NCBI RefSeq assembly: GCF_029265375.1
Contig: NZ_JAJUJJ010000022.1
Location: 1-43,545, forward strand
Direction: 5' to 3'
From: Nesterenkonia sp.
GTDB taxonomy: Bacteria > Actinomycetota > Actinomycetes > Actinomycetales > Micrococcaceae
Length of the DNA: 43,545 bases
Of this stretch, positions 1 to 43,545 are shown one piece after another. A program made the position numbers and the translations under genes. Numbering within the stretch: position 1 is the stretch's first letter; the number at the start of each line of letters is the position of its first letter. Below the pieces are notes generated by a model that was given only the letters and a program-made list of their open reading frames with translations, did not search any database and was not told the origin of the DNA.

Positions 1-25
1 CCGTGAGCCGGTCAGCGAGCGACAT
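1..25 (-). CDS. Start of next prophage gene, cut by window edge
   Basis: An ATG at 25-23 opens a frame reading M-S-L-A-D-R-L-T before the window ends. It overlaps the last codons of the upstream gene (stop at 14-12), as is usual in this leftward train. Phage gene order suggests the terminase large subunit would follow a terminase-small-like gene, but eight codons cannot show that. The first residues resemble the start of the preceding protein (M-A-L-A-D-R-L). Confidence 0.3.
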
Positions 26-245
26 GATCGCGCCTCCACTTGTCGAACGTCGATTCCGCGATGCTCGGAGCGCCCTCGGCTTGCAGCTCCCGAAGGAGGT
101 GCTTCGATGCCCAGCCGCGGTCTCGGAGTGCCGCATCGACGGCCTCGCGATCCTCGGGAGTGAGGCTGTCGAGCCACGTGTCCATGGCGGGCCGTTGCGG
201 GCTCACGCGCGAGATCGGCTTTGCGAGCCTGTCGGCAAGAGCCAC
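12..245 (-). CDS. Small HTH-type protein, possible terminase small subunit
   Basis: This 77-residue protein starts at a GTG preceded by a good GGAGG. After a basic N-terminus it is rich in short charged helices (roughly residues 22-75) with a pattern consistent with a helix-turn-helix: a 'TPEDREAVDAAL' helix, a 'KHLLRELQ' helix, then 'STFDKWRRDH' as a plausible recognition helix. Small HTH proteins at the edge of the structural module are often terminase small subunits, which bind phage DNA for packaging. It lies downstream of the terminator at 266-290, so it probably has its own transcription start and begins the late genes. The function is inferred from position and size; another DNA-binding role is possible. 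Confidence 0.55.
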   Translation of the reverse strand: MALADRLAKPISRVSPQRPAMDTWLDSLTPEDREAVDAALRDRGWASKHLLRELQAEGAPSIAESTFDKWRRDHVAR

Positions 246-265
246 AGCGCCTCCCAGGGGTACGC

Positions 266-290
266 GAAAACCCCCGCGGTGTGCGGGGGT
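266..290 (-). terminator. Rho-independent terminator
   Basis: An 8-bp GC stem (270-277 with 283-290) and a 5-base loop are followed on the leftward strand by TTTT. It should stop transcripts coming through the tRNA-Leu gene before the terminase-like gene. Confidence 0.75.
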
Positions 291-351
291 CGGGTGTGGA
301 GAGATGAGTGTGAGACGTCACATCACGCGGTGTTGCGCGTGAGACGTCAAG

Positions 352-432
352 TCCGCTCGGCAGGAATCGCACCTGCACTCCCGTGGGAAGCGCCTTTTGA
401 GGGCGCCGCGTCTACTGTTCCGCCACGAGCGG
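352..432 (-). tRNA. tRNA-Leu (anticodon CAA), phage-encoded
   Basis: A complete 81-base class II tRNA. The 7-bp acceptor stem is perfect (432-426 with 359-353) and the discriminator is A. The anticodon stem gcgcc/ggcgc holds the loop ctcaaaa, giving anticodon CAA, which reads TTG leucine codons. There is a short variable arm, and the T-arm is gcagg-tgcgatt-cctgc, so the T-loop begins TG rather than TT. CCA is not encoded. The gene sits between two leftward terminators inside the prophage, so it belongs to the phage. TTG is a rare leucine codon in high-GC genomes, which may explain why a phage carries it. Confidence 0.9.
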
Positions 433-497
433 GCATGCCTCGTATGCGTCTCCGAGGCGACGAGCACGTATAGACCCGCGGCGCTCACGCGGGCATG

Positions 498-533
498 AAA
501 AATCCCCACCAGTCCCGAGCGGGACGATGGGGA
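498..533 (-). terminator. Rho-independent terminator ending the early/replication train
   Basis: The outer stem is 503-508 with 528-533 and the inner stem is 512-516 with 521-525. On the leftward strand a run of five T follows (502-498). It lies just after the stop of the gene at 579-1175 and so ends the long leftward operon ahead of tRNA-Leu. Confidence 0.85.
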
Positions 534-578
534 GCTAAGGGCACAGTTCACTTGCGCACAACAAGCATACCAGATGAA

Positions 579-1175
579 TTACACGCGTGTAACTCCGATT
601 TCGTCGGCGAGTTCCTCGGCCGCGTCGGGGCCGTCCCAGGAGATGCCGCATGCTCGGCATTCGACCTTGAACGGGTCCGCGTAGCCCTTCAACGGCCAGA
701 CGCACTGCTCGCCGTCGTCGCCCTCGTAGTACTTCTCGCCACACACGGGGCACGTGGTCGTGATGTCGACGGCGCGGGGCCGGTTGAACATCGCGTCAAT
801 CTCGCGCGCCCACTTCTCGAGCTGCCCGATGTGCCATTCGTCTGCCCGGTCGTCGAGGGTGACACGGTTGGCGCACCAGGCGTCGAGGTCGGTGATCGGG
901 TCGCGCGTGACGGGTACGCCGTCCATGCGGCACCAGTCGCCGATCTGGGACGTGATGACAGTGGCCCGGTAGAGCGCGTCGGACGACAGGAGGGATCGTT
1001 CGGACTTGAGGCCGCCCGGCCCGCCTCGATCCCCCATCGACACGTAGACGGCTTCCTGCAACTGCTTGAGGCGCGGTTCCCCGGTCGCCCATCTCGGACC
1101 GTTGTCGGTGTCGATCATGACGTGCCGCACCCGCGTGAGCGCCTCCACGGCCTCCACGAGCTCGTCAACCTGCAT
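579..1175 (-). CDS. Phage protein with C-terminal zinc ribbon, unknown function
   Basis: This 198-residue protein starts at ATG 1175, overlapping the upstream stop by 11 bases; a longer frame to 1223 exists but would overlap the upstream gene further. The first 150 residues are mostly helical. Near the C-terminus a CPVCGE motif and, about 35 residues later, a CRACG motif make a four-cysteine zinc ribbon. It is the last gene of the early train, just before the terminator at 498-533. I do not recognise a named family. The zinc ribbon suggests nucleic-acid or protein binding. Confidence 0.7.
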   Translation of the reverse strand: MQVDELVEAVEALTRVRHVMIDTDNGPRWATGEPRLKQLQEAVYVSMGDRGGPGGLKSERSLLSSDALYRATVITSQIGDWCRMDGVPVTRDPITDLDAWCANRVTLDDRADEWHIGQLEKWAREIDAMFNRPRAVDITTTCPVCGEKYYEGDDGEQCVWPLKGYADPFKVECRACGISWDGPDAAEELADEIGVTRV

Positions 1176-1458
1176 GCGATTCCTCCCCGTAGTCGTGGCC
1201 GGCGCGCGTGGCCCTGAGCTCATCGATCAGTGCCCGGATCACGTCGGTGTAATGCAGTGTCGGATGGTCGTACACGGCTGTGCCGTCCTCGTGCGTTTCC
1301 TTCGTCGGTTCGTATCCAGACCAGAAGTGGAGCAGTTTCGACAGCGTGAACTCGCCACCGACAACGGCTCCGTCCTCGTCGACGTGAGCGTCCAGTGCCT
1401 CGCGCAGCAGGGTCAGTGACGTGTCGTCCAGCGGGACCGTCGGCTTGCTATCGCTCAT
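1165..1458 (-). CDS. Hypothetical phage protein, 97 aa
   Basis: An acidic 97-residue protein that starts at an ATG overlapping the upstream stop in an ATGA, so translation is probably coupled. There are no cysteines, membrane segments or motif I recognise. A central stretch around 'LLHFWSGYEP' and 'VIRALIDELRA' looks like an amphipathic helical pair. Position suggests an early-expressed accessory gene. Function unknown. Confidence 0.65.
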   Translation of the reverse strand: MSDSKPTVPLDDTSLTLLREALDAHVDEDGAVVGGEFTLSKLLHFWSGYEPTKETHEDGTAVYDHPTLHYTDVIRALIDELRATRAGHDYGEESHAG

Positions 1459-1742
1459 GCTTCCTCCTCGATCCCGAGCCGCTTACGCGCCTCGTCTGCC
1501 GCGGTCGCCTTGTCGATCGTGTCGAGGTCGGCGATGAGCGTGTCGGTGTCGAAGAACTCCCGCGTGTGGCCGTGCCAGTCCGTGTATGTGCGGACGTACG
1601 CGTCCCGGAACCCGTGATGGGTTGCGACCTGCACGAGGGCGTTCTCGTATCGCGCTCGCGTGTCGCTCAGCTGGTTCTCCAACGAGAGGGCCCGCCGTTC
1701 CTCATCCCAAGCTCGCTCCCTGAGCTCTCGCTTGCTGCTCAC
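1455..1742 (-). CDS. Hypothetical phage protein, N-terminal coiled-coil
   Basis: A 95-residue charged protein. Residues 1-40 (RELRERAWDEERRAL...) read as a continuous charged helix suited to a coiled coil, and the C-terminus is acidic. Its ATG overlaps the stop of the 28-codon gene before it (ATGA), and its own stop overlaps the next ATG the same way. No family is recognised. Confidence 0.65.
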   Translation of the reverse strand: MSSKRELRERAWDEERRALSLENQLSDTRARYENALVQVATHHGFRDAYVRTYTDWHGHTREFFDTDTLIADLDTIDKATAADEARKRLGIEEEA

Positions 1743-1825
1743 CTTTCCTCCTTCGTCTTGTTGTGGTTGCGCTCGGGGCTGATCGCGGATTCGCGGGACT
1801 CAACTCGCGGATCCGCAGCGCTCAT
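1739..1825 (-). CDS. 28-residue phage microprotein
   Basis: ATG 1825 overlaps the upstream stop as ATGA and the TGA at 1741-1739 overlaps the next ATG as ATGA, so the small frame fits exactly between two neighbours. It is strongly hydrophilic and charged (R, E, K, N). It may be a true microprotein or may serve mainly to pass ribosomes from one gene to the next. Confidence 0.5.
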   Translation of the reverse strand: MSAADPRVESRESAISPERNHNKTKEER

Positions 1826-1989
1826 GACGTCTCCCCCTCGGTCGAGTGGTCCCACTGGTCCGCCCTGAGCATGAGCGTGTGCCAGATCGTCGGCGGAGTG
1901 CCCTGCGTGAACGTGATGGTGACTTCGCCGGTTCCGTCGTGGTACTCGATCGCGACGTTCCCGGAGTTCTCGTAGACCTCCTTGCTCAT
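1822..1989 (-). CDS. Hypothetical phage protein, 55 aa
   Basis: A 55-residue protein starting at ATG 1989 (M-S-K-E-V-Y-E-N), overlapping the upstream stop as ATGA. The middle alternates hydrophobic and polar residues (VAIEYHDGTGEVTITF), which reads as a beta-hairpin or small beta-sheet, followed by a short helix. An upstream in-frame ATG at 2025 would overlap the previous gene and lacks support. Function unknown. Confidence 0.65.
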   Translation of the reverse strand: MSKEVYENSGNVAIEYHDGTGEVTITFTQGTPPTIWHTLMLRADQWDHSTEGETS

Positions 1990-2168
1990 CGCTTCTCCCT
2001 CTCGTCGGTCTCCCCGCGGGCGCACCCGTGCTGGTAGCGGCCCTCAAGAGCGGCATCGAGGCACCGGTCGCACAGGTCGAATGTGTCCCCGGTGTCCCTG
2101 CCGTCACAGCACGGGCACCCGCTCGTTGCGTCCCCTAGCATCTCGGCGGGTGTCATCTGGTTAGCCAT
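1986..2168 (-). CDS. Zinc-knuckle microprotein, 60 aa
   Basis: Starts at ATG 2168 (M-A-N-Q-M-T), overlapping the end of the upstream membrane-protein gene by 8 bases. Residues 18-36 contain CPCC and, after a 12-residue spacer, CDRC, a probable four-cysteine zinc knuckle. A third segment (HGCARGE) adds another His/Cys pair. Small zinc proteins like this are common in actinophage early regions. No specific function can be assigned. Confidence 0.65.
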   Translation of the reverse strand: MANQMTPAEMLGDATSGCPCCDGRDTGDTFDLCDRCLDAALEGRYQHGCARGETDEREKR

Positions 2169-2436
2169 CGTGGGCTTCCCCCTTCTTCGGTATGAGTTCA
2201 CTCGTGGGGATGATCCTCGGCTCGTCGCCGTGCCCGTTCCAGTTCCGGCGCTGGCCGTCGATATAGCCCGCGCGGTACGCGGCACGGCGCTCCATCTTGC
2301 GGCTGTACCGATATCGGCCACGCAGGATCAGGTACCCCTTGTGCACCAGGGGCGCGGCCAGCCCGTAGAGGAAGAGCGCGACGGACGCGACCCCGAAGAG
2401 TGCGAAGATCACGATCCACACGTCAAGCGGAACCAC
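2161..2436 (-). CDS. Small phage membrane protein, 91 aa
   Basis: Starts at GTG 2436 with a very strong AGGAGGTG just upstream, inside the end of the previous gene (14-base overlap). Residues 4-30 (VWIVIFALFGVASVALFLYGL) form one clear membrane helix. A basic, arginine-rich cytoplasmic tail of about 55 residues follows. A single-pass topology with a positive tail suggests a membrane-anchored accessory protein. Candidates include superinfection-exclusion or DNA-tethering roles, but nothing in the sequence decides this. Confidence 0.65.
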   Translation of the reverse strand: MVPLDVWIVIFALFGVASVALFLYGLAAPLVHKGYLILRGRYRYSRKMERRAAYRAGYIDGQRRNWNGHGDEPRIIPTSELIPKKGEAHDG

Positions 2437-2806
2437 GGTTCACCTCCTGCGCGGCGAGGAGAGCGGCCCGGACGACTTCCTTCGGCACCCGCCAGCCACG
2501 ACCCCAGATCGCTTCCCCCGCGGCTTCCACCTCGGCGTCGCTCGGCTCCCGGTCGGCCCGCTGGCACGACGAGCACTCACGCCACTCGCCGTCGTAGTCC
2601 TCGTACCCTCCAGCGCCGACGCAGTATGCGCACCCCGCGGCTGACCCCATTCGGTCGATGGCCTCGGCCTGCTCGGAAGCCCAGATCGCCCCGTCGATGA
2701 AGGCCTGTTGCCGGTCGCTCGCGCCTGAGAAGCCCACCGCTGGGTAACTCGGCCACCGCCGTTCGGCTTCCTGTCTCGCGTCATCTCGGATGTCGTTGGT
2801 GGTCAC
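2423..2806 (-). CDS. Hypothetical phage protein with CxxC pair
   Basis: A 127-residue protein starting at GTG 2806, which overlaps the upstream stop as GTGA. The frame is open further upstream, but that part lies inside the neighbour. Two cysteine pairs (CAYC near residue 59 and CSSC near 78) straddle an acidic GGYEDYDGEWRE segment, giving a treble-clef-like or zinc-ribbon insert. The C-terminal 40 residues are helical. Function unknown. Confidence 0.65.
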   Translation of the reverse strand: MTTNDIRDDARQEAERRWPSYPAVGFSGASDRQQAFIDGAIWASEQAEAIDRMGSAAGCAYCVGAGGYEDYDGEWRECSSCQRADREPSDAEVEAAGEAIWGRGWRVPKEVVRAALLAAQEVNRGSA

Positions 2807-3186
2807 GATCCCTGCTCCTTTCCCTGCTTCCTGATCCGGGCGGCGGCCTGCTTGGCTCCCCACCGGTTCGCAGACCCGGTGGAGCCCCCTCCGAAGTAGA
2901 GGTTCTCCGCGATCTGTGCGGCCTTCTCGCGCTCCTCGGCCGCGATCTTCTGCCCCGTGAAGGAGTCCCGAAGCGCCTCGTATGTCGGCCCTCCGATGAA
3001 CGCCCCCGAGAGCAGGTCGGCGCGGGCACTCTGGTATCCCTCCCGGAGCGCCTCGGCTCGCACCTTCGCGTCGTGCTCGGCAAGCCAGCGGTCCCAATGC
3101 TCGGTCGCGTCATCCGCAGTGACCCCGACGAGGCCGTACTTCGCGTTCTCTCGCCAGTCCGCGTCGGTGTACGTGTAGTCAGTCAT
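2803..3186 (-). CDS. Hypothetical phage protein, helical, 127 aa
   Basis: A largely alpha-helical 127-residue protein with an acidic N-terminus (MTDYTYTDADW) and a basic C-terminus (KQAAARIRKQGK). It has no cysteine and no membrane segment. It overlaps the upstream stop by 8 bases and the downstream GTG by 4. Not recognised as a named family. The change from acidic to basic along the chain would suit a DNA- or protein-bridging helper. Confidence 0.6.
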   Translation of the reverse strand: MTDYTYTDADWRENAKYGLVGVTADDATEHWDRWLAEHDAKVRAEALREGYQSARADLLSGAFIGGPTYEALRDSFTGQKIAAEEREKAAQIAENLYFGGGSTGSANRWGAKQAAARIRKQGKEQGS

Positions 3187-3412
3187 CGGCCTCTCCTCCC
3201 CGCGCTTCGAGCGCGTCGGTCAGGATCCTGTGGGGCACCGTCGCGATCGCGGGTAGCGCGGCTTCGAAGTCGAGCGCTTCACGGATCGCGCCCCGCAGGC
3301 GGTCGATCTCGATAGCGACGAGGTGGATGATCGACGGGCTGAGGGTCACGCGCCCGCCTTCACTTTCCGCCTTCTCCGCCAGTTCTCGTAGGCGCCTCGT
3401 GTCGATGGTCAT
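3179..3412 (-). CDS. Hypothetical phage protein, 77 aa
   Basis: A 77-residue helical protein starting with ATG 3412, just after the stable hairpin at 3431-3459 that separates it from ssb. Helices with a regular leucine/isoleucine pattern (RRLRELAEKAE, HLVAIEIDRLRGAIREAL) suggest a small dimeric bundle. It is the first gene after ssb, so its expression may be set partly by readthrough of that hairpin. Confidence 0.6.
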   Translation of the reverse strand: MTIDTRRLRELAEKAESEGGRVTLSPSIIHLVAIEIDRLRGAIREALDFEAALPAIATVPHRILTDALEARGGEADD

Positions 3413-3430
3413 GTTGTCCTCCCATAGGTC

Positions 3431-3459
3431 GGGGCCGCCCTCGATGTGAGGACGGCCCC
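3431..3459 (-). terminator. Stable hairpin between ssb and the next gene (attenuator-like)
   Basis: On the leftward strand this is a 12-bp stem with one G-U pair and a five-base loop (acatc). No T-run follows, so it is not a classic terminator. It may stabilise the 3' end of the ssb message or partly attenuate transcription into the genes further left. Confidence 0.5.
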
Positions 3460-3477
3460 GTTATGAATGTGGATCGG

Positions 3478-3972
3478 TCAGAACGGCGTCTCGTCCGTGA
3501 ACGAGCCCGCGCCCCAATCGCCCTGTGCGCCCGCCTGCGGGGCGTTCGTGGGCTGGGCGGCGTAGTTGCCCGCGGGAGGCGTGTTCGGCGCTCCCTGGGC
3601 CTGCTGGCCGCTCGCGCGGGTCACGTGCGCGGTCGCGTACCGCAGCGACGGGCCGATCTCCTGCACATCCAGCTCGATCGACGTGCGCTTCTCGCCCTCC
3701 TTCGTCTCGTAGCTCCGCTGTCGGAGGTTGCCCTGCGCGATCACCCGCATGCCCTTCGTCAGCGAACCCGCAACGTTCTCCGCGAACTCACGCCAGACAG
3801 ACGCTCGCAGGAACAGGGCTTCGCCGTCCTTCCACTCGCCCGACGCGCGGTCGAACGTGCGCGGGGTCGAAGCGATCGTGAAGTTCGCCACGGGGACACC
3901 GTTCTGCGTGTACCTGAGTTCCGGATCCGCGGTCAGATTGCCAACCACCGTGATCACTGTTTCGCCTGCCAT
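3478..3972 (-). CDS. ssb: Single-stranded DNA-binding protein
   Basis: A 164-residue SSB. Residues 1-108 carry the OB-fold pattern: the [17 protein letters not shown] strand start, VANFTIAS, a tryptophan in [15 protein letters not shown], and the [17 protein letters not shown] segment. A low-complexity Ala/Gln/Pro/Gly linker follows, ending in the acidic tip D-E-T-P-F that docks partner enzymes. It coats ssDNA during phage replication and RecT-mediated annealing. The ATG overlaps the upstream TAA (TAATG). It belongs with the resolvase, RecT and YqaJ genes of the same operon. The annotation is secure; it is a phage copy, not the chromosomal one. Confidence 0.95.
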
Positions 3973-4145
3973 TACTGCTCCTTGCCGTAGTAGATGCCGT
4001 GGCGCTTCGCGGCCTCGGCGATGATCCCGGAGGGGCGATTCTCGAATCCGTCCTCGTGCCTTGCGGACGGCGTGACGCTGACCGTGATACCCATCGCGGC
4101 GAGCTTCTTCATCTCGCGGTCAACCGCGCTTTCTCCCTTGCCCAT
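3972..4145 (-). CDS. Hypothetical phage protein, 57 aa
   Basis: This frame fills the gap between the resolvase stop (TAG 4148-4146) and ssb exactly: ATG 4145 follows the stop directly and the TAA overlaps the ssb ATG. It reads as two short helices around a beta strand ([10 protein letters not shown]), and ends with a basic, tyrosine-containing helix ([13 protein letters not shown]). No motif is recognised. Its exact fit between two known genes is the main support. Confidence 0.6.
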
Positions 4146-4679
4146 CTACTTCCCTCTCTTCGTGAGCGCCGCGAGGTGCGACGCGGGTAGGTCGTCAATC
4201 GGATGTCCGAGTGACCGTGCGCCGATCGCCGCGAGCACGACGGCATCGGCTTGGTTGTCGTCCGCGATCGAGAACCGCGGATAGTTCGCCCGGACGGCCG
4301 CGAGCACTTCCGACTTGTCAGCACCGCCCCGCCCGGTCGCGTACTTCGCGCGCGTCTTCGGCGGCACCACCATCACCGGGTCGTCGACGAGCGGCGCGAG
4401 CCTCGCAGCGACGGCCCACCAGCCGCCCAGCATCTTCGACCGATGCGCAGACGGGGCATGCGTCACCGGGCCCTCGATCACCACAAGGTCATCCGCATGC
4501 AGGTCCGCCCACGCCTCGATCCGGTCGGCAATGTGCGTGATCCGGCGCGCGATGCCCTCCACCGTGCCGTCGTCCGGCCAGGTGCGGATCGTGCACGTGT
4601 CCACCGCGCCGTCATCGAGATTCAGCCACGCGAGACCCGTCGCAGTCAGCGACCAGTCGACACCGAGGACGCCGGCCAT
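4146..4679 (-). CDS. RuvC-like Holliday junction resolvase
   Basis: A 177-residue RNase-H-fold nuclease starting at ATG 4679 with GAGAGG upstream; a longer frame to 4718 has no ribosome site. Catalytic acidic residues are visible: D in VLGVDWS (about residue 7), E in LVVIEGP (about 70), and the D pair in DDNQADAVVLA near residue 140. A TGRGGADKSEV segment is typical of the family's DNA-binding loop. It resolves four-way junctions made during phage recombination and replication. The gene overlaps the upstream HNH gene by 34 bases. Confidence 0.85.
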   Translation of the reverse strand: MAGVLGVDWSLTATGLAWLNLDDGAVDTCTIRTWPDDGTVEGIARRITHIADRIEAWADLHADDLVVIEGPVTHAPSAHRSKMLGGWWAVAARLAPLVDDPVMVVPPKTRAKYATGRGGADKSEVLAAVRANYPRFSIADDNQADAVVLAAIGARSLGHPIDDLPASHLAALTKRGK

Positions 4680-5149
4680 GATTGCTTTCCTCTCGTCCAC
4701 GGGCGGCGTGACTCCCACATCCGCCCTGCCCTATGTGCCTTGGCATACTCTTCTCGGCAGGTTCGGCACCGACGCTGACCGTTCCACTGTTCGAACGGAT
4801 GACCCTTGACGCAGGCTTTAGCCCCTGCGGGAGTAAGTTCCGATCGACGCAGGTTCTCTCCCGGCGTTACAGCTTCGAGATGATCAGGATTCACGCAGTG
4901 GCGAACCCGGCATAGATGGTCGATCACCTTCCCATCGGGTACTCCGCCGTGGGTTAGCCGGTAGACAAGACGGTGGGCCTCGTAAGTCTTGTCCTGATAC
5001 GAGGCCCACCCATAACCGTCTCGACTGCGAGATCGCGTCCATAGCCAGCATCCGCCGTCACCGGGAGTGATGTTCCTGCGGATGTGCAGCGGTAACGATT
5101 CGGGCAAGTTCGCCGCCTGCCAGGCGTTCATCGGCTTCGGTGCTGTCAT
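4646..5149 (-). CDS. HNH homing-type endonuclease
   Basis: A 167-residue protein of the phage HNH class. The N-terminal half has the GGCWLWTRSRSRDGYGWASY and YEAHRLVYRLTHG segments, followed by the core V-I-D-H-L-C-R-V-R-H-C-V-N-P-D-H-L-E. A CVKGH...CRTC zinc knuckle sits near residues 120-140. Such enzymes cut DNA at specific sites and often spread as free-standing homing genes. It sits just before the RuvC-like gene and overlaps it by 34 bases, as expected for an inserted selfish gene that keeps its neighbour translated. The ATG overlaps the upstream TGA. Confidence 0.85.
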   Translation of the reverse strand: MTAPKPMNAWQAANLPESLPLHIRRNITPGDGGCWLWTRSRSRDGYGWASYQDKTYEAHRLVYRLTHGGVPDGKVIDHLCRVRHCVNPDHLEAVTPGENLRRSELTPAGAKACVKGHPFEQWNGQRRCRTCREEYAKAHRAGRMWESRRPWTRGKQSWPASSVSTGR

Positions 5150-5226
5150 GCCTGCCCCCTCAGAACTGGCACGCCCTCGACGGTGATCGTGATGCTGTCG
5201 CCATCCAGCGACCTCAGCGCGCTCAC
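5146..5226 (-). CDS. 26-residue phage microprotein
   Basis: A GTG overlaps the upstream stop (GTGA) and the TGA overlaps the HNH start (ATGA). The short sequence looks like one beta hairpin (DSITITVEGVPVL). The perfect fit in the overlap chain supports translation. It could be a real peptide or simply a coupling frame. Confidence 0.45.
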   Translation of the reverse strand: MSALRSLDGDSITITVEGVPVLRGQA

Positions 5227-5387
5227 GGAACCACCTGCAGTCGCGCCGCGAACTCGAGATGCGGACGGCTCCGTGCCCGCAGGTCAGCGGAGCAACACCC
5301 CTCCGCCACGTAGGGCGAGACCGTCGTCCGCTCGTCCCTGACGCGGGGCAACACCTGCGCCCCCGATACCTCCACCAGGCGGCTCAT
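5223..5387 (-). CDS. 54-residue phage protein
   Basis: ATG 5387 overlaps the upstream stop (ATGA) and the TGA overlaps the next GTG (GTGA). The protein is basic with several Arg/Val pairs and one CC pair near residue 31 (EGCCSADL). No family is recognised. Placement in the overlap chain is the main evidence that the frame is used. Confidence 0.5.
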   Translation of the reverse strand: MSRLVEVSGAQVLPRVRDERTTVSPYVAEGCCSADLRARSRPHLEFAARLQVVP

Positions 5388-5596
5388 GCGATCCTCCCCA
5401 ACGAGTGAGGGCCAGGAGAAGATCTCCTAGCCCTCTGGTTCGCGCGCTTCTCGCGTGCCGCGCGTCTGCGTTCCATCTCCGCGATGAACGCGTCCGCGTC
5501 CGCATACGCGTCCACGGCCGGTCGCGGTGACGGAGGACGCCACACGGGCGTGATCGCCTCCGCCTGCACTTTCTCCACCCACTCCTCACGAGTCAT
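5384..5596 (-). CDS. 70-residue charged phage protein
   Basis: Starts at ATG 5596, overlapping the previous TGA as ATGA; an in-frame ATG at 5632 lies inside the neighbour and is less likely. A proline-rich centre (WRPPSPRP) is followed by a strongly charged helix (AFIAEMERRRAAREKRANQRARRSS). The basic tail could contact nucleic acid. It follows the two replication genes and may belong to the same complex, but this is only positional. Confidence 0.55.
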   Translation of the reverse strand: MTREEWVEKVQAEAITPVWRPPSPRPAVDAYADADAFIAEMERRRAAREKRANQRARRSSPGPHSLGRIA

Positions 5597-5931
5597 GCTG
5601 TTCCTTCCAGTTCCCAACGGCGCACCTCGCACAGGCGGCAGGTGTCACCAATCCACGCATGCGCCCGCCCCTCGCGAGCGCAATCGATCCGACGCGGCGA
5701 CATCGTGGATCCCGTCAAAGCCCGTCGAGCCGTCTTGATCTGATGCAGCACATGCGCCGCCGTGATGCGCTGCTGCGACTGATCCACGTGAGCACGCACC
5801 GCCGCTTTCGCGTCCGCGTACTCATAGCGACCGAGCACGTCGAACCATCCCGCGACCTCAAGTTCGGTCGTCTCACCGCCCTGTAGCGAGTGCACGAACG
5901 TCAGCAGCATCGCCACTTCCGACTTCTGCAC
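5593..5931 (-). CDS. Replication-module protein, possible helicase-loader partner
   Basis: A 112-residue protein starting at GTG 5931 with AGGAGG seven bases upstream, overlapping the end of the DnaD/O-like gene by 59 bases. Residues 1-70 form helices (LLTFVHSLQGG..., YADAKAAVRAHVDQS..., ITAAHVLHQIKTARRAL). This layout is shared with small proteins that follow O-like initiators and load or regulate the replicative helicase. A CxxC near the C-terminus (DTCRLCEVRR) with nearby Cys/His could bind zinc. The role is inferred from the neighbour. Confidence 0.6.
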   Translation of the reverse strand: MQKSEVAMLLTFVHSLQGGETTELEVAGWFDVLGRYEYADAKAAVRAHVDQSQQRITAAHVLHQIKTARRALTGSTMSPRRIDCAREGRAHAWIGDTCRLCEVRRWELEGTA

Positions 5932-6691
5932 GGGCTTCCTCCTGTCTGTACTTCTCCACGAGCGACAGGGCGTTGTCCTGCCGCATCTGCCCGAACGTGC
6001 GCTGGGATCGCTTCGCAGCGTCGCCCTGCTTGCGCCGCATCCAGTTCCGCCACGTCGCCGGCCAGTCGAGCTTCACGCCCTTCTGCCCCGGCTGAGCGAT
6101 CCAGTAGTCAACGAAGATCCGATGCTCGGCCTGCAAATCCACGTCGGGACACTCGACCCGCATCTGCGCGATGAGCTCCGCTGACGGCATCCAGTCCTCA
6201 GCGAGACGAGACCCGCGAGACTTCGACCGCTTCCCCCCTTGGGGGGTAGGGGGGTCTACTACTTCGTTAGAAGTAGTGGTCGGGTCGGGTCGGGTCGGGG
6301 TGGACGAACGATTCTCGAACTTCTCCCGAACGTTCGCGGGGTGTTCGGGCGAACTTCCCTCGAACTTCCCCCTCTTGTTCCGGCGACGTTCACGCATACG
6401 CTCCCGCGCCGCCGCCCGATCAGCCTCCACATCCGCCTTCGTCGGCTGATAGTCCGACCAGTCGTGGAACTCCCACCCCGCCGGATGCACGAGCCACAGG
6501 CCAGCATCGACGAGCTCGGCGGCCGCATCCTCCGTCCCGACCAGACGCAGCACAGGACGCGCGATCACCCCGTCGGTGAGATGCTGACACGAATACGCAC
6601 CCGCCCTCACCCACAACGTCACCGCCGCATCCGACAGCATCGCCGTCTTCGGATGCGACCAGAACCCGTCATCGACCTTGAACCAAGTCAC
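5873..6691 (-). CDS. Phage replication initiation protein (DnaD/O-like)
   Basis: A 272-residue protein starting at GTG 6691 with GAGGAGGG upstream. The N-terminus (MTWFKVDDGFWSHPKTAMLSDAAVTLWVRAG...) is the winged-helix opening seen in actinophage replisome organisers. It is followed by a highly charged linker (RERMRERRRNKRGKFEG), a low-complexity Pro/Thr stretch, and a C-terminal domain with W-rich repeats (DWPATWRNWMRRKQ) found in DnaD/DnaB-type loaders. It probably binds the phage origin and recruits helicase through the next small gene. The Ser/Thr/Pro linker near residues 110-155 may include iterated origin sequence, as in lambda O. Confidence 0.75.
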   Translation of the reverse strand: MTWFKVDDGFWSHPKTAMLSDAAVTLWVRAGAYSCQHLTDGVIARPVLRLVGTEDAAAELVDAGLWLVHPAGWEFHDWSDYQPTKADVEADRAAARERMRERRRNKRGKFEGSSPEHPANVREKFENRSSTPTRPDPTTTSNEVVDPPTPQGGKRSKSRGSRLAEDWMPSAELIAQMRVECPDVDLQAEHRIFVDYWIAQPGQKGVKLDWPATWRNWMRRKQGDAAKRSQRTFGQMRQDNALSLVEKYRQEEARAEVGSGDAADVRALATGR

Positions 6692-6694
6692 TCA

Positions 6695-6979
6695 TCAGCC
6701 CTCCTCTCTGACAGCGCGTTCGAGCGTGATCTCGGCGAGGATGCCGCGCATCTTCTGCGCGAACCCCCGCGCGTGCGGGTATCGTTCCGGGTCGCGCGCC
6801 TGACGTAGCCCGACCTCGAGGAACCCCTCGATGACGCCCTCGGTCGCGTCGATCAGATCCTCGTGCAGCAGCAGCCGCCACCAGTCCGGGAAGTCCCGCC
6901 GGCCCTTAATCGCCTGCGACACACACTGCTCGAACTCGTCATCCGGCAGATCAACCAACATCTGAACGTTCACCGTCAC
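6695..6979 (-). CDS. Hypothetical phage protein, 94 aa
   Basis: A 94-residue acidic helical protein with the start ATG overlapping the upstream TGA (ATGA). Helices of about 15 residues (DEFEQCVSQAIKGRR, LIDATEGVIEGFLEVGLRQARD, FAQKMRGILAEITLERAV) suggest a compact bundle. It lies just before the replication initiator. Not recognised. Confidence 0.65.
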   Translation of the reverse strand: MTVNVQMLVDLPDDEFEQCVSQAIKGRRDFPDWWRLLLHEDLIDATEGVIEGFLEVGLRQARDPERYPHARGFAQKMRGILAEITLERAVREEG

Positions 6980-7194
6980 CGCCCGTCCACGGTCGGCGCG
7001 AACTCACGATGCAGCATCCGCAGCTTCGTCGACTCGCGAATCTTCCCGGACACGCCCGCCCAGTCACGCCCGAGACGGATCTTCTCCTGACTCGCGAACC
7101 TCGTCACCAGCGCGACGCTCACTCCCTGCGTCTCCGCGATCCACTTCGCGGGCATCCCATCTCTCAGGGCAGCCCGCACCCATTCCTCATCCAT
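6976..7194 (-). CDS. Small helix-turn-helix protein, 72 aa
   Basis: Starts at ATG 7194, eight bases after the HNH stop. Residues 14-37 (PAKWIAETQGVSVALVTRFASQEKI) match a compact HTH: first helix with WIAE, the turn at GVS, and recognition helix ALVTRFASQE. The rest is a basic C-terminal tail. Likely a DNA-binding regulator or recombination accessory factor, with target unknown. Longer upstream frames overlap the HNH gene and are rejected. Confidence 0.65.
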   Translation of the reverse strand: MDEEWVRAALRDGMPAKWIAETQGVSVALVTRFASQEKIRLGRDWAGVSGKIRESTKLRMLHREFAPTVDGR

Positions 7195-7202
7195 GTCTTC
7201 TC

Positions 7203-7538
7203 CTAGAACGGCGTGTCCCCGACGAGCACGCGCCGGCCATCCGCCGTCAGCCACACGAGCCCCTCGACCGCTTGAAACGGCACGAGCTCGTCGTCGTACT
7301 TCCCGTACTGCGAGATCGCCCAACCCTCCGGGGGATCCGCAGAATGTGCCTTGCCGTGACAGCCCGTGTGATTCCCCCACCCGCACAGCGCGACCAGGTT
7401 CGACACGGTGTGCTTCCCGCCACGCGACCGGAACCGACGGTGATGGAGTTCGAGGGGCGCGATCCTGCCGCACCCCTCGCACTTCCCGTCCGCCCGCTCC
7501 TCGACCGCGACACGAAACCGCTTCGGGATGGCCGTCAT
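7203..7538 (-). CDS. HNH endonuclease, compact
   Basis: A 111-residue HNH protein. It shows the full core: a CEGCGRIAPLELHHRRFRSRGG segment (zinc-knuckle cysteines and the catalytic HH pair), then SNLVALCGWGNHTGCHGKAH (N and H of the motif). The C-terminus (LVWLTADGRRVLVGDTPF) is typical of actinophage HNH proteins of this size. It may nick DNA in replication or packaging. It directly follows the cytosine methyltransferase with a 4-base overlap, so a restriction-like pairing is conceivable, but HNH genes here often stand alone. Confidence 0.85.
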   Translation of the reverse strand: MTAIPKRFRVAVEERADGKCEGCGRIAPLELHHRRFRSRGGKHTVSNLVALCGWGNHTGCHGKAHSADPPEGWAISQYGKYDDELVPFQAVEGLVWLTADGRRVLVGDTPF

Positions 7539-8641
7539 GCGGCCACCGCCTCACGGATCGCGGGCACGCCAGGCCGGGCGAGGAGCTCGCGGAGCGCGGC
7601 GACGGCCTGCTGAGGCACGACGCCGTTCCCGCACGCTTTCAGCTGCTCCGCGCGCGACAGGCCGACTTCCGGGGACGTGACCCAGCCCTCGGGCCAGCCC
7701 ATCATCCACTCGGTCAATGCGGGGTTGAGGCGCGGCTTGCCGCCCTTGCCGTCGTACCGGACAGGTGCGGGCGCGGCACGGCCCGTGACGGCCTCCCAGC
7801 GAGCGATGGCCGCCGCGTACGGACCCCAATCGGTCTCGCCCATCGCGAAGCTAGGTGAGAGCACCGGTTCGAGATCCTCCACCGCGACCGTGCGCAGGTC
7901 CGGCCCGCCATCGCCATGACGGCCCGGGCCGTTCATGTCGGTCGTCCGAGGCGTCGGGAGGAGCGTCACGGTGTGATCGTCCCCGCCTCGACTTCCTCCG
8001 CGATCTGATCCGAGAGACGCATCGTCGCTCCCGGCCGGTTCGGGTCGCGGCGTCCTCCGCTGTCCGTGTCCGGCGTGCGGAGCAGTGCGCTCCGCGGGCC
8101 AGGCGAGGATGAAGACCCGGTATCGGCCATGCGGGGCGCCGATGTCGGATGCTCGAATGCCTGTCCATTCCGCATCGAACCCGAGGTCGGCCAGGTCTCC
8201 GAGTACGGCTCCAAGTGCCCGCAGAACATGAGTTGGGTCGTCTCCCACACAGAGCGGGCAGGGTTCCACGTAGCTATTAGCGTCTGCACTGAGCAGCCCC
8301 CTCACGTTCTCGATCACGACCCAATCGGGCCGGATAGTGTCGATCGCTCGCGCGTATTCCGACCAGAGGCCGGAACGCGTGCCTTCTCCCATGCCGCGCC
8401 GTCGCCCCGCGAGGGAAACGTCCTGGCATGGGAAACCTCCCGCGAGAACCTGCACGCGAGGGGTGGTGGGCCAGTCGATGTTCGTCACGTCGCCGAGGTT
8501 GGGTACGTCGGGATGTCGATACGTGAGCACCTTCGACGGCGCGTCGTCGAACTCCGCGAACCACGCGGGCCGCGTGCCGAACACATGGTCGACGGCCATG
8601 CCGAGACCGCCGACGCCCGCGAACAGCTCCCCCGACCTCAT
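7535..8641 (-). CDS. C5-cytosine DNA methyltransferase (Dcm-like)
   Basis: A 368-residue methyltransferase starting at ATG 8641, which overlaps the previous stop as ATGA; the frame extends to 8743 but only inside the neighbour. Conserved motifs are in order: I ELFAGVGGLG (residues 5-14), IV GGFPCQDVS with the catalytic Cys near 72, VI VIENVRG near 113, VIII GRYRVFILA, a variable target-recognition region, and X KACGNGVVPQQA near the end. It methylates cytosine in a sequence not predictable here. No cognate restriction enzyme is next to it except the small HNH gene, so it is probably an orphan that protects phage DNA. Confidence 0.92.
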   Translation of the reverse strand: MRSGELFAGVGGLGMAVDHVFGTRPAWFAEFDDAPSKVLTYRHPDVPNLGDVTNIDWPTTPRVQVLAGGFPCQDVSLAGRRRGMGEGTRSGLWSEYARAIDTIRPDWVVIENVRGLLSADANSYVEPCPLCVGDDPTHVLRALGAVLGDLADLGFDAEWTGIRASDIGAPHGRYRVFILAWPAERTAPHAGHGQRRTPRPEPAGSDDASLGSDRGGSRGGDDHTVTLLPTPRTTDMNGPGRHGDGGPDLRTVAVEDLEPVLSPSFAMGETDWGPYAAAIARWEAVTGRAAPAPVRYDGKGGKPRLNPALTEWMMGWPEGWVTSPEVGLSRAEQLKACGNGVVPQQAVAALRELLARPGVPAIREAVAA

Positions 8642-8802
8642 GCGGCCCACAGCGCGCGCTCCGGCACCGCCAGCACGTCCTTGCAGTCCTTGCACAGTCG
8701 GTTCCGGCCCTTGAACTGCAGCAGCACCCCGCACCGTGTGCACGGGCGCCGATGGTTCTTGCCGCTATAGACACGAGCAGGCCGTGATGTCGCGCCGATC
8801 AT
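8638..8802 (-). CDS. Zinc-ribbon microprotein, 54 aa
   Basis: Starts at ATG 8802 (M-I-G-A-T), overlapping the previous TGA as ATGA; its own TGA overlaps the methyltransferase ATG in the same way. A CTRC pair and a CKDC pair separated by 16 residues make a zinc ribbon with a basic N-terminal tail. Small zinc ribbons next to phage methyltransferases may be DNA-binding helpers, but there is no direct sign of that here. Confidence 0.65.
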   Translation of the reverse strand: MIGATSRPARVYSGKNHRRPCTRCGVLLQFKGRNRLCKDCKDVLAVPERALWAA

Positions 8803-8957
8803 GCGTCCCTCCTGTGGCACGCACACGACGGCTTCCGACAGAACCCGTCACCACCGAACTGGCGTCCCGGGTGGCACTTCACACAGAACCCGCATGCCGT
8901 AGCGACATGCGGGTTCGTGGTCGGGAGCGCACCAGGCGCGAAACTCTGCCAGGTCAC
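8799..8957 (-). CDS. Cysteine-rich zinc-finger microprotein, 52 aa
   Basis: Starts at GTG 8957, overlapping the recT stop as GTGA; it ends in a TGA overlapping the next ATG. Residues 22-48 contain C-x2-C-x2-C-H, then FC...C-x-C-H, so six cysteines and two histidines fall in under 30 residues. This is a dense zinc-binding cluster. A frame in another phase (M-T-R-R-D-L) also opens here but lacks this pattern and the exact overlaps. Function unknown; nucleic-acid binding is the natural guess. Confidence 0.6.
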   Translation of the reverse strand: MTWQSFAPGALPTTNPHVATACGFCVKCHPGRQFGGDGFCRKPSCACHRRDA

Positions 8958-9736
8958 GACGGGTCACCTTCCTGCACGACGAACGTCTCGGGCTCGTCCT
9001 CAACGTGCGTGATCTGCACGTCATCCACGCCCGCGACGTGCGACGCCTTGTTCTCGTCCGCCTCGATCGCACGGCCCAGGTCGGTCGACTTCGGCAGGAA
9101 CTTCACGAGGGCGCGGACAGCGGTCTTCTTCGCCATCTCCTCCTCGTGCGACTGCCACGGCGTGCCCTTGTCCCAATAGGACGGACGCCGCGCGAACACC
9201 TGGCCCTTCGTGAGGTACACCCACGTCGTGCCGCCGCCCTTCATGCGGGCCGACGCGACAACTCCGATCCACGGGCGGTCTTCCTCGAAGTCGCGCGGCT
9301 GCCAGTCGTAGTACATGCCCCGGTCTGAACTCGCCCCGTACGTGAAGTCGTCTCCCTCGCGGACGAGGAACGATTCGACGTTCAGCACCATCTCCGAGCG
9401 CAGGACGAGCTTCACGTACCCCTGGTAGCCGATGATCGGCAGGCACACGTCGCGGCCCTTCTCGCGGCGCGGCGTCAGGTAGAACTCGCCCAGCCCGGAA
9501 CCAATCTCGAGCTTCAACTGCGCCGCGAGCATCACGCCGCCGAGAACCGTCTTCGGGTCCGCAGACATGAGCTTCGGCTGCTTCGTAATCTCGCTCAGGA
9601 CCGCACGCACGAACGCATCCGAGTTCATCGCCCCGCCCAGCTGCCGCTCAATCGCCGGAAGCTGCTGCTCAACCAGATCCTTCATCGTCGGATTCGACTT
9701 CGCCGCCACCGCGGCCTGCGACAGATCCTTCGTCAC
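8954..9736 (-). CDS. recT: RecT-family single-strand annealing protein
   Basis: A 260-residue annealing protein. Family landmarks are seen in order: the TMKDLVEQQLPAIERQLGG N-terminal helix, a SADPKTVLGGVMLAAQLKLEIGSGLGEFYLTP core, the IIGYQGYVKLVLRS segment near residue 100, a W-rich centre, and MAKKTAVRALVKFLPKS towards the C-terminus. An acidic tail ends the protein. It anneals complementary single strands coated by SSB and works with the YqaJ nuclease two genes upstream to give a RecET-like system. ATG 9736 overlaps the upstream stop. Confidence 0.93.
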   Translation of the reverse strand: MTKDLSQAAVAAKSNPTMKDLVEQQLPAIERQLGGAMNSDAFVRAVLSEITKQPKLMSADPKTVLGGVMLAAQLKLEIGSGLGEFYLTPRREKGRDVCLPIIGYQGYVKLVLRSEMVLNVESFLVREGDDFTYGASSDRGMYYDWQPRDFEEDRPWIGVVASARMKGGGTTWVYLTKGQVFARRPSYWDKGTPWQSHEEEMAKKTAVRALVKFLPKSTDLGRAIEADENKASHVAGVDDVQITHVEDEPETFVVQEGDPS

Positions 9737-10026
9737 GAGGCAGCTCCCTCGCCGAACGCGTTCTCGAAGAACTCATCGAGCTGTGCCTGCGTGACGACTC
9801 GTCGCCCCGCGAGCTTGCTCGACTTGAGCGCACCGCTGTGGATCAGCCAGCGCACTGCCCCCTCCGAGCGCCGCAGCTCGGCCGCGACCTCGGGGATGAA
9901 ATAGAACTTCCCGTCGGCAGTAGCGTCCCCGGGTTGCGCCGCGGGCACACCTGAGAGTGCGCGAGCAACCTCCTCGCGAATCATGGACCGCAGCGCTTCT
10001 GCCAGCACAGTGTCGATGTTTGTCAT
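9733..10026 (-). CDS. MerR-like HTH DNA-binding protein, 97 aa
   Basis: A 97-residue protein with an excisionase/MerR-style winged helix in its C-terminal half: F-I-P-E-V-A-A-E-L-R-R-S-E-G-A-V-R-W-L-I-H-S-G-A-L-K, then GRRVVTQAQLDEFF. The N-terminus is helical (VLAEALRSMIREEVARAL) and may dimerise. It sits between the exonuclease and RecT, with TAATG and 4-base overlaps. It may target the recombinase module to DNA or regulate the operon. It could also be an excisionase, but it is far from the integrase. Confidence 0.7.
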   Translation of the reverse strand: MTNIDTVLAEALRSMIREEVARALSGVPAAQPGDATADGKFYFIPEVAAELRRSEGAVRWLIHSGALKSSKLAGRRVVTQAQLDEFFENAFGEGAAS

Positions 10027-10958
10027 TACTTCTTCTCCTTCGTGATGCGCATGACCCGGAACGGTGCGCCCTGTCTCGTGTACTCAGCGGCGAGGTCCGG
10101 GTGGTCCTCCTTGAACCGCTTCCCGTCGAACGACGGCCGGCCCGCCTGCGTCTTATAGGTGAGGACGCGCCGCCCCTCGAACGTGAGCGTGTCCGCGTCC
10201 TCCATGTAGTTCGCGATGACCAGCTGCAACGCGTCGGCCTCCGCCTTCATCGCCTGCATGTCGGACAGCAACACCGACCGCCGATCGACGGCTTCCATCG
10301 CCATCTCGGACGCCTCGATCTCCTTGCCCGGTTCTGTCGGGAACCGCTCGGCGTTCTCCGCGAGCGTCGACGGCATCGGCGGAACCCCGGCAGACACGCG
10401 GTCGCACCAGAACTCCATCACCGCCGGGATCATGTGCTCACGGATGAACCGATCGTCGCGCGGCTCCCAGAACAGGCGGAACTCACGGCCACCGATCCAC
10501 ACGACCACCGCGGCGCGCTGCGTGCCCGCGACAGCCATCTCCGCCTGCACCTGCACGCGAATGTCAGTCGGGATGCCCTCGTCCCACTTGTGCCCCGTGT
10601 AGTGGTGCGCCGTCTTGAACTGCCACGTCGTGAACGGATCCGACGACACGCGGTCGAACGAGGCGTGCAGGAACGGCCACTCGATCGACCGCGCCATGAA
10701 CGCCGGTTCGAGCGTCACATCGACACCGCTGTATTGCTCTACCCACTTCGCGATGATCGTCTCGGACTCGTGCCCAATGAACGCCAGCAGCGGATCGAAC
10801 TCGCGATCTACCCCGTGCTTCGACTTGTACACGTCCAGCGGCGTCGCATACGGCGACAGCCCCATGACCGCCGCTACCTCCGACGCGCCGACGCTCGCGC
10901 GCCGCTCTTCCTCCCACTCGGGAGTATCCGGCGTGATATCAACTCGCGTGAACGTCAC
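10026..10958 (-). CDS. YqaJ-family viral recombination exonuclease
   Basis: A 310-residue protein of the YqaJ/lambda-exo class. The N-terminal WEEERRASVGASEVAAVMGLSPYATPLDVY segment is the family signature, followed by HESETIIAKWVEQ. The catalytic region is HASFDRV...TTWQFKTAHH. Here the usual E of the E-x-K motif appears as Q (residues QFK), worth noting because that acidic residue binds metal in better-known members. The C-terminal third is helical with a basic end. It resects 5' strands for RecT annealing. Confidence 0.88.
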   Translation of the reverse strand: MTFTRVDITPDTPEWEEERRASVGASEVAAVMGLSPYATPLDVYKSKHGVDREFDPLLAFIGHESETIIAKWVEQYSGVDVTLEPAFMARSIEWPFLHASFDRVSSDPFTTWQFKTAHHYTGHKWDEGIPTDIRVQVQAEMAVAGTQRAAVVVWIGGREFRLFWEPRDDRFIREHMIPAVMEFWCDRVSAGVPPMPSTLAENAERFPTEPGKEIEASEMAMEAVDRRSVLLSDMQAMKAEADALQLVIANYMEDADTLTFEGRRVLTYKTQAGRPSFDGKRFKEDHPDLAAEYTRQGAPFRVMRITKEKK

Positions 10959-11128
10959 GAGACCACCGCCCGCAGCACCTCGGCGCCGTACCGCTCAGCA
11001 CGCTCCACCGCGAGCTCCCGCTGTCTCCGCAGGAACCCGTTGCCCGGCTCAGCATTCGCACGACGTGTCCACTCGACCGCCGATTCCAGCAGCCGCGCAT
11101 ACTCGATGCGCACCTCGTCCTCAGTCAC
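10955..11128 (-). CDS. 57-residue helical phage protein
   Basis: Starts at GTG 11128, overlapping the stop of the membrane peptide (GTGA), and ends overlapping the exonuclease ATG (ATGA). Nearly all helical and charged (DEVRIEYARLLESAVEWTRRANAE...RRQRELAVERAERYGAEVL), well suited to a coiled-coil dimer. A longer frame reading to 11254 crosses the neighbour and is rejected. Function unknown; it is probably co-translated with the exonuclease. Confidence 0.6.
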   Translation of the reverse strand: MTEDEVRIEYARLLESAVEWTRRANAEPGNGFLRRQRELAVERAERYGAEVLRAVVS

Positions 11129-11265
11129 CTGACCACCCCGTAGATAAAGAGTGCGGCGATCCCCCACACGAGGAGATCGCCACTGTTGATCACGGGCGCC
11201 GCGGCTGCGACACCCACCGGCCACGCCAACACGAGCGCGACCAGTGCAGGCCACCTACGCCGCAC
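11125..11265 (-). CDS. 46-residue phage membrane peptide
   Basis: Starts at GTG 11265, inside the last codons of the zinc-ribbon gene, and ends in GTGA with the next. One or two membrane helices are seen: WPALVALVLAWPVGVAAAAP (6-25) and LLVWGIAALFIYGVV (31-45). The frame is also open further upstream to ATG 11385, which has a good ribosome site, but that part reads as arginine-rich shadow of the zinc ribbon. Function unknown. Confidence 0.5.
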   Translation of the reverse strand: MRRRWPALVALVLAWPVGVAAAAPVINSGDLLVWGIAALFIYGVVR

Positions 11266-11407
11266 GAAACGCAACGCAGTACGTGCACGCGCACGCCGGA
11301 CACCACCAGTCGAAACCCGGCTCCAACGGGCCGCCCATCTCGCCCGTCCAGACGAGACGACCCCCGCACACCTCACAGTCGACATCCCTGTCCTCCTCAG
11401 TCAGCAA
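11255..11407 (-). CDS. Zinc-ribbon microprotein, 50 aa
   Basis: Reads CEVCGG near residue 11 and, after a tryptophan-rich spacer, CPACACTYC near residue 36: a clean four- to five-cysteine ribbon. The start is uncertain. TTG 11407 overlaps the upstream stop by 11 bases and keeps an acidic leader; no ATG lies in frame. An overlapping ATG 11385 frame has the better ribosome site, so one of the two start choices here is unusual. Likely a nucleic-acid or protein binding accessory. Confidence 0.5.
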   Translation of the reverse strand: MLTEEDRDVDCEVCGGRLVWTGEMGGPLEPGFDWWCPACACTYCVAFRAA

Positions 11408-11552
11408 GGCCACACCACGCCAGAAAGCGCCGCCATCTCGACGGACGCGGCTCCGGCACCCACTCGAGCGCCACATGCTCAGAAGCGGCCCGCGGCATCG
11501 CATCGATACCCGCCGCAGTGAAACTGCCCTCGAAGTCATCGAACGGTTGCAT
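11397..11552 (-). CDS. 51-residue phage protein
   Basis: An ATG preceded by GAAGGAGGAGCA, one of the strongest ribosome sites in the prophage, opens a 51-codon frame. The N-terminus is acidic (QPFDDFEGSF), the middle is neutral, and the C-terminus is basic and aromatic (RPSRWRRFLAWCGLA). It begins a run of coupled genes that leads to the exonuclease. Not recognised as a family. Confidence 0.6.
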   Translation of the reverse strand: MQPFDDFEGSFTAAGIDAMPRAASEHVALEWVPEPRPSRWRRFLAWCGLAD

Positions 11553-11623
11553 TGCTCCTCCTTCGGAAACGAAAAGCGGGACCGGCCAGGGTGCTGCCCC
11601 GAATGTGATTGACCGGCCCCACG

Positions 11624-11671
11624 TCCCCGCGCCCGGACTCGAACCGGGCCGACGCCTTCACGCTCGCGGGG
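11624..11671 (-). ncRNA. tRNA-like minihelix 2 (acceptor stem + T-arm only)
   Basis: On the leftward strand a 7-bp stem (ccccgcg, 11671-11665, with cgcgggg, 11631-11625) abuts a perfect T-arm (cccgg-ttcgagt-ccggg). There are no bases between T-stem and acceptor, exactly as in tRNA, and A follows as the discriminator position. Only 16 bases replace the D and anticodon arms. No upstream segment can complete a normal cloverleaf. It lies in the gap upstream of the 51-codon gene. The function is not known; RNase P and RNase Z recognise this acceptor/T-arm stack in ordinary tRNA precursors. Confidence 0.5.
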
Positions 11672-11772
11672 TGCCCGTTTCCTGCCGACTCGTACGCGCC
11701 CTCCTCGACAGGCATCCACAGATGGGCTTCTGGGAATTGGTGCTCGCCCCCGTATCTCAGGAGGTGCCACCG

Positions 11773-11822
11773 TGCCCCCGGCGCGATTCGAACGCGCACA
11801 CTCCCGACAACGACGCGGGGGC
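11773..11822 (-). ncRNA. tRNA-like minihelix 1 (acceptor stem + T-arm only)
   Basis: Same architecture as the element at 11624-11671. A 7-bp stem (gcccccg, 11822-11816, with cgggggc, 11780-11774) joins directly to a perfect T-arm (gcgcg-ttcgaat-cgcgc) and is followed by A. The linker is 18 bases. It begins nine bases after the stop codon of the gene at 11831-12199. A weak anticodon-like loop (gtcgttg) can be drawn in the linker but needs a mismatched stem and has no matching 5' half. Confidence 0.5.
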
Positions 11823-11830
11823 GATACTGC

Positions 11831-12199
11831 TTACTTGCGGCCTGTTCCCGGCAGTCCGCCCGATACGGAGCGCAGATAGTCGGACACATATGGGTTATCG
11901 CGGCACTCAAGGCTCATCGCACGGATGAATGATCGAGACTCGTCCTTGCTCCCGATCACGCCTGAGCGGTCACGTTCTCGCGCTAGCTCTTCCCAGATGA
12001 ACCGCACCGAGCTATCTATGCCGCCACGCCGCAAGGTTCGCCCTATGAGCTTCGCCATTCGGCCAGGTCGGAAGTTCACGCGGTTCTTCTCGAACACCGC
12101 CGCCGCAGCGATCAATAGTTTGTCTTTCACTTTGCCGTAATCCACGTACTCTCCGAATTCGTTCTGGACATACGTCCGCCCGTCCGCCGCGCTAGCCAT
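11831..12199 (-). CDS. Hypothetical phage protein, 122 aa
   Basis: A 122-residue, mostly helical protein with a good GGAGG before ATG 12199. The segment DKLLIAAAAVFEKNRVNFRPGRMAKLIGRTLRRGG (about 26-60) is basic and could contact nucleic acid, and the C-terminus is Gly-rich. It has no cysteines and no membrane segment. It is isolated from the overlap chain by non-coding gaps on both sides, each holding T-arm-like elements. Accessory genes in this position often act on superinfection or host takeover; the sequence does not say. Confidence 0.65.
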   Translation of the reverse strand: MASAADGRTYVQNEFGEYVDYGKVKDKLLIAAAAVFEKNRVNFRPGRMAKLIGRTLRRGGIDSSVRFIWEELARERDRSGVIGSKDESRSFIRAMSLECRDNPYVSDYLRSVSGGLPGTGRK

Positions 12200-12231
12200 A
12201 CCGCTCGCCTCCCTGCCTGCTGTTGTCCATG

Positions 12232-12258
12232 TGCGCCCCGGGGAGTCGAACCCCGGCG
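12232..12258 (-). other. T-arm-like hairpin upstream of the 122-aa gene
   Basis: On the leftward strand cgggg-ttcgact-ccccg (12255-12239) forms a 5-bp stem with a seven-base loop of T-loop consensus, followed by gggcgca. No clear 7-bp partner for that 3' segment was found, so only the T-arm is supported. It lies about 35 bases before ATG 12199. Between it and the antirepressor gene (12259-12598) I see the nested repeat at 12439-12556 and no convincing gene. Confidence 0.4.
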
Positions 12259-12438
12259 TAGACCATCAGCGCGCCGCCAGTCATGCCCGGACTGGTCACG
12301 GTCCAGCACCCCTATCCCTCACGGGGTCATCGGTGCTGCCTGTCTTGTACTTCTCTCCACACCCGCGCTCACCACGCCTGCCAAACGGCCAATGCGAACG
12401 GGTACCCATCAGGACTCTGTGTAGTTATTCGCCTCACC

Positions 12439-12556
12439 CGATGGGTCTGCATACCCGCGCGCCTGTGGCTCAGGGGGCCGGATGAGGAATGGGATTTAGT
12501 TGCCGTGCACCCGAAATTGAGCGCACTCGTCCGATCGATGAGCCACAGACCCATCG
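12439..12556 (-). ncRNA. Candidate structured RNA: nested inverted repeat with internal hairpin
   Basis: Two nested stems pair perfectly: 8 bp (12439-12446 with 12549-12556) and 10 bp (12463-12472 with 12539-12548). A 16-base bulge on one side separates them; the other side is continuous. Inside lies a further hairpin (12505-12526). In the leftward transcript it is an 8-bp stem with two G-U pairs and a 6-base loop, while the rightward transcript would have two mismatches. This favours a leftward RNA, the same direction as the phage genes. It starts about 40 bases after the antirepressor stop. Confidence 0.45.
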
Positions 12557-12598
12557 AGCGGGACACGGATTCGAGGCCCCGTGCGGCCTAGACGAGCG

Positions 12599-13363
12599 CT
12601 ACGACAGCGCGACCTCGCGGAGGCCGAGCTTCCGGCGGATGAAATCGACGCCGGACGGCTGCACCCGAGTCGTGTAGGACGTGCCGCGATCGCCGTTCGA
12701 ACGCTCGTAGTCGAACGCCTTCACCGAGAAGTGCTGCATGTACTGCTGATACGGCGTGTTCCGCATCGCGCCCTTCGCGATGAACACCCCCTCTCCGCGG
12801 AGGCGGTCGAACAGCTTGTTCTGAGACAGACCCAGCATCTTCGCCACGGCACCCACGCTGTACGTCCCGTCAGCATCCATGAACGAGTCGTACGCCTCCA
12901 CCTTCGGGCGGGCTTCCTCGAGCTCATGCTCAGCCTGCTCGGCTCTCCTCGCAGCCTCGGCCGCGAGCTGAAGCATCTTCGACGACGGCAGCTGCGCGAG
13001 CATCTCGACGTCAGCGCCGTACCGTCCCGTGCGGCGGATCGTCGGGAGCACGTCGTGCGCCACCCATCGCTGGAATGCCTTGATCTCTGCACGCCTACGC
13101 TCGTCGGCCATGCGGCCCGTCTGGCGCTGGATGAGTGCCTTGAACAGGCCAGCCTCCGAAACGACCGTCATCGTCTGGTCGCCGCCCGGGGTGGGCACGA
13201 GACGCCCACCCTTCTCGTCGTCGTCCAGGCTGCGGGTCATGTCCTTCGCGACCGCATAGCCGAGAATCGCGGCGACGTCAGCAGCGACGAACCACGGCTC
13301 GCCATCCACCATGACGGTGCGGACCTCGCGCCCGTCGTACCGGAACACATCGAGGGCGCTCAT
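12599..13363 (-). CDS. Phage antirepressor (Bro-N + ANT/KilA-C type)
   Basis: A 254-residue protein starting at ATG 13363, which overlaps the previous stop as ATGA; a longer frame to 13405 is inside the neighbour. Residues 5-105 match the Bro-N domain (VRTVMVDGEPWFVAADVAAILGY..., TMTVVSEAGLFKALIQRQ..., FQRWVAHDVLPTIRRTGRY). A charged coiled linker follows (AAEAARRAEQAEHELEEARPKVEAYDSFMDADGTYSVGAVAKMLG). The C-terminal ANT domain (LFDRLRGEGVF..., YERSNGDRGTSYTTRVQPSG) ends the chain. It probably binds DNA or the repressor to push the phage to lytic growth. Confidence 0.88.
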   Translation of the reverse strand: MSALDVFRYDGREVRTVMVDGEPWFVAADVAAILGYAVAKDMTRSLDDDEKGGRLVPTPGGDQTMTVVSEAGLFKALIQRQTGRMADERRRAEIKAFQRWVAHDVLPTIRRTGRYGADVEMLAQLPSSKMLQLAAEAARRAEQAEHELEEARPKVEAYDSFMDADGTYSVGAVAKMLGLSQNKLFDRLRGEGVFIAKGAMRNTPYQQYMQHFSVKAFDYERSNGDRGTSYTTRVQPSGVDFIRRKLGLREVALS

Positions 13364-13566
13364 CGCGTCTTCCCCGGACGCTCGGTCGGCAGGCTGTCCA
13401 GCCATCTCAGCGCCTCTGCGCGCGTCACGAGCGGCTTCGTACCGAAGTAGTTCGCCACGAGATCCCCCCTCTTGATCGCCTTGTTGATCGAGTCCACCGA
13501 CAGGTCAGTGGCGTCCGAAAGGCTGGGGACCGAATACGAGAGCTTGTCGAGCGTGGCTTCCATCAC
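13360..13566 (-). CDS. Excisionase-like HTH protein, 68 aa
   Basis: A 68-residue protein: the Y-S-V-P-S-L-S-D-A-T-D-L-S-V-D-S-I-N-K-A-I-K segment forms an HTH and is followed by the wing GDLVANYFGTKPLVTRAEALRWLDSL, a layout shared by phage excisionases and helix-turn-helix_17 proteins. ATG 13566 overlaps the Cro-like stop and its own stop overlaps the antirepressor start. As the second gene of the leftward lytic operon it may direct excision together with the integrase, or simply regulate DNA. Confidence 0.7.
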   Translation of the reverse strand: MMEATLDKLSYSVPSLSDATDLSVDSINKAIKRGDLVANYFGTKPLVTRAEALRWLDSLPTERPGKTR

Positions 13567-13784
13567 GCTGCCTCCTTGATGAGATCGGGTGCCGGGATAC
13601 GCAGAAAGCCGCCGACACGCACCAGCTCCTCGAGCGTGAAGTCGGCACGCCCGTTGAGGCGGTCGACCATCTCGAGGTCGGTGATGTCGGCGGCTTCCGC
13701 AACGCTGTGTGCGTCGGAGCCTGCCTCGCGGATCGCGAGGCAGACTCTTCTCGCGATTGTCGCTTGCGCCAGGTTCTTGGTCAT
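13563..13784 (-). CDS. Cro-like HTH repressor, 73 aa
   Basis: A 73-residue XRE-type HTH protein at the start of the leftward operon, divergent from the cI-like gene. Helices: TIARRVCLAIREAG (1), SVAEAADI (2), TDLEMVDRLNG (3), then FTLEELVRVGGFLRI. The spacing matches XRE, although the second helix lacks the usual QxxLA. Its ATG at 13784 lies next to the operator cluster at 13787-13818. The role in the lytic switch is inferred from position. Confidence 0.75.
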   Translation of the reverse strand: MTKNLAQATIARRVCLAIREAGSDAHSVAEAADITDLEMVDRLNGRADFTLEELVRVGGFLRIPAPDLIKEAA

Positions 13785-13786
13785 AC

Positions 13787-13871
13787 CGACAGGCTACCTG
13801 TCGATATCGCCAGGTGTCAACCGCTGGCGCACATTTTCTTGTCGCTATCGCCAGGTTCCTGTCCGTAGACT
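13787..13871. promoter_or_regulatory. cI/Cro operator-promoter region
   Basis: The 93-base gap between the divergent Cro-like and cI-like genes holds a palindrome cgacaggctacctgtcg (13787-13803), then tcgatatcgccagg (13801-13814) and a second copy, tcgctatcgccagg (13842-13855). A TAGACT -10 box (13866-13871) lies six bases before the repressor ATG, so its message may be leaderless. A near-copy of the first site occurs beside the attachment site at 16015-16046. Confidence 0.7.
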
Positions 13872-13877
13872 GGCAGC

Positions 13878-14273
13878 ATGGCCGAGAACATCAGTGACCT
13901 AAGCCGCGCAGTGTCCGACACGCTCACAGGCGAGTACGCCAAGAAGCGCATCACGCAGGATGAGATCGCGGATCGTTCCGGCATGTCCGTGTGGACGTTG
14001 CAGAAGAAGCTGCGCGGCCGATCCCCCATCTCCGCGACTGACCTCGTGGTCATTGCGCAGGCGATCGGCGTCGATCCGGCGAAGGTACTCACGGACGCCA
14101 TGCACGAGGTGGGACTCGACACCGCTACTGATATGTCAGACGCTCCCGTTAGTCTCGACGCCCACCGCGCACGCCGGACTCCGGCGGACATGGACGAGCA
14201 CGAGATGGAGGGTCTGCGCAGTGCAGCGAACACCGACCCAGAACACGAGGAAGACGAGCCAGACCCCGCGTAG
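13878..14273 (+). CDS. cI-like phage repressor (XRE HTH)
   Basis: A 131-residue protein on the strand opposite the lytic genes. The HTH is clear: RITQDEIADRSGMSVWTLQKKLRGRSPISATDLVVIAQAIGV (about 25-66). The C-terminal half is acidic (DEHEMEGLRSAANTDPEHEEDEPDP), with no LexA-type peptidase residues. This repressor type is instead inactivated by an ImmA-type protease, and such a gene follows directly with a 53-base overlap. It should bind the operators in front of both early genes to keep lysogeny. Confidence 0.88.
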   Translation: MAENISDLSRAVSDTLTGEYAKKRITQDEIADRSGMSVWTLQKKLRGRSPISATDLVVIAQAIGVDPAKVLTDAMHEVGLDTATDMSDAPVSLDAHRARRTPADMDEHEMEGLRSAANTDPEHEEDEPDPA

Positions 14274-14640
14274 GGGACGCAGCTACGACCCGTGGGAGCA
14301 TGCTGACCAGCTCGGCATCGAGGTTGTAGTGAGACGCCTCCGCACCGCCAACGGCAGATGGTTCCCCGACTACCGGCAGATCCTCATCAGCGACCGACTC
14401 CGCCCGGGACAGCAGCGCCTCGTCCTCGCGCACGAACTCGGCCACGGCGCTCTCGGGCATCCCGACGACCGCCCCAAACACGAGAAACAGGCCGACCAGT
14501 TCGCGGCCCGGAATCTCATCGATCCGGACGAACTGGCCGACCTGTATAAGTGGTGCCCCGACGAGGGGCGGCTCATTCAAGAGCTGGGCGTGTCGCGCCG
14601 GCTACTGCGCGCGTACGTTCTTTCTCAGCCTTCGATATGA
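14221..14640 (+). CDS. ImmA/IrrE-family metalloprotease
   Basis: A 139-residue zinc protease. The GTG at 14221 has GGAGG eight bases upstream and lies inside the repressor gene. The catalytic motif is RLVLAHELGHGALGH (the HExxH core near residue 63), with a further acidic residue in EKQADQFAARNLI and a C-terminal RLIQELGVSRRLLRAYV. By analogy with ICEBs1 ImmA it cleaves the repressor after DNA damage and so triggers induction. It ends 68 bases inside the convergent integrase gene. Confidence 0.88.
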   Translation: MQRTPTQNTRKTSQTPRRGRSYDPWEHADQLGIEVVVRRLRTANGRWFPDYRQILISDRLRPGQQRLVLAHELGHGALGHPDDRPKHEKQADQFAARNLIDPDELADLYKWCPDEGRLIQELGVSRRLLRAYVLSQPSI

Positions 14641-15826
14641 GTTCGGAGAGCATGCCCATCGCGTCCTGGAGGCGCTCCCGGTTGCGGAGGGACTTGTAGC
14701 CGCGAGTGACGAGCCGCGACGAGTGCCCGAGGATCTCCTGGATGAGGTCTTCGGGCACGCCTGCCAGATAGAGCAGGTCTGCCGCCGTGTGTCGCAGGCC
14801 GTGCAGCACGACATCACGCTGAATGCCTGTCTCGGCGAGCACGGACTTCCACGCGCGCGTGTCGGCGTCCGGGTCGAGCGGCTCGCCATCCGGGCGCGTG
14901 AACACCAGCCCGTACTTGTTCGGCTCGGCGTTCTGGATATGCCGCTCGAGGATCGTCTTGAGCGGGTCGACGAGGGGGATGATGCGCCACCCCGCGCTCG
15001 ACTTCGGGCGCGTGAGATAGAGCCCGCCAGTGAGGTGTCGATACTGGAAGTCCGCCGGCACTTTGAGCGTACGATCCGGGCAGTAAGCCGCGTACTTCCG
15101 TCCGCACACGCCGCCGCACCCGTGTCGCCAGGTGAGGCGCTGCAACTGCCAGGACAAGTCGAGTTCGTCACCGACTCGATCGAGTTCGAGCCCGAGGGCC
15201 TCGCCGCGTCGGGCACCTGTCAACAGCGCGAGCGCCCACCGCGCACCGAGCGGGTCATGCGCGACATGGGACAGGACACTGAGCGCTTCATCGACCGTGA
15301 ACGCCTCGAGCGTCTTCGTGCCCTTACGGGGCGCATCCATCATCTTGGCCGGGTTGCGCCCGATCCGCCCCTCGCGCATCGCGATCTCGAACGATCGCGA
15401 CATGACACGATGCGCGTTCAGCGCGAACGTCGACGAGAGGTTCTTCTCCTGTGTGATGCGGTCATGGACCCTCCTGATGGTCGCGGGGGTGATCTTGTCA
15501 AGCTTCGTCTTCGGCCCGAGTCCCGGCACAATGTGGTTCGTCACCACAGACCGGTATCCCGCTAGAGTCTTCGGCCGCACTGATTGTGCGGCGATGTTGT
15601 CGAGCCAGTATGCGAACCACTGCTCGACGCTGGTTCCTGCCGTGGGAAGGTCGCCGCGCTCTTCGAGGTCGCGCTGGACCTTCTTGAGCTTGTCGACAAC
15701 GACCTTCTTGTCGGCGCTGCGGATGACCTTGCGCCGTCGCTTGCCGTCATGGCTCGGCAGTTCGATGGTCGCTGTCCAGAGGCCGCGGGAGTCTTTGAAG
15801 ATCGACCCTTCGCCCTTGCCCCTCAT
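14573..15826 (-). CDS. int: Tyrosine-type phage integrase
   Basis: A 417-residue integrase. It has an N-terminal arm-binding region (GSIFKDSRGLWTATIELP), a core-binding helical domain (about 65-165), then the catalytic domain. The active-site set is R207 (TGARRGEAL), H342/R345 (HGLRHT), H368 (GHSSR) and the nucleophile Y377 (TRGYKSL). A cysteine-rich insert (RHGCGGVCGRKYAAYC, about 234-249) may bind zinc, as in other actinophage integrases. It catalyses recombination between attP and the tRNA-Phe site just to the right. The ATG overlaps the stop of a tiny upstream frame (ATGA). Confidence 0.95.
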   Translation of the reverse strand: MRGKGEGSIFKDSRGLWTATIELPSHDGKRRRKVIRSADKKVVVDKLKKVQRDLEERGDLPTAGTSVEQWFAYWLDNIAAQSVRPKTLAGYRSVVTNHIVPGLGPKTKLDKITPATIRRVHDRITQEKNLSSTFALNAHRVMSRSFEIAMREGRIGRNPAKMMDAPRKGTKTLEAFTVDEALSVLSHVAHDPLGARWALALLTGARRGEALGLELDRVGDELDLSWQLQRLTWRHGCGGVCGRKYAAYCPDRTLKVPADFQYRHLTGGLYLTRPKSSAGWRIIPLVDPLKTILERHIQNAEPNKYGLVFTRPDGEPLDPDADTRAWKSVLAETGIQRDVVLHGLRHTAADLLYLAGVPEDLIQEILGHSSRLVTRGYKSLRNRERLQDAMGMLSELISKAEKERTRAVAGATRPALE

Positions 15827-15841
15827 CGCTTGCCCGCACTC

Positions 15842-15940
15842 TCAGCGGGCTGCTGGTCTTCTGCCATGAGCACTCCACATCTCCTGATTGATGACACCGA
15901 CGTGGACGTGTCTTCTCGGGGCGAACCGGTGCTGGTTCAT
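15842..15940 (-). CDS. Possible 32-residue leader peptide upstream of integrase
   Basis: ATG 15940 has a strong GAGGAGCAGGAC upstream and opens a 32-codon basic frame (MNQHRFAPRRH...). A second small frame in another phase (ATG 15867, MAEDQQPAESAGKR) ends with a TGA that overlaps the integrase ATG. The two cannot both be in full use, and either could feed ribosomes to the integrase. Protein function is unlikely or unknown. Confidence 0.35.
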   Translation of the reverse strand: MNQHRFAPRRHVHVGVINQEMWSAHGRRPAAR

Positions 15941-16014
15941 GTCCTGCTCCTCTCGGTTGGTGGCGAACGGTGTAGCCATTGCTGTCTGACGCTGGCGTCC
16001 GCTGTCGCCTGTTA

Positions 16015-16046
16015 CGACAGGCTAGCAGTCGATATCGACAGGAATC
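16015..16046. promoter_or_regulatory. Second copy of the phage operator, beside att
   Basis: This 32-base segment (cgacaggctag..., gtcgatatcgacagg...) matches the operator at 13787-13818 at about 27 positions. It includes a perfect gtcgatatcgac palindrome. It lies between the integrase start and the tRNA-Phe remnant. It may let the repressor also control int, or it may be an arm site for integrase or excisionase. Confidence 0.6.
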
Positions 16047-16065
16047 AAGGCCCTACAGACAGGTA

Positions 16066-16115
16066 GCGTTCGACTGAAAATCGAAAGGTCACCGGATCGA
16101 CGCCGGTCGGAGCCA
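16066..16115 (+). tRNA. tRNA-Phe 3' fragment, prophage attachment site
   Basis: The fragment holds the anticodon stem-loop ttcga-ctgaaaa-tcgaa (anticodon GAA), a five-base variable loop, a T-arm and the 3' acceptor strand cggagcc plus A. The matching 5' half (acceptor ggctccg and D-arm) is absent from this side. The T-loop reads atcgacg instead of ttcgann, as expected once the copy is released from selection. The other half, made whole by phage sequence, should lie at the far left end outside the window. The core crossover lies within this fragment. Confidence 0.8.
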
Positions 16116-16123
16116 CCGCACTG

Positions 16124-16161
16124 GTGAGGCCCTGAACTTCCACGGAGGTTCGGGGCCTCAC
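16124..16161 (+). terminator. Hairpin downstream of the tRNA-Phe remnant
   Basis: A 14-bp stem (gtgaggcc/ggcctcac plus ctgaac/gttcgg with one G-U) and a loop of about 10 bases. No T-run follows. It is probably the original tRNA-Phe transcript end left in the host chromosome. Confidence 0.6.
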
Positions 16162-16269
16162 TGCGTAGCGGCCGCAAACGGGCATCCCAGCCGAGCGATA
16201 TGGTCATACGTCTCGCCGCTGCGCCCCATCAGCGAAGCATTGAGCAGCGGGACGCTCCAGGCGGGAGAC

Positions 16270-17073
16270 TCAGCTTAGATCGACAACCACCGGAGCGTGG
16301 TCGCTGGCGCCCTTGCCCCGGCGCTCGTCTTTATCGATGTGGGCCGATTCCACCCGCTCGGCCACCGCAGGGGAGGCGAGCAGGAAATCGATGCGCATGC
16401 CCTGCCGCTTCTGGAAGCGCAGGCTCGTGTAGTCCCAGTAGGTGTAGACCCCTGGGCCGGGGGTGTGGGGGCGGACCACATCTGTGTAGCCGGCCTCCAC
16501 GAGCGCGGAGAACGCCTCCCGCTCCTCGGCGGTGACATGTGTCATCTGGTTCTTCTCGAAGAACTCGATGTCCCAGACGTCGTCGTCCTCCGGCGCGATG
16601 TTCCAGTCACCGGCCAGCACAATCTGTGCCTGCGGATCCTGCTGAAGCCATTCGGCGGCGTTATCACGCAGCTGGCGCAGCCAGGCCAGCTTGTAGACCA
16701 TGTGCTCGTCGTCGCGGGCCCGTCCGTTGGGCACGTACAGGCTCCACACCCGCACTCCCGCGCAGGTCGCACCGATGGCGCGGGCCTCCTGGACTGGGTC
16801 CTTGCCGTTTTTGCCGAAGGGCGGCTGATTGGTGAAGGTGCGCTCCACATCGGTGAGGCCCACCCGCGAGGCGATGGCCACCCCGTTCCACTGGTTGAGT
16901 CCGAAGTGGGCGACGTCGTACCCGTTGTGCTCAAACAGCTCCCAGGGGAAGTTGTCGTCCTTGCACTTGGTCTCCTGTATGGCCAGGACGTCGACGTTGG
17001 CCTTCTCCATCCAGGCTTCCACCCGGTCGGCCCGGGCGCGCATCGAGTTCACGTTCCAGGTGGCGATTCTCAC
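16270..17073 (-). CDS. xth: Exodeoxyribonuclease III
   Basis: A 267-residue EEP-fold nuclease, the usual length for XthA. Active-site landmarks are present: N7 (TWNVNS), E34 (IQETKCKDD), Y111 region (WSLYVPNGR), LAGDWNIAPEDDD near residue 150 and SDHAPVVVDL at the end. It removes AP sites and 3' blocks in base-excision repair. It is the first host gene right of the prophage and reads towards it. The ATG is standard, and the gap to the prophage end holds only the tRNA remnant and hairpin. Confidence 0.95.
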   Translation of the reverse strand: MRIATWNVNSMRARADRVEAWMEKANVDVLAIQETKCKDDNFPWELFEHNGYDVAHFGLNQWNGVAIASRVGLTDVERTFTNQPPFGKNGKDPVQEARAIGATCAGVRVWSLYVPNGRARDDEHMVYKLAWLRQLRDNAAEWLQQDPQAQIVLAGDWNIAPEDDDVWDIEFFEKNQMTHVTAEEREAFSALVEAGYTDVVRPHTPGPGVYTYWDYTSLRFQKRQGMRIDFLLASPAVAERVESAHIDKDERRGKGASDHAPVVVDLS

Positions 17074-17216
17074 CCCACCAACCTATCAGCCGCCCGCGCC
17101 GGGCTCTGAAGATCAGCTCCCCGCGTTGAGTGGTGAAATCACTACCGCAGATCGGCCGAAATCGCCGATGAGGTGCACTGAATCGGCCATTCGACGAGCG
17201 GAGGGCGGGAGAGGGG

Positions 17217-18041
17217 TCAGTCCTTCCACCAGTCGTCCAGCAGCGTCACCGGGACGGTGCGCTTGTGCCGGGAGGCCAGATAGCGCTTCTCCAGCAGGGC
17301 CGCGGCGTCGTCGGGGATCTCGCGGCCTTCCAGATAGTCGTCGATCTGCTCGTAGCTGATGCCCAGCTCGGCCTCATCCAGCTGCCCGGGATTCTCATCC
17401 AGCAGGTCCGCGGTGGGCGCCTTGGACCACAGGTGCTCCTGCGCCCCCAGGTGCTTGAGGATCTGGCGGACCTGGCGCTTGTTCAGGGTGAAGAGCGGCA
17501 GGATATCGGCCCCGCCGTCGCCGTGCTTGGTGAAGAACCCGGTGATCGATTCGGCGGCCTGGTCGGTGCCGATCACCAGTGCCTGCTGCTCGCCGGCGAC
17601 CGCGTACTGGATGATCATCCGCATGCGCGCCTTCACATTGCCGCGGTGGTAGTCCAGCAGCTGGCGGCCGAAGCCCTCCTGGAAGGCCACATCAACACCG
17701 GTGACCGCCTTCTCGATGTTGAAGGTGTGGGCGTAGTCAGGCTGGATGAACTCCATGGCCTGGGTGGCATCAGCCTCGTCCTGCTGGAGCCCGTGGGGGA
17801 GCCGCAGCGCGTGGAAGGAGGCCTCGTAGCCGTCGGCGCGCAGCTTCTCCACCGCCTTCTGGCTCAGCAGCCCCGCCAGTGTGGAGTCCACTCCGCCGGA
17901 GATGCCCAGCACGAACCCTTTTGCGCCGGAGGCCCGGGCGTAGGAGGCCAGGAACTCGACTCGACGCTCCACCTCTTCGGCAGGGTCGATCTGCGGCTTG
18001 ACGCCCATTTCCTCAATGATTGCTTCCTGAAGCTCGCGCAT
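17217..18041 (-). CDS. nadE: NH3-dependent NAD+ synthetase
   Basis: A 274-residue synthetase, close to the 275 of the single-domain E. coli form; no glutaminase domain is present, so it is expected to use ammonia. The P-loop SGGVDST lies at 48-54, followed by GTDQAAESITGFFTKHGDGGADILPL (about 160-185), and the C-terminal RTVPVTLLDDWW is typical. It adenylates and amidates nicotinate adenine dinucleotide in the last step of NAD synthesis. Start ATG 18041 is chosen because the open frame to 18803 runs through the opposite-strand pyrE region. Confidence 0.95.
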   Translation of the reverse strand: MRELQEAIIEEMGVKPQIDPAEEVERRVEFLASYARASGAKGFVLGISGGVDSTLAGLLSQKAVEKLRADGYEASFHALRLPHGLQQDEADATQAMEFIQPDYAHTFNIEKAVTGVDVAFQEGFGRQLLDYHRGNVKARMRMIIQYAVAGEQQALVIGTDQAAESITGFFTKHGDGGADILPLFTLNKRQVRQILKHLGAQEHLWSKAPTADLLDENPGQLDEAELGISYEQIDDYLEGREIPDDAAALLEKRYLASRHKRTVPVTLLDDWWKD

Positions 18042-18152
18042 GCCGCACAGTCTAGTGAGCACGGCGTGACAGGCGGGTGAACCCTGCCTGGACGTCAGCT
18101 GGATGCCGGGTATGGTGCGGACCTCTCGGCGGAGGAAAGGGCCCTGCGTAGG

Positions 18153-18755
18153 ATGGAGCATATGACCGCCAGCGCTTCCTTCGCCTCTGCCCTGATGCCC
18201 ACTGACGACGACGCGACCCGGCTGCGGGATCTGATCGATGAGCTGGCCGTGATGCGCGGGAGAGTCACGCTCTCCTCCGGCAAGGAGGCTGACTACTACG
18301 TGGACCTGCGGCGAGTCACCCTGCACCATGAGGCGGCTCCGCTGGTGGGCCGGATCATGCTGCGGATGCTCGACGACGCCGGCATCAGCTTCGCCGCTGC
18401 CGGGGGTCTGACGATGGGCGCGGACCCGGTGGGTACAGCGCTGCTGCACGCCGCCGCGAGCCAAGGCCGCGGCATCGACTCCTTTGTGGTGCGCAAGGCT
18501 GCGAAGTCCTACGGAATGGGACGTCAGGTGGAGGGTCCGGATATCGCCGGCCGGCCCGTGGTGGTGCTGGAGGACACCTCCACCACCGGGGGCTCGGCAC
18601 TGACAGCCGTGGACGCCGTGCGCGCCGCCGGCGGCGAAGTGCAGGCGGTAGCAATCATTGTGGACCGGGACACCGGAGCCAAGGAACGGATCGAGGCCGA
18701 GGCCGAGGTGCCCTGCCTCTACGCCTACTCCAAGACCGACTTCGGCCTTGACTGA
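18153..18755 (+). CDS. pyrE: Orotate phosphoribosyltransferase
   Basis: A protein of about 200 residues of the PRTase fold. Visible motifs: the KEADYYVDLRRVTLH substrate loop, a GLTMGADPVGTAL segment, the flexible loop RKAAKSYGMGRQVEG, and the PRPP motif VVVLEDTSTTGGSALTAVDAV. It adds ribose-phosphate to orotate in pyrimidine synthesis. Two in-frame ATGs nine bases apart (18153 and 18162) could start it; the second has GGAG just upstream, so the spacing does not settle it. It is divergent from nadE. Confidence 0.92.
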   Translation: MEHMTASASFASALMPTDDDATRLRDLIDELAVMRGRVTLSSGKEADYYVDLRRVTLHHEAAPLVGRIMLRMLDDAGISFAAAGGLTMGADPVGTALLHAAASQGRGIDSFVVRKAAKSYGMGRQVEGPDIAGRPVVVLEDTSTTGGSALTAVDAVRAAGGEVQAVAIIVDRDTGAKERIEAEAEVPCLYAYSKTDFGLD

Positions 18756-18803
18756 CCGCCCAGCCAGCCCGGCCCGGCGGCCAGCCCCTCGGCGGAGCGG
18801 CAC

Positions 18804-20117
18804 GTGAGCCGCGGCAGCCCAGCAGGCGCGCGGCCCGCTAGAGGCAGAGGACCCGACCCTGTCGAGAGGGCTGCCAATGCGGACCGGCCCGCGCAGCAGG
18901 ACCGTCCGTCGCTGCCGGTCATCCTGACCGGTCTGTGCACCACCCAGATCATCGCCTGGGGAATCCTCTACTACGCATTCCCGGTTCTCTCGGCGCGGAT
19001 CTCCGCTGACACCGGCTGGTCGACCGCCTCAGTGACCGCTGCCTACTCAGCGGGTCTGGTGGTCTCTGCGCTGCTGGGCATCCCTGTGGGAAAGATGTTG
19101 GACCGCAGAGGCCCCCGGCTGGTGATGACGGCCGGATCCGTGCTGGGTGTAGCCAGCCTGGCCGGCATCGCCTTCGCCCCGAACTATCCGGTGTTCCTGG
19201 TGAGTTGGCTGGTGGCCGGGGCGGCCATGGCCGGCAATCTCTATCCGCCGGCATTTGCGGCGGTGACCCGCTGGTACGGCCCGCGCCGGGTCTTCGCGCT
19301 GACAGTGATCACCCTGATCGGCGGCCTGGCCTCCACAGTGTTCGCCCCTGTGACTGAGGCGCTGGCAGCCTTCTTCGACTGGCGCGGGGTCTATCTGGTG
19401 CTCGCTGTGGTGCTGGCGGCAACGGCGATCCCGATCCACGCCATCGTGCTGCGCCGGCGCTGGCCCCGTGAGGAGAGCGGAGACGACGACGGCGCCCCGG
19501 TCTCTGCAGATCCGGACCGGCAGTACGCGCGCGGTGTGATGCGCTCGCGGGTCTACATTCTGATGACAGTGGGACTGACCCTGGGCAGTACGGCCGGCTT
19601 CGCCGCGATGATCAATATGGTTCCGATGCTGGTAGAACGCGGCGTCTCCACTGCGCTGGCTGCCTGGATTCTGGGGCTCAGCGGATTCGGCCAAGTGGTG
19701 GGCCGGCTGTTCTACTGGGCCATGCAGCGGCGGCTCGGCGTGCTGGCCCGCCACATGTGGATCTACGGACTGTTGGCGGTCTCCACGGCCGCGCTGGCGG
19801 TGGACTCCACGCATGCCGGCTGGCTGATCTGTGTGGCGATGGTCGCCGGTGTGGGCCGCGGGATCTCCACGCTGCTGAAGGCCACCGCGGTCACCGACCG
19901 GTGGGGGCCGCGCGCCTACGGCCGACTCTCCGGGGTGTTCAACGCCCCGGTGATGTTCGGAGTGGCTCTGGCTCCGGCCCTGGGCGCCTGGCTCGCCCAG
20001 CTGCTGGGCAGCTGGGAGCTGATGTACCTGGTGCTGGCCGGAATGGGAGCGGTGGCGCTGGCGGCGCTGGCCTTCAGCGTTCCAGCGCGGCACCCATCCG
20101 CTGCACCGCCTCAGTGA
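18804..20117 (+). CDS. MFS transporter
   Basis: A 437-residue protein with a long, Pro/Arg-rich cytoplasmic N-terminus (about 35 residues) and then 12 predicted membrane helices. The first is VILTGLCTTQIIAWGILYYAF. The signature DRRGPRLVMTAG between helices 2 and 3 is of the MFS GxxxDRxGRR type. It resembles the oxalate/formate or cyanate (CynX-like) antiporter group in layout; the substrate is not predictable. It starts with GTG 18804 just after pyrE. Its last 44 bases overlap the end of the convergent patB-like gene, which is unusual. Confidence 0.85.
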   Translation: MSRGSPAGARPARGRGPDPVERAANADRPAQQDRPSLPVILTGLCTTQIIAWGILYYAFPVLSARISADTGWSTASVTAAYSAGLVVSALLGIPVGKMLDRRGPRLVMTAGSVLGVASLAGIAFAPNYPVFLVSWLVAGAAMAGNLYPPAFAAVTRWYGPRRVFALTVITLIGGLASTVFAPVTEALAAFFDWRGVYLVLAVVLAATAIPIHAIVLRRRWPREESGDDDGAPVSADPDRQYARGVMRSRVYILMTVGLTLGSTAGFAAMINMVPMLVERGVSTALAAWILGLSGFGQVVGRLFYWAMQRRLGVLARHMWIYGLLAVSTAALAVDSTHAGWLICVAMVAGVGRGISTLLKATAVTDRWGPRAYGRLSGVFNAPVMFGVALAPALGAWLAQLLGSWELMYLVLAGMGAVALAALAFSVPARHPSAAPPQ

Positions 20118-21258
20118 GGATCGCCTCAGAGGTCGCGAAGTTCAGCCGTGCTCGGCGCTGCCCGCCTTCGCCGAAGGGGTGCCCCGCAGTGAGGGCGACC
20201 TGCGCCTTCTCCAGCAGAAGTCTGGCCGGACCGTGGATCGGGGTTTCGACGCCGGGTGTGGGTGCGTCGTCGTCGAACCCATAGGCGCTGAAGTCTAGCC
20301 ACGCCAGATACGTGGCCTCCGGGGCGGTGAAGCCCACCTGCGGCAGATGCTCCTCCAGCAGCTGACCCAGCAGCCGGCGGTTGGACTCCAGTCCGGCCAG
20401 CAGCGCATCCAGCCAGGCGTCCCCCTCAGCAAGGGCCGCGGTGTGGGTGAGCACACCCACGTGGCTGGGGCCGTGAGCGACCTCAGGGGGCAGCTGGTCC
20501 AGCTCGTCTGCGGCGTCCTCACCAGCGACGAGCAGCCCTGCTTTCAGCCCGGCCAGATTGAAGGCCTTGGAGGCTGACACCACCGAGTATCCGCGCGGAT
20601 CCACTGACACGTAGGGGGTGAACTCTGCGCCGGCGTGGACCAGGGGAGCGTGGATCTCATCGGCGACCACCCGGATGCCGTACTGCTTGGCCAGCTCGGC
20701 CAGCTGCTCCAGCTCGGCCCGGGTGTGCACCGTTCCGGTGGGGTTGTGCGGATTGGCCAGCAGATAGGTGGCCTGCCCGCCGATAGTGCGCAGATTGAAC
20801 GACTCCTCCAGCATCTCGAAGTCCAGCCGGCCGTCCGCGCCGAGCGGGGCCTCCACCACTCGCCGGCCTGCGCTGACCGGATACATGTAGAACGGCGGGT
20901 AGACCGGGGAGCTGACGATCACGGTGTCGGTCAGCTCGCCCACGATCTTGATGGCCTCCACCACTCCGCGCATGACGTCGGGCACCGCCCGGATCTGGGA
21001 GAGCTGCGGCTGCCAGCCCCAGCGGCGGCCGGCGAAAGAGGCGAACGCTTCGGCATAGGCCTGCGGCTGCGGATAGCCGGTGTCTCCGAGCTCCACCACC
21101 CGGCGCAGCGCCTGAGCCACTGGCTCGGCAAGCGGCACGTCCATCTCCGCCACCCACAGCGGCAGCACATCGGGACCGAACGCCTGCCATTTGGCGGAGG
21201 TCCGTTCGCGCAGCTGGTCGATACTCAGAACTTCCAGAGGATTCTGCTGTTCACCCAT
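20074..21258 (-). CDS. PatB/MalY-type PLP aminotransferase (cystathionine beta-lyase)
   Basis: A 394-residue fold-type I PLP enzyme. Landmarks: LPLWVAEMDVPLAEPVAQAL at the N-terminus, a YPQPQAYAEAF segment, N in LLANPHNPTGTVHT, D in RVVADEIHAPLV, the Schiff-base lysine in SVVSASKAFNLAGLKAG (about 233), and the arginine near GGQRRARLNFA that binds the carboxylate. These MalY/PatB members act as C-S lyases on cystathionine or cysteine conjugates. The ATG lies seven bases after a TATTCT box, so the message may be leaderless. It is divergent from the methyltransferase gene, with a 40-base gap. Confidence 0.88.
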   Translation of the reverse strand: MGEQQNPLEVLSIDQLRERTSAKWQAFGPDVLPLWVAEMDVPLAEPVAQALRRVVELGDTGYPQPQAYAEAFASFAGRRWGWQPQLSQIRAVPDVMRGVVEAIKIVGELTDTVIVSSPVYPPFYMYPVSAGRRVVEAPLGADGRLDFEMLEESFNLRTIGGQATYLLANPHNPTGTVHTRAELEQLAELAKQYGIRVVADEIHAPLVHAGAEFTPYVSVDPRGYSVVSASKAFNLAGLKAGLLVAGEDAADELDQLPPEVAHGPSHVGVLTHTAALAEGDAWLDALLAGLESNRRLLGQLLEEHLPQVGFTAPEATYLAWLDFSAYGFDDDAPTPGVETPIHGPARLLLEKAQVALTAGHPFGEGGQRRARLNFATSEAILTEAVQRMGAALER

Positions 21259-21298
21259 ACACCGAGAATACCGACCTGCCTGCAGTACGCTCAGCCTC

Positions 21299-21958
21299 AT
21301 GACGCACAACCAGCCCGAGCCCGCAGGCGCTGACCGGCCGTTTCCCGAGGACCGTGAGGTCGGCGTGGGCCCGTGGGAGGGCCCCTGGCCGGAGGGCGAG
21401 CACTGGGATGAGCAGCTGCTGCGGCACGGGGACCGGCGCAATGTGGTCGATGAGTACCGCTACTGGTCGCATGAAGCGATCGTGACGGACCTCGACGCCC
21501 GGCGGCATGACTTCCACATCGCCATCGAGAACTGGCAGCACGATTTCAACATCGGCACAGTGGTGCGCACCGCCAACGCTTTCCTGGCGCGAGAGGTTCA
21601 CATCATCGGCAAGCGCCGCTGGAACCGGCGTGGAGCGATGGTCACCGACAAGTATCAGCACGTCCGCCATCACCCCACAGTGGAAGACTTTGCGGCCTGG
21701 GCGGCCGAAGAGGACCTGCCTGTGCTGGGGGTGGACCTTTTCCCCGACTCTCTCCCGCTGGAGACCTACCAGCTGCCGCGGCGGTGCGTGCTGGTCTTCG
21801 GCCAGGAGGGGCCGGGCCTGAGTGAGCAGATTCGGGCCTGCGCGCAAGACACGCTCTCCATTGCACAGTTCGGATCCACCCGGTCGATCAACGCCGGAGT
21901 GGCCGCCGGCATCGCCATGCACGCCTGGATCCGGCAGCACGTCGACCTGGGCGGATAG
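21299..21958 (+). CDS. SPOUT (TrmH-type) RNA 2'-O-methyltransferase
   Basis: A 219-residue protein of the SpoU/TrmH class. The three SAM-knot motifs are in order: HDFNIGTVVRTANAF (motif 1), CVLVFGQEGPGLSE (motif 2), and GSTRSINAGVAAGIAMHAW (motif 3). It methylates a ribose in tRNA or rRNA; the exact site is not deducible. Start ATG 21299 follows a TACGCT -10-like box by seven bases, so it may be leaderless. The long upstream open frame is the shadow of patB. Confidence 0.9.
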   Translation: MTHNQPEPAGADRPFPEDREVGVGPWEGPWPEGEHWDEQLLRHGDRRNVVDEYRYWSHEAIVTDLDARRHDFHIAIENWQHDFNIGTVVRTANAFLAREVHIIGKRRWNRRGAMVTDKYQHVRHHPTVEDFAAWAAEEDLPVLGVDLFPDSLPLETYQLPRRCVLVFGQEGPGLSEQIRACAQDTLSIAQFGSTRSINAGVAAGIAMHAWIRQHVDLGG

Positions 21959-22022
21959 CCGGACGCCCGGTGCGGCCGTTTCGCCTGGCCCACCCCGGGC
22001 CGGCTGCGCCGTTCGGCCAGGG

Positions 22023-22313
22023 TCAGTCGTGGTCGGCGTCGGGATCCCACCGGTAGCGGCGCAGGTCCACCCGAGACCCGTGGGCTACCACGCCCTCGGC
22101 GCGCAGCAGGGCCAGCTGCTCGGTGCGCAGATGCTCGGCCGGGACACCTGTGGCCCGCAGGATCCGGTGCCAGGGCAGGTCCCCGCCGTCCTCGCGCAGC
22201 ACCCACCCGATCTGCCGCGGGTTCGGCACGCCGGCCAGTGCAGCGATATCCCCATAGGTGGCGACTCGGCCCGGCGGCACGGCCGCGATGATCTCGCGCA
22301 CTCGGTGATGCAT
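22023..22313 (-). CDS. Alkyltransferase-like protein (MGMT fold)
   Basis: A 96-residue protein of the ATL group. It keeps the DNA-binding part of O6-alkylguanine alkyltransferase (PPGRVATYGDIAALAGVPNPRQIGWVL) and ends the motif with LPWHRIL, with W in place of the alkyl-accepting cysteine (PCHR in true enzymes). It therefore binds and flags O6-alkylguanine for excision repair rather than reversing it. ATG 22313 has GGAGGAG five bases upstream; a GTG at 22325 is less likely. Confidence 0.88.
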   Translation of the reverse strand: MHHRVREIIAAVPPGRVATYGDIAALAGVPNPRQIGWVLREDGGDLPWHRILRATGVPAEHLRTEQLALLRAEGVVAHGSRVDLRRYRWDPDADHD

Positions 22314-22411
22314 CTGCTCCTCCACCGCGGTGCCTCCTTCAGCTCTCTGCGGCCTGCCAGTGCGGCTCGCCCGGCGCGCCGGCTTGCCCGGCGCCCTAGT
22401 CTGCCCTGCAT

Positions 22412-23194
22412 TCAGTTCCGCTGCCGGACGGTGACCTCAGCCCTCGGCTTCCCGGACTGCGCATGCTCCAGGATCAGCCGCGCGGCCGGCTGCCCGGTGC
22501 TGATCACCGCTTCATGCCCCGTACCGGGAATCGCGCGCAGATACGCGGCGGGGATCAGGTCCGCGACCTTCTCCATCCAGGCGGGCGGACAGACCCGGTC
22601 CTTGTCCCCGTAGAGCACCATGACTTCGGCCTCAATCTGCGGCAGCGTCTCCTCCAGGCGGTGGGCCAGCATCTGCCGCATCTTGCGCAGAAACCACCGG
22701 GGGCCGGCTTTGGCGTAGGAGTAGGCGCCCAGCGCCAGCACCTTGGGACTCTCCCCGGCCAGGTCCTGCAGCATGCGCACAGCCTGGCGCGGCATAGACC
22801 GTTCGGCCGGATTCACCGAGGGGGCGACCAGCACAGCACGCGAGCACAGCTGCCGGTGGCGGGCCAGAGCCTCGGCCACCACCTGCCCGCCCATGGAGTG
22901 ACCCACCAGCACCGGGTCCTCCAACCCCAGACCGCGCACAAACTCAGCGAGCAGATCCCCGGTGGCCGGCATGCTCAGCGGGGCGTCCAACTCCGGAGAG
23001 TCCCCGAAGCCGGGCAGGTCCAGAGCGTAGACGGTGGCGCTGCGGCTCAGCTCCTCGGTCAGCTCGGCGTAGACCACCCGTCCCATCCCAATACCGTGGA
23101 CGAGCACGACGACGGGCTGGGCTGCGCTGCCCACGCGGTGATAGACCAGCGTGTGCTCGCCGGAACGGAATGTCTGGGCCCCCTGATCTGCCAT
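22412..23194 (-). CDS. Alpha/beta-fold hydrolase
   Basis: A 260-residue hydrolase. The N-terminal V-V-V-L-V-H-G-I-G-M-G strand carries the oxyanion HG. The nucleophile elbow is VGHSMGGQV (Ser about 98), the acid is D in VMVLYGDKDRVCPP, and the catalytic H is in IPGTGHEAVIST near residue 233. It resembles esterases and BPHL-type hydrolases; the substrate is unknown. The region upstream (23195-23321) holds only degenerate repeats. Confidence 0.85.
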   Translation of the reverse strand: MADQGAQTFRSGEHTLVYHRVGSAAQPVVVLVHGIGMGRVVYAELTEELSRSATVYALDLPGFGDSPELDAPLSMPATGDLLAEFVRGLGLEDPVLVGHSMGGQVVAEALARHRQLCSRAVLVAPSVNPAERSMPRQAVRMLQDLAGESPKVLALGAYSYAKAGPRWFLRKMRQMLAHRLEETLPQIEAEVMVLYGDKDRVCPPAWMEKVADLIPAAYLRAIPGTGHEAVISTGQPAARLILEHAQSGKPRAEVTVRQRN

Positions 23195-23206
23195 GGGAAA
23201 TACCTT

Positions 23207-23338
23207 ATCGCCCGTTCAGTGGTGAGGCCCCTGATCGGCTGCTCAGTGGCGGCGCCCGATTGGCCATGCAATGGTGGGGCGCCTGATCGGTCGCTCAGCG
23301 GTGAGGCGCCCGACCGGCAGCTCAGGGGTGCGCCGTCT
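23207..23338. repeat. Degenerate ~26-bp tandem repeat, about 5 copies
   Basis: Between the hydrolase start and the end of murI, copies of about 26-27 bases recur. The common core on the plus strand is roughly gcgcctgatcggtcgctcag followed by yggtgag. Copies differ at several positions. The last overlaps the final codons of murI. A related unit occurs at 31685-31965. Confidence 0.65.
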
Positions 23339-24050
23339 GTGCCGGCGAAAGCGCTGCGGCGGCGGCCGGGGGCTGCGCGGCTCCCACGCGGGCGGGGGAC
23401 TGCGCGGCCGCGGAGGTGACCCGGCGGATCTGCGAAGCGATCGCATCCGAGGGCTCCAGCACGGGCACCCCCGGGCCCAGCGCGGCTTCGATGCGCGGCT
23501 TCAGCCAGTGATAGTGGGTGCAGGCGAGCACGACGACGTCAACCCGGTGCCGCTGCACCAGGTCCTGCAGCTCGGTGAGCGGAACGGACTCGGCGCGGCC
23601 GTGCTGAATCATCTCCGCCCACGCGGAGCAGTCCGGCTCCACCACTGTGACGCCCTCCGCCCACGTCTCCTTCAGCCTCTGGTAGCGCCGGCTGCCCAGC
23701 GTGGCCGGGGTGGCGCACACTGCCACAGCCCCAGTGGCGGAGGAGCTGCAGGCGGGTTTGACCATCGGCTCCAGGCCGACGAACGGGACATGCGGGTAGT
23801 CGGCGCGCAACTTGTCGATCGCCGCGGCAGTGGCGGTGTTGCAGGCCAGAACGATCACATCGCAGTTCTCCCTCAGCAGCGGCTGAATCGCCGCGTCGGT
23901 GAGCCGGTGCACCTCGGCGGCGCTGCGGCTGCCGTAGGGGACGTGGTTCGGATCATCAGCGGTGATCACCGTGGCCTGCGGCAGCAGCTGGCGCAGGCGC
24001 TCGGCTACGGCCTGGCCTCCCGCGCCGGAGTCGAAAACCCCGATCTTCAT
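23322..24050 (-). CDS. murI: Glutamate racemase
   Basis: A 242-residue racemase starting at the family's MKIGVFDSGAGG; the open frame to 24215 is repeat translation. Both catalytic cysteines are present: VLACNTATAAAI (about 72) and VVLACTHYHWLKPRI (about 180). It makes D-glutamate for peptidoglycan. The C-terminal 30 residues (SAAAQSPARVGAAQPPAAAAALSPAQ...) are low-complexity Ala/Pro/Gln and run into the repeat block, which suggests the end was extended by repeat sequence. Confidence 0.93.
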   Translation of the reverse strand: MKIGVFDSGAGGQAVAERLRQLLPQATVITADDPNHVPYGSRSAAEVHRLTDAAIQPLLRENCDVIVLACNTATAAAIDKLRADYPHVPFVGLEPMVKPACSSSATGAVAVCATPATLGSRRYQRLKETWAEGVTVVEPDCSAWAEMIQHGRAESVPLTELQDLVQRHRVDVVVLACTHYHWLKPRIEAALGPGVPVLEPSDAIASQIRRVTSAAAQSPARVGAAQPPAAAAALSPAQTAHP

Positions 24051-24091
24051 GGACGGTACGGTATCCGATCCCCGCACTCTCCCCCGTGATG

Positions 24092-24184
24092 CCTCACGGT
24101 CAAGTTCCCGGGAAGGGCCCCGTGCCTCATGCAAAAGTTCCCGCGAAATGGGTCCCTCATGCAAAAGTTCCCGCGAAATGGGTC
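24092..24184. repeat. 30-bp tandem direct repeat, two perfect copies plus one degenerate
   Basis: Units begin at 24125 and 24155, identical over 30 bases and containing tgcaaaagttcccgcgaaat. A diverged copy begins at 24092. The block lies between murI and arsR and ends seven bases before the arsR -35 box. It may act as a spacer, an insulator or a repetitive element of this genome. Confidence 0.75.
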
Positions 24185-24190
24185 TGGTTC

Positions 24191-24218
24191 TTGACGGGCA
24201 AGTAAATACTTGCATATT
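24191..24218 (+). promoter_or_regulatory. arsR promoter with embedded operator
   Basis: TTGACG (24191-24196) and CATATT (24213-24218) are spaced 16 bases. Between them is a perfect inverted repeat gcaagta-aa-tacttgc (24198-24213), the 7-2-7 form usual for ArsR-family operators. The predicted start of RNA is at or within a base or two of the GTG, so the message is probably leaderless. Binding would block the promoter, giving self-repression. Confidence 0.85.
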
Positions 24219-24226
24219 GTGGCGGT

Positions 24227-24559
24227 GTGGACGACGTGTTCAAGGCACTGGCTGACCCCACCCGGCGCACCATCCTGGACGAGCTGCGCGAACGCGATGA
24301 CCAGACGCTGTTCGAACTGTGCGGCCGCCTGGCCACCAAGCATCAGCTCAGCATCTCGCGGCAGGCGATCTCCCAGCATCTGGAGGTGCTGGAATCCGCC
24401 GGGCTGGTGCGCAGCCGCCGGGAGGGCCGCTATAAGTTCCACACCATCGACACTGCGCCGCTGGAGCCCATTGCCCGCCGTTGGTTGGCTTCCGACGCCG
24501 GCATCAGCAGCAGGACCGCACCGCCTCGGCAGACGGGGCAGACAGGGGAGACCGCGTGA
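24227..24559 (+). CDS. ArsR-family transcriptional repressor
   Basis: A 110-residue winged-helix repressor: DDVFKALADPTRRTILDELRERD opens it, the recognition helix is ISRQAISQHLEVLESAGLV, and the wing is RSRREGRYKFHTID. There is no CxC metal motif, so it does not look like an arsenic sensor. It groups by style with ArsR-type regulators of VOC/DUF1801-type enzymes. It should repress itself and the two genes that follow it, to which it is joined by GTGA overlaps. Confidence 0.9.
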   Translation: MDDVFKALADPTRRTILDELRERDDQTLFELCGRLATKHQLSISRQAISQHLEVLESAGLVRSRREGRYKFHTIDTAPLEPIARRWLASDAGISSRTAPPRQTGQTGETA

Positions 24560-24990
24560 GAATACACCTGACGAGCGTGCTGGTGGACGACCAGCAGAAG
24601 GCGCTGGAGTTCTACACCGAGATTCTCGGATTTCAGAAGAAGTATGACGAGCCGCTGGGCGAGGCCCGCTGGCTGACCGTGGTCTCCCCGCAGGACCCGC
24701 AGGGCACCCAGCTGCTGCTGGAGCCGGACGGCCACCCGGCTGTGGGGCCGTTCAAGCGAGCCCTGGTCGCCGACAGCATTGCCTTCGCCTCTTTCGCGGT
24801 CGATGACGTGCACGCCGAGTACGAGCGCCTCCGCGCCCTGGGTGTCCAGTTCACCCAGCCGCCTGCCGATATGGGTGAGGTCACCACCGCGGTGTTCGAC
24901 GACACCTGCGGCAACCTGATCCAGATCGCCACCGAACCCGCCGCAGACGTGACCGCAGCGGATTCCGCGTCCGGCTCCGGCGCCGCGTGA
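24556..24990 (+). CDS. VOC-family (glyoxalase-like) protein
   Basis: A 144-residue protein with two beta-alpha-beta-beta-beta modules: RIHLTSVLVDDQQKALEFYTEILGF at the start, ARWLTVVSP...TQLLLEPDGHPAVGPFK in the middle, and SIAFASFAVDDVHAEYERLRALGVQFTQPPADMGEVTTAVFDDTCGNLIQIA at the end. GTG 24556 overlaps the arsR stop as GTGA. Such enzymes are often dioxygenases, lyases or drug-binding proteins; the substrate is unknown. Co-regulation by ArsR suggests a small-molecule response. Confidence 0.88.
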   Translation: MRIHLTSVLVDDQQKALEFYTEILGFQKKYDEPLGEARWLTVVSPQDPQGTQLLLEPDGHPAVGPFKRALVADSIAFASFAVDDVHAEYERLRALGVQFTQPPADMGEVTTAVFDDTCGNLIQIATEPAADVTAADSASGSGAA

Positions 24991-26045
24991 GCATCTCCCC
25001 GCCGGAGCAGCCGGCCGGCCGGCCGATCAGGCGGCGCGTGCTGGTGCTGCTCAACCCTGCCGCGGGCCAGGGGTGGGCCCTGGAGCGGGCGCAGCAGCAC
25101 CTGGACCGGCGCGCGGGGCTGCAGTGTGAGCTGATAGTGCCCGACCCGAGCGACCAGCGGGCGCAGATGGAGGCAGCCCGCAGCGCCGTCGACCGTGGGC
25201 TGGATGCGGTGGTGGTCTACGGCGGCGACGGCATGGTCTCCGCAGGTGTGGGACTCACGGCTGAACGGGGCATTCCGCTGGGTGTGGTTCCGGTGGGGAC
25301 AGGCAATGACTTTGCCCGGGCTGCAGGCATCCCGCGGGGCCGGTCGCAGCAGGCAGTGGGCCGGGTGCTGGACGCCCTGGAGCAGCCCAGCCTGCCGAGC
25401 CGGCCGGTGGACGCGCTGCGCCTGACCGTCACGCAGCACCCCAGCACCCCCGCGCCCCACACCGCCGCGCCAGGGGCCGCCGCCCCCGGAGTCCCAGCGA
25501 CTGATGCTGAGTCCCGCGCAGAGCAGGTGTCCCCGCGCTGGGTGGGGAACTCGGTGAATATCGGATTTGACGCCCGGGTCAACCGGCGGGCCAATCAGCT
25601 CTCCAGCGTGCCGGGCCCGCTGCGGTACCTCAGTGCCTTGGCTCGGGAGGTTCCGCAGTTTCGGCCGACGAGCTTCCAGCTGGGCATCGACGCGGCCGCG
25701 CCCGTGCAGCTGTCCTGTGCCCTGGTGTGCGTGCAGAACGGCACCTGCATCGGCGGGGGCATCCCGCTGGCTCCGCAGGCGCGGCTCGACGACGGATGGG
25801 CTGAGGTCAGCCACGTGGCACCGCTGCCGCGGGCCGGACTCATCGCGCTCTTCCCGCTGCTGATGCTGCGCCGTCACGCCTGGCTGCGCCCGCTGACCAC
25901 CCGTCGCGCCCGGCAGGTGCGCATCACGGTGCCCGCCGGAGTGCCGGTCTTCGCCGACGGCGACGAGATGCTCTCCGGAGAGTCGGAGTCTCCGGCCGAG
26001 GTGACCGTGGAGCTGGTCCCCGGTGCGGTGCGGCTGCTCGGCTGA
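24987..26045 (+). CDS. Diacylglycerol/lipid kinase family protein
   Basis: A 352-residue DAGK-catalytic protein. It shows the nucleotide loop LLNPAAGQGWALERA, the VVVYGGDGMVSAGVGL motif (about 73-88), and GTGNDFARAAGIPRG (about 105). An Ala/Pro-rich insert of about 40 residues (155-190) separates the two lobes, and the C-terminus has VPVFADGDEMLSGESE. It phosphorylates lipid or long-chain base substrates at the membrane. GTG 24987 overlaps the VOC stop, so it belongs to the ArsR operon. Confidence 0.9.
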   Translation: MSISPPEQPAGRPIRRRVLVLLNPAAGQGWALERAQQHLDRRAGLQCELIVPDPSDQRAQMEAARSAVDRGLDAVVVYGGDGMVSAGVGLTAERGIPLGVVPVGTGNDFARAAGIPRGRSQQAVGRVLDALEQPSLPSRPVDALRLTVTQHPSTPAPHTAAPGAAAPGVPATDAESRAEQVSPRWVGNSVNIGFDARVNRRANQLSSVPGPLRYLSALAREVPQFRPTSFQLGIDAAAPVQLSCALVCVQNGTCIGGGIPLAPQARLDDGWAEVSHVAPLPRAGLIALFPLLMLRRHAWLRPLTTRRARQVRITVPAGVPVFADGDEMLSGESESPAEVTVELVPGAVRLLG

Positions 26046-26090
26046 ATTTTCGCCCCAGCCTGACCACGGCTTATCCTATTGCGGGTACAT

Positions 26091-26163
26091 GGGGCTATAG
26101 CTCAGTTGGTAGAGCGTCTCGTTCGCATCGAGAAGGTCTGCGGTTCGATTCCGCATAGCTCCA
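26091..26163 (+). tRNA. tRNA-Ala (anticodon CGC)
   Basis: A complete 73-base class I tRNA: acceptor ggggcta/tagctcc with one G-U pair, D-arm gctc...gagc, anticodon stem tctcg/cgaga with loop ttcgcat (anticodon CGC, GCG codons), T-arm tgcgg-ttcgatt-ccgca, discriminator A. CCA is not encoded. A single host tRNA gene standing alone. Confidence 0.95.
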
Positions 26164-26226
26164 CTATTCTTCGGCCGCTGCGCCCGAGCTGCTTCGAGGA
26201 CCTCGGCAAGCCGGTGGCGCGACGGC

Positions 26227-26781
26227 TCAGTGTCTCAACCGTCGGTACCGCTCATACAGCACCGGGGTGGAGAACTCCCGGGACTCCACCAGCTCCAGGG
26301 GCACTGCCTGGGCCACCGCCGGCAGCAGCGAGGTTCCTCCCCCTAGGATGCGGGGCGCGCGGAAGATGCGGATCTCATCCACCAGGCCACGTTCAATAGC
26401 CTGGCCGGCCAGATCGGCGCCCCCGATCTCCACGTCCTTCGGCGTGGAGGCGGACATGGCGGCAATCTCTTCGGCCACCGACCCCTGTGCCAGACAGGCG
26501 CGGCCCTCTACGCGGTCCAGGGTGCGGCTGAACACTACCTTCGGCAGCGCAGTCCACACCTCAGCGAACTCAGTGCTCGGGCCGTCCTGCCGCGTTCCCG
26601 CATCGGTCTCCCAGGGCAGCATCGTCTCGTAGAGTCTGCGGCCGCACAGCACTCCGCCCAGCTCGCGGACACGCTCCAGATGAAATGCGAAGAGTTCTTC
26701 GTCCGGGACGGTCCAGCCGAAGGATCCCTCCCGGTCTGTGATGTATCCGTCCACTGAGGCGGTAATCAAGTAGATCAGCAT
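26227..26781 (-). CDS. RibD C-terminal/dihydrofolate reductase-like protein
   Basis: A 184-residue reductase of the RibD_C/DHFR fold: LIYLITASVDGYITDREGSFGW at the N-terminus, GGVLCGRRLYETMLPW (about 42-58), VVFSRTLDRVEG, VEIGGADLAGQAIERGLVDEIRIFRAPRILGGGTSLLP near the C-terminus. It is of the stand-alone type found in many actinobacteria; the substrate is unknown. Confidence 0.88.
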   Translation of the reverse strand: MLIYLITASVDGYITDREGSFGWTVPDEELFAFHLERVRELGGVLCGRRLYETMLPWETDAGTRQDGPSTEFAEVWTALPKVVFSRTLDRVEGRACLAQGSVAEEIAAMSASTPKDVEIGGADLAGQAIERGLVDEIRIFRAPRILGGGTSLLPAVAQAVPLELVESREFSTPVLYERYRRLRH

Positions 26782-27080
26782 CTGCGGCCTCCTGGTGCCG
26801 GTGGGGCCTCGATGCTACGGGTCGGCCAACGAGGCGCGCCAGGTCTGCGGCCCGCAAGCAGTCGCCATCGCCGTCGCGCCGTGGCGGCCTTGCAGGTGCG
26901 GTAAGCCGGAAGGAATGCCCAGCTCTGAACTGGGCCCGCTCGCCGCACCTCAGTGTGGTGGCCGCCCTGGGAGTCGCCGGGTTCGACCCGGTCGGGATCC
27001 TCTCCTGCGCCGGCGGGCCCTCCGCGTCGAAGCATCAGTGATCGGCTCCGGGTCCGGCGAGTCAATGCCATAATGAGGCC
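26782..27080. other. Intergenic stretch, no gene seen
   Basis: No supported frame. It holds a perfect hairpin gcccag...ctgggc (26918-26936) and a GC-rich palindrome near 26990. A CATAAT -10-like box (27069-27074) lies six bases before the next ATG, consistent with a leaderless start. Confidence 0.5.
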
Positions 27081-27359
27081 ATGGCCACAGTGTTTGTGCT
27101 GATCAAGACCGACCCCCACGGCATTCCGGAGGCGGCGCAGGAGATCGTCAACATCGACGAAGTCGACGCCGTCTACTCGGTGACCGGCAAATGGGATCTC
27201 ATCGCTGTGGTCAAGGCGCCGTTTGAGGATCTGGCCGACCTGGTGCCGAAGAAGATCGCCAAAGTTGCCACCATTCACGACACCGAGACGATGGTGGCCT
27301 TCCGCGAGTACTCCAGCGCAGACCTGGAAGCAGGGTTCGCACTGGGGCTCGATGACTGA
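27081..27359 (+). CDS. Stand-alone Lrp/AsnC ligand-binding (RAM) domain protein
   Basis: A 92-residue protein with only the effector domain of Lrp-type regulators: VFVLIKTDPHGIPEAAQEIVNIDEVDAVYSVTGKWDLIAVVKAP... and the KIAKVATIHDTETMVAF strand. No DNA-binding helix is present. These domains bind amino acids and form octamers. It overlaps azlC by eight bases, so it may sense branched-chain amino acids for that exporter. Confidence 0.88.
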   Translation: MATVFVLIKTDPHGIPEAAQEIVNIDEVDAVYSVTGKWDLIAVVKAPFEDLADLVPKKIAKVATIHDTETMVAFREYSSADLEAGFALGLDD

Positions 27360-28053
27360 GCACCACGACGACGGCGCACTGCTGCGCCTGACTCCGGCGG
27401 CGAAGACCGGCCTGGCGATCGCCGCGGCCATCTCCCTGTACGGCATCTCCTTCGGCGCACTGGCGGTGGCCTCCGGGCTGACGTTCTGGCAGACGGTGGC
27501 GCTGAGCTTTCTGATGTTCACCGGCGGCTCGCAGTTCGCCTTCATCGGCGTCATCGCCTCCGGCGGCTCCGGGGCGGCGGCTTTCGGCGGAGCAACCCTG
27601 CTGAGCCTGCGCAACACCATCTATGCGGTCCAGCTCAAGGCTCTGCTGAACCCCGCCGGGGCCGCCAAATACGCCGCGGCTCAGGTGACCATCGATGAGA
27701 CCATGGCCACCTCCACCGCCCAGCAGACCGCAGCCGAGCAGCGCCGCGGCTTCTGGATCACCGGCGTCGCGTGCTTCGTAGGGTGGAACCTCGCCACGGT
27801 GATCGGAGCCCTCCTGGGTGACTTCATCGCCGACCCGGAGGCCCTCGGACTCGACGGCGCCGTCGTCGCCGCCTTCCTCGGGCTGCTGTGGCCGCGGCTG
27901 CGCTCCCGCGAACCCTGGGCGCTGGCGGTGCTTGCCGCCCTGATCACCACACTGACCATGCCGATGGTCCCACCCGGGGTGCCGATCCTCATCGCCGCCG
28001 CGGTGGCGGTGATCTGGGGCGTGGTCTCCGCCCGGAAGGAGCAGCCGCTGTGA
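27352..28053 (+). CDS. azlC: AzlC-type branched-chain amino-acid exporter, large subunit
   Basis: A 233-residue membrane protein of the AzlC family: GISFGALAVASGLTFWQTVALSFLMFTGGSQFAFIG is the signature region (about 35-70), and NTIYAVQLK follows near 95. About seven to eight membrane helices are predicted. With the small subunit AzlD it exports branched-chain amino acids or analogues. ATG 27352 overlaps the Lrp-domain gene. Confidence 0.9.
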   Translation: MTEHHDDGALLRLTPAAKTGLAIAAAISLYGISFGALAVASGLTFWQTVALSFLMFTGGSQFAFIGVIASGGSGAAAFGGATLLSLRNTIYAVQLKALLNPAGAAKYAAAQVTIDETMATSTAQQTAAEQRRGFWITGVACFVGWNLATVIGALLGDFIADPEALGLDGAVVAAFLGLLWPRLRSREPWALAVLAALITTLTMPMVPPGVPILIAAAVAVIWGVVSARKEQPL

Positions 28054-28376
28054 GTATGGACCCTCAGTCCCTGTGGTTCTGGGTGCTGCTGGCCTGCGCG
28101 GCCGCCTACGCCACCAAGATCCTGGGCTACCTGGTGCCCGCCGCCTGGCTGCAGCACCGGCTGGTGACCCAGATCTCCGGTGTGCTGACCGTGGCGCTGC
28201 TGGCTGCCCTGGTGGCCATGAACACCTTCTCCGCCGACGACGGCATCACCATCGACGCGCGCCTCGGCGCGCTGCTGGCCGCAGCCGCGGCGCTGCTGCT
28301 GCGTGCCCCGTTCATCGTGGTGGTGCTCGCTGGAGCGGCCGCCGCCGCGGGTCTGCGGATGCTCGGATTCCCCTGA
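28050..28376 (+). CDS. azlD: AzlD-type exporter, small subunit
   Basis: A 108-residue protein with four membrane helices (LWFWVLLACAAAYATKILGYLVPAA, the ISGVLTVALLAALVAMNTF helix, LLAAAAALLLRAPFIVVVLAG and the end helix). GTG 28050 overlaps the azlC stop as GTGA. It completes the AzlCD pair. Confidence 0.88.
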   Translation: MSMDPQSLWFWVLLACAAAYATKILGYLVPAAWLQHRLVTQISGVLTVALLAALVAMNTFSADDGITIDARLGALLAAAAALLLRAPFIVVVLAGAAAAAGLRMLGFP

Positions 28377-28455
28377 TCCAGACCCTGCCGCGCGCTGCGG
28401 GGAAGTGTTAGCCTCCAGGTAGCGTCGCCACACCGAGGAGTACAAAGGAGTACCC

Positions 28456-29340
28456 ATGGGTGATCAGAACGAACTGCACCGTTTCGAGACCGGCGAGGGA
28501 TTCATCGCCGCCCTGGACCAGAGCGGGGGCAGCACGCCTAAGGCACTGCGGCTGTACGGGATCGAGGACTCGGAGTATGACTCTGAGGAGGAGATGTTCC
28601 GCCTCATCCACCAGGCCCGCACACGGATCGTCACCAGCCCCGCCTTCACCGGCGACCGCATCCTGGGGGCCATCCTCTTCGAAGCCACCCTGGATGGGCA
28701 GATCGACGGCAAGGGCTTCGCGGAGTACCTGCGCAGCCGCGGCATCATCCCGTTCCTGAAGATCGACAAGGGGCTGGAGGAGACCCAGCAGGATGTGCAG
28801 CTGATGCGCCCGATCCCGAACCTGGATCAGCTGCTCTCCCGAGCCCGCGAGGCCGGCGTCTTCGGCACCAAGGAGCGCTCGGTGATCCACGCCGCCCACC
28901 AGGAAGGTATCGCCGCCGTCGTCCAGCAGCAGTTCGAACTGGCGCGCGAAGTGCTCGACGCAGGCCTGGTCCCCATCCTTGAGCCGGAGGTGAGCATCAA
29001 CGCCCCTGACAAGCAGCAGGCAGAGGAGATCCTCAAGGAAGAGATCCTCAACCGGCTGGAAGATCTGGGCGATGAGAAGGTCGCGGTGAAGATCACCATC
29101 CCAGAGATCGACAACTTCTACTCCGACCTGATCGCGCACCCCAAGATCGCCCGCGTCGTCGCGCTCTCCGGCGGCTACACCCGCCAGGAGGCCAACGAGC
29201 GGCTGTCCCGCAACCACGGCCTGATCGCCAGCTTCAGCCGGGCGCTGCTGGACGGGCTCACCGCTCAGCAGAGCGACGAGGAGTTCAACCAGACCCTGGA
29301 TGAGACCATCGAGTCGATCTACCGAGCCTCCCTCACCTGA
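28456..29340 (+). CDS. fda: Fructose-bisphosphate aldolase, class I
   Basis: A 294-residue class I aldolase. Two AGGAG sequences precede the ATG (the nearer is seven bases away). Landmarks: FIAALDQSGGSTPKALR, IIPFLKIDKGLEETQQ and AVKITIPEIDNFYSDL around the Schiff-base lysine region, VVALSGGYTRQEAN. It interconverts fructose 1,6-bisphosphate and triose phosphates. A class II enzyme lies directly downstream, so both aldolase types sit together. Confidence 0.92.
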   Translation: MGDQNELHRFETGEGFIAALDQSGGSTPKALRLYGIEDSEYDSEEEMFRLIHQARTRIVTSPAFTGDRILGAILFEATLDGQIDGKGFAEYLRSRGIIPFLKIDKGLEETQQDVQLMRPIPNLDQLLSRAREAGVFGTKERSVIHAAHQEGIAAVVQQQFELAREVLDAGLVPILEPEVSINAPDKQQAEEILKEEILNRLEDLGDEKVAVKITIPEIDNFYSDLIAHPKIARVVALSGGYTRQEANERLSRNHGLIASFSRALLDGLTAQQSDEEFNQTLDETIESIYRASLT

Positions 29341-29621
29341 GGCCCGCTCCTGAGCGCCGCGGGCTGCACGCCGGCGTCCGGCTTCACGCTGATCGACGAC
29401 GTCGGCATGCTGCTCGCCGAAGCACGCACCGGCGCCGCGGGCGACGACGCGCCGCCTTCCGGACAGGCCGCGGCCTCTGACTCTCGATCTGCCCTGCCGT
29501 AGGATGGAGGCACGGCAGCGCTGCTTCACCCCGGTTCGGCCCCAGGACGGCGCCCCGCGCCCGAAGGCCGGCCCGGCGTGCTGCGCTGTGCAGTCCGACC
29601 CGACCTCGAAGGAGCTCGCAC
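29341..29621. other. Intergenic region between the two aldolase genes
   Basis: No gene is seen in 281 bases. A TAGGAT box near 29500 with a TCTGAC about 17 bases upstream is a plausible promoter for the class II aldolase gene, suggesting that the two aldolases are transcribed separately. Confidence 0.45.
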
Positions 29622-30644
29622 GTGGCCATTGCAACACCGGAGAAGTACCAGCAGATGATCGACGCCGCCAAGGCCGGCGGCTACGCCTACCCCGCGGTGA
29701 ACGTCACCAGCTCCCAGACCCTCAACGCGGCGCTGCAGGGCTTTGCCGAGGCCGAGTCGGACGGCATCATCCAGGTCTCCACCGGAGGGGCGGCTTACTG
29801 GTCCGGCTCCTCGGTGAAGGACATGGTGGCCGGTTCGCTGGGCTTCGCGGCCTTCGCCAAAGAGGTCGCAAAGAACTACGGCGTCAATATTGCGCTGCAC
29901 ACCGACCACTGCCCCAAGGACAAGCTGGACGGATTCGTTCTGCCGCTGCTGGAGGCCTCCGAGGCGGAGGTCAAGGCCGGGCGCGACCCCATCTTCAACT
30001 CCCATATGTGGGACGGATCCGCAGAGACTCTGGAGGAGAACCTGCGGATCGCGGCCGAACTGCTGCCCCGCGCCGCGGCCGCGAAGCAGATCCTGGAGGT
30101 GGAGATCGGCACCGTCGGCGGCGAGGAAGACGGTGTGGAGAACGAGATCAATGAGAAGCTCTACACCACCGTGGAGGACGCGGTGGCGACCCTGGAGGCC
30201 CTTGGGCTGGGGGAGAAGGGCCGCTACATCACCGCGCTGACCTTCGGCAACGTCCACGGCGTCTACAAGCCCGGCAATGTGAAGCTGCGTCCGGAGATCC
30301 TGAAGGAGATTCAGGACGCCACCGGCAAGAAGTACGGCACCGAGCGTCCCTTCGACCTGGTGTTCCACGGCGGTTCCGGCTCCACCGAGCAGGAGATCCG
30401 CGATGCCGTCTCCTACGGCGTGATCAAGATGAACATCGACACCGACACTCAGTACGCCTTCACCCGTCCGGTGGCCGGCCACATGTTCACCAACTATGAC
30501 GGCGTGCTGAAGGTCGACGGCGAGGTGGGCAATAAGAAGACCTACGACCCGCGCGTCTGGGGGAAGAAGGCCGAGGAGAGCATGGCTGCCCGCGTGGTGG
30601 AGGCGGCCCAGCAGCTGGGCTCGGCCGGCAAGTCCATCAAGTAG
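29622..30644 (+). CDS. fba: Fructose-bisphosphate aldolase, class II
   Basis: A 340-residue zinc aldolase. Key motifs: AYPAVNVTSSQTLNAAL at the start, NIALHTDHCPKDKLDGF with the zinc and catalytic residues (about 88-104), LEVEIGTVGGEEDGVEN near 160, and FHGGSGSTEQEIRDAV near 245. It is the usual glycolytic/gluconeogenic aldolase of actinobacteria. GTG 29622 follows GAAGGAG. Confidence 0.95.
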   Translation: MAIATPEKYQQMIDAAKAGGYAYPAVNVTSSQTLNAALQGFAEAESDGIIQVSTGGAAYWSGSSVKDMVAGSLGFAAFAKEVAKNYGVNIALHTDHCPKDKLDGFVLPLLEASEAEVKAGRDPIFNSHMWDGSAETLEENLRIAAELLPRAAAAKQILEVEIGTVGGEEDGVENEINEKLYTTVEDAVATLEALGLGEKGRYITALTFGNVHGVYKPGNVKLRPEILKEIQDATGKKYGTERPFDLVFHGGSGSTEQEIRDAVSYGVIKMNIDTDTQYAFTRPVAGHMFTNYDGVLKVDGEVGNKKTYDPRVWGKKAEESMAARVVEAAQQLGSAGKSIK

Positions 30645-30758
30645 GCCCCCGCCGGACGGCGCGGGCCCGCCGAGGCCTGCCGCATACGTGCTGCGCTGGT
30701 GTGCGCCTGCCGCCCGGTGTGTTGCCGCGCGCCCGCCGCCCGCTGTGCTGTCCCTAGC

Positions 30759-30795
30759 TTTTCACCGCGGGCCGAAAATGGCGTGTCGGTGAAAA
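30759..30795. repeat. Inverted repeat in the fba-HAD gap
   Basis: A perfect 9-bp inverted repeat, ttttcaccg and cggtgaaaa, with a 19-base loop. No T-run follows. It lies 115 bases after fba, and may be a message-end structure or a regulator site. The rest of the 261-base gap shows no gene. Confidence 0.55.
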
Positions 30796-30905
30796 ATGGG
30801 GGACGTGATGGCACGCGGCGGCCGCTGAGAGCGGGCGGCTGCTGGGACGGCCCGAGCCCACATCCGTGAGGCAGGACCGGAAGAGCAGCAGGAAGGGGAC
30901 ACCAC

Positions 30906-31712
30906 GTGGCGGAGCGGAACCGACTGATCGTGCTGGACTTTGACGGCACGCTGTGCCTGGGGGAGGACCCCGTCCTGACCTACGCGCGTGCGGTCGATGC
31001 CATGCTGGCCGACCGGGGGCTGTCCGACCGTCTGCCGCGCAGTGTGCACAGCATTGTGAAGCAGGCGCTGGAGCGCGATGACCTGCTGGCAGAGGAGATC
31101 GCCTACCGCTCGGATGGGACACCGCTGGCTGCAGCGCAGGGCGAGCCGGCTGAGACGACTGAGGCTCATCCGGTCTCCTGGCCGGTGCAGGACGGCTACC
31201 AGCTCACCCAGCTGCTGGCCCATCAGGCCGGACTCACCGCTGAGCAGTCCGGCGCCTGCTTCCGGCAGGCCCGGCGCGAGCTGGTGGACGCCGGTCTGGA
31301 GCACTGCGATCTGCACGCCCCGGCCGGCGCATCCGAACTGCTGCAGCAGCTGCGCACCCATGCCGCCGTCGTGCTGATCACCAACTCTCCGGCCGAGGGG
31401 TTTGCCCCCTGGCTTGAGACCTTGAGGCTGCAGGACAGCTTCGACGCGGTGATCAACGATGCGCGCAAGCCCTTCGGTATGCCGGCGGCGCTTGAAAGCG
31501 CACGCGCCGCAGCAGAGCAGACGGTGCCTGCCGAACACGTGCTCTCGGTCGGCGACATCTGGGCCAACGATCTCCAGCATGTGGCCCGCATCGGGGGCAC
31601 CACGGTGCTCATCGATCGCTTCGGCACCGGACTGGGGGACCCCGACCACCGGGTGACCAGCTGGGAGGACGCGGCGCCGATCATGAGCGCCTGGTCTGCC
31701 GGCAGTCTCTGA
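30906..31712 (+). CDS. HAD-family hydrolase
   Basis: A 268-residue HAD phosphatase: LIVLDFDGTLCLGEDP (motif I, DFDGT), VVLITNSPAEGFAPW (motif II, N-S), and VLSVGDIWANDLQHVARIGG (motif IV, GD). A helical cap is inserted after motif I. Its substrate is unknown; it precedes the phn importer by about 400 bases but shows no clear PhnX features. Its last nine codons (MSAWSAGSL) are the first copy of a downstream tandem repeat. Confidence 0.85.
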   Translation: MAERNRLIVLDFDGTLCLGEDPVLTYARAVDAMLADRGLSDRLPRSVHSIVKQALERDDLLAEEIAYRSDGTPLAAAQGEPAETTEAHPVSWPVQDGYQLTQLLAHQAGLTAEQSGACFRQARRELVDAGLEHCDLHAPAGASELLQQLRTHAAVVLITNSPAEGFAPWLETLRLQDSFDAVINDARKPFGMPAALESARAAAEQTVPAEHVLSVGDIWANDLQHVARIGGTTVLIDRFGTGLGDPDHRVTSWEDAAPIMSAWSAGSL

Positions 31713-31965
31713 ATGGCAGCAGCAGACCTACGGCGGTAATGAGCGCCTGGTCCGCTGGCAGTATCTGAGTAGGAGCGGCAGACCGGTGCCAGAGGGAGAG
31801 CGTCTGCTCCGTGGGCGGCCTGTGAGAGGCAGCAGCAGGCCTACGGCGGTCATGAGCGCCTGGTCCGCCGGCAGCTTCTGAGCGGGAGCAGCAGGGCGGC
31901 GCACGCGTGCCTAGTCCTCCGGCAGTCTGTGAGCGGCAGCCGCCGACCGGCGCCGACTCTGCCCA
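31685..31965. repeat. ~56-bp degenerate tandem repeat, about 5 copies
   Basis: Units begin near 31685, 31741, 31798, 31854 and 31908. The core is gagcgcctggtccgccggca followed by gtmtctgag and a cagcagacc segment. The first unit includes the stop end of the HAD gene, so the array seems to have grown out of the coding end. It fills most of the 415-base gap ahead of phnD. Confidence 0.75.
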
Positions 31966-32008
31966 GGTAAACAACAGGTGACAGCTTCACGAAAAAGCGG
32001 CTTTCAGG

Positions 32009-32037
32009 TTGTGGCAAGGTTCACCGCGCTCTAGAGT
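32009..32037 (+). promoter_or_regulatory. Promoter candidate for phnD
   Basis: TTGTGG (32009-32014) and TAGAGT (32032-32037) with a 17-base spacer, 90 bases upstream of phnD. It lies beyond the repeat array, in the AT-richer part of the gap. Confidence 0.55.
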
Positions 32038-32127
32038 TTGGAGCAGACCCGCGGAATCACCGCGGTTCGGGGGCGCGCTCGGCGCCCGGAACGCACCTGC
32101 ATCTTGATGACCGAAGGACGTTAGACA

Positions 32128-33216
32128 ATGCGTAGAACACCGAAGGCCGCCTTCGCGCTGGCCAGTGTCCTGACTGTGGGCCTGGTGGCCTGTGCCGGCG
32201 ACGCCGAGGAGATCACCGGCGACGACGACGCCGAGGATCAGACTGAGGAGACCGCAGAGAACGGCGACGGCGGCGACGCAGGCTCGGAGGACGGCGGCGC
32301 AGAGATCACGTCCCTGGACGGCGATCCTCTGGTCATCGGCCTGGTCCCCTCTCAGGACCAGGAAGGGATCGTCGAAGATGCCGAGGGCATTGCCGACCAG
32401 CTCTCCGAGGCGCTGGACGGGTACCCGGTGGAGATCTTCGTGGCCGACAACTACCTCGGCGTCATCCAGGGCATGCAGTCCGGCGACGTGCAGGTGCTGA
32501 TGTCCGGACCGGTGGGCATGATCCAGGCCGAGGAGCAGGCCGGCGGCGTGCCGATCCTGCAGGCCATTCGCTACGGCTCCGACCAGTACGTCACCCAGTG
32601 GTTCACCAACGACCCGGACACCTACTGCCTGGACGAGCCGGTGGCCGTGGAGCAGGAGGAGGCTGAGCCCTTCCTGTTCTGCAACGGCATCGTGGACGAG
32701 GACGGCAACTTCGCCGACTACGGCCCCATGGGTGAAGAAGCGTTGGAGCTGATCGAGGACGGCACCACCGTCTCCTACGTGGACGAGGGCTCCGCCAGCG
32801 GCTACTACTTCCCGCAGACCCAGCTCAATGAGCTGGGCATCGAGGTCGACGCTCAGTTCGCCGGCGGCCATGACCAGTCGGTTCTCAACGTCTACAACGG
32901 CCAGATCGACATCGGAACCTCCTTCGACGACGCACGCAACAACATCATCGAGGAGGCCCCTGACGTGGGGCAGGAGGTCGTGGTCTTCGCCTGGGCCGGC
33001 CCCATCCCCAATGACGGCATCGTCGCCTCCGGGGACCTGACCGAGGAGGAGCGTCAGCTGATCACCGACGCGTTCATCTCCTTCGCCGGCGACGGCAACC
33101 TGGGTGAGGGCGACCCGCTCTACGACGTCTACGAGTTTGAGGGCGTCGCACCGGCTGATGAAGCCGCACTGGACGTGGCCCGCCAGGTCTACCAGTCCTT
33201 CGGCGACGACGCCTGA
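32128..33216 (+). CDS. phnD: PhnD-type phosphonate/organophosphate-binding lipoprotein
   Basis: A 362-residue solute-binding protein. A lipobox (VGLVACAGD, acylated Cys at about 22) follows a signal peptide. An extremely acidic Glu/Asp/Gly linker of about 40 residues comes next. The PhnD fold begins at DPLVIGLVPSQDQEGI and has GVIQGMQSGDVQVLMSGPVGMI (about 110-130) and GIDIGTSFDDARNNI-type strand residues. It binds phosphonate or phosphate-ester ligand outside the membrane. Three ABC genes follow on the same strand. Confidence 0.9.
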   Translation: MRRTPKAAFALASVLTVGLVACAGDAEEITGDDDAEDQTEETAENGDGGDAGSEDGGAEITSLDGDPLVIGLVPSQDQEGIVEDAEGIADQLSEALDGYPVEIFVADNYLGVIQGMQSGDVQVLMSGPVGMIQAEEQAGGVPILQAIRYGSDQYVTQWFTNDPDTYCLDEPVAVEQEEAEPFLFCNGIVDEDGNFADYGPMGEEALELIEDGTTVSYVDEGSASGYYFPQTQLNELGIEVDAQFAGGHDQSVLNVYNGQIDIGTSFDDARNNIIEEAPDVGQEVVVFAWAGPIPNDGIVASGDLTEEERQLITDAFISFAGDGNLGEGDPLYDVYEFEGVAPADEAALDVARQVYQSFGDDA

Positions 33217-33333
33217 TCCGACCGCCGCTGAAGCATACTGCTGACCCGGCGCCGCTGAGGCACGGGGTGCGGGGATTCACCGCCTAGACTCAGGCGTGAG
33301 ACCCGCACCCCGGCTCAGCAGGGATATCACCAC

Positions 33334-34236
33334 ATGATCACTTTCGAAAACGTCGACGTCGTCTACCCCAACGGGTTCAAAGGACTCAGCGGAGTCGATC
33401 TGACCATCAGCCGCGGAGAGTTCGTCGCCATCGTCGGTCTCTCCGGAGCAGGCAAGTCCACCCTGATCCGGACCATCAACGGGCTGGTGCCCTACACCGC
33501 CGGCACTCTGACCGTCGGCGGAACCCTGATGGACCCGAAGAGCAAATCCAAGCTCCGCCAGCTGCGGTCCCGGGTGGGGATGATCTTCCAGTCCTTCAAC
33601 CTGGTGACCCGCATCAGCGTGCTGAACAATGTGCTCACCGGTCGCTCAGCGTTCACCCCTACGTGGAGGTCGCTGCTGGGCTGGTACCGGGCTGAGGACA
33701 AGGAGATCGCCTTCCAGTCCCTGGAGCGGGTCGGGATCGTGGATAAGGCCTATAACCGGGCCTCCGCGCTCTCCGGCGGCCAGCAGCAGCGGGTCGCCAT
33801 CGCCCGCGTGCTCGCCCAGGACCCAGAAGTCATCCTTGCTGATGAGCCGGTGGCCTCCCTGGACCCGCCGACTGCCCACCAGGTGATGCGTGACCTGCGG
33901 CGCATCCAGCAGGACTTGGGCATCACCTGCATTGTGAACATGCACCACCTGGACCTGGCCCGCAGCTACGCAGACCGCATCATCGGAATGCGCGCCGGCT
34001 CAGTGGTGTTCGACGGCCCCACCAGTGAAGCCACCGACGCGGTCATCGAGGAGGTCTACCAGCGCTCGCTGACCGCTGAGGACGTGGCCGCCGTCGACGT
34101 CGCCGTCAGCCTGGACGATCTGCCAACCGCCCCGGAGCAGGAGGCTGCGGAACCGACTGCCACACAGGCCGCGGACGGCCAGGCCCAGCAGCCTGTGGCA
34201 GCCCCCGGCGGTGAGACCGAACAGGGCCGGACGTGA
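33334..34236 (+). CDS. phnC: PhnC-type ABC transporter ATPase
   Basis: A 300-residue ATPase: Walker [10 protein letters not shown] (about 36-44), Q-loop MIFQSFNLV, signature [20 protein letters not shown], Walker [13 protein letters not shown], switch H NMHHLDLA. The C-terminal 50 residues after the ATPase core are acidic Ala/Gln-rich and not part of the enzyme fold. It energises the permeases encoded next (4-base overlap). Confidence 0.93.
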
Positions 34237-35267
34237 CTGCTGCTGTCTCGCCTGCCGACGCCGGCCCCGCCGCGGAGGTGAAGCCTGCGTCCCGACCCAC
34301 TCCGCCCAGGCCCAGCCTGGCGATCTACCTGGGTCTGGCCGCACTGGCGGTGGCTGCCTTCATCTGGTTCTGGCAGACCCGGGAGTCCACCGCGGTGCTG
34401 TATGTGCCGCTGGGGGAGATCATGCTGTGGGCCCCGCAGAATCCGCTCATCGGATTCCTGGTGATGCTGGCGGTTCTGGCGGTGTGCTGGCGCACCCGCA
34501 CCGGGGCTATGGCAGCGTTCGGCGCGCTGAGCTTCGTGATCTTCACCTACTGGGCCGGTGCGCGCATCAACTTCTCCCTGACCAGCATCCCGGAGCGGTG
34601 GAGCAACCTGGAGGGTCAGCTGCAGGCGTTCTTCCGGCCCAACTGGTCCTATGTGTTCGGCGTCTGGGACCAGTGGCTGACCACCCTGAACATGGCCATC
34701 GTCGCGACGGCACTGGGCTGCTTCATCGGCCTGCTGCTGGCCATGATCGCCTCCCCGGTCTCCAGCCCGAACAAGCCCACCAGCCAGAGCGTGAAGGCGC
34801 TGAACTCGGTGGTCCGCTCCATCCCGGACGTGGGATGGGCGCTGCTGTTTGTGGCACTGATCGGAGGCACCGCCTACGGGCTGGGTCCGCTGGCCGGTGT
34901 GCTGGCGCTGCTGATGTTCAACATCGGCATCGTCGCAAAGCTGCTGGGCGAGACCATCGATGCGGTCAGTCCCGGGCCCATCGAAGCGGCCGACGCCGCC
35001 GGGGCGAACCTGCTCCAGCGCGACCGGATCGCAGTGCTGCCGCAGGTGATGCCCGGATTCGTCTCCTACAGCCTCTACGTCTTCGAGCTGAACATCCGCG
35101 CCTCCACCGCCATCGGCATTGTGGGGGTCGGCGGCATCGGCCAGGAGCTGAGCCTGCAGATGAACCGGTTCGCCTGGGAGAACGTGGCCGCGATCCTCTA
35201 CGCACTCATTGTGGTGGTGCTGCTGGTGGACCTGTTCTCCATGTGGATCCGCAGGAGGCTGATGTGA
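34233..35267 (+). CDS. phnE: PhnE-type ABC permease 1
   Basis: A 344-residue permease. GTG 34233 overlaps phnC as GTGA. The first 25 residues are cytoplasmic; then helices include [21 protein letters not shown], a loop, and the transporter core with [20 protein letters not shown] and the EAA-type loop [26 protein letters not shown]. It forms the membrane channel with the second permease. Confidence 0.9.
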
Positions 35268-36418
35268 GCACCGAGGACCGCCGCCCCGATCAGCCCAGCA
35301 CCGAGCGGCCCAACACCGATCAGCTCAGTAGCGAGCGGCCCAACACTGCCGGGCGGAGCGCAGAGCATGCTGGGACCGCGCGCCGCAGCACCCACGCCGG
35401 CCCGGGCAGCAGCTCCCGGCCGGACGCCAACCGCACACCGGAGGGGAAGCCGGCCTATCAGCCGGACCTGTTCGACCGGCCGGTGCGGCCCTCCAAACTC
35501 GGCTACAACCTCGCGATGATCGCGGCCGGGATCATTGTCATCGCCGCCTTCTACGGCACCGGCATGGACCTGGGCGCGCTGCTGCAGATGCCGGGAAATA
35601 TCTGGCAGTACGGGCAGCTGATGCTGCAGGGGATACTCCAGCCCTTCGACATCACTGATCCCGACGACGTCGTGCGCGGCTACTGGATCCAGTCCTTCAA
35701 TGCGATGATCGAGTCAGTGGCCATCGCCTGGATCGGCACAATCATCGGTGCGCTGTTCTCACTGCCCATGGGATTCCTGGCCGCGCGCAACATGTCTCCG
35801 CTGGGCATCTATCTGCCCACCCGGTTCGTCCTGGCGGTCATCCGCGCCGTGCCGGAGATCATCTTCGCCATCGCGATCATGATTCCGCTCTTCGGCGTCG
35901 GCGGCCGCGGCGGCGCGCTGGCCGGAGCGTTCGCGCTGGGCATCAGCGCCATCGGCACGCTCTCGAAGCTGATCTCTGAGGCTGTGGAGGCCGTGGACAC
36001 CGGTCCGCTGGAGTCCGCCCGCGCCTCCGGGGCGAATCAGGTGCAGATGATCCGCTGGGCGGTGCTGCCCCAGGTGATGCCGGAGGTCATCGCGATCTGG
36101 CTCTACCGGTTCGAGGTCAACATCCGCGCCTCAGCGATCCTGGGTGTGCTGGGCGCCGGCGGCATCGGCGCACTGCTGTCGACCGTGTTCGACGCCCGCG
36201 CCTGGGACCGGATCGGCATTGTGCTGGTGGCCATTGTGGTGGTGACCATCATCGTGGATCAGATCTCCGCGTTCATCCGGCACCGCGTGATCCACGGGGC
36301 TGCGGTCCGTGCCCGCCGCGGCGGAAAGGCCGACGACGACGGCGGCTCCGGGGGAGACACTCCGCCGGTGGATGACGACCCGGCACCGAAGGAGCAGCGC
36401 GCCGCCGCGGGGTTGTAG
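35264..36418 (+). CDS. phnE: PhnE-type ABC permease 2, with repetitive N-terminal tail
   Basis: A 384-residue permease. The first about 75 residues are a disordered, repeat-bearing tail (STERPNT, SSERPNTAG), absent from most homologues; the core begins at YNLAMIAAGIIVIAAFYGTG. The EAA loop is [26 protein letters not shown] Gly/Asp-rich C-terminal tail of 45 residues ends it. GTG 35264 overlaps the first permease. Its repeated tail resembles the host intergenic repeats. Confidence 0.9.
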   Translation: MSTEDRRPDQPSTERPNTDQLSSERPNTAGRSAEHAGTARRSTHAGPGSSSRPDANRTPEGKPAYQPDLFDRPVRPSKLGYNLAMIAAGIIVIAAFYGTGMDLGALLQMPGNIWQYGQLMLQGILQPFDITDPDDVVRGYWIQSFNAMIESVAIAWIGTIIGALFSLPMGFLAARNMSPLGIYLPTRFVLAVIRAVPEIIFAIAIMIPLFGVGGRGGALAGAFALGISAIGTLSKLISEAVEAVDTGPLESARASGANQVQMIRWAVLPQVMPEVIAIWLYRFEVNIRASAILGVLGAGGIGALLSTVFDARAWDRIGIVLVAIVVVTIIVDQISAFIRHRVIHGAAVRARRGGKADDDGGSGGDTPPVDDDPAPKEQRAAAGL

Positions 36419-36441
36419 GTCAGGACCGTAGGATATGACCT

Positions 36442-36867
36442 ATGAGCATGGTTGGTCGCAATCTGATGGAGCCGGAGCCCACGCTGCTGCCGGCTGAGCC
36501 TGAGGTCACCGAATCACTGGCAGCCGGTGAGGAGCCGGTGGACCTCGCGGCCAAGCACCCCACCTCCTCGCTGGTGTGGGCGCTGCTGGCCGAAGAGGCC
36601 CTCGACGCCGGCTACACCGTGGAGGGATACGCCTACGCCCGGGTCGGCTACCACCGCGGCCTGGACGCCCTGCGCGCCAACGGGTGGCGCGGAGCCGGCC
36701 CCGTGCCCTGGAGCCACGAGCCCAACCGCGGATTCCTTCGCGCGCTGGCCGCGCTGGGCCAAGCCGCCGCCGCCATCGGCGAAGAGGCGGAGGTCGAGCG
36801 CATCACCACGCTCCTGAACGACTGCGACCCGGGAGCCCAGCAGGAGATCTCCGCGCTGCGCGGCTGA
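36442..36867 (+). CDS. DUF3151 family protein
   Basis: A 141-residue protein of DUF3151, an actinobacterial family of unknown function. Recognised by LLPAEPEV...HPTSSLVWALLAEEALDAGYTVEGYAYARVGYHRGLDALRANGWRGAGPVPWSHEPNRGFLRALAAL. It is largely helical (TPR-like). A TAGGAT box lies eight bases before the ATG, so it may be leaderless and independent of the phn operon. Confidence 0.9.
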   Translation: MSMVGRNLMEPEPTLLPAEPEVTESLAAGEEPVDLAAKHPTSSLVWALLAEEALDAGYTVEGYAYARVGYHRGLDALRANGWRGAGPVPWSHEPNRGFLRALAALGQAAAAIGEEAEVERITTLLNDCDPGAQQEISALRG

Positions 36868-36895
36868 ATACCCGGCCCGCCGGCGCGCCTGGGGC

Positions 36896-37657
36896 TCAGG
36901 CCCCGGCGAGCCGCTGCTCCCCGGGGCCCGGGGCGCTCGCCTGCACATAGACGATGCGTCCCACCCGGTGGGAGGCCTCCTCGATCACCGCGGCGTGGAG
37001 GAACCCAGCCTCGGTGAGCAGCTGCACCAGCCCGCCGTCGCCGTGCTGCTTGGCCGGCCGGTCGCTGTCGTGGTGGTGCTCCCCGCTGTGCCCGTGGCCT
37101 GCCATGTCCGCCAGCGTGATCCGTCCGCCGGGGGACAGCACCCGCAGTGCTTCGCGCGCGAACCGCTGCTGCTGCTCGGCCGGCAGGTGATGCACTGCGA
37201 AGGAGGAGACCACGTGATCGAAGCTGGCCGGCTCACAGGGCAGCCGGTCGGCGAACCCGACCACCAGCTGCAGCGGGAGACTCCGCACTGGGGCGGGGTT
37301 GCCGGACCGGCCCAGGCGGCGCCGGAGCATCCAGCGCCCAGCCCGGCGGGCGGCACGGCGCAGCGCATCGGCATCGGGATCCAGCCCGGTCACCTTCGCA
37401 TCGGGGTGCTGGGTGAGGATCTGCAGGCACAGCTCCCCGGCGCCGCAGCCGACGTCGAGCACCCGCTGGCCAGGTTCGATCCCGGCGAGCTCGGCGGTGC
37501 GGCTCCGCAGCCGGTGAATCCCGTCCCACCGGTGGCGCAGCAGGCGCAGCGGGTTCAGCCACCTGCGCTCCGCGGCGGGCATATAGTCCCGGGCAGCTTC
37601 CTCCGGGGTGCGGGCATCGGTGATGGGAACCTGTGGGGGACGGGCACGCCTGAACAT
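36896..37657 (-). CDS. Class I SAM-dependent methyltransferase
   Basis: A 253-residue methyltransferase: QRVLDVGCGAGELCLQIL (motif I, about 64-80), VTGLDPDADALRRAARRAG (motif II), FDHVVSSFAVHHLP (motif IV), ALRVLSPGGRITLADMAG (post motif). Its N-terminal 40 residues are basic, and a His-rich loop (GHSGEHHHDSDRP) is inserted near residue 200. Substrate unknown; the layout recalls ubiquinone/menaquinone-type and metal-stress methyltransferases. Confidence 0.88.
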   Translation of the reverse strand: MFRRARPPQVPITDARTPEEAARDYMPAAERRWLNPLRLLRHRWDGIHRLRSRTAELAGIEPGQRVLDVGCGAGELCLQILTQHPDAKVTGLDPDADALRRAARRAGRWMLRRRLGRSGNPAPVRSLPLQLVVGFADRLPCEPASFDHVVSSFAVHHLPAEQQQRFAREALRVLSPGGRITLADMAGHGHSGEHHHDSDRPAKQHGDGGLVQLLTEAGFLHAAVIEEASHRVGRIVYVQASAPGPGEQRLAGA

Positions 37658-37731
37658 GGCAGCAGACTACCGGCGACTCATTACACTGATCGGGGCCGCG
37701 AAGCCCAGCACAGGGCGTGAGGAGGACCGGG

Positions 37732-38385
37732 ATGGCCAAGCTGTACTTCCGCTACGGGGCGATGAACTCCGGGAAGTCCACTGGACTGCTGCAGGCTGCG
37801 CACAACTATGAGGAGCGCGGCCAGCGGGTGCTGCTGGCCAAGCCGGCGCTGGACACGAAGGGCGCCTCAGAGATCGTCTCCCGGCTGGGCGTGACTCGGA
37901 CGGTGGACTTCCTCATCGGCGCGCAGGATGATCTGCGTGAGCTCTTCGGTCAGCACGCCGCGGCCAGCACTCCGGGCACGCTGCTCGACGACGCCGATGA
38001 GGACGCCGCCCGCGCACTGCGCAGCGGGGTGAAGCCGGTGGCCTGCCTGCTGGTGGACGAAGCCCAGTTCCTCACCCCTGAGCAGGTGGATGACCTGCTG
38101 CGCATCGCGGTGCTGGATAACGTGCCGGTGCTGGCCTACGGCATCCGCACAGACTTCCGGGTCCGGGCCTTTCCCGGCTCGGCCCGGCTGATGGACATCG
38201 CCCACTCATTGGAGGAGCTGAAGACCATCTGCCGGTGCGGGCGCAAAGCGGTGTTCAACACCCGCCGGATCGGCGATGAGATCGTCTTCGACGGCGACCA
38301 GGTCGCCATCGAACAGGCCGAGGTGACCTACGAATCGCTCTGCGCTGCCTGCTATCTGGACGCCAGCGGCGGCCGGCTGGGCTGA
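37732..38385 (+). CDS. tdk: Thymidine kinase
   Basis: A 217-residue type II thymidine kinase: P-loop FRYGAMNSGKST (about 5-16), LLVDEAQFLTPEQVDDL (Walker B with catalytic Glu), lasso loop VLAYGIRTDFRVRAFPGS, and a zinc site CRCGRKAVFN...CAACY. It salvages thymidine. ATG 37732 has GGAGG eight bases upstream; the GTG at 37717 is less likely. It is convergent with the pseudogene and the AbiEii-like module. Confidence 0.92.
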   Translation: MAKLYFRYGAMNSGKSTGLLQAAHNYEERGQRVLLAKPALDTKGASEIVSRLGVTRTVDFLIGAQDDLRELFGQHAAASTPGTLLDDADEDAARALRSGVKPVACLLVDEAQFLTPEQVDDLLRIAVLDNVPVLAYGIRTDFRVRAFPGSARLMDIAHSLEELKTICRCGRKAVFNTRRIGDEIVFDGDQVAIEQAEVTYESLCAACYLDASGGRLG

Positions 38386-38425
38386 GGCGGCCGGGCGTAA
38401 GTCTGCTCGGCGCGTCAGCGACCTC

Positions 38426-38643
38426 TCAGACGGCCGGAACCTCGGCGTCCCGGCGGCCGGGCGCGGGTTCACCCCGCACCCAGCGCACCAGGTCGCGCAC
38501 CCCCTCGCCGGTGACGTCGTCGTGATGCTCCGGGAGTGAAACGCCGTCGTCGGCTGATCATTCGGCGCGCAGATGTGCGGCGCCGCCACCGGCGTCGCGC
38601 AGCGCTGAGACGCCGGAGGTCGATCCGACGACGGCGTCCCCGG
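38426..38643 (-). pseudogene. C-terminal remnant of a broken gene
   Basis: One leftward frame reads coherently for about 70 codons (DAVVGSTSGVSAL..., SADDGVSLPEHHDDV..., EGVRDLVRWVRGEP...) with a single internal TGA and a natural stop. No start is available and its 5' side is cut by the end of the HTH gene at 38648. It looks like the tail of a chromosomal protein, perhaps an alpha/beta hydrolase, disrupted when the module to its right arrived. The identity is a guess. Confidence 0.45.
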
Positions 38644-38647
38644 AGGG

Positions 38648-39079
38648 TTACAGCAGATCTGCGCGTCGCCGTGCGACTGCATCCTCCAGCGCGGCGAGCA
38701 CTGCCGCAGACGGGACCACAGAGCCTGAGCAGTAGGAGCTGACCCTGGAGCGGGAGGTTCCCACCAGGCGTGCCACGTCTTCGTGTGTGCCGTTGAAATC
38801 GTCCACCAGGGCGCGGAATCGCTGCGAGAACCGCTCGCGCTCACTGGCTCGGGCATCCTGCAGTGACCTGCTGAGCAGCGCGACGACGCCGGAGTCCTCA
38901 GCAAGCTCGAGTGCCTCCTCCAGGTCTGCCGCTGCTTCGCCGTAGGGCTCTTTCCGCACGGCGGAGGCAATGCGCTGCCAGTGCTCCAAGCCGCCGCGGT
39001 CAATGGCGGTGAGGATGCCCTCGACGCCCCACTGATCGACGGGATCTTCCGGAGAGACCGTCAGGTTCCGGAATTTCAC
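38648..39079 (-). CDS. HTH protein of the AbiEii-like module (putative antitoxin)
   Basis: A 143-residue protein starting at GTG 39079, overlapping the toxin stop as GTGA; a longer frame to 39142 lies in the neighbour. The C-terminal 55 residues hold an XRE-like HTH: FRALVDDFNGTHEDVARLVGTSRSRVSSYCSGSVVPSAAVLAALEDAV. The N-terminal 80 residues are helical (VEGILTAIDRGGLEHWQRIASAV...) and might hold the toxin. Order is toxin first, antitoxin second, the reverse of typical AbiE. Confidence 0.75.
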   Translation of the reverse strand: MKFRNLTVSPEDPVDQWGVEGILTAIDRGGLEHWQRIASAVRKEPYGEAAADLEEALELAEDSGVVALLSRSLQDARASERERFSQRFRALVDDFNGTHEDVARLVGTSRSRVSSYCSGSVVPSAAVLAALEDAVARRRADLL

Positions 39080-39783
39080 CGGTAGTCCCTCCTTGTCATG
39101 CGCCCGGCTACGTCGGTGAGAACTTCTGTGACGTTCTCCCACTTCTGCCAGCGCGGCCTCAACCCCTTGTAGTTCTGCAGTCTCTGAAGAGAGCGCGAGT
39201 CTTTGGGTCTGGGGTCAGCAAGCTGCCGCGCCACCTGGTCGGCCACCGGAGTGCCGCGCTGACCGGGGTCGGTGTAGTACCGGTCGATCTCTGAGAGCGT
39301 CTGTGCCGCACGCCCGCGACCGTACCGGTGGGAGAGTGCCGCGATATCCAGGTAGTCGCGCACTTGGTTCCGCTTCACCGCCAAGAATGCTTTGATCCTC
39401 AACGTCTCCTCCTGGGTGGGCACTCGTACCGTGCTGCCGCTGGGCAGGCCCACTTCACGGACCTCGAGAGGGACTGTGCGTATGAGCTGGCGCACCCCCG
39501 CTTCGATATCGCCGATCTGTCCCAGAATGACTTTTCCCGGGGTCACGCGGTTGGTGACCCAGTCAGGTTCTGATTCCAGAGCCTCAAGAATGATGTCGTA
39601 CCGATCTCTCAGGTCTCCCACCACGTGATCATGGTCGTGCGAGGTGCGGTGCCCGGCGTAGAGTGCGGCAGCCGTCCCGCCCACCCGTGTGGCATCAGGG
39701 ATCCGTTCTTGGAGTTCGGCGGCTGACTCCAGAACTTCCACCAGGCCGGCATTCAGCTCCTCGATCGGATAGTGATCACTCAC
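39076..39783 (-). CDS. AbiEii/AbiGii-like nucleotidyltransferase toxin
   Basis: A 235-residue protein with a polymerase-beta-type nucleotidyltransferase motif: VGGTAAALYAGHRTSHDHDHVV (G-G plus two D, about 38-59). The family's C-terminal signature is present: LRIKAFLAVKRNQVRDYLDIAAL (about 130-152). These proteins transfer nucleotides (GTP in AbiEii; tRNA acceptor CCA modification is reported for related MenT toxins) and block growth on phage infection. GTG 39783 has GGAGG upstream. Confidence 0.8.
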   Translation of the reverse strand: MSDHYPIEELNAGLVEVLESAAELQERIPDATRVGGTAAALYAGHRTSHDHDHVVGDLRDRYDIILEALESEPDWVTNRVTPGKVILGQIGDIEAGVRQLIRTVPLEVREVGLPSGSTVRVPTQEETLRIKAFLAVKRNQVRDYLDIAALSHRYGRGRAAQTLSEIDRYYTDPGQRGTPVADQVARQLADPRPKDSRSLQRLQNYKGLRPRWQKWENVTEVLTDVAGRMTRRDYR

Positions 39784-39894
39784 GGTGCCCTCCGGCTCAG
39801 AAGTGCTCGGGATGCGTGCAGGGGAGCTGGCGGAGATCCGCGGGGGACGGCCCCTGCCGGGACGTCCTGTCGAGGCATCGGCTCCACTCTGATG

Positions 39895-39910
39895 GTATCA
39901 GATATGATAC
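39895..39910. promoter_or_regulatory. Palindromic operator upstream of the toxin/antitoxin module
   Basis: A perfect gtatca-gata-tgatac inverted repeat in an AT-rich island, 112 bases upstream of the toxin gene and about 75 bases upstream of purA. It is a natural binding site for the module's HTH protein (inference). Confidence 0.6.
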
Positions 39911-39938
39911 ACCGGCATCGATCTGGGCGCAGGCGCCG

Positions 39939-39966
39939 TTGGTAGACTCACTTTGGCCCGTAATCT
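39939..39966 (+). promoter_or_regulatory. purA promoter candidate
   Basis: TTGGTA (39939-39944) and TAATCT (39961-39966), spacer 16. The start of purA follows 18 bases later with GGAAGGA in between. Confidence 0.55.
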
Positions 39967-39984
39967 GCCCGGAAGGACCTGCCC

Positions 39985-41271
39985 ATGCCAGCCATCGTCA
40001 TCGTCGGTGCCCAGTGGGGCGATGAGGGGAAGGGCAAGGCGACGGACCTCCTCGGTTCACGCGTGGATTATGTGGTCAAGCCCAATGGCGGCAATAACGC
40101 CGGGCACACTGTGGTGGTCGGCGGCGAGAAGTTCGAGCTGAAGCTGCTGCCGGCCGGAATCCTCTCCCCGAATGCGACCCCGGTGATCGGCAACGGCGTG
40201 GTGGTCAACCTGGAGGCCCTCTTCGAGGAGATCGACGGACTGGAGGCTCGCGGGGCGGACACCTCCCGGCTGCGCATCAGCGCCAACGCCCACCTGGTGG
40301 CGCCCTACCACCAGACCATGGACAAGGTCACCGAACGCTTCCTGGGCAAACGGGCCATCGGTACCACCGGCCGCGGCATCGGCCCCACCTATATGGATAA
40401 GGTCGGCCGGCTGGGCATCCGGGTGCAGGACATCTTTGACGAGTCCATCCTGCGGCAGAAGATCGAGGGGGCCCTGCGGCAGAAGAACGAGCTGCTGGTC
40501 AAGCTCTACAACCGCCGGGCGATCACCGTGGACGAGATCGCCGAATACTTCCTCAGCTACTGCGAGCGGCTGCGCCCGATGGTGGTGGACTCCACCATCC
40601 TGCTCAACGACGCACTGGACGAGGGCAAAGTGGTGCTCATGGAGGGTGGGCAGGCCACCTATCTCGACGTCGACCACGGCACCTACCCGTTCGTGACGTC
40701 ATCGAACCCCACCGCTGGCGGCGCCTCGGTGGGCTCGGGCATCGGACCGACCCGCATCACCCGCTCCATCGGGATCGTGAAGGCTTACACCACACGTGTG
40801 GGCGCCGGACCGTTCCCCACTGAACTCTTCGACGAGTGGGGCGAGTACCTGCAGAAGACCGGCGGCGAGTTCGGCGTCAATACCGGGCGCCCGCGCCGCT
40901 GCGGCTGGTACGACGCCGTCATGGCCCGCTACGCCGCCCGCGTCAACGGGTTCACCGACTTCTTCCTCACCAAGCTGGACGTGCTCACCGGGATTGAGGA
41001 GATCCCGGTGTGTGTGGGCTACGACGTCGACGGCACGCTGCACCGCCAGATGCCGATGACCCAGACGGAGTTCCACCATGCCGAGCCGGTGTATGAGACC
41101 TTCCCCGGTTGGGAGGAGGACATCACCGGTGCGCGCACTCTGGAGGATCTGCCGCCTAATGCGCGGGATTACGTGCTGGCCCTGGAGGAGATGTCCGGCA
41201 CGCGGTTCTCCGCCATCGGCGTGGGTCCCGGCCGTGACCAGGTGATCCAGATCCGCGACCTCATCGACTGA
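39985..41271 (+). CDS. purA: Adenylosuccinate synthetase
   Basis: A 428-residue synthetase. Hallmarks: [18 protein letters not shown] (GTP loop, catalytic Asp), [10 protein letters not shown], the [15 protein letters not shown] loop, and [28 protein letters not shown], then RPRRCGWYD and [17 protein letters not shown]. It makes adenylosuccinate from IMP and aspartate in the first step to AMP. The length is the family norm. Confidence 0.96.
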
Positions 41272-41301
41272 GCCCCTGCGGTCGGACGGGCTGAGAATCG
41301 C

Positions 41302-41394
41302 CCCAGAACTGGCCGTCAACCAAATATAAGCTGAACATAAACTGTAAATCTCTCAGTAGGTGTGCTAGCTTGGCACCCGAGTGTCAGTTCTGGG
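41302..41394. promoter_or_regulatory. AT-rich region bracketed by a 10-bp inverted repeat
   Basis: A cccagaactg at 41302-41311 and its exact reverse complement at 41385-41394 bracket an AT-rich stretch (with ataagctgaacataaactg). It lies between purA and the surface-protein gene. The stretch probably contains the surface gene's promoter; the repeat could be a message-end or regulator site. Confidence 0.5.
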
Positions 41395-41519
41395 ATGCCC
41401 TGTCTCCCTGACTTGACGCAGGTGAATCCGGCGCACCGGCGGATCAGGAATCCGAGGCTTCCAGCCAAGAGGTGTTGAGTCGGTAATTGGATATGGCTAG
41501 CAACTCTGAGGGAGTCCAA

Positions 41520-43421
41520 GTGAGGGACAGAACTACAGATGCGCACCAGGCGGGAGCGAACCCTCCGGGGTCGCTCAAACGCCTAGGGGCGGTCTTCACC
41601 AGCGCCGCGCTGGTCTCGGGACTCACCATGGTGGGCAGCGCTCCGGCGTACGCCGACGACGGTGAGCACCGCAGCCATGCACTGGCGACGCTGATCGACG
41701 CCGATGCGCTCGGCCTGGACGTTGCCACCGTCGGCACTGCCGAGCAGAACTACGTAGACAATGCCGGCGATGATCCTGTCACGGGCACCGTCGATGTGGA
41801 TGCCCTTGGGGGAGTCCTCAACCTAGATGTGGGGGGAGTCTCGGTTCCCATCACGCTTGACGGCACCAACGTGGGGGCCGCCAGCAACTACGCCTCCACG
41901 CCGCTGCCGTCGGAGGCCACCGCCGCCTCGGGCACCATCACCGGCGACGGCGCGATCGACGTCGGCGGCGCCTCCGGCGACTTCGCGAACGTCAATCTGA
42001 CTGCCGCCCTATCGCAGCTGGGTGTCGACACCACGGGCGTCATTGATGCAGTGGAGCTGCAGCTGCGTGCCGTGGCCTCCAGCGTAACCGAGGAAGCCGG
42101 CACGATCAGCAGCGACTACACGCTGGCCGGTGCTGATCTCGTAATCGACTCCCCGGCGGTCGGAGCGCTCACGGATGACCTTACTGCCGTCGTCGCGGGC
42201 CTGGATGAGACTCTGGACGCGACACTGCAGGACAATATTCTCGGTGAGATCCCACAGACGGAGATTGACGTTCTGGGGCTCCTCGGCGTCCAGATTTCTG
42301 AGCCTGTACTGGGTGTCGACGTCGACCTCCAGTCAGCGCTGGCTCCCGTGCTGGAGGGAGAGCTGACCGGCGAGTCCGGCGCGGTGACCATCGACCTCTC
42401 CACCGGACAGATCCTGGTGGATGTGGAGCAGCTGTACGCCGGGGGAACTCTCAATGGGCTGGATCCCAATACTCAGGTGCTTTCTGAGACCGAGCTGAGC
42501 GCGATCACCACTGAGGTGACGAATATCCTTTCTGGGCTGGGTGCCACCCTCGACGAGGTGCTCACGGCGGCTTTGGAGGACACCTCGGTCACCATCGAGC
42601 TGACCGGGTCCGTGAGCCTGCTCGGCGGTTTGATCGCGGGCGATATTGCCGACATCTCCATCGATACCACCCTGGGTGATCTGCTTGAGGGCGGAGTGAC
42701 CTCCGACGATATTGAAGTGACCCTTCTGGAGGGCATTCTCAGTGACGTACTCGGCGTCATCGGGGTGGGTGCAGAAGAACTGTTGAACGGGCTGGTCGCG
42801 GCGGTGCTGGACGACATCGTGGGACCGCTGACCGATGGTCTGGTCACCGCTCTTCCAAGCCTGGAGGAGTTGCTGGGCGACGGCGTACAGGGCGTTGTTG
42901 ACGGCTTACTGGCCGCCCTCGGGCCGACGCTCGATGCACTGCCAGGGCTTGTCAGCCTCACCGTCAATGTGCAGCCGACCGAACTGGGTGAGCTCGGCGA
43001 TCTGGGCGAGACGTCCTTCACCGTGCGAGCAGCTGAGCTGACGGTGCTTCCCAATGCGGGGGCGGTCGCCCTTCCATTGGCATCCTCCTCTGTCTACGCA
43101 GAGGATTTCGCCGCGGACCCGGTGGTGACTGTTGCTCCGGAGAGTGTCTACGCAGGCGAGACAGTCTCGATTGACGGCACTGGCTACTGGCCCGACTCCA
43201 CCGTCGACGTCGAGATCCTCGACGCCGACGGAAACGTCGTCGACACCATCGAAGGCGTCGCGGTCAACGCGGACGGCATCTTCACCACGGACTGGACCGT
43301 GCCCGAGGGCACCGAGCCCGCCGAGCTGACGGCTGTGGCCACCGATGTGGACCGTCCGGAGGTCACTGCTGAAGCTCCGTTCACCGTCCTTGAGGACCAG
43401 ACCGGCGACCGAGGAGACTGA
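41520..43421 (+). CDS. Secreted choice-of-anchor G family protein
   Basis: A 633-residue exported protein. GTG 41520 is preferred because GGGAG lies six bases upstream; ATG 41493 or TTG 41487 would add 9 to 11 residues with no ribosome site. A signal peptide (LKRLGAVFTSAALVSGLTMVGSAPAYA, cut near residue 44) is followed by the choice-of-anchor G domain, very acidic and Val/Leu/Gly-rich, then an Ig-like C-terminal domain (VVTVAPESVYAGETVSIDGTGYWPDSTVDVEILDADGN). A stop at 43419 comes one frame away from the acidic repeat region, so the C-terminal anchor is missing here. Confidence 0.85.
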   Translation: MRDRTTDAHQAGANPPGSLKRLGAVFTSAALVSGLTMVGSAPAYADDGEHRSHALATLIDADALGLDVATVGTAEQNYVDNAGDDPVTGTVDVDALGGVLNLDVGGVSVPITLDGTNVGAASNYASTPLPSEATAASGTITGDGAIDVGGASGDFANVNLTAALSQLGVDTTGVIDAVELQLRAVASSVTEEAGTISSDYTLAGADLVIDSPAVGALTDDLTAVVAGLDETLDATLQDNILGEIPQTEIDVLGLLGVQISEPVLGVDVDLQSALAPVLEGELTGESGAVTIDLSTGQILVDVEQLYAGGTLNGLDPNTQVLSETELSAITTEVTNILSGLGATLDEVLTAALEDTSVTIELTGSVSLLGGLIAGDIADISIDTTLGDLLEGGVTSDDIEVTLLEGILSDVLGVIGVGAEELLNGLVAAVLDDIVGPLTDGLVTALPSLEELLGDGVQGVVDGLLAALGPTLDALPGLVSLTVNVQPTELGELGDLGETSFTVRAAELTVLPNAGAVALPLASSSVYAEDFAADPVVTVAPESVYAGETVSIDGTGYWPDSTVDVEILDADGNVVDTIEGVAVNADGIFTTDWTVPEGTEPAELTAVATDVDRPEVTAEAPFTVLEDQTGDRGD

Positions 43422-43545
43422 CGCTGACGCGGATGCTGCGGTGGACCCGGATGCTGAGGCTGATGCTGATGCGACCGAGGAGACTGACGCTGACGCGGAT
43501 GCTGCGGTGGACCCGGATGCTGAGGCTGATGCTGATGCGACCGAG
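43407..43545 (+). repeat. 66-bp tandem repeat encoding an acidic tail
   Basis: Two exact copies (43407-43472 and 43473-43538) and the start of a third. In the frame one base off from the surface-protein gene each unit reads TEETDADADAAVDPDAEADADA. Sixty-six bases are 22 codons, so copy-number change does not shift the frame. The array continues past the window. Confidence 0.85.

Follow-up and report, generated by a model that had tools for sequence, protein, structure and literature searches.

MascRNA and menRNA (Rfam RF01684) are tRNA-like RNAs composed of an acceptor stem and a T-arm that are processed from long transcripts, namely vertebrate nuclear lncRNAs. In plant mitochondria, RNase P and RNase Z are described as cutting structures called t-elements, which lie at the borders of messages (PMC11658184). 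The substrate determinants of RNase P set out in PMC11143913 include the 12-bp helix of acceptor and T-arm that serves as a ruler, a contact with the T-loop, and interference at G19, G53, A58 and G71, together with pairing of R73C74C75 with the P15 loop and protein contacts with leader positions -8 to -3. According to the same source, hairpins consisting of acceptor, T-stem and T-loop are cleaved by RNase P at the right site (PMC11143913).

We analysed a window of 43,545 nucleotides (the whole stretch of Nesterenkonia sp. DNA presented above), in which the first-pass annotation had described two tRNA minihelices. Both were confirmed, and both are on the minus strand, which that annotation had left unstated. 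E2 (11773-11822) is a complete minihelix with its acceptor formed by 11816-11822 and 11774-11780, its linker at 11798-11815 and its T-arm at 11781-11797. Read on the minus strand from 11822 to 11773, it consists of GCCCCCG, an 18-nt linker, the T-stem strands GCGCG and CGCGC enclosing the loop TTCGAAT, CGGGGGC and the discriminator A at 11773, next to which is a C at 11772. E1 (11624-11671), likewise complete, pairs 11665-11671 with 11625-11631 in its acceptor, has its linker at 11649-11664 and its T-arm at 11632-11648, and reads from 11671 to 11624 as CCCCGCG, a 16-nt linker, CCCGG and CCGGG around the loop TTCGAGT, CGCGGGG and the discriminator A at 11624, with a C at 11623 next. All 24 pairs of the two elements (7 acceptor and 5 T-stem pairs each) are Watson-Crick. 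A degenerate third element, E3 (12232-12274, minus strand), was absent from the first-pass annotation and is located one gene upstream of E2. It combines a perfect T-arm (12239-12255) with a 6-bp acceptor (12269-12274 with 12233-12238) that contains one mismatch, has an A discriminator at 12232 followed by a C, and scored 16.6, 27 and 34.7 bits with the covariance models R1, R2 and R3, respectively. A T-arm scan of the whole window returned five arms, those of a tRNA-Ala, of a stretch at 4430 on the plus strand and of E1, E2 and E3, the last three being clustered inside 624 bases of the minus strand. Across the host genome (2.7 Mb), E1, E2 and E3 were the sole R3 matches at E ≤ 0.1 among the 150 of 4068 first-look candidates that were scored.

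ARAGORN called two tRNAs in the window and none at E1, E2 or E3, and the single Rfam match in the window at gathering score was the tRNA-Ala, with nothing at E1-E3. As judged by both programs, the three elements fail to form the cloverleaf of a canonical tRNA, being without D arm and anticodon arm; a full tRNA overlooked by the scanner was thus ruled out, and the earlier statement that no cloverleaf can be completed holds. At 351-432 on the minus strand, the prophage carries a tRNA-Leu(CAA) in which inspection by eye shows one mismatch in the acceptor and an unusual T-loop.

The elements belong to the leftward early operon of the prophage, on the minus strand; the prophage integrase gene is at 14573-15826. 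The order on the minus strand is a phage antirepressor gene with BRO-N and KilAC domains (12599-13405, minus), which is the gene upstream of the E3 junction, a gap of 400 nt that contains E3 towards its end, an orphan gene of 122 aa (11831-12199, minus), E2, about 100 nt, E1, and a 51-aa gene with a Shine-Dalgarno sequence (11397-11552, minus) that starts 71 nt downstream of E1. The stop codon of the 122-aa gene is 8 nt before E2, and searches of phages, viral contigs, genomes of the genus, PHROGs and Pfam yielded no relative of this gene. A non-coding block of ~36 nt (12275-12310, minus) abuts E3 upstream. The 400-nt gap also contains, upstream of E3 at 12440-12555, a long inverted repeat in which GATGGGT occurs two or three times.

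The nearest relative found was the viral contig L087, which carries, by eye, an integrase and a repressor gene, an E3-like element (2370-2424), a 182-aa gene, an E2-like element and a short gene. Its E2-like element has an identical 18-nt linker and one T-loop change, the non-coding block abutting E3 is nearly the same by eye, and a 65-aa gene at the equivalent place is similar by eye to the 51-aa gene. Since the 182-aa gene replaces the 122-aa gene between like elements, the elements stay while the enclosed gene changes. By eye, E2 could also be taken for the 3' half of a tRNA whose anticodon loop is Thr-like; this reading was dropped because 8 nt separate the end of the preceding gene from the acceptor and because the element is retained in L087. 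E1-E3 were likewise rejected as an attachment site, for which a probable prophage tRNA half near 16.07 kb, past the integrase gene, was found instead; at 16068-16117 on the plus strand it is, by eye, a 3' tRNA-Phe half and probably the prophage attachment site.

Two 7-bp matches at tRNA spacing had been judged unlikely by chance, and dinucleotide shuffles of the entire window (linker 8-30) bear this out. With the strict loop TTCGANT, none of 1000 shuffles contained any element, compared with 2 observed, which ruled out a chance origin of E1 and E2; with a loose loop, at least one element occurred in 4 and at least two in 1 of 1000 shuffles, where 2 were again observed. Minimum-energy folding, a weak test taken alone, gave z = -2.0 for E1 and -1.3 for E2 relative to shuffles, and the minimum-energy fold of E2 differs from the minihelix.

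The family to which these elements belong was recovered by pattern and covariance searches of viral contigs as well as named phages. Applied to 395 genomes from the host family, with 15 candidates scored per genome, a covariance model built from E1 and E2 (R1) returned 36 rows in 30 loci, 2 of which were the window's own, and 24 of the 28 others overlapped ARAGORN tRNAs. On inspection by eye, three more (L015, L025 and L027) were put down to chance, having imperfect stems, lying in coding sequence or lacking a T-loop, and L017 was a deleted tRNA; R1 therefore revealed no second copy in the 395 genomes at this depth of scoring. That R1 finds almost solely real tRNAs besides the window's own elements cautions that the pattern can be mimicked by anticodon stems of tRNAs. 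The L017 sequence (1501-1552, minus strand), in a long tRNA array of genome G325, has an acceptor, a D-like arm and a T-arm without an anticodon arm, and a second tRNA array of this genome (L023) has a tRNA-Leu(CAA) beside a tRNA-Met.

The GC-only pattern GCCC...GGGC was found in 15 viral contigs and its GGGG form in one more. The acceptor showed 7/7 pairs at the pattern's own register in 10 of the 15 contigs, and L088 had 7/7 at the adjacent register. Matches that proved to be tRNA-Leu (L086) or tRNA-Ala (L095 and L341) were dropped, while L081 2735-2784 was retained despite an ARAGORN tRNA-His call over 91 nt, no matching 5' acceptor being seen. The GCCCCCG form in genome contigs gave two stretches, one tRNA-Ala and one minihelix; the latter, in the Microbacteriaceae bacterium PS02066, lies downstream of a gene that is, by eye, an antirepressor gene. 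Two wider patterns, which leave three T-stem pairs unforced, matched 105 and 50 stretches of the viral contigs; the 152 new loci yielded 165 unique matches, 25 of which overlap an ARAGORN tRNA. Among the 140 others, the full T-stem was present in 121, the full 6-bp acceptor in 106 and both in 94 (83 distinct), and the 46 that failed the combination of T 5/5 and acceptor 6/6 were excluded.

At E ≤ 0.1, R3 detected 17 elements in the Gordonia phage VanLee, 2 in PSonyx, 1 each in Sheen, SWU2, Sebastisaurus, phiGD24-3 and prophiT49-3, and 3 in the host genome. The 60-kb contig G407 contained eleven matches, all on the same strand, and positive records other than VanLee and G407 had one to four matches each. 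No R3 match was found in 11 of the 20 phage records (T4, lambda, phiC31, GBSV1, Rey, Bane2, YungMoney, Clown, Phayonce, Piccoletto and ValentiniPuff), and weak matches occurred in Aegeus (a tRNA-Gln by ARAGORN) and PMBT6 (nature unclear). The seven positive phages came from eight picked via BLAST pointers, so these counts give no estimate of prevalence. Among 396 genomes of the phylum, searched at E ≤ 0.001 with 15 candidates scored per genome, three had matches: the window's own genome, a 9.7-Mb genome with one element of the commonest type (L340), and one with a tRNA-Ala.

No Rfam family matched, and no account of such a family was found in the literature, our coverage of papers being incomplete. 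In the stretches viewed, the annotation tables of VanLee, Sheen, SWU2, Sebastisaurus and PSonyx list no feature at the elements; the VanLee announcement reports one tRNA and is free of the words 'repeat', 'intergenic', 'stem', 'noncoding' and 'gap' (PMC8320454). We would place E1-E3 among the tRNA-like processing elements, a general kind that is already known, as a family that has, so far as could be seen, gone unnoticed.

The pairing of the family is maintained by compensatory change. In an alignment of 18 rows (A5), 99.1% of the cells were paired and two-sided changes occurred in 11 of 12 pairs, which was reached by 0 of 500 shuffles; A5, and hence model R2, includes one row that ARAGORN called an odd tRNA (L080 9130). 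In the larger alignment A8, comprising 54 elements from 22 sources searched, 97.2% of the pair cells were standard and 142 two-sided changes were counted, compared with 41.1 in shuffles and 36-46 in slid versions, and 0 of 500 shuffles reached any of the pairing measures. Both alignments were fitted to the structure of the model, which biases the counts of pairs in its favour, and several of the G407 rows nearly repeat one another. A comparison unaffected by either circumstance is that of the Sheen and SWU2 elements, in which 10 of the 11 differences make up five compensated pairs, the remaining one being a variable T-loop base, and the 11-nt linker ATGGTCGCAGG is identical. The downstream genes of these two phages are 59% identical, and no match was found between the upstream genes compared. 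The loss of pairing in related phages, named earlier as an outcome that would speak against the minihelices, was not seen in this pair or in the L087 element. The family is a structured RNA under selection with the shape of a tRNA top half, located at gene junctions, and the acceptor and T-arm shape without D stem or anticodon arm proposed in the first-pass annotation was right.

Family members measure ~40-55 nt. An acceptor of 6-7 bp, or of 5 bp in certain elements, stacks on a 5-bp T-arm whose T-loop is canonical, and a short linker takes the place of the D and anticodon arms; VanLee-type elements frequently lack the pair at the seventh acceptor position. The features of canonical tRNA present in the family are the tRNA-type T-loop, G53-C61, the discriminator and C74. 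In A8, the last T-stem pair, G53-C61 in tRNA numbering, was G-C in 54 of 54 elements, the discriminator, which is inside the model, was always a purine (A in 42 and G in 12), and C74, outside the model, was present in all 54. T-loop A58 is part of the search motif and does not count as independent evidence. Position 75 was G in 30, T in 14, A in 7 and C in 3, and N-1 was A in 28 and T in 5 of the 54. Distinct full phage tRNAs from 198 viral loci had C74 in 162 of 183 cases and the whole CCA in 25 of 183; for those in loci of over 58% GC, the corresponding numbers were 65 and 13 of 66. Because the full tRNAs of the same loci share the habit of C74 without CCA, the minihelices seem built for the same handling as phage tRNAs.

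The linker was 10-12 nt long in 51 of 82 distinct pattern matches (L290 left out) and 16-18 nt in E1 and E2, and the commonest linker was 10 nt, reading A-TGGTCGCAGG. It contained GG in 82 of the 83 distinct matches, where shuffled linkers gave a mean of 69.6 and a maximum of 78 in 2000 rounds; in 23 of the 32 linkers of 10 nt, GG occupied one fixed pair of positions, which it did in 4.9 on average and 12 at most after shuffling. The linker GG may be the counterpart of D-loop G18-G19, which docks on the T-loop in tRNA.

The location at phage operon junctions, as the first-pass annotation had it for the window, was right, and elements of VanLee and of other records lie at gene junctions too. 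A stop codon was detected 4-12 nt upstream in 27 of 54 A8 elements and 43 of 81 distinct pattern matches (L290 left out). By an admittedly crude test, an ORF of at least 60 codons ended 2-15 nt upstream in 47 of the 81 testable distinct matches, compared with 66 of 1640 random positions, and an ORF end was near, by the rule used, in 48 of 54 A8 elements. Thirteen of the 16 GC-pattern contigs are represented in A8, and in ten of them the element starts 3-10 nt past a detected stop codon. Of the same-strand gaps in the VanLee right arm, 17 measure at least 60 nt, and 16 of them contain an element, which none of the 14 shorter gaps does. None of these 16 elements is inside an annotated gene, and the seventeenth VanLee element is outside the examined stretch. 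By eye, the minihelix in the VanLee gaps is usually followed by a second hairpin and a CACCCAAC-GAAAGGAG-like leader, a loose form of the leader motif being present in 15 of the 16 gaps. The VanLee copies share little primary sequence, and several of the G407 copies are nearly identical.

Contrary to the junction rule, the element of the Mycobacterium phage phiGD24-3 (L142 3744-3789) is enclosed by annotated gene 84 (3676-4101). The gene found at this place in prophiT49-3 begins past the element, and gene 84 may have been annotated with too early a start. In the Corynebacterium phage PSonyx (L148 9983-10023), a minihelix lies 42 nt before an RtcB-like RNA ligase gene. An ATG is present within ~10 nt of the discriminator in L189, L214, L234 and L252, so near that a cut there would leave an almost leaderless message. 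At a similar type of junction in the Mycobacterium phage Bane2, between genes 88 and 87 (L146 ~3547-3617), there is an unannotated full-length tRNA-like fold with an acceptor, a D arm, a T-arm and, by eye, a tiny loop in place of the anticodon loop.

Judged from sequence, the most likely reading is that host RNase P cuts the message at the elements, to which we assign a probability of roughly 55%, with a role at 3' ends second and a plain barrier third. We prefer it because the family keeps most RNase P determinants, together with a short leader and the C74 habit. On this proposal, the elements would be carried in polycistronic phage messages, often between a stop codon and the next ribosome-binding site, and host RNase P would bind them as minimal substrates, with the T-loop at its S domain, the 12-bp helix as a ruler and R73-C74 in contact with its P15 loop. 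The enzyme would cut immediately 5' of the acceptor, possibly joined by a 3' tRNA nuclease that cleaves past the discriminator. The message would in this way be split into units of separate genes, each with ends and a stability of its own. Headless tRNAs would thereby act as phage punctuation, as mitochondrial tRNAs and t-elements do.

The host carries a type A RNase P RNA (309 bits), and the elements have what is expected of a minimal substrate in the ~12 bp from T-loop to 5' end, the T-loop, G53 and C74. A stop codon 4-12 nt upstream leaves a leader that matches the contact span of the RNase P protein. The full RCC(A) 3' motif of a minimal substrate is lacking, and with C75 unconserved and CCA absent, one known RNase P contact is weak. 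Model RNase P substrates have U at N-1, unlike the A8 elements with their prevailing A, which counts against cleavage by RNase P. So do the roughly half of the elements without a detected stop codon 4-12 nt upstream, the plain stem-loops of Rey, the in-gene element of phiGD24-3, the 11 phage records without a match and the weak folding of E1 and E2. The interpretation in the first-pass annotation is partly supported as a whole, its guess of RNase P processing or of binding of a tRNA enzyme agreeing with most of the conserved features; the acting enzyme is one that we infer.

An unlikely but still serious rival is that the elements form tRNA-like 3' ends, with RNase Z or a similar enzyme cutting after the discriminator, CCA perhaps being added, and the resulting cap shielding the upstream message from 3' exonucleases while the 5' side stays uncut. 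The invariable purine discriminator and C74, shared with most full tRNAs in these viral loci, and the frequent position directly past stop codons would suit such a role, for which plant mitochondrial t-elements, described as CCA-tailed and uncharged, are a precedent (PMC11658184). However, stop-to-acceptor spacing, G1-C72, G53 and the 12-bp ruler fit 5' cutting equally, and nothing singles out 3' cutting.

Somewhat less probable is a plain barrier, in which a strong fold between stop codon and Shine-Dalgarno sequence keeps ribosomes from reading on or blocks nucleases, with no tRNA enzyme involved. The similar gaps of the cluster M phage Rey hold ordinary stem-loops followed by a conserved ribosome-site repeat, stem-loops upstream of CR3/CR4 are reported in PMC7953290, and the trailing second hairpin of many VanLee minihelices (by eye) points the same way. 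A barrier, however, would need no T-loop, G53-C61, linker GG, purine 73 or C74, all of which are conserved. We regard as improbable the possibility that the elements are decoys or sponges, present in many copies per message, for a tRNA-binding enzyme or a tRNA-targeting host defence. An intact top half without anticodon is what would be expected of a decoy for an acceptor- or elbow-binding protein, and VanLee with 17 copies and G407 with 11 would supply the number, but the other positive records hold one to four matches and a sponge needs no placing at gene junctions.

Boundaries at the DNA level, that is, recombination sites for swapping gene cassettes, are very improbable and already disfavoured. 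Although in L087 a gene of 182 aa, and not the 122-aa gene, is flanked by the E3- and E2-like elements and the nearly identical G407 copies would give homology, the low primary sequence similarity among the VanLee copies and the selection on RNA pairing speak against them, compensatory change having kept the RNA pairs and not the DNA sequence. Decay of phage tRNA genes after deletion of the D and anticodon arms, for which the clear deleted tRNA of L017 and the mimicry of the pattern by ordinary tRNAs in 24 of 28 non-self R1 loci could be cited, is barely credible given compensated changes around an unchanged linker in orthologous elements, stems that stay near-perfect in an array whose copies are unlike, regular occurrence at the ends of genes and C74 in 54 of 54.

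Returning to cleavage by host RNase P, we see about even odds that actinobacterial phages of several host genera use anticodon-less tRNAs as genome-wide mRNA punctuation read by this enzyme. In the fullest case, if true, one headless tRNA at nearly each spaced junction would yield separately stable gene messages, a bacterial-virus counterpart of mitochondrial tRNA punctuation reduced to the part read by the enzyme. The elements have been passed over despite the heavy annotation of phage genomes. If they are cutting marks, they would offer a direct handle on the level and life of each early phage message and a natural library of minimal substrates, with varied stems, for RNase P or another tRNA enzyme. 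They would also be a reminder that top halves of tRNAs can escape tRNA finders or be given wrong names by them. Since phages with elements grow on laboratory hosts such as Mycobacterium smegmatis, the question can be tested immediately.

Among known systems, mascRNA/menRNA shares the acceptor and T-arm architecture, and E3 is a weak Rfam match to it (18.4 bits, E 3.4) that does not reach the RF01684 gathering score of 42.5 bits, E1 and E2 being unlisted at E ≤ 5. At many right-arm junctions of cluster M phages, the conserved ribosome-site repeat (CR3/CR4) is likewise preceded by a structure that follows the stop codon, but this structure is a plain stem-loop. No minihelix with a tRNA-type T-loop was found in the right-arm gaps of Rey, by reading and R2, or in its whole record with R3. 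In this Mycobacterium phage (L149 12500-24000), many stop-to-start gaps hold plain stem-loops and then a CACACGGAGAAGGGA-like repeat, in the position that the minihelix occupies at its junctions. We know of no recurrent tRNA-minihelix family at gene junctions in connection with C4 RNA or the operon mRNAs of Escherichia coli. The C4 antisense RNA of phages P1/P7 and these operon mRNAs resemble the elements as phage or polycistronic non-tRNA RNase P substrates, going by titles cited in PMC11143913. Minimal RNase P model substrates, hairpins such as AT1, have the same 12-bp coaxial helix, T-loop and C74 (PMC11143913), but are laboratory constructs, whereas the phage elements are natural, conserved and equipped with a GG-bearing linker. 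The likeness to t-elements, as these are described in PMC11658184, lies in tRNA-like structures at message borders, with CCA unencoded and no role in translation; for the phage elements such a placing was found, with the single message inferred from strand and spacing. T-elements, as portrayed there, are homologous to tRNA genes and have a typical tRNA-like fold, whereas the phage elements are without D stem and anticodon arm, belong to bacterial viruses and can form arrays at successive gene junctions.
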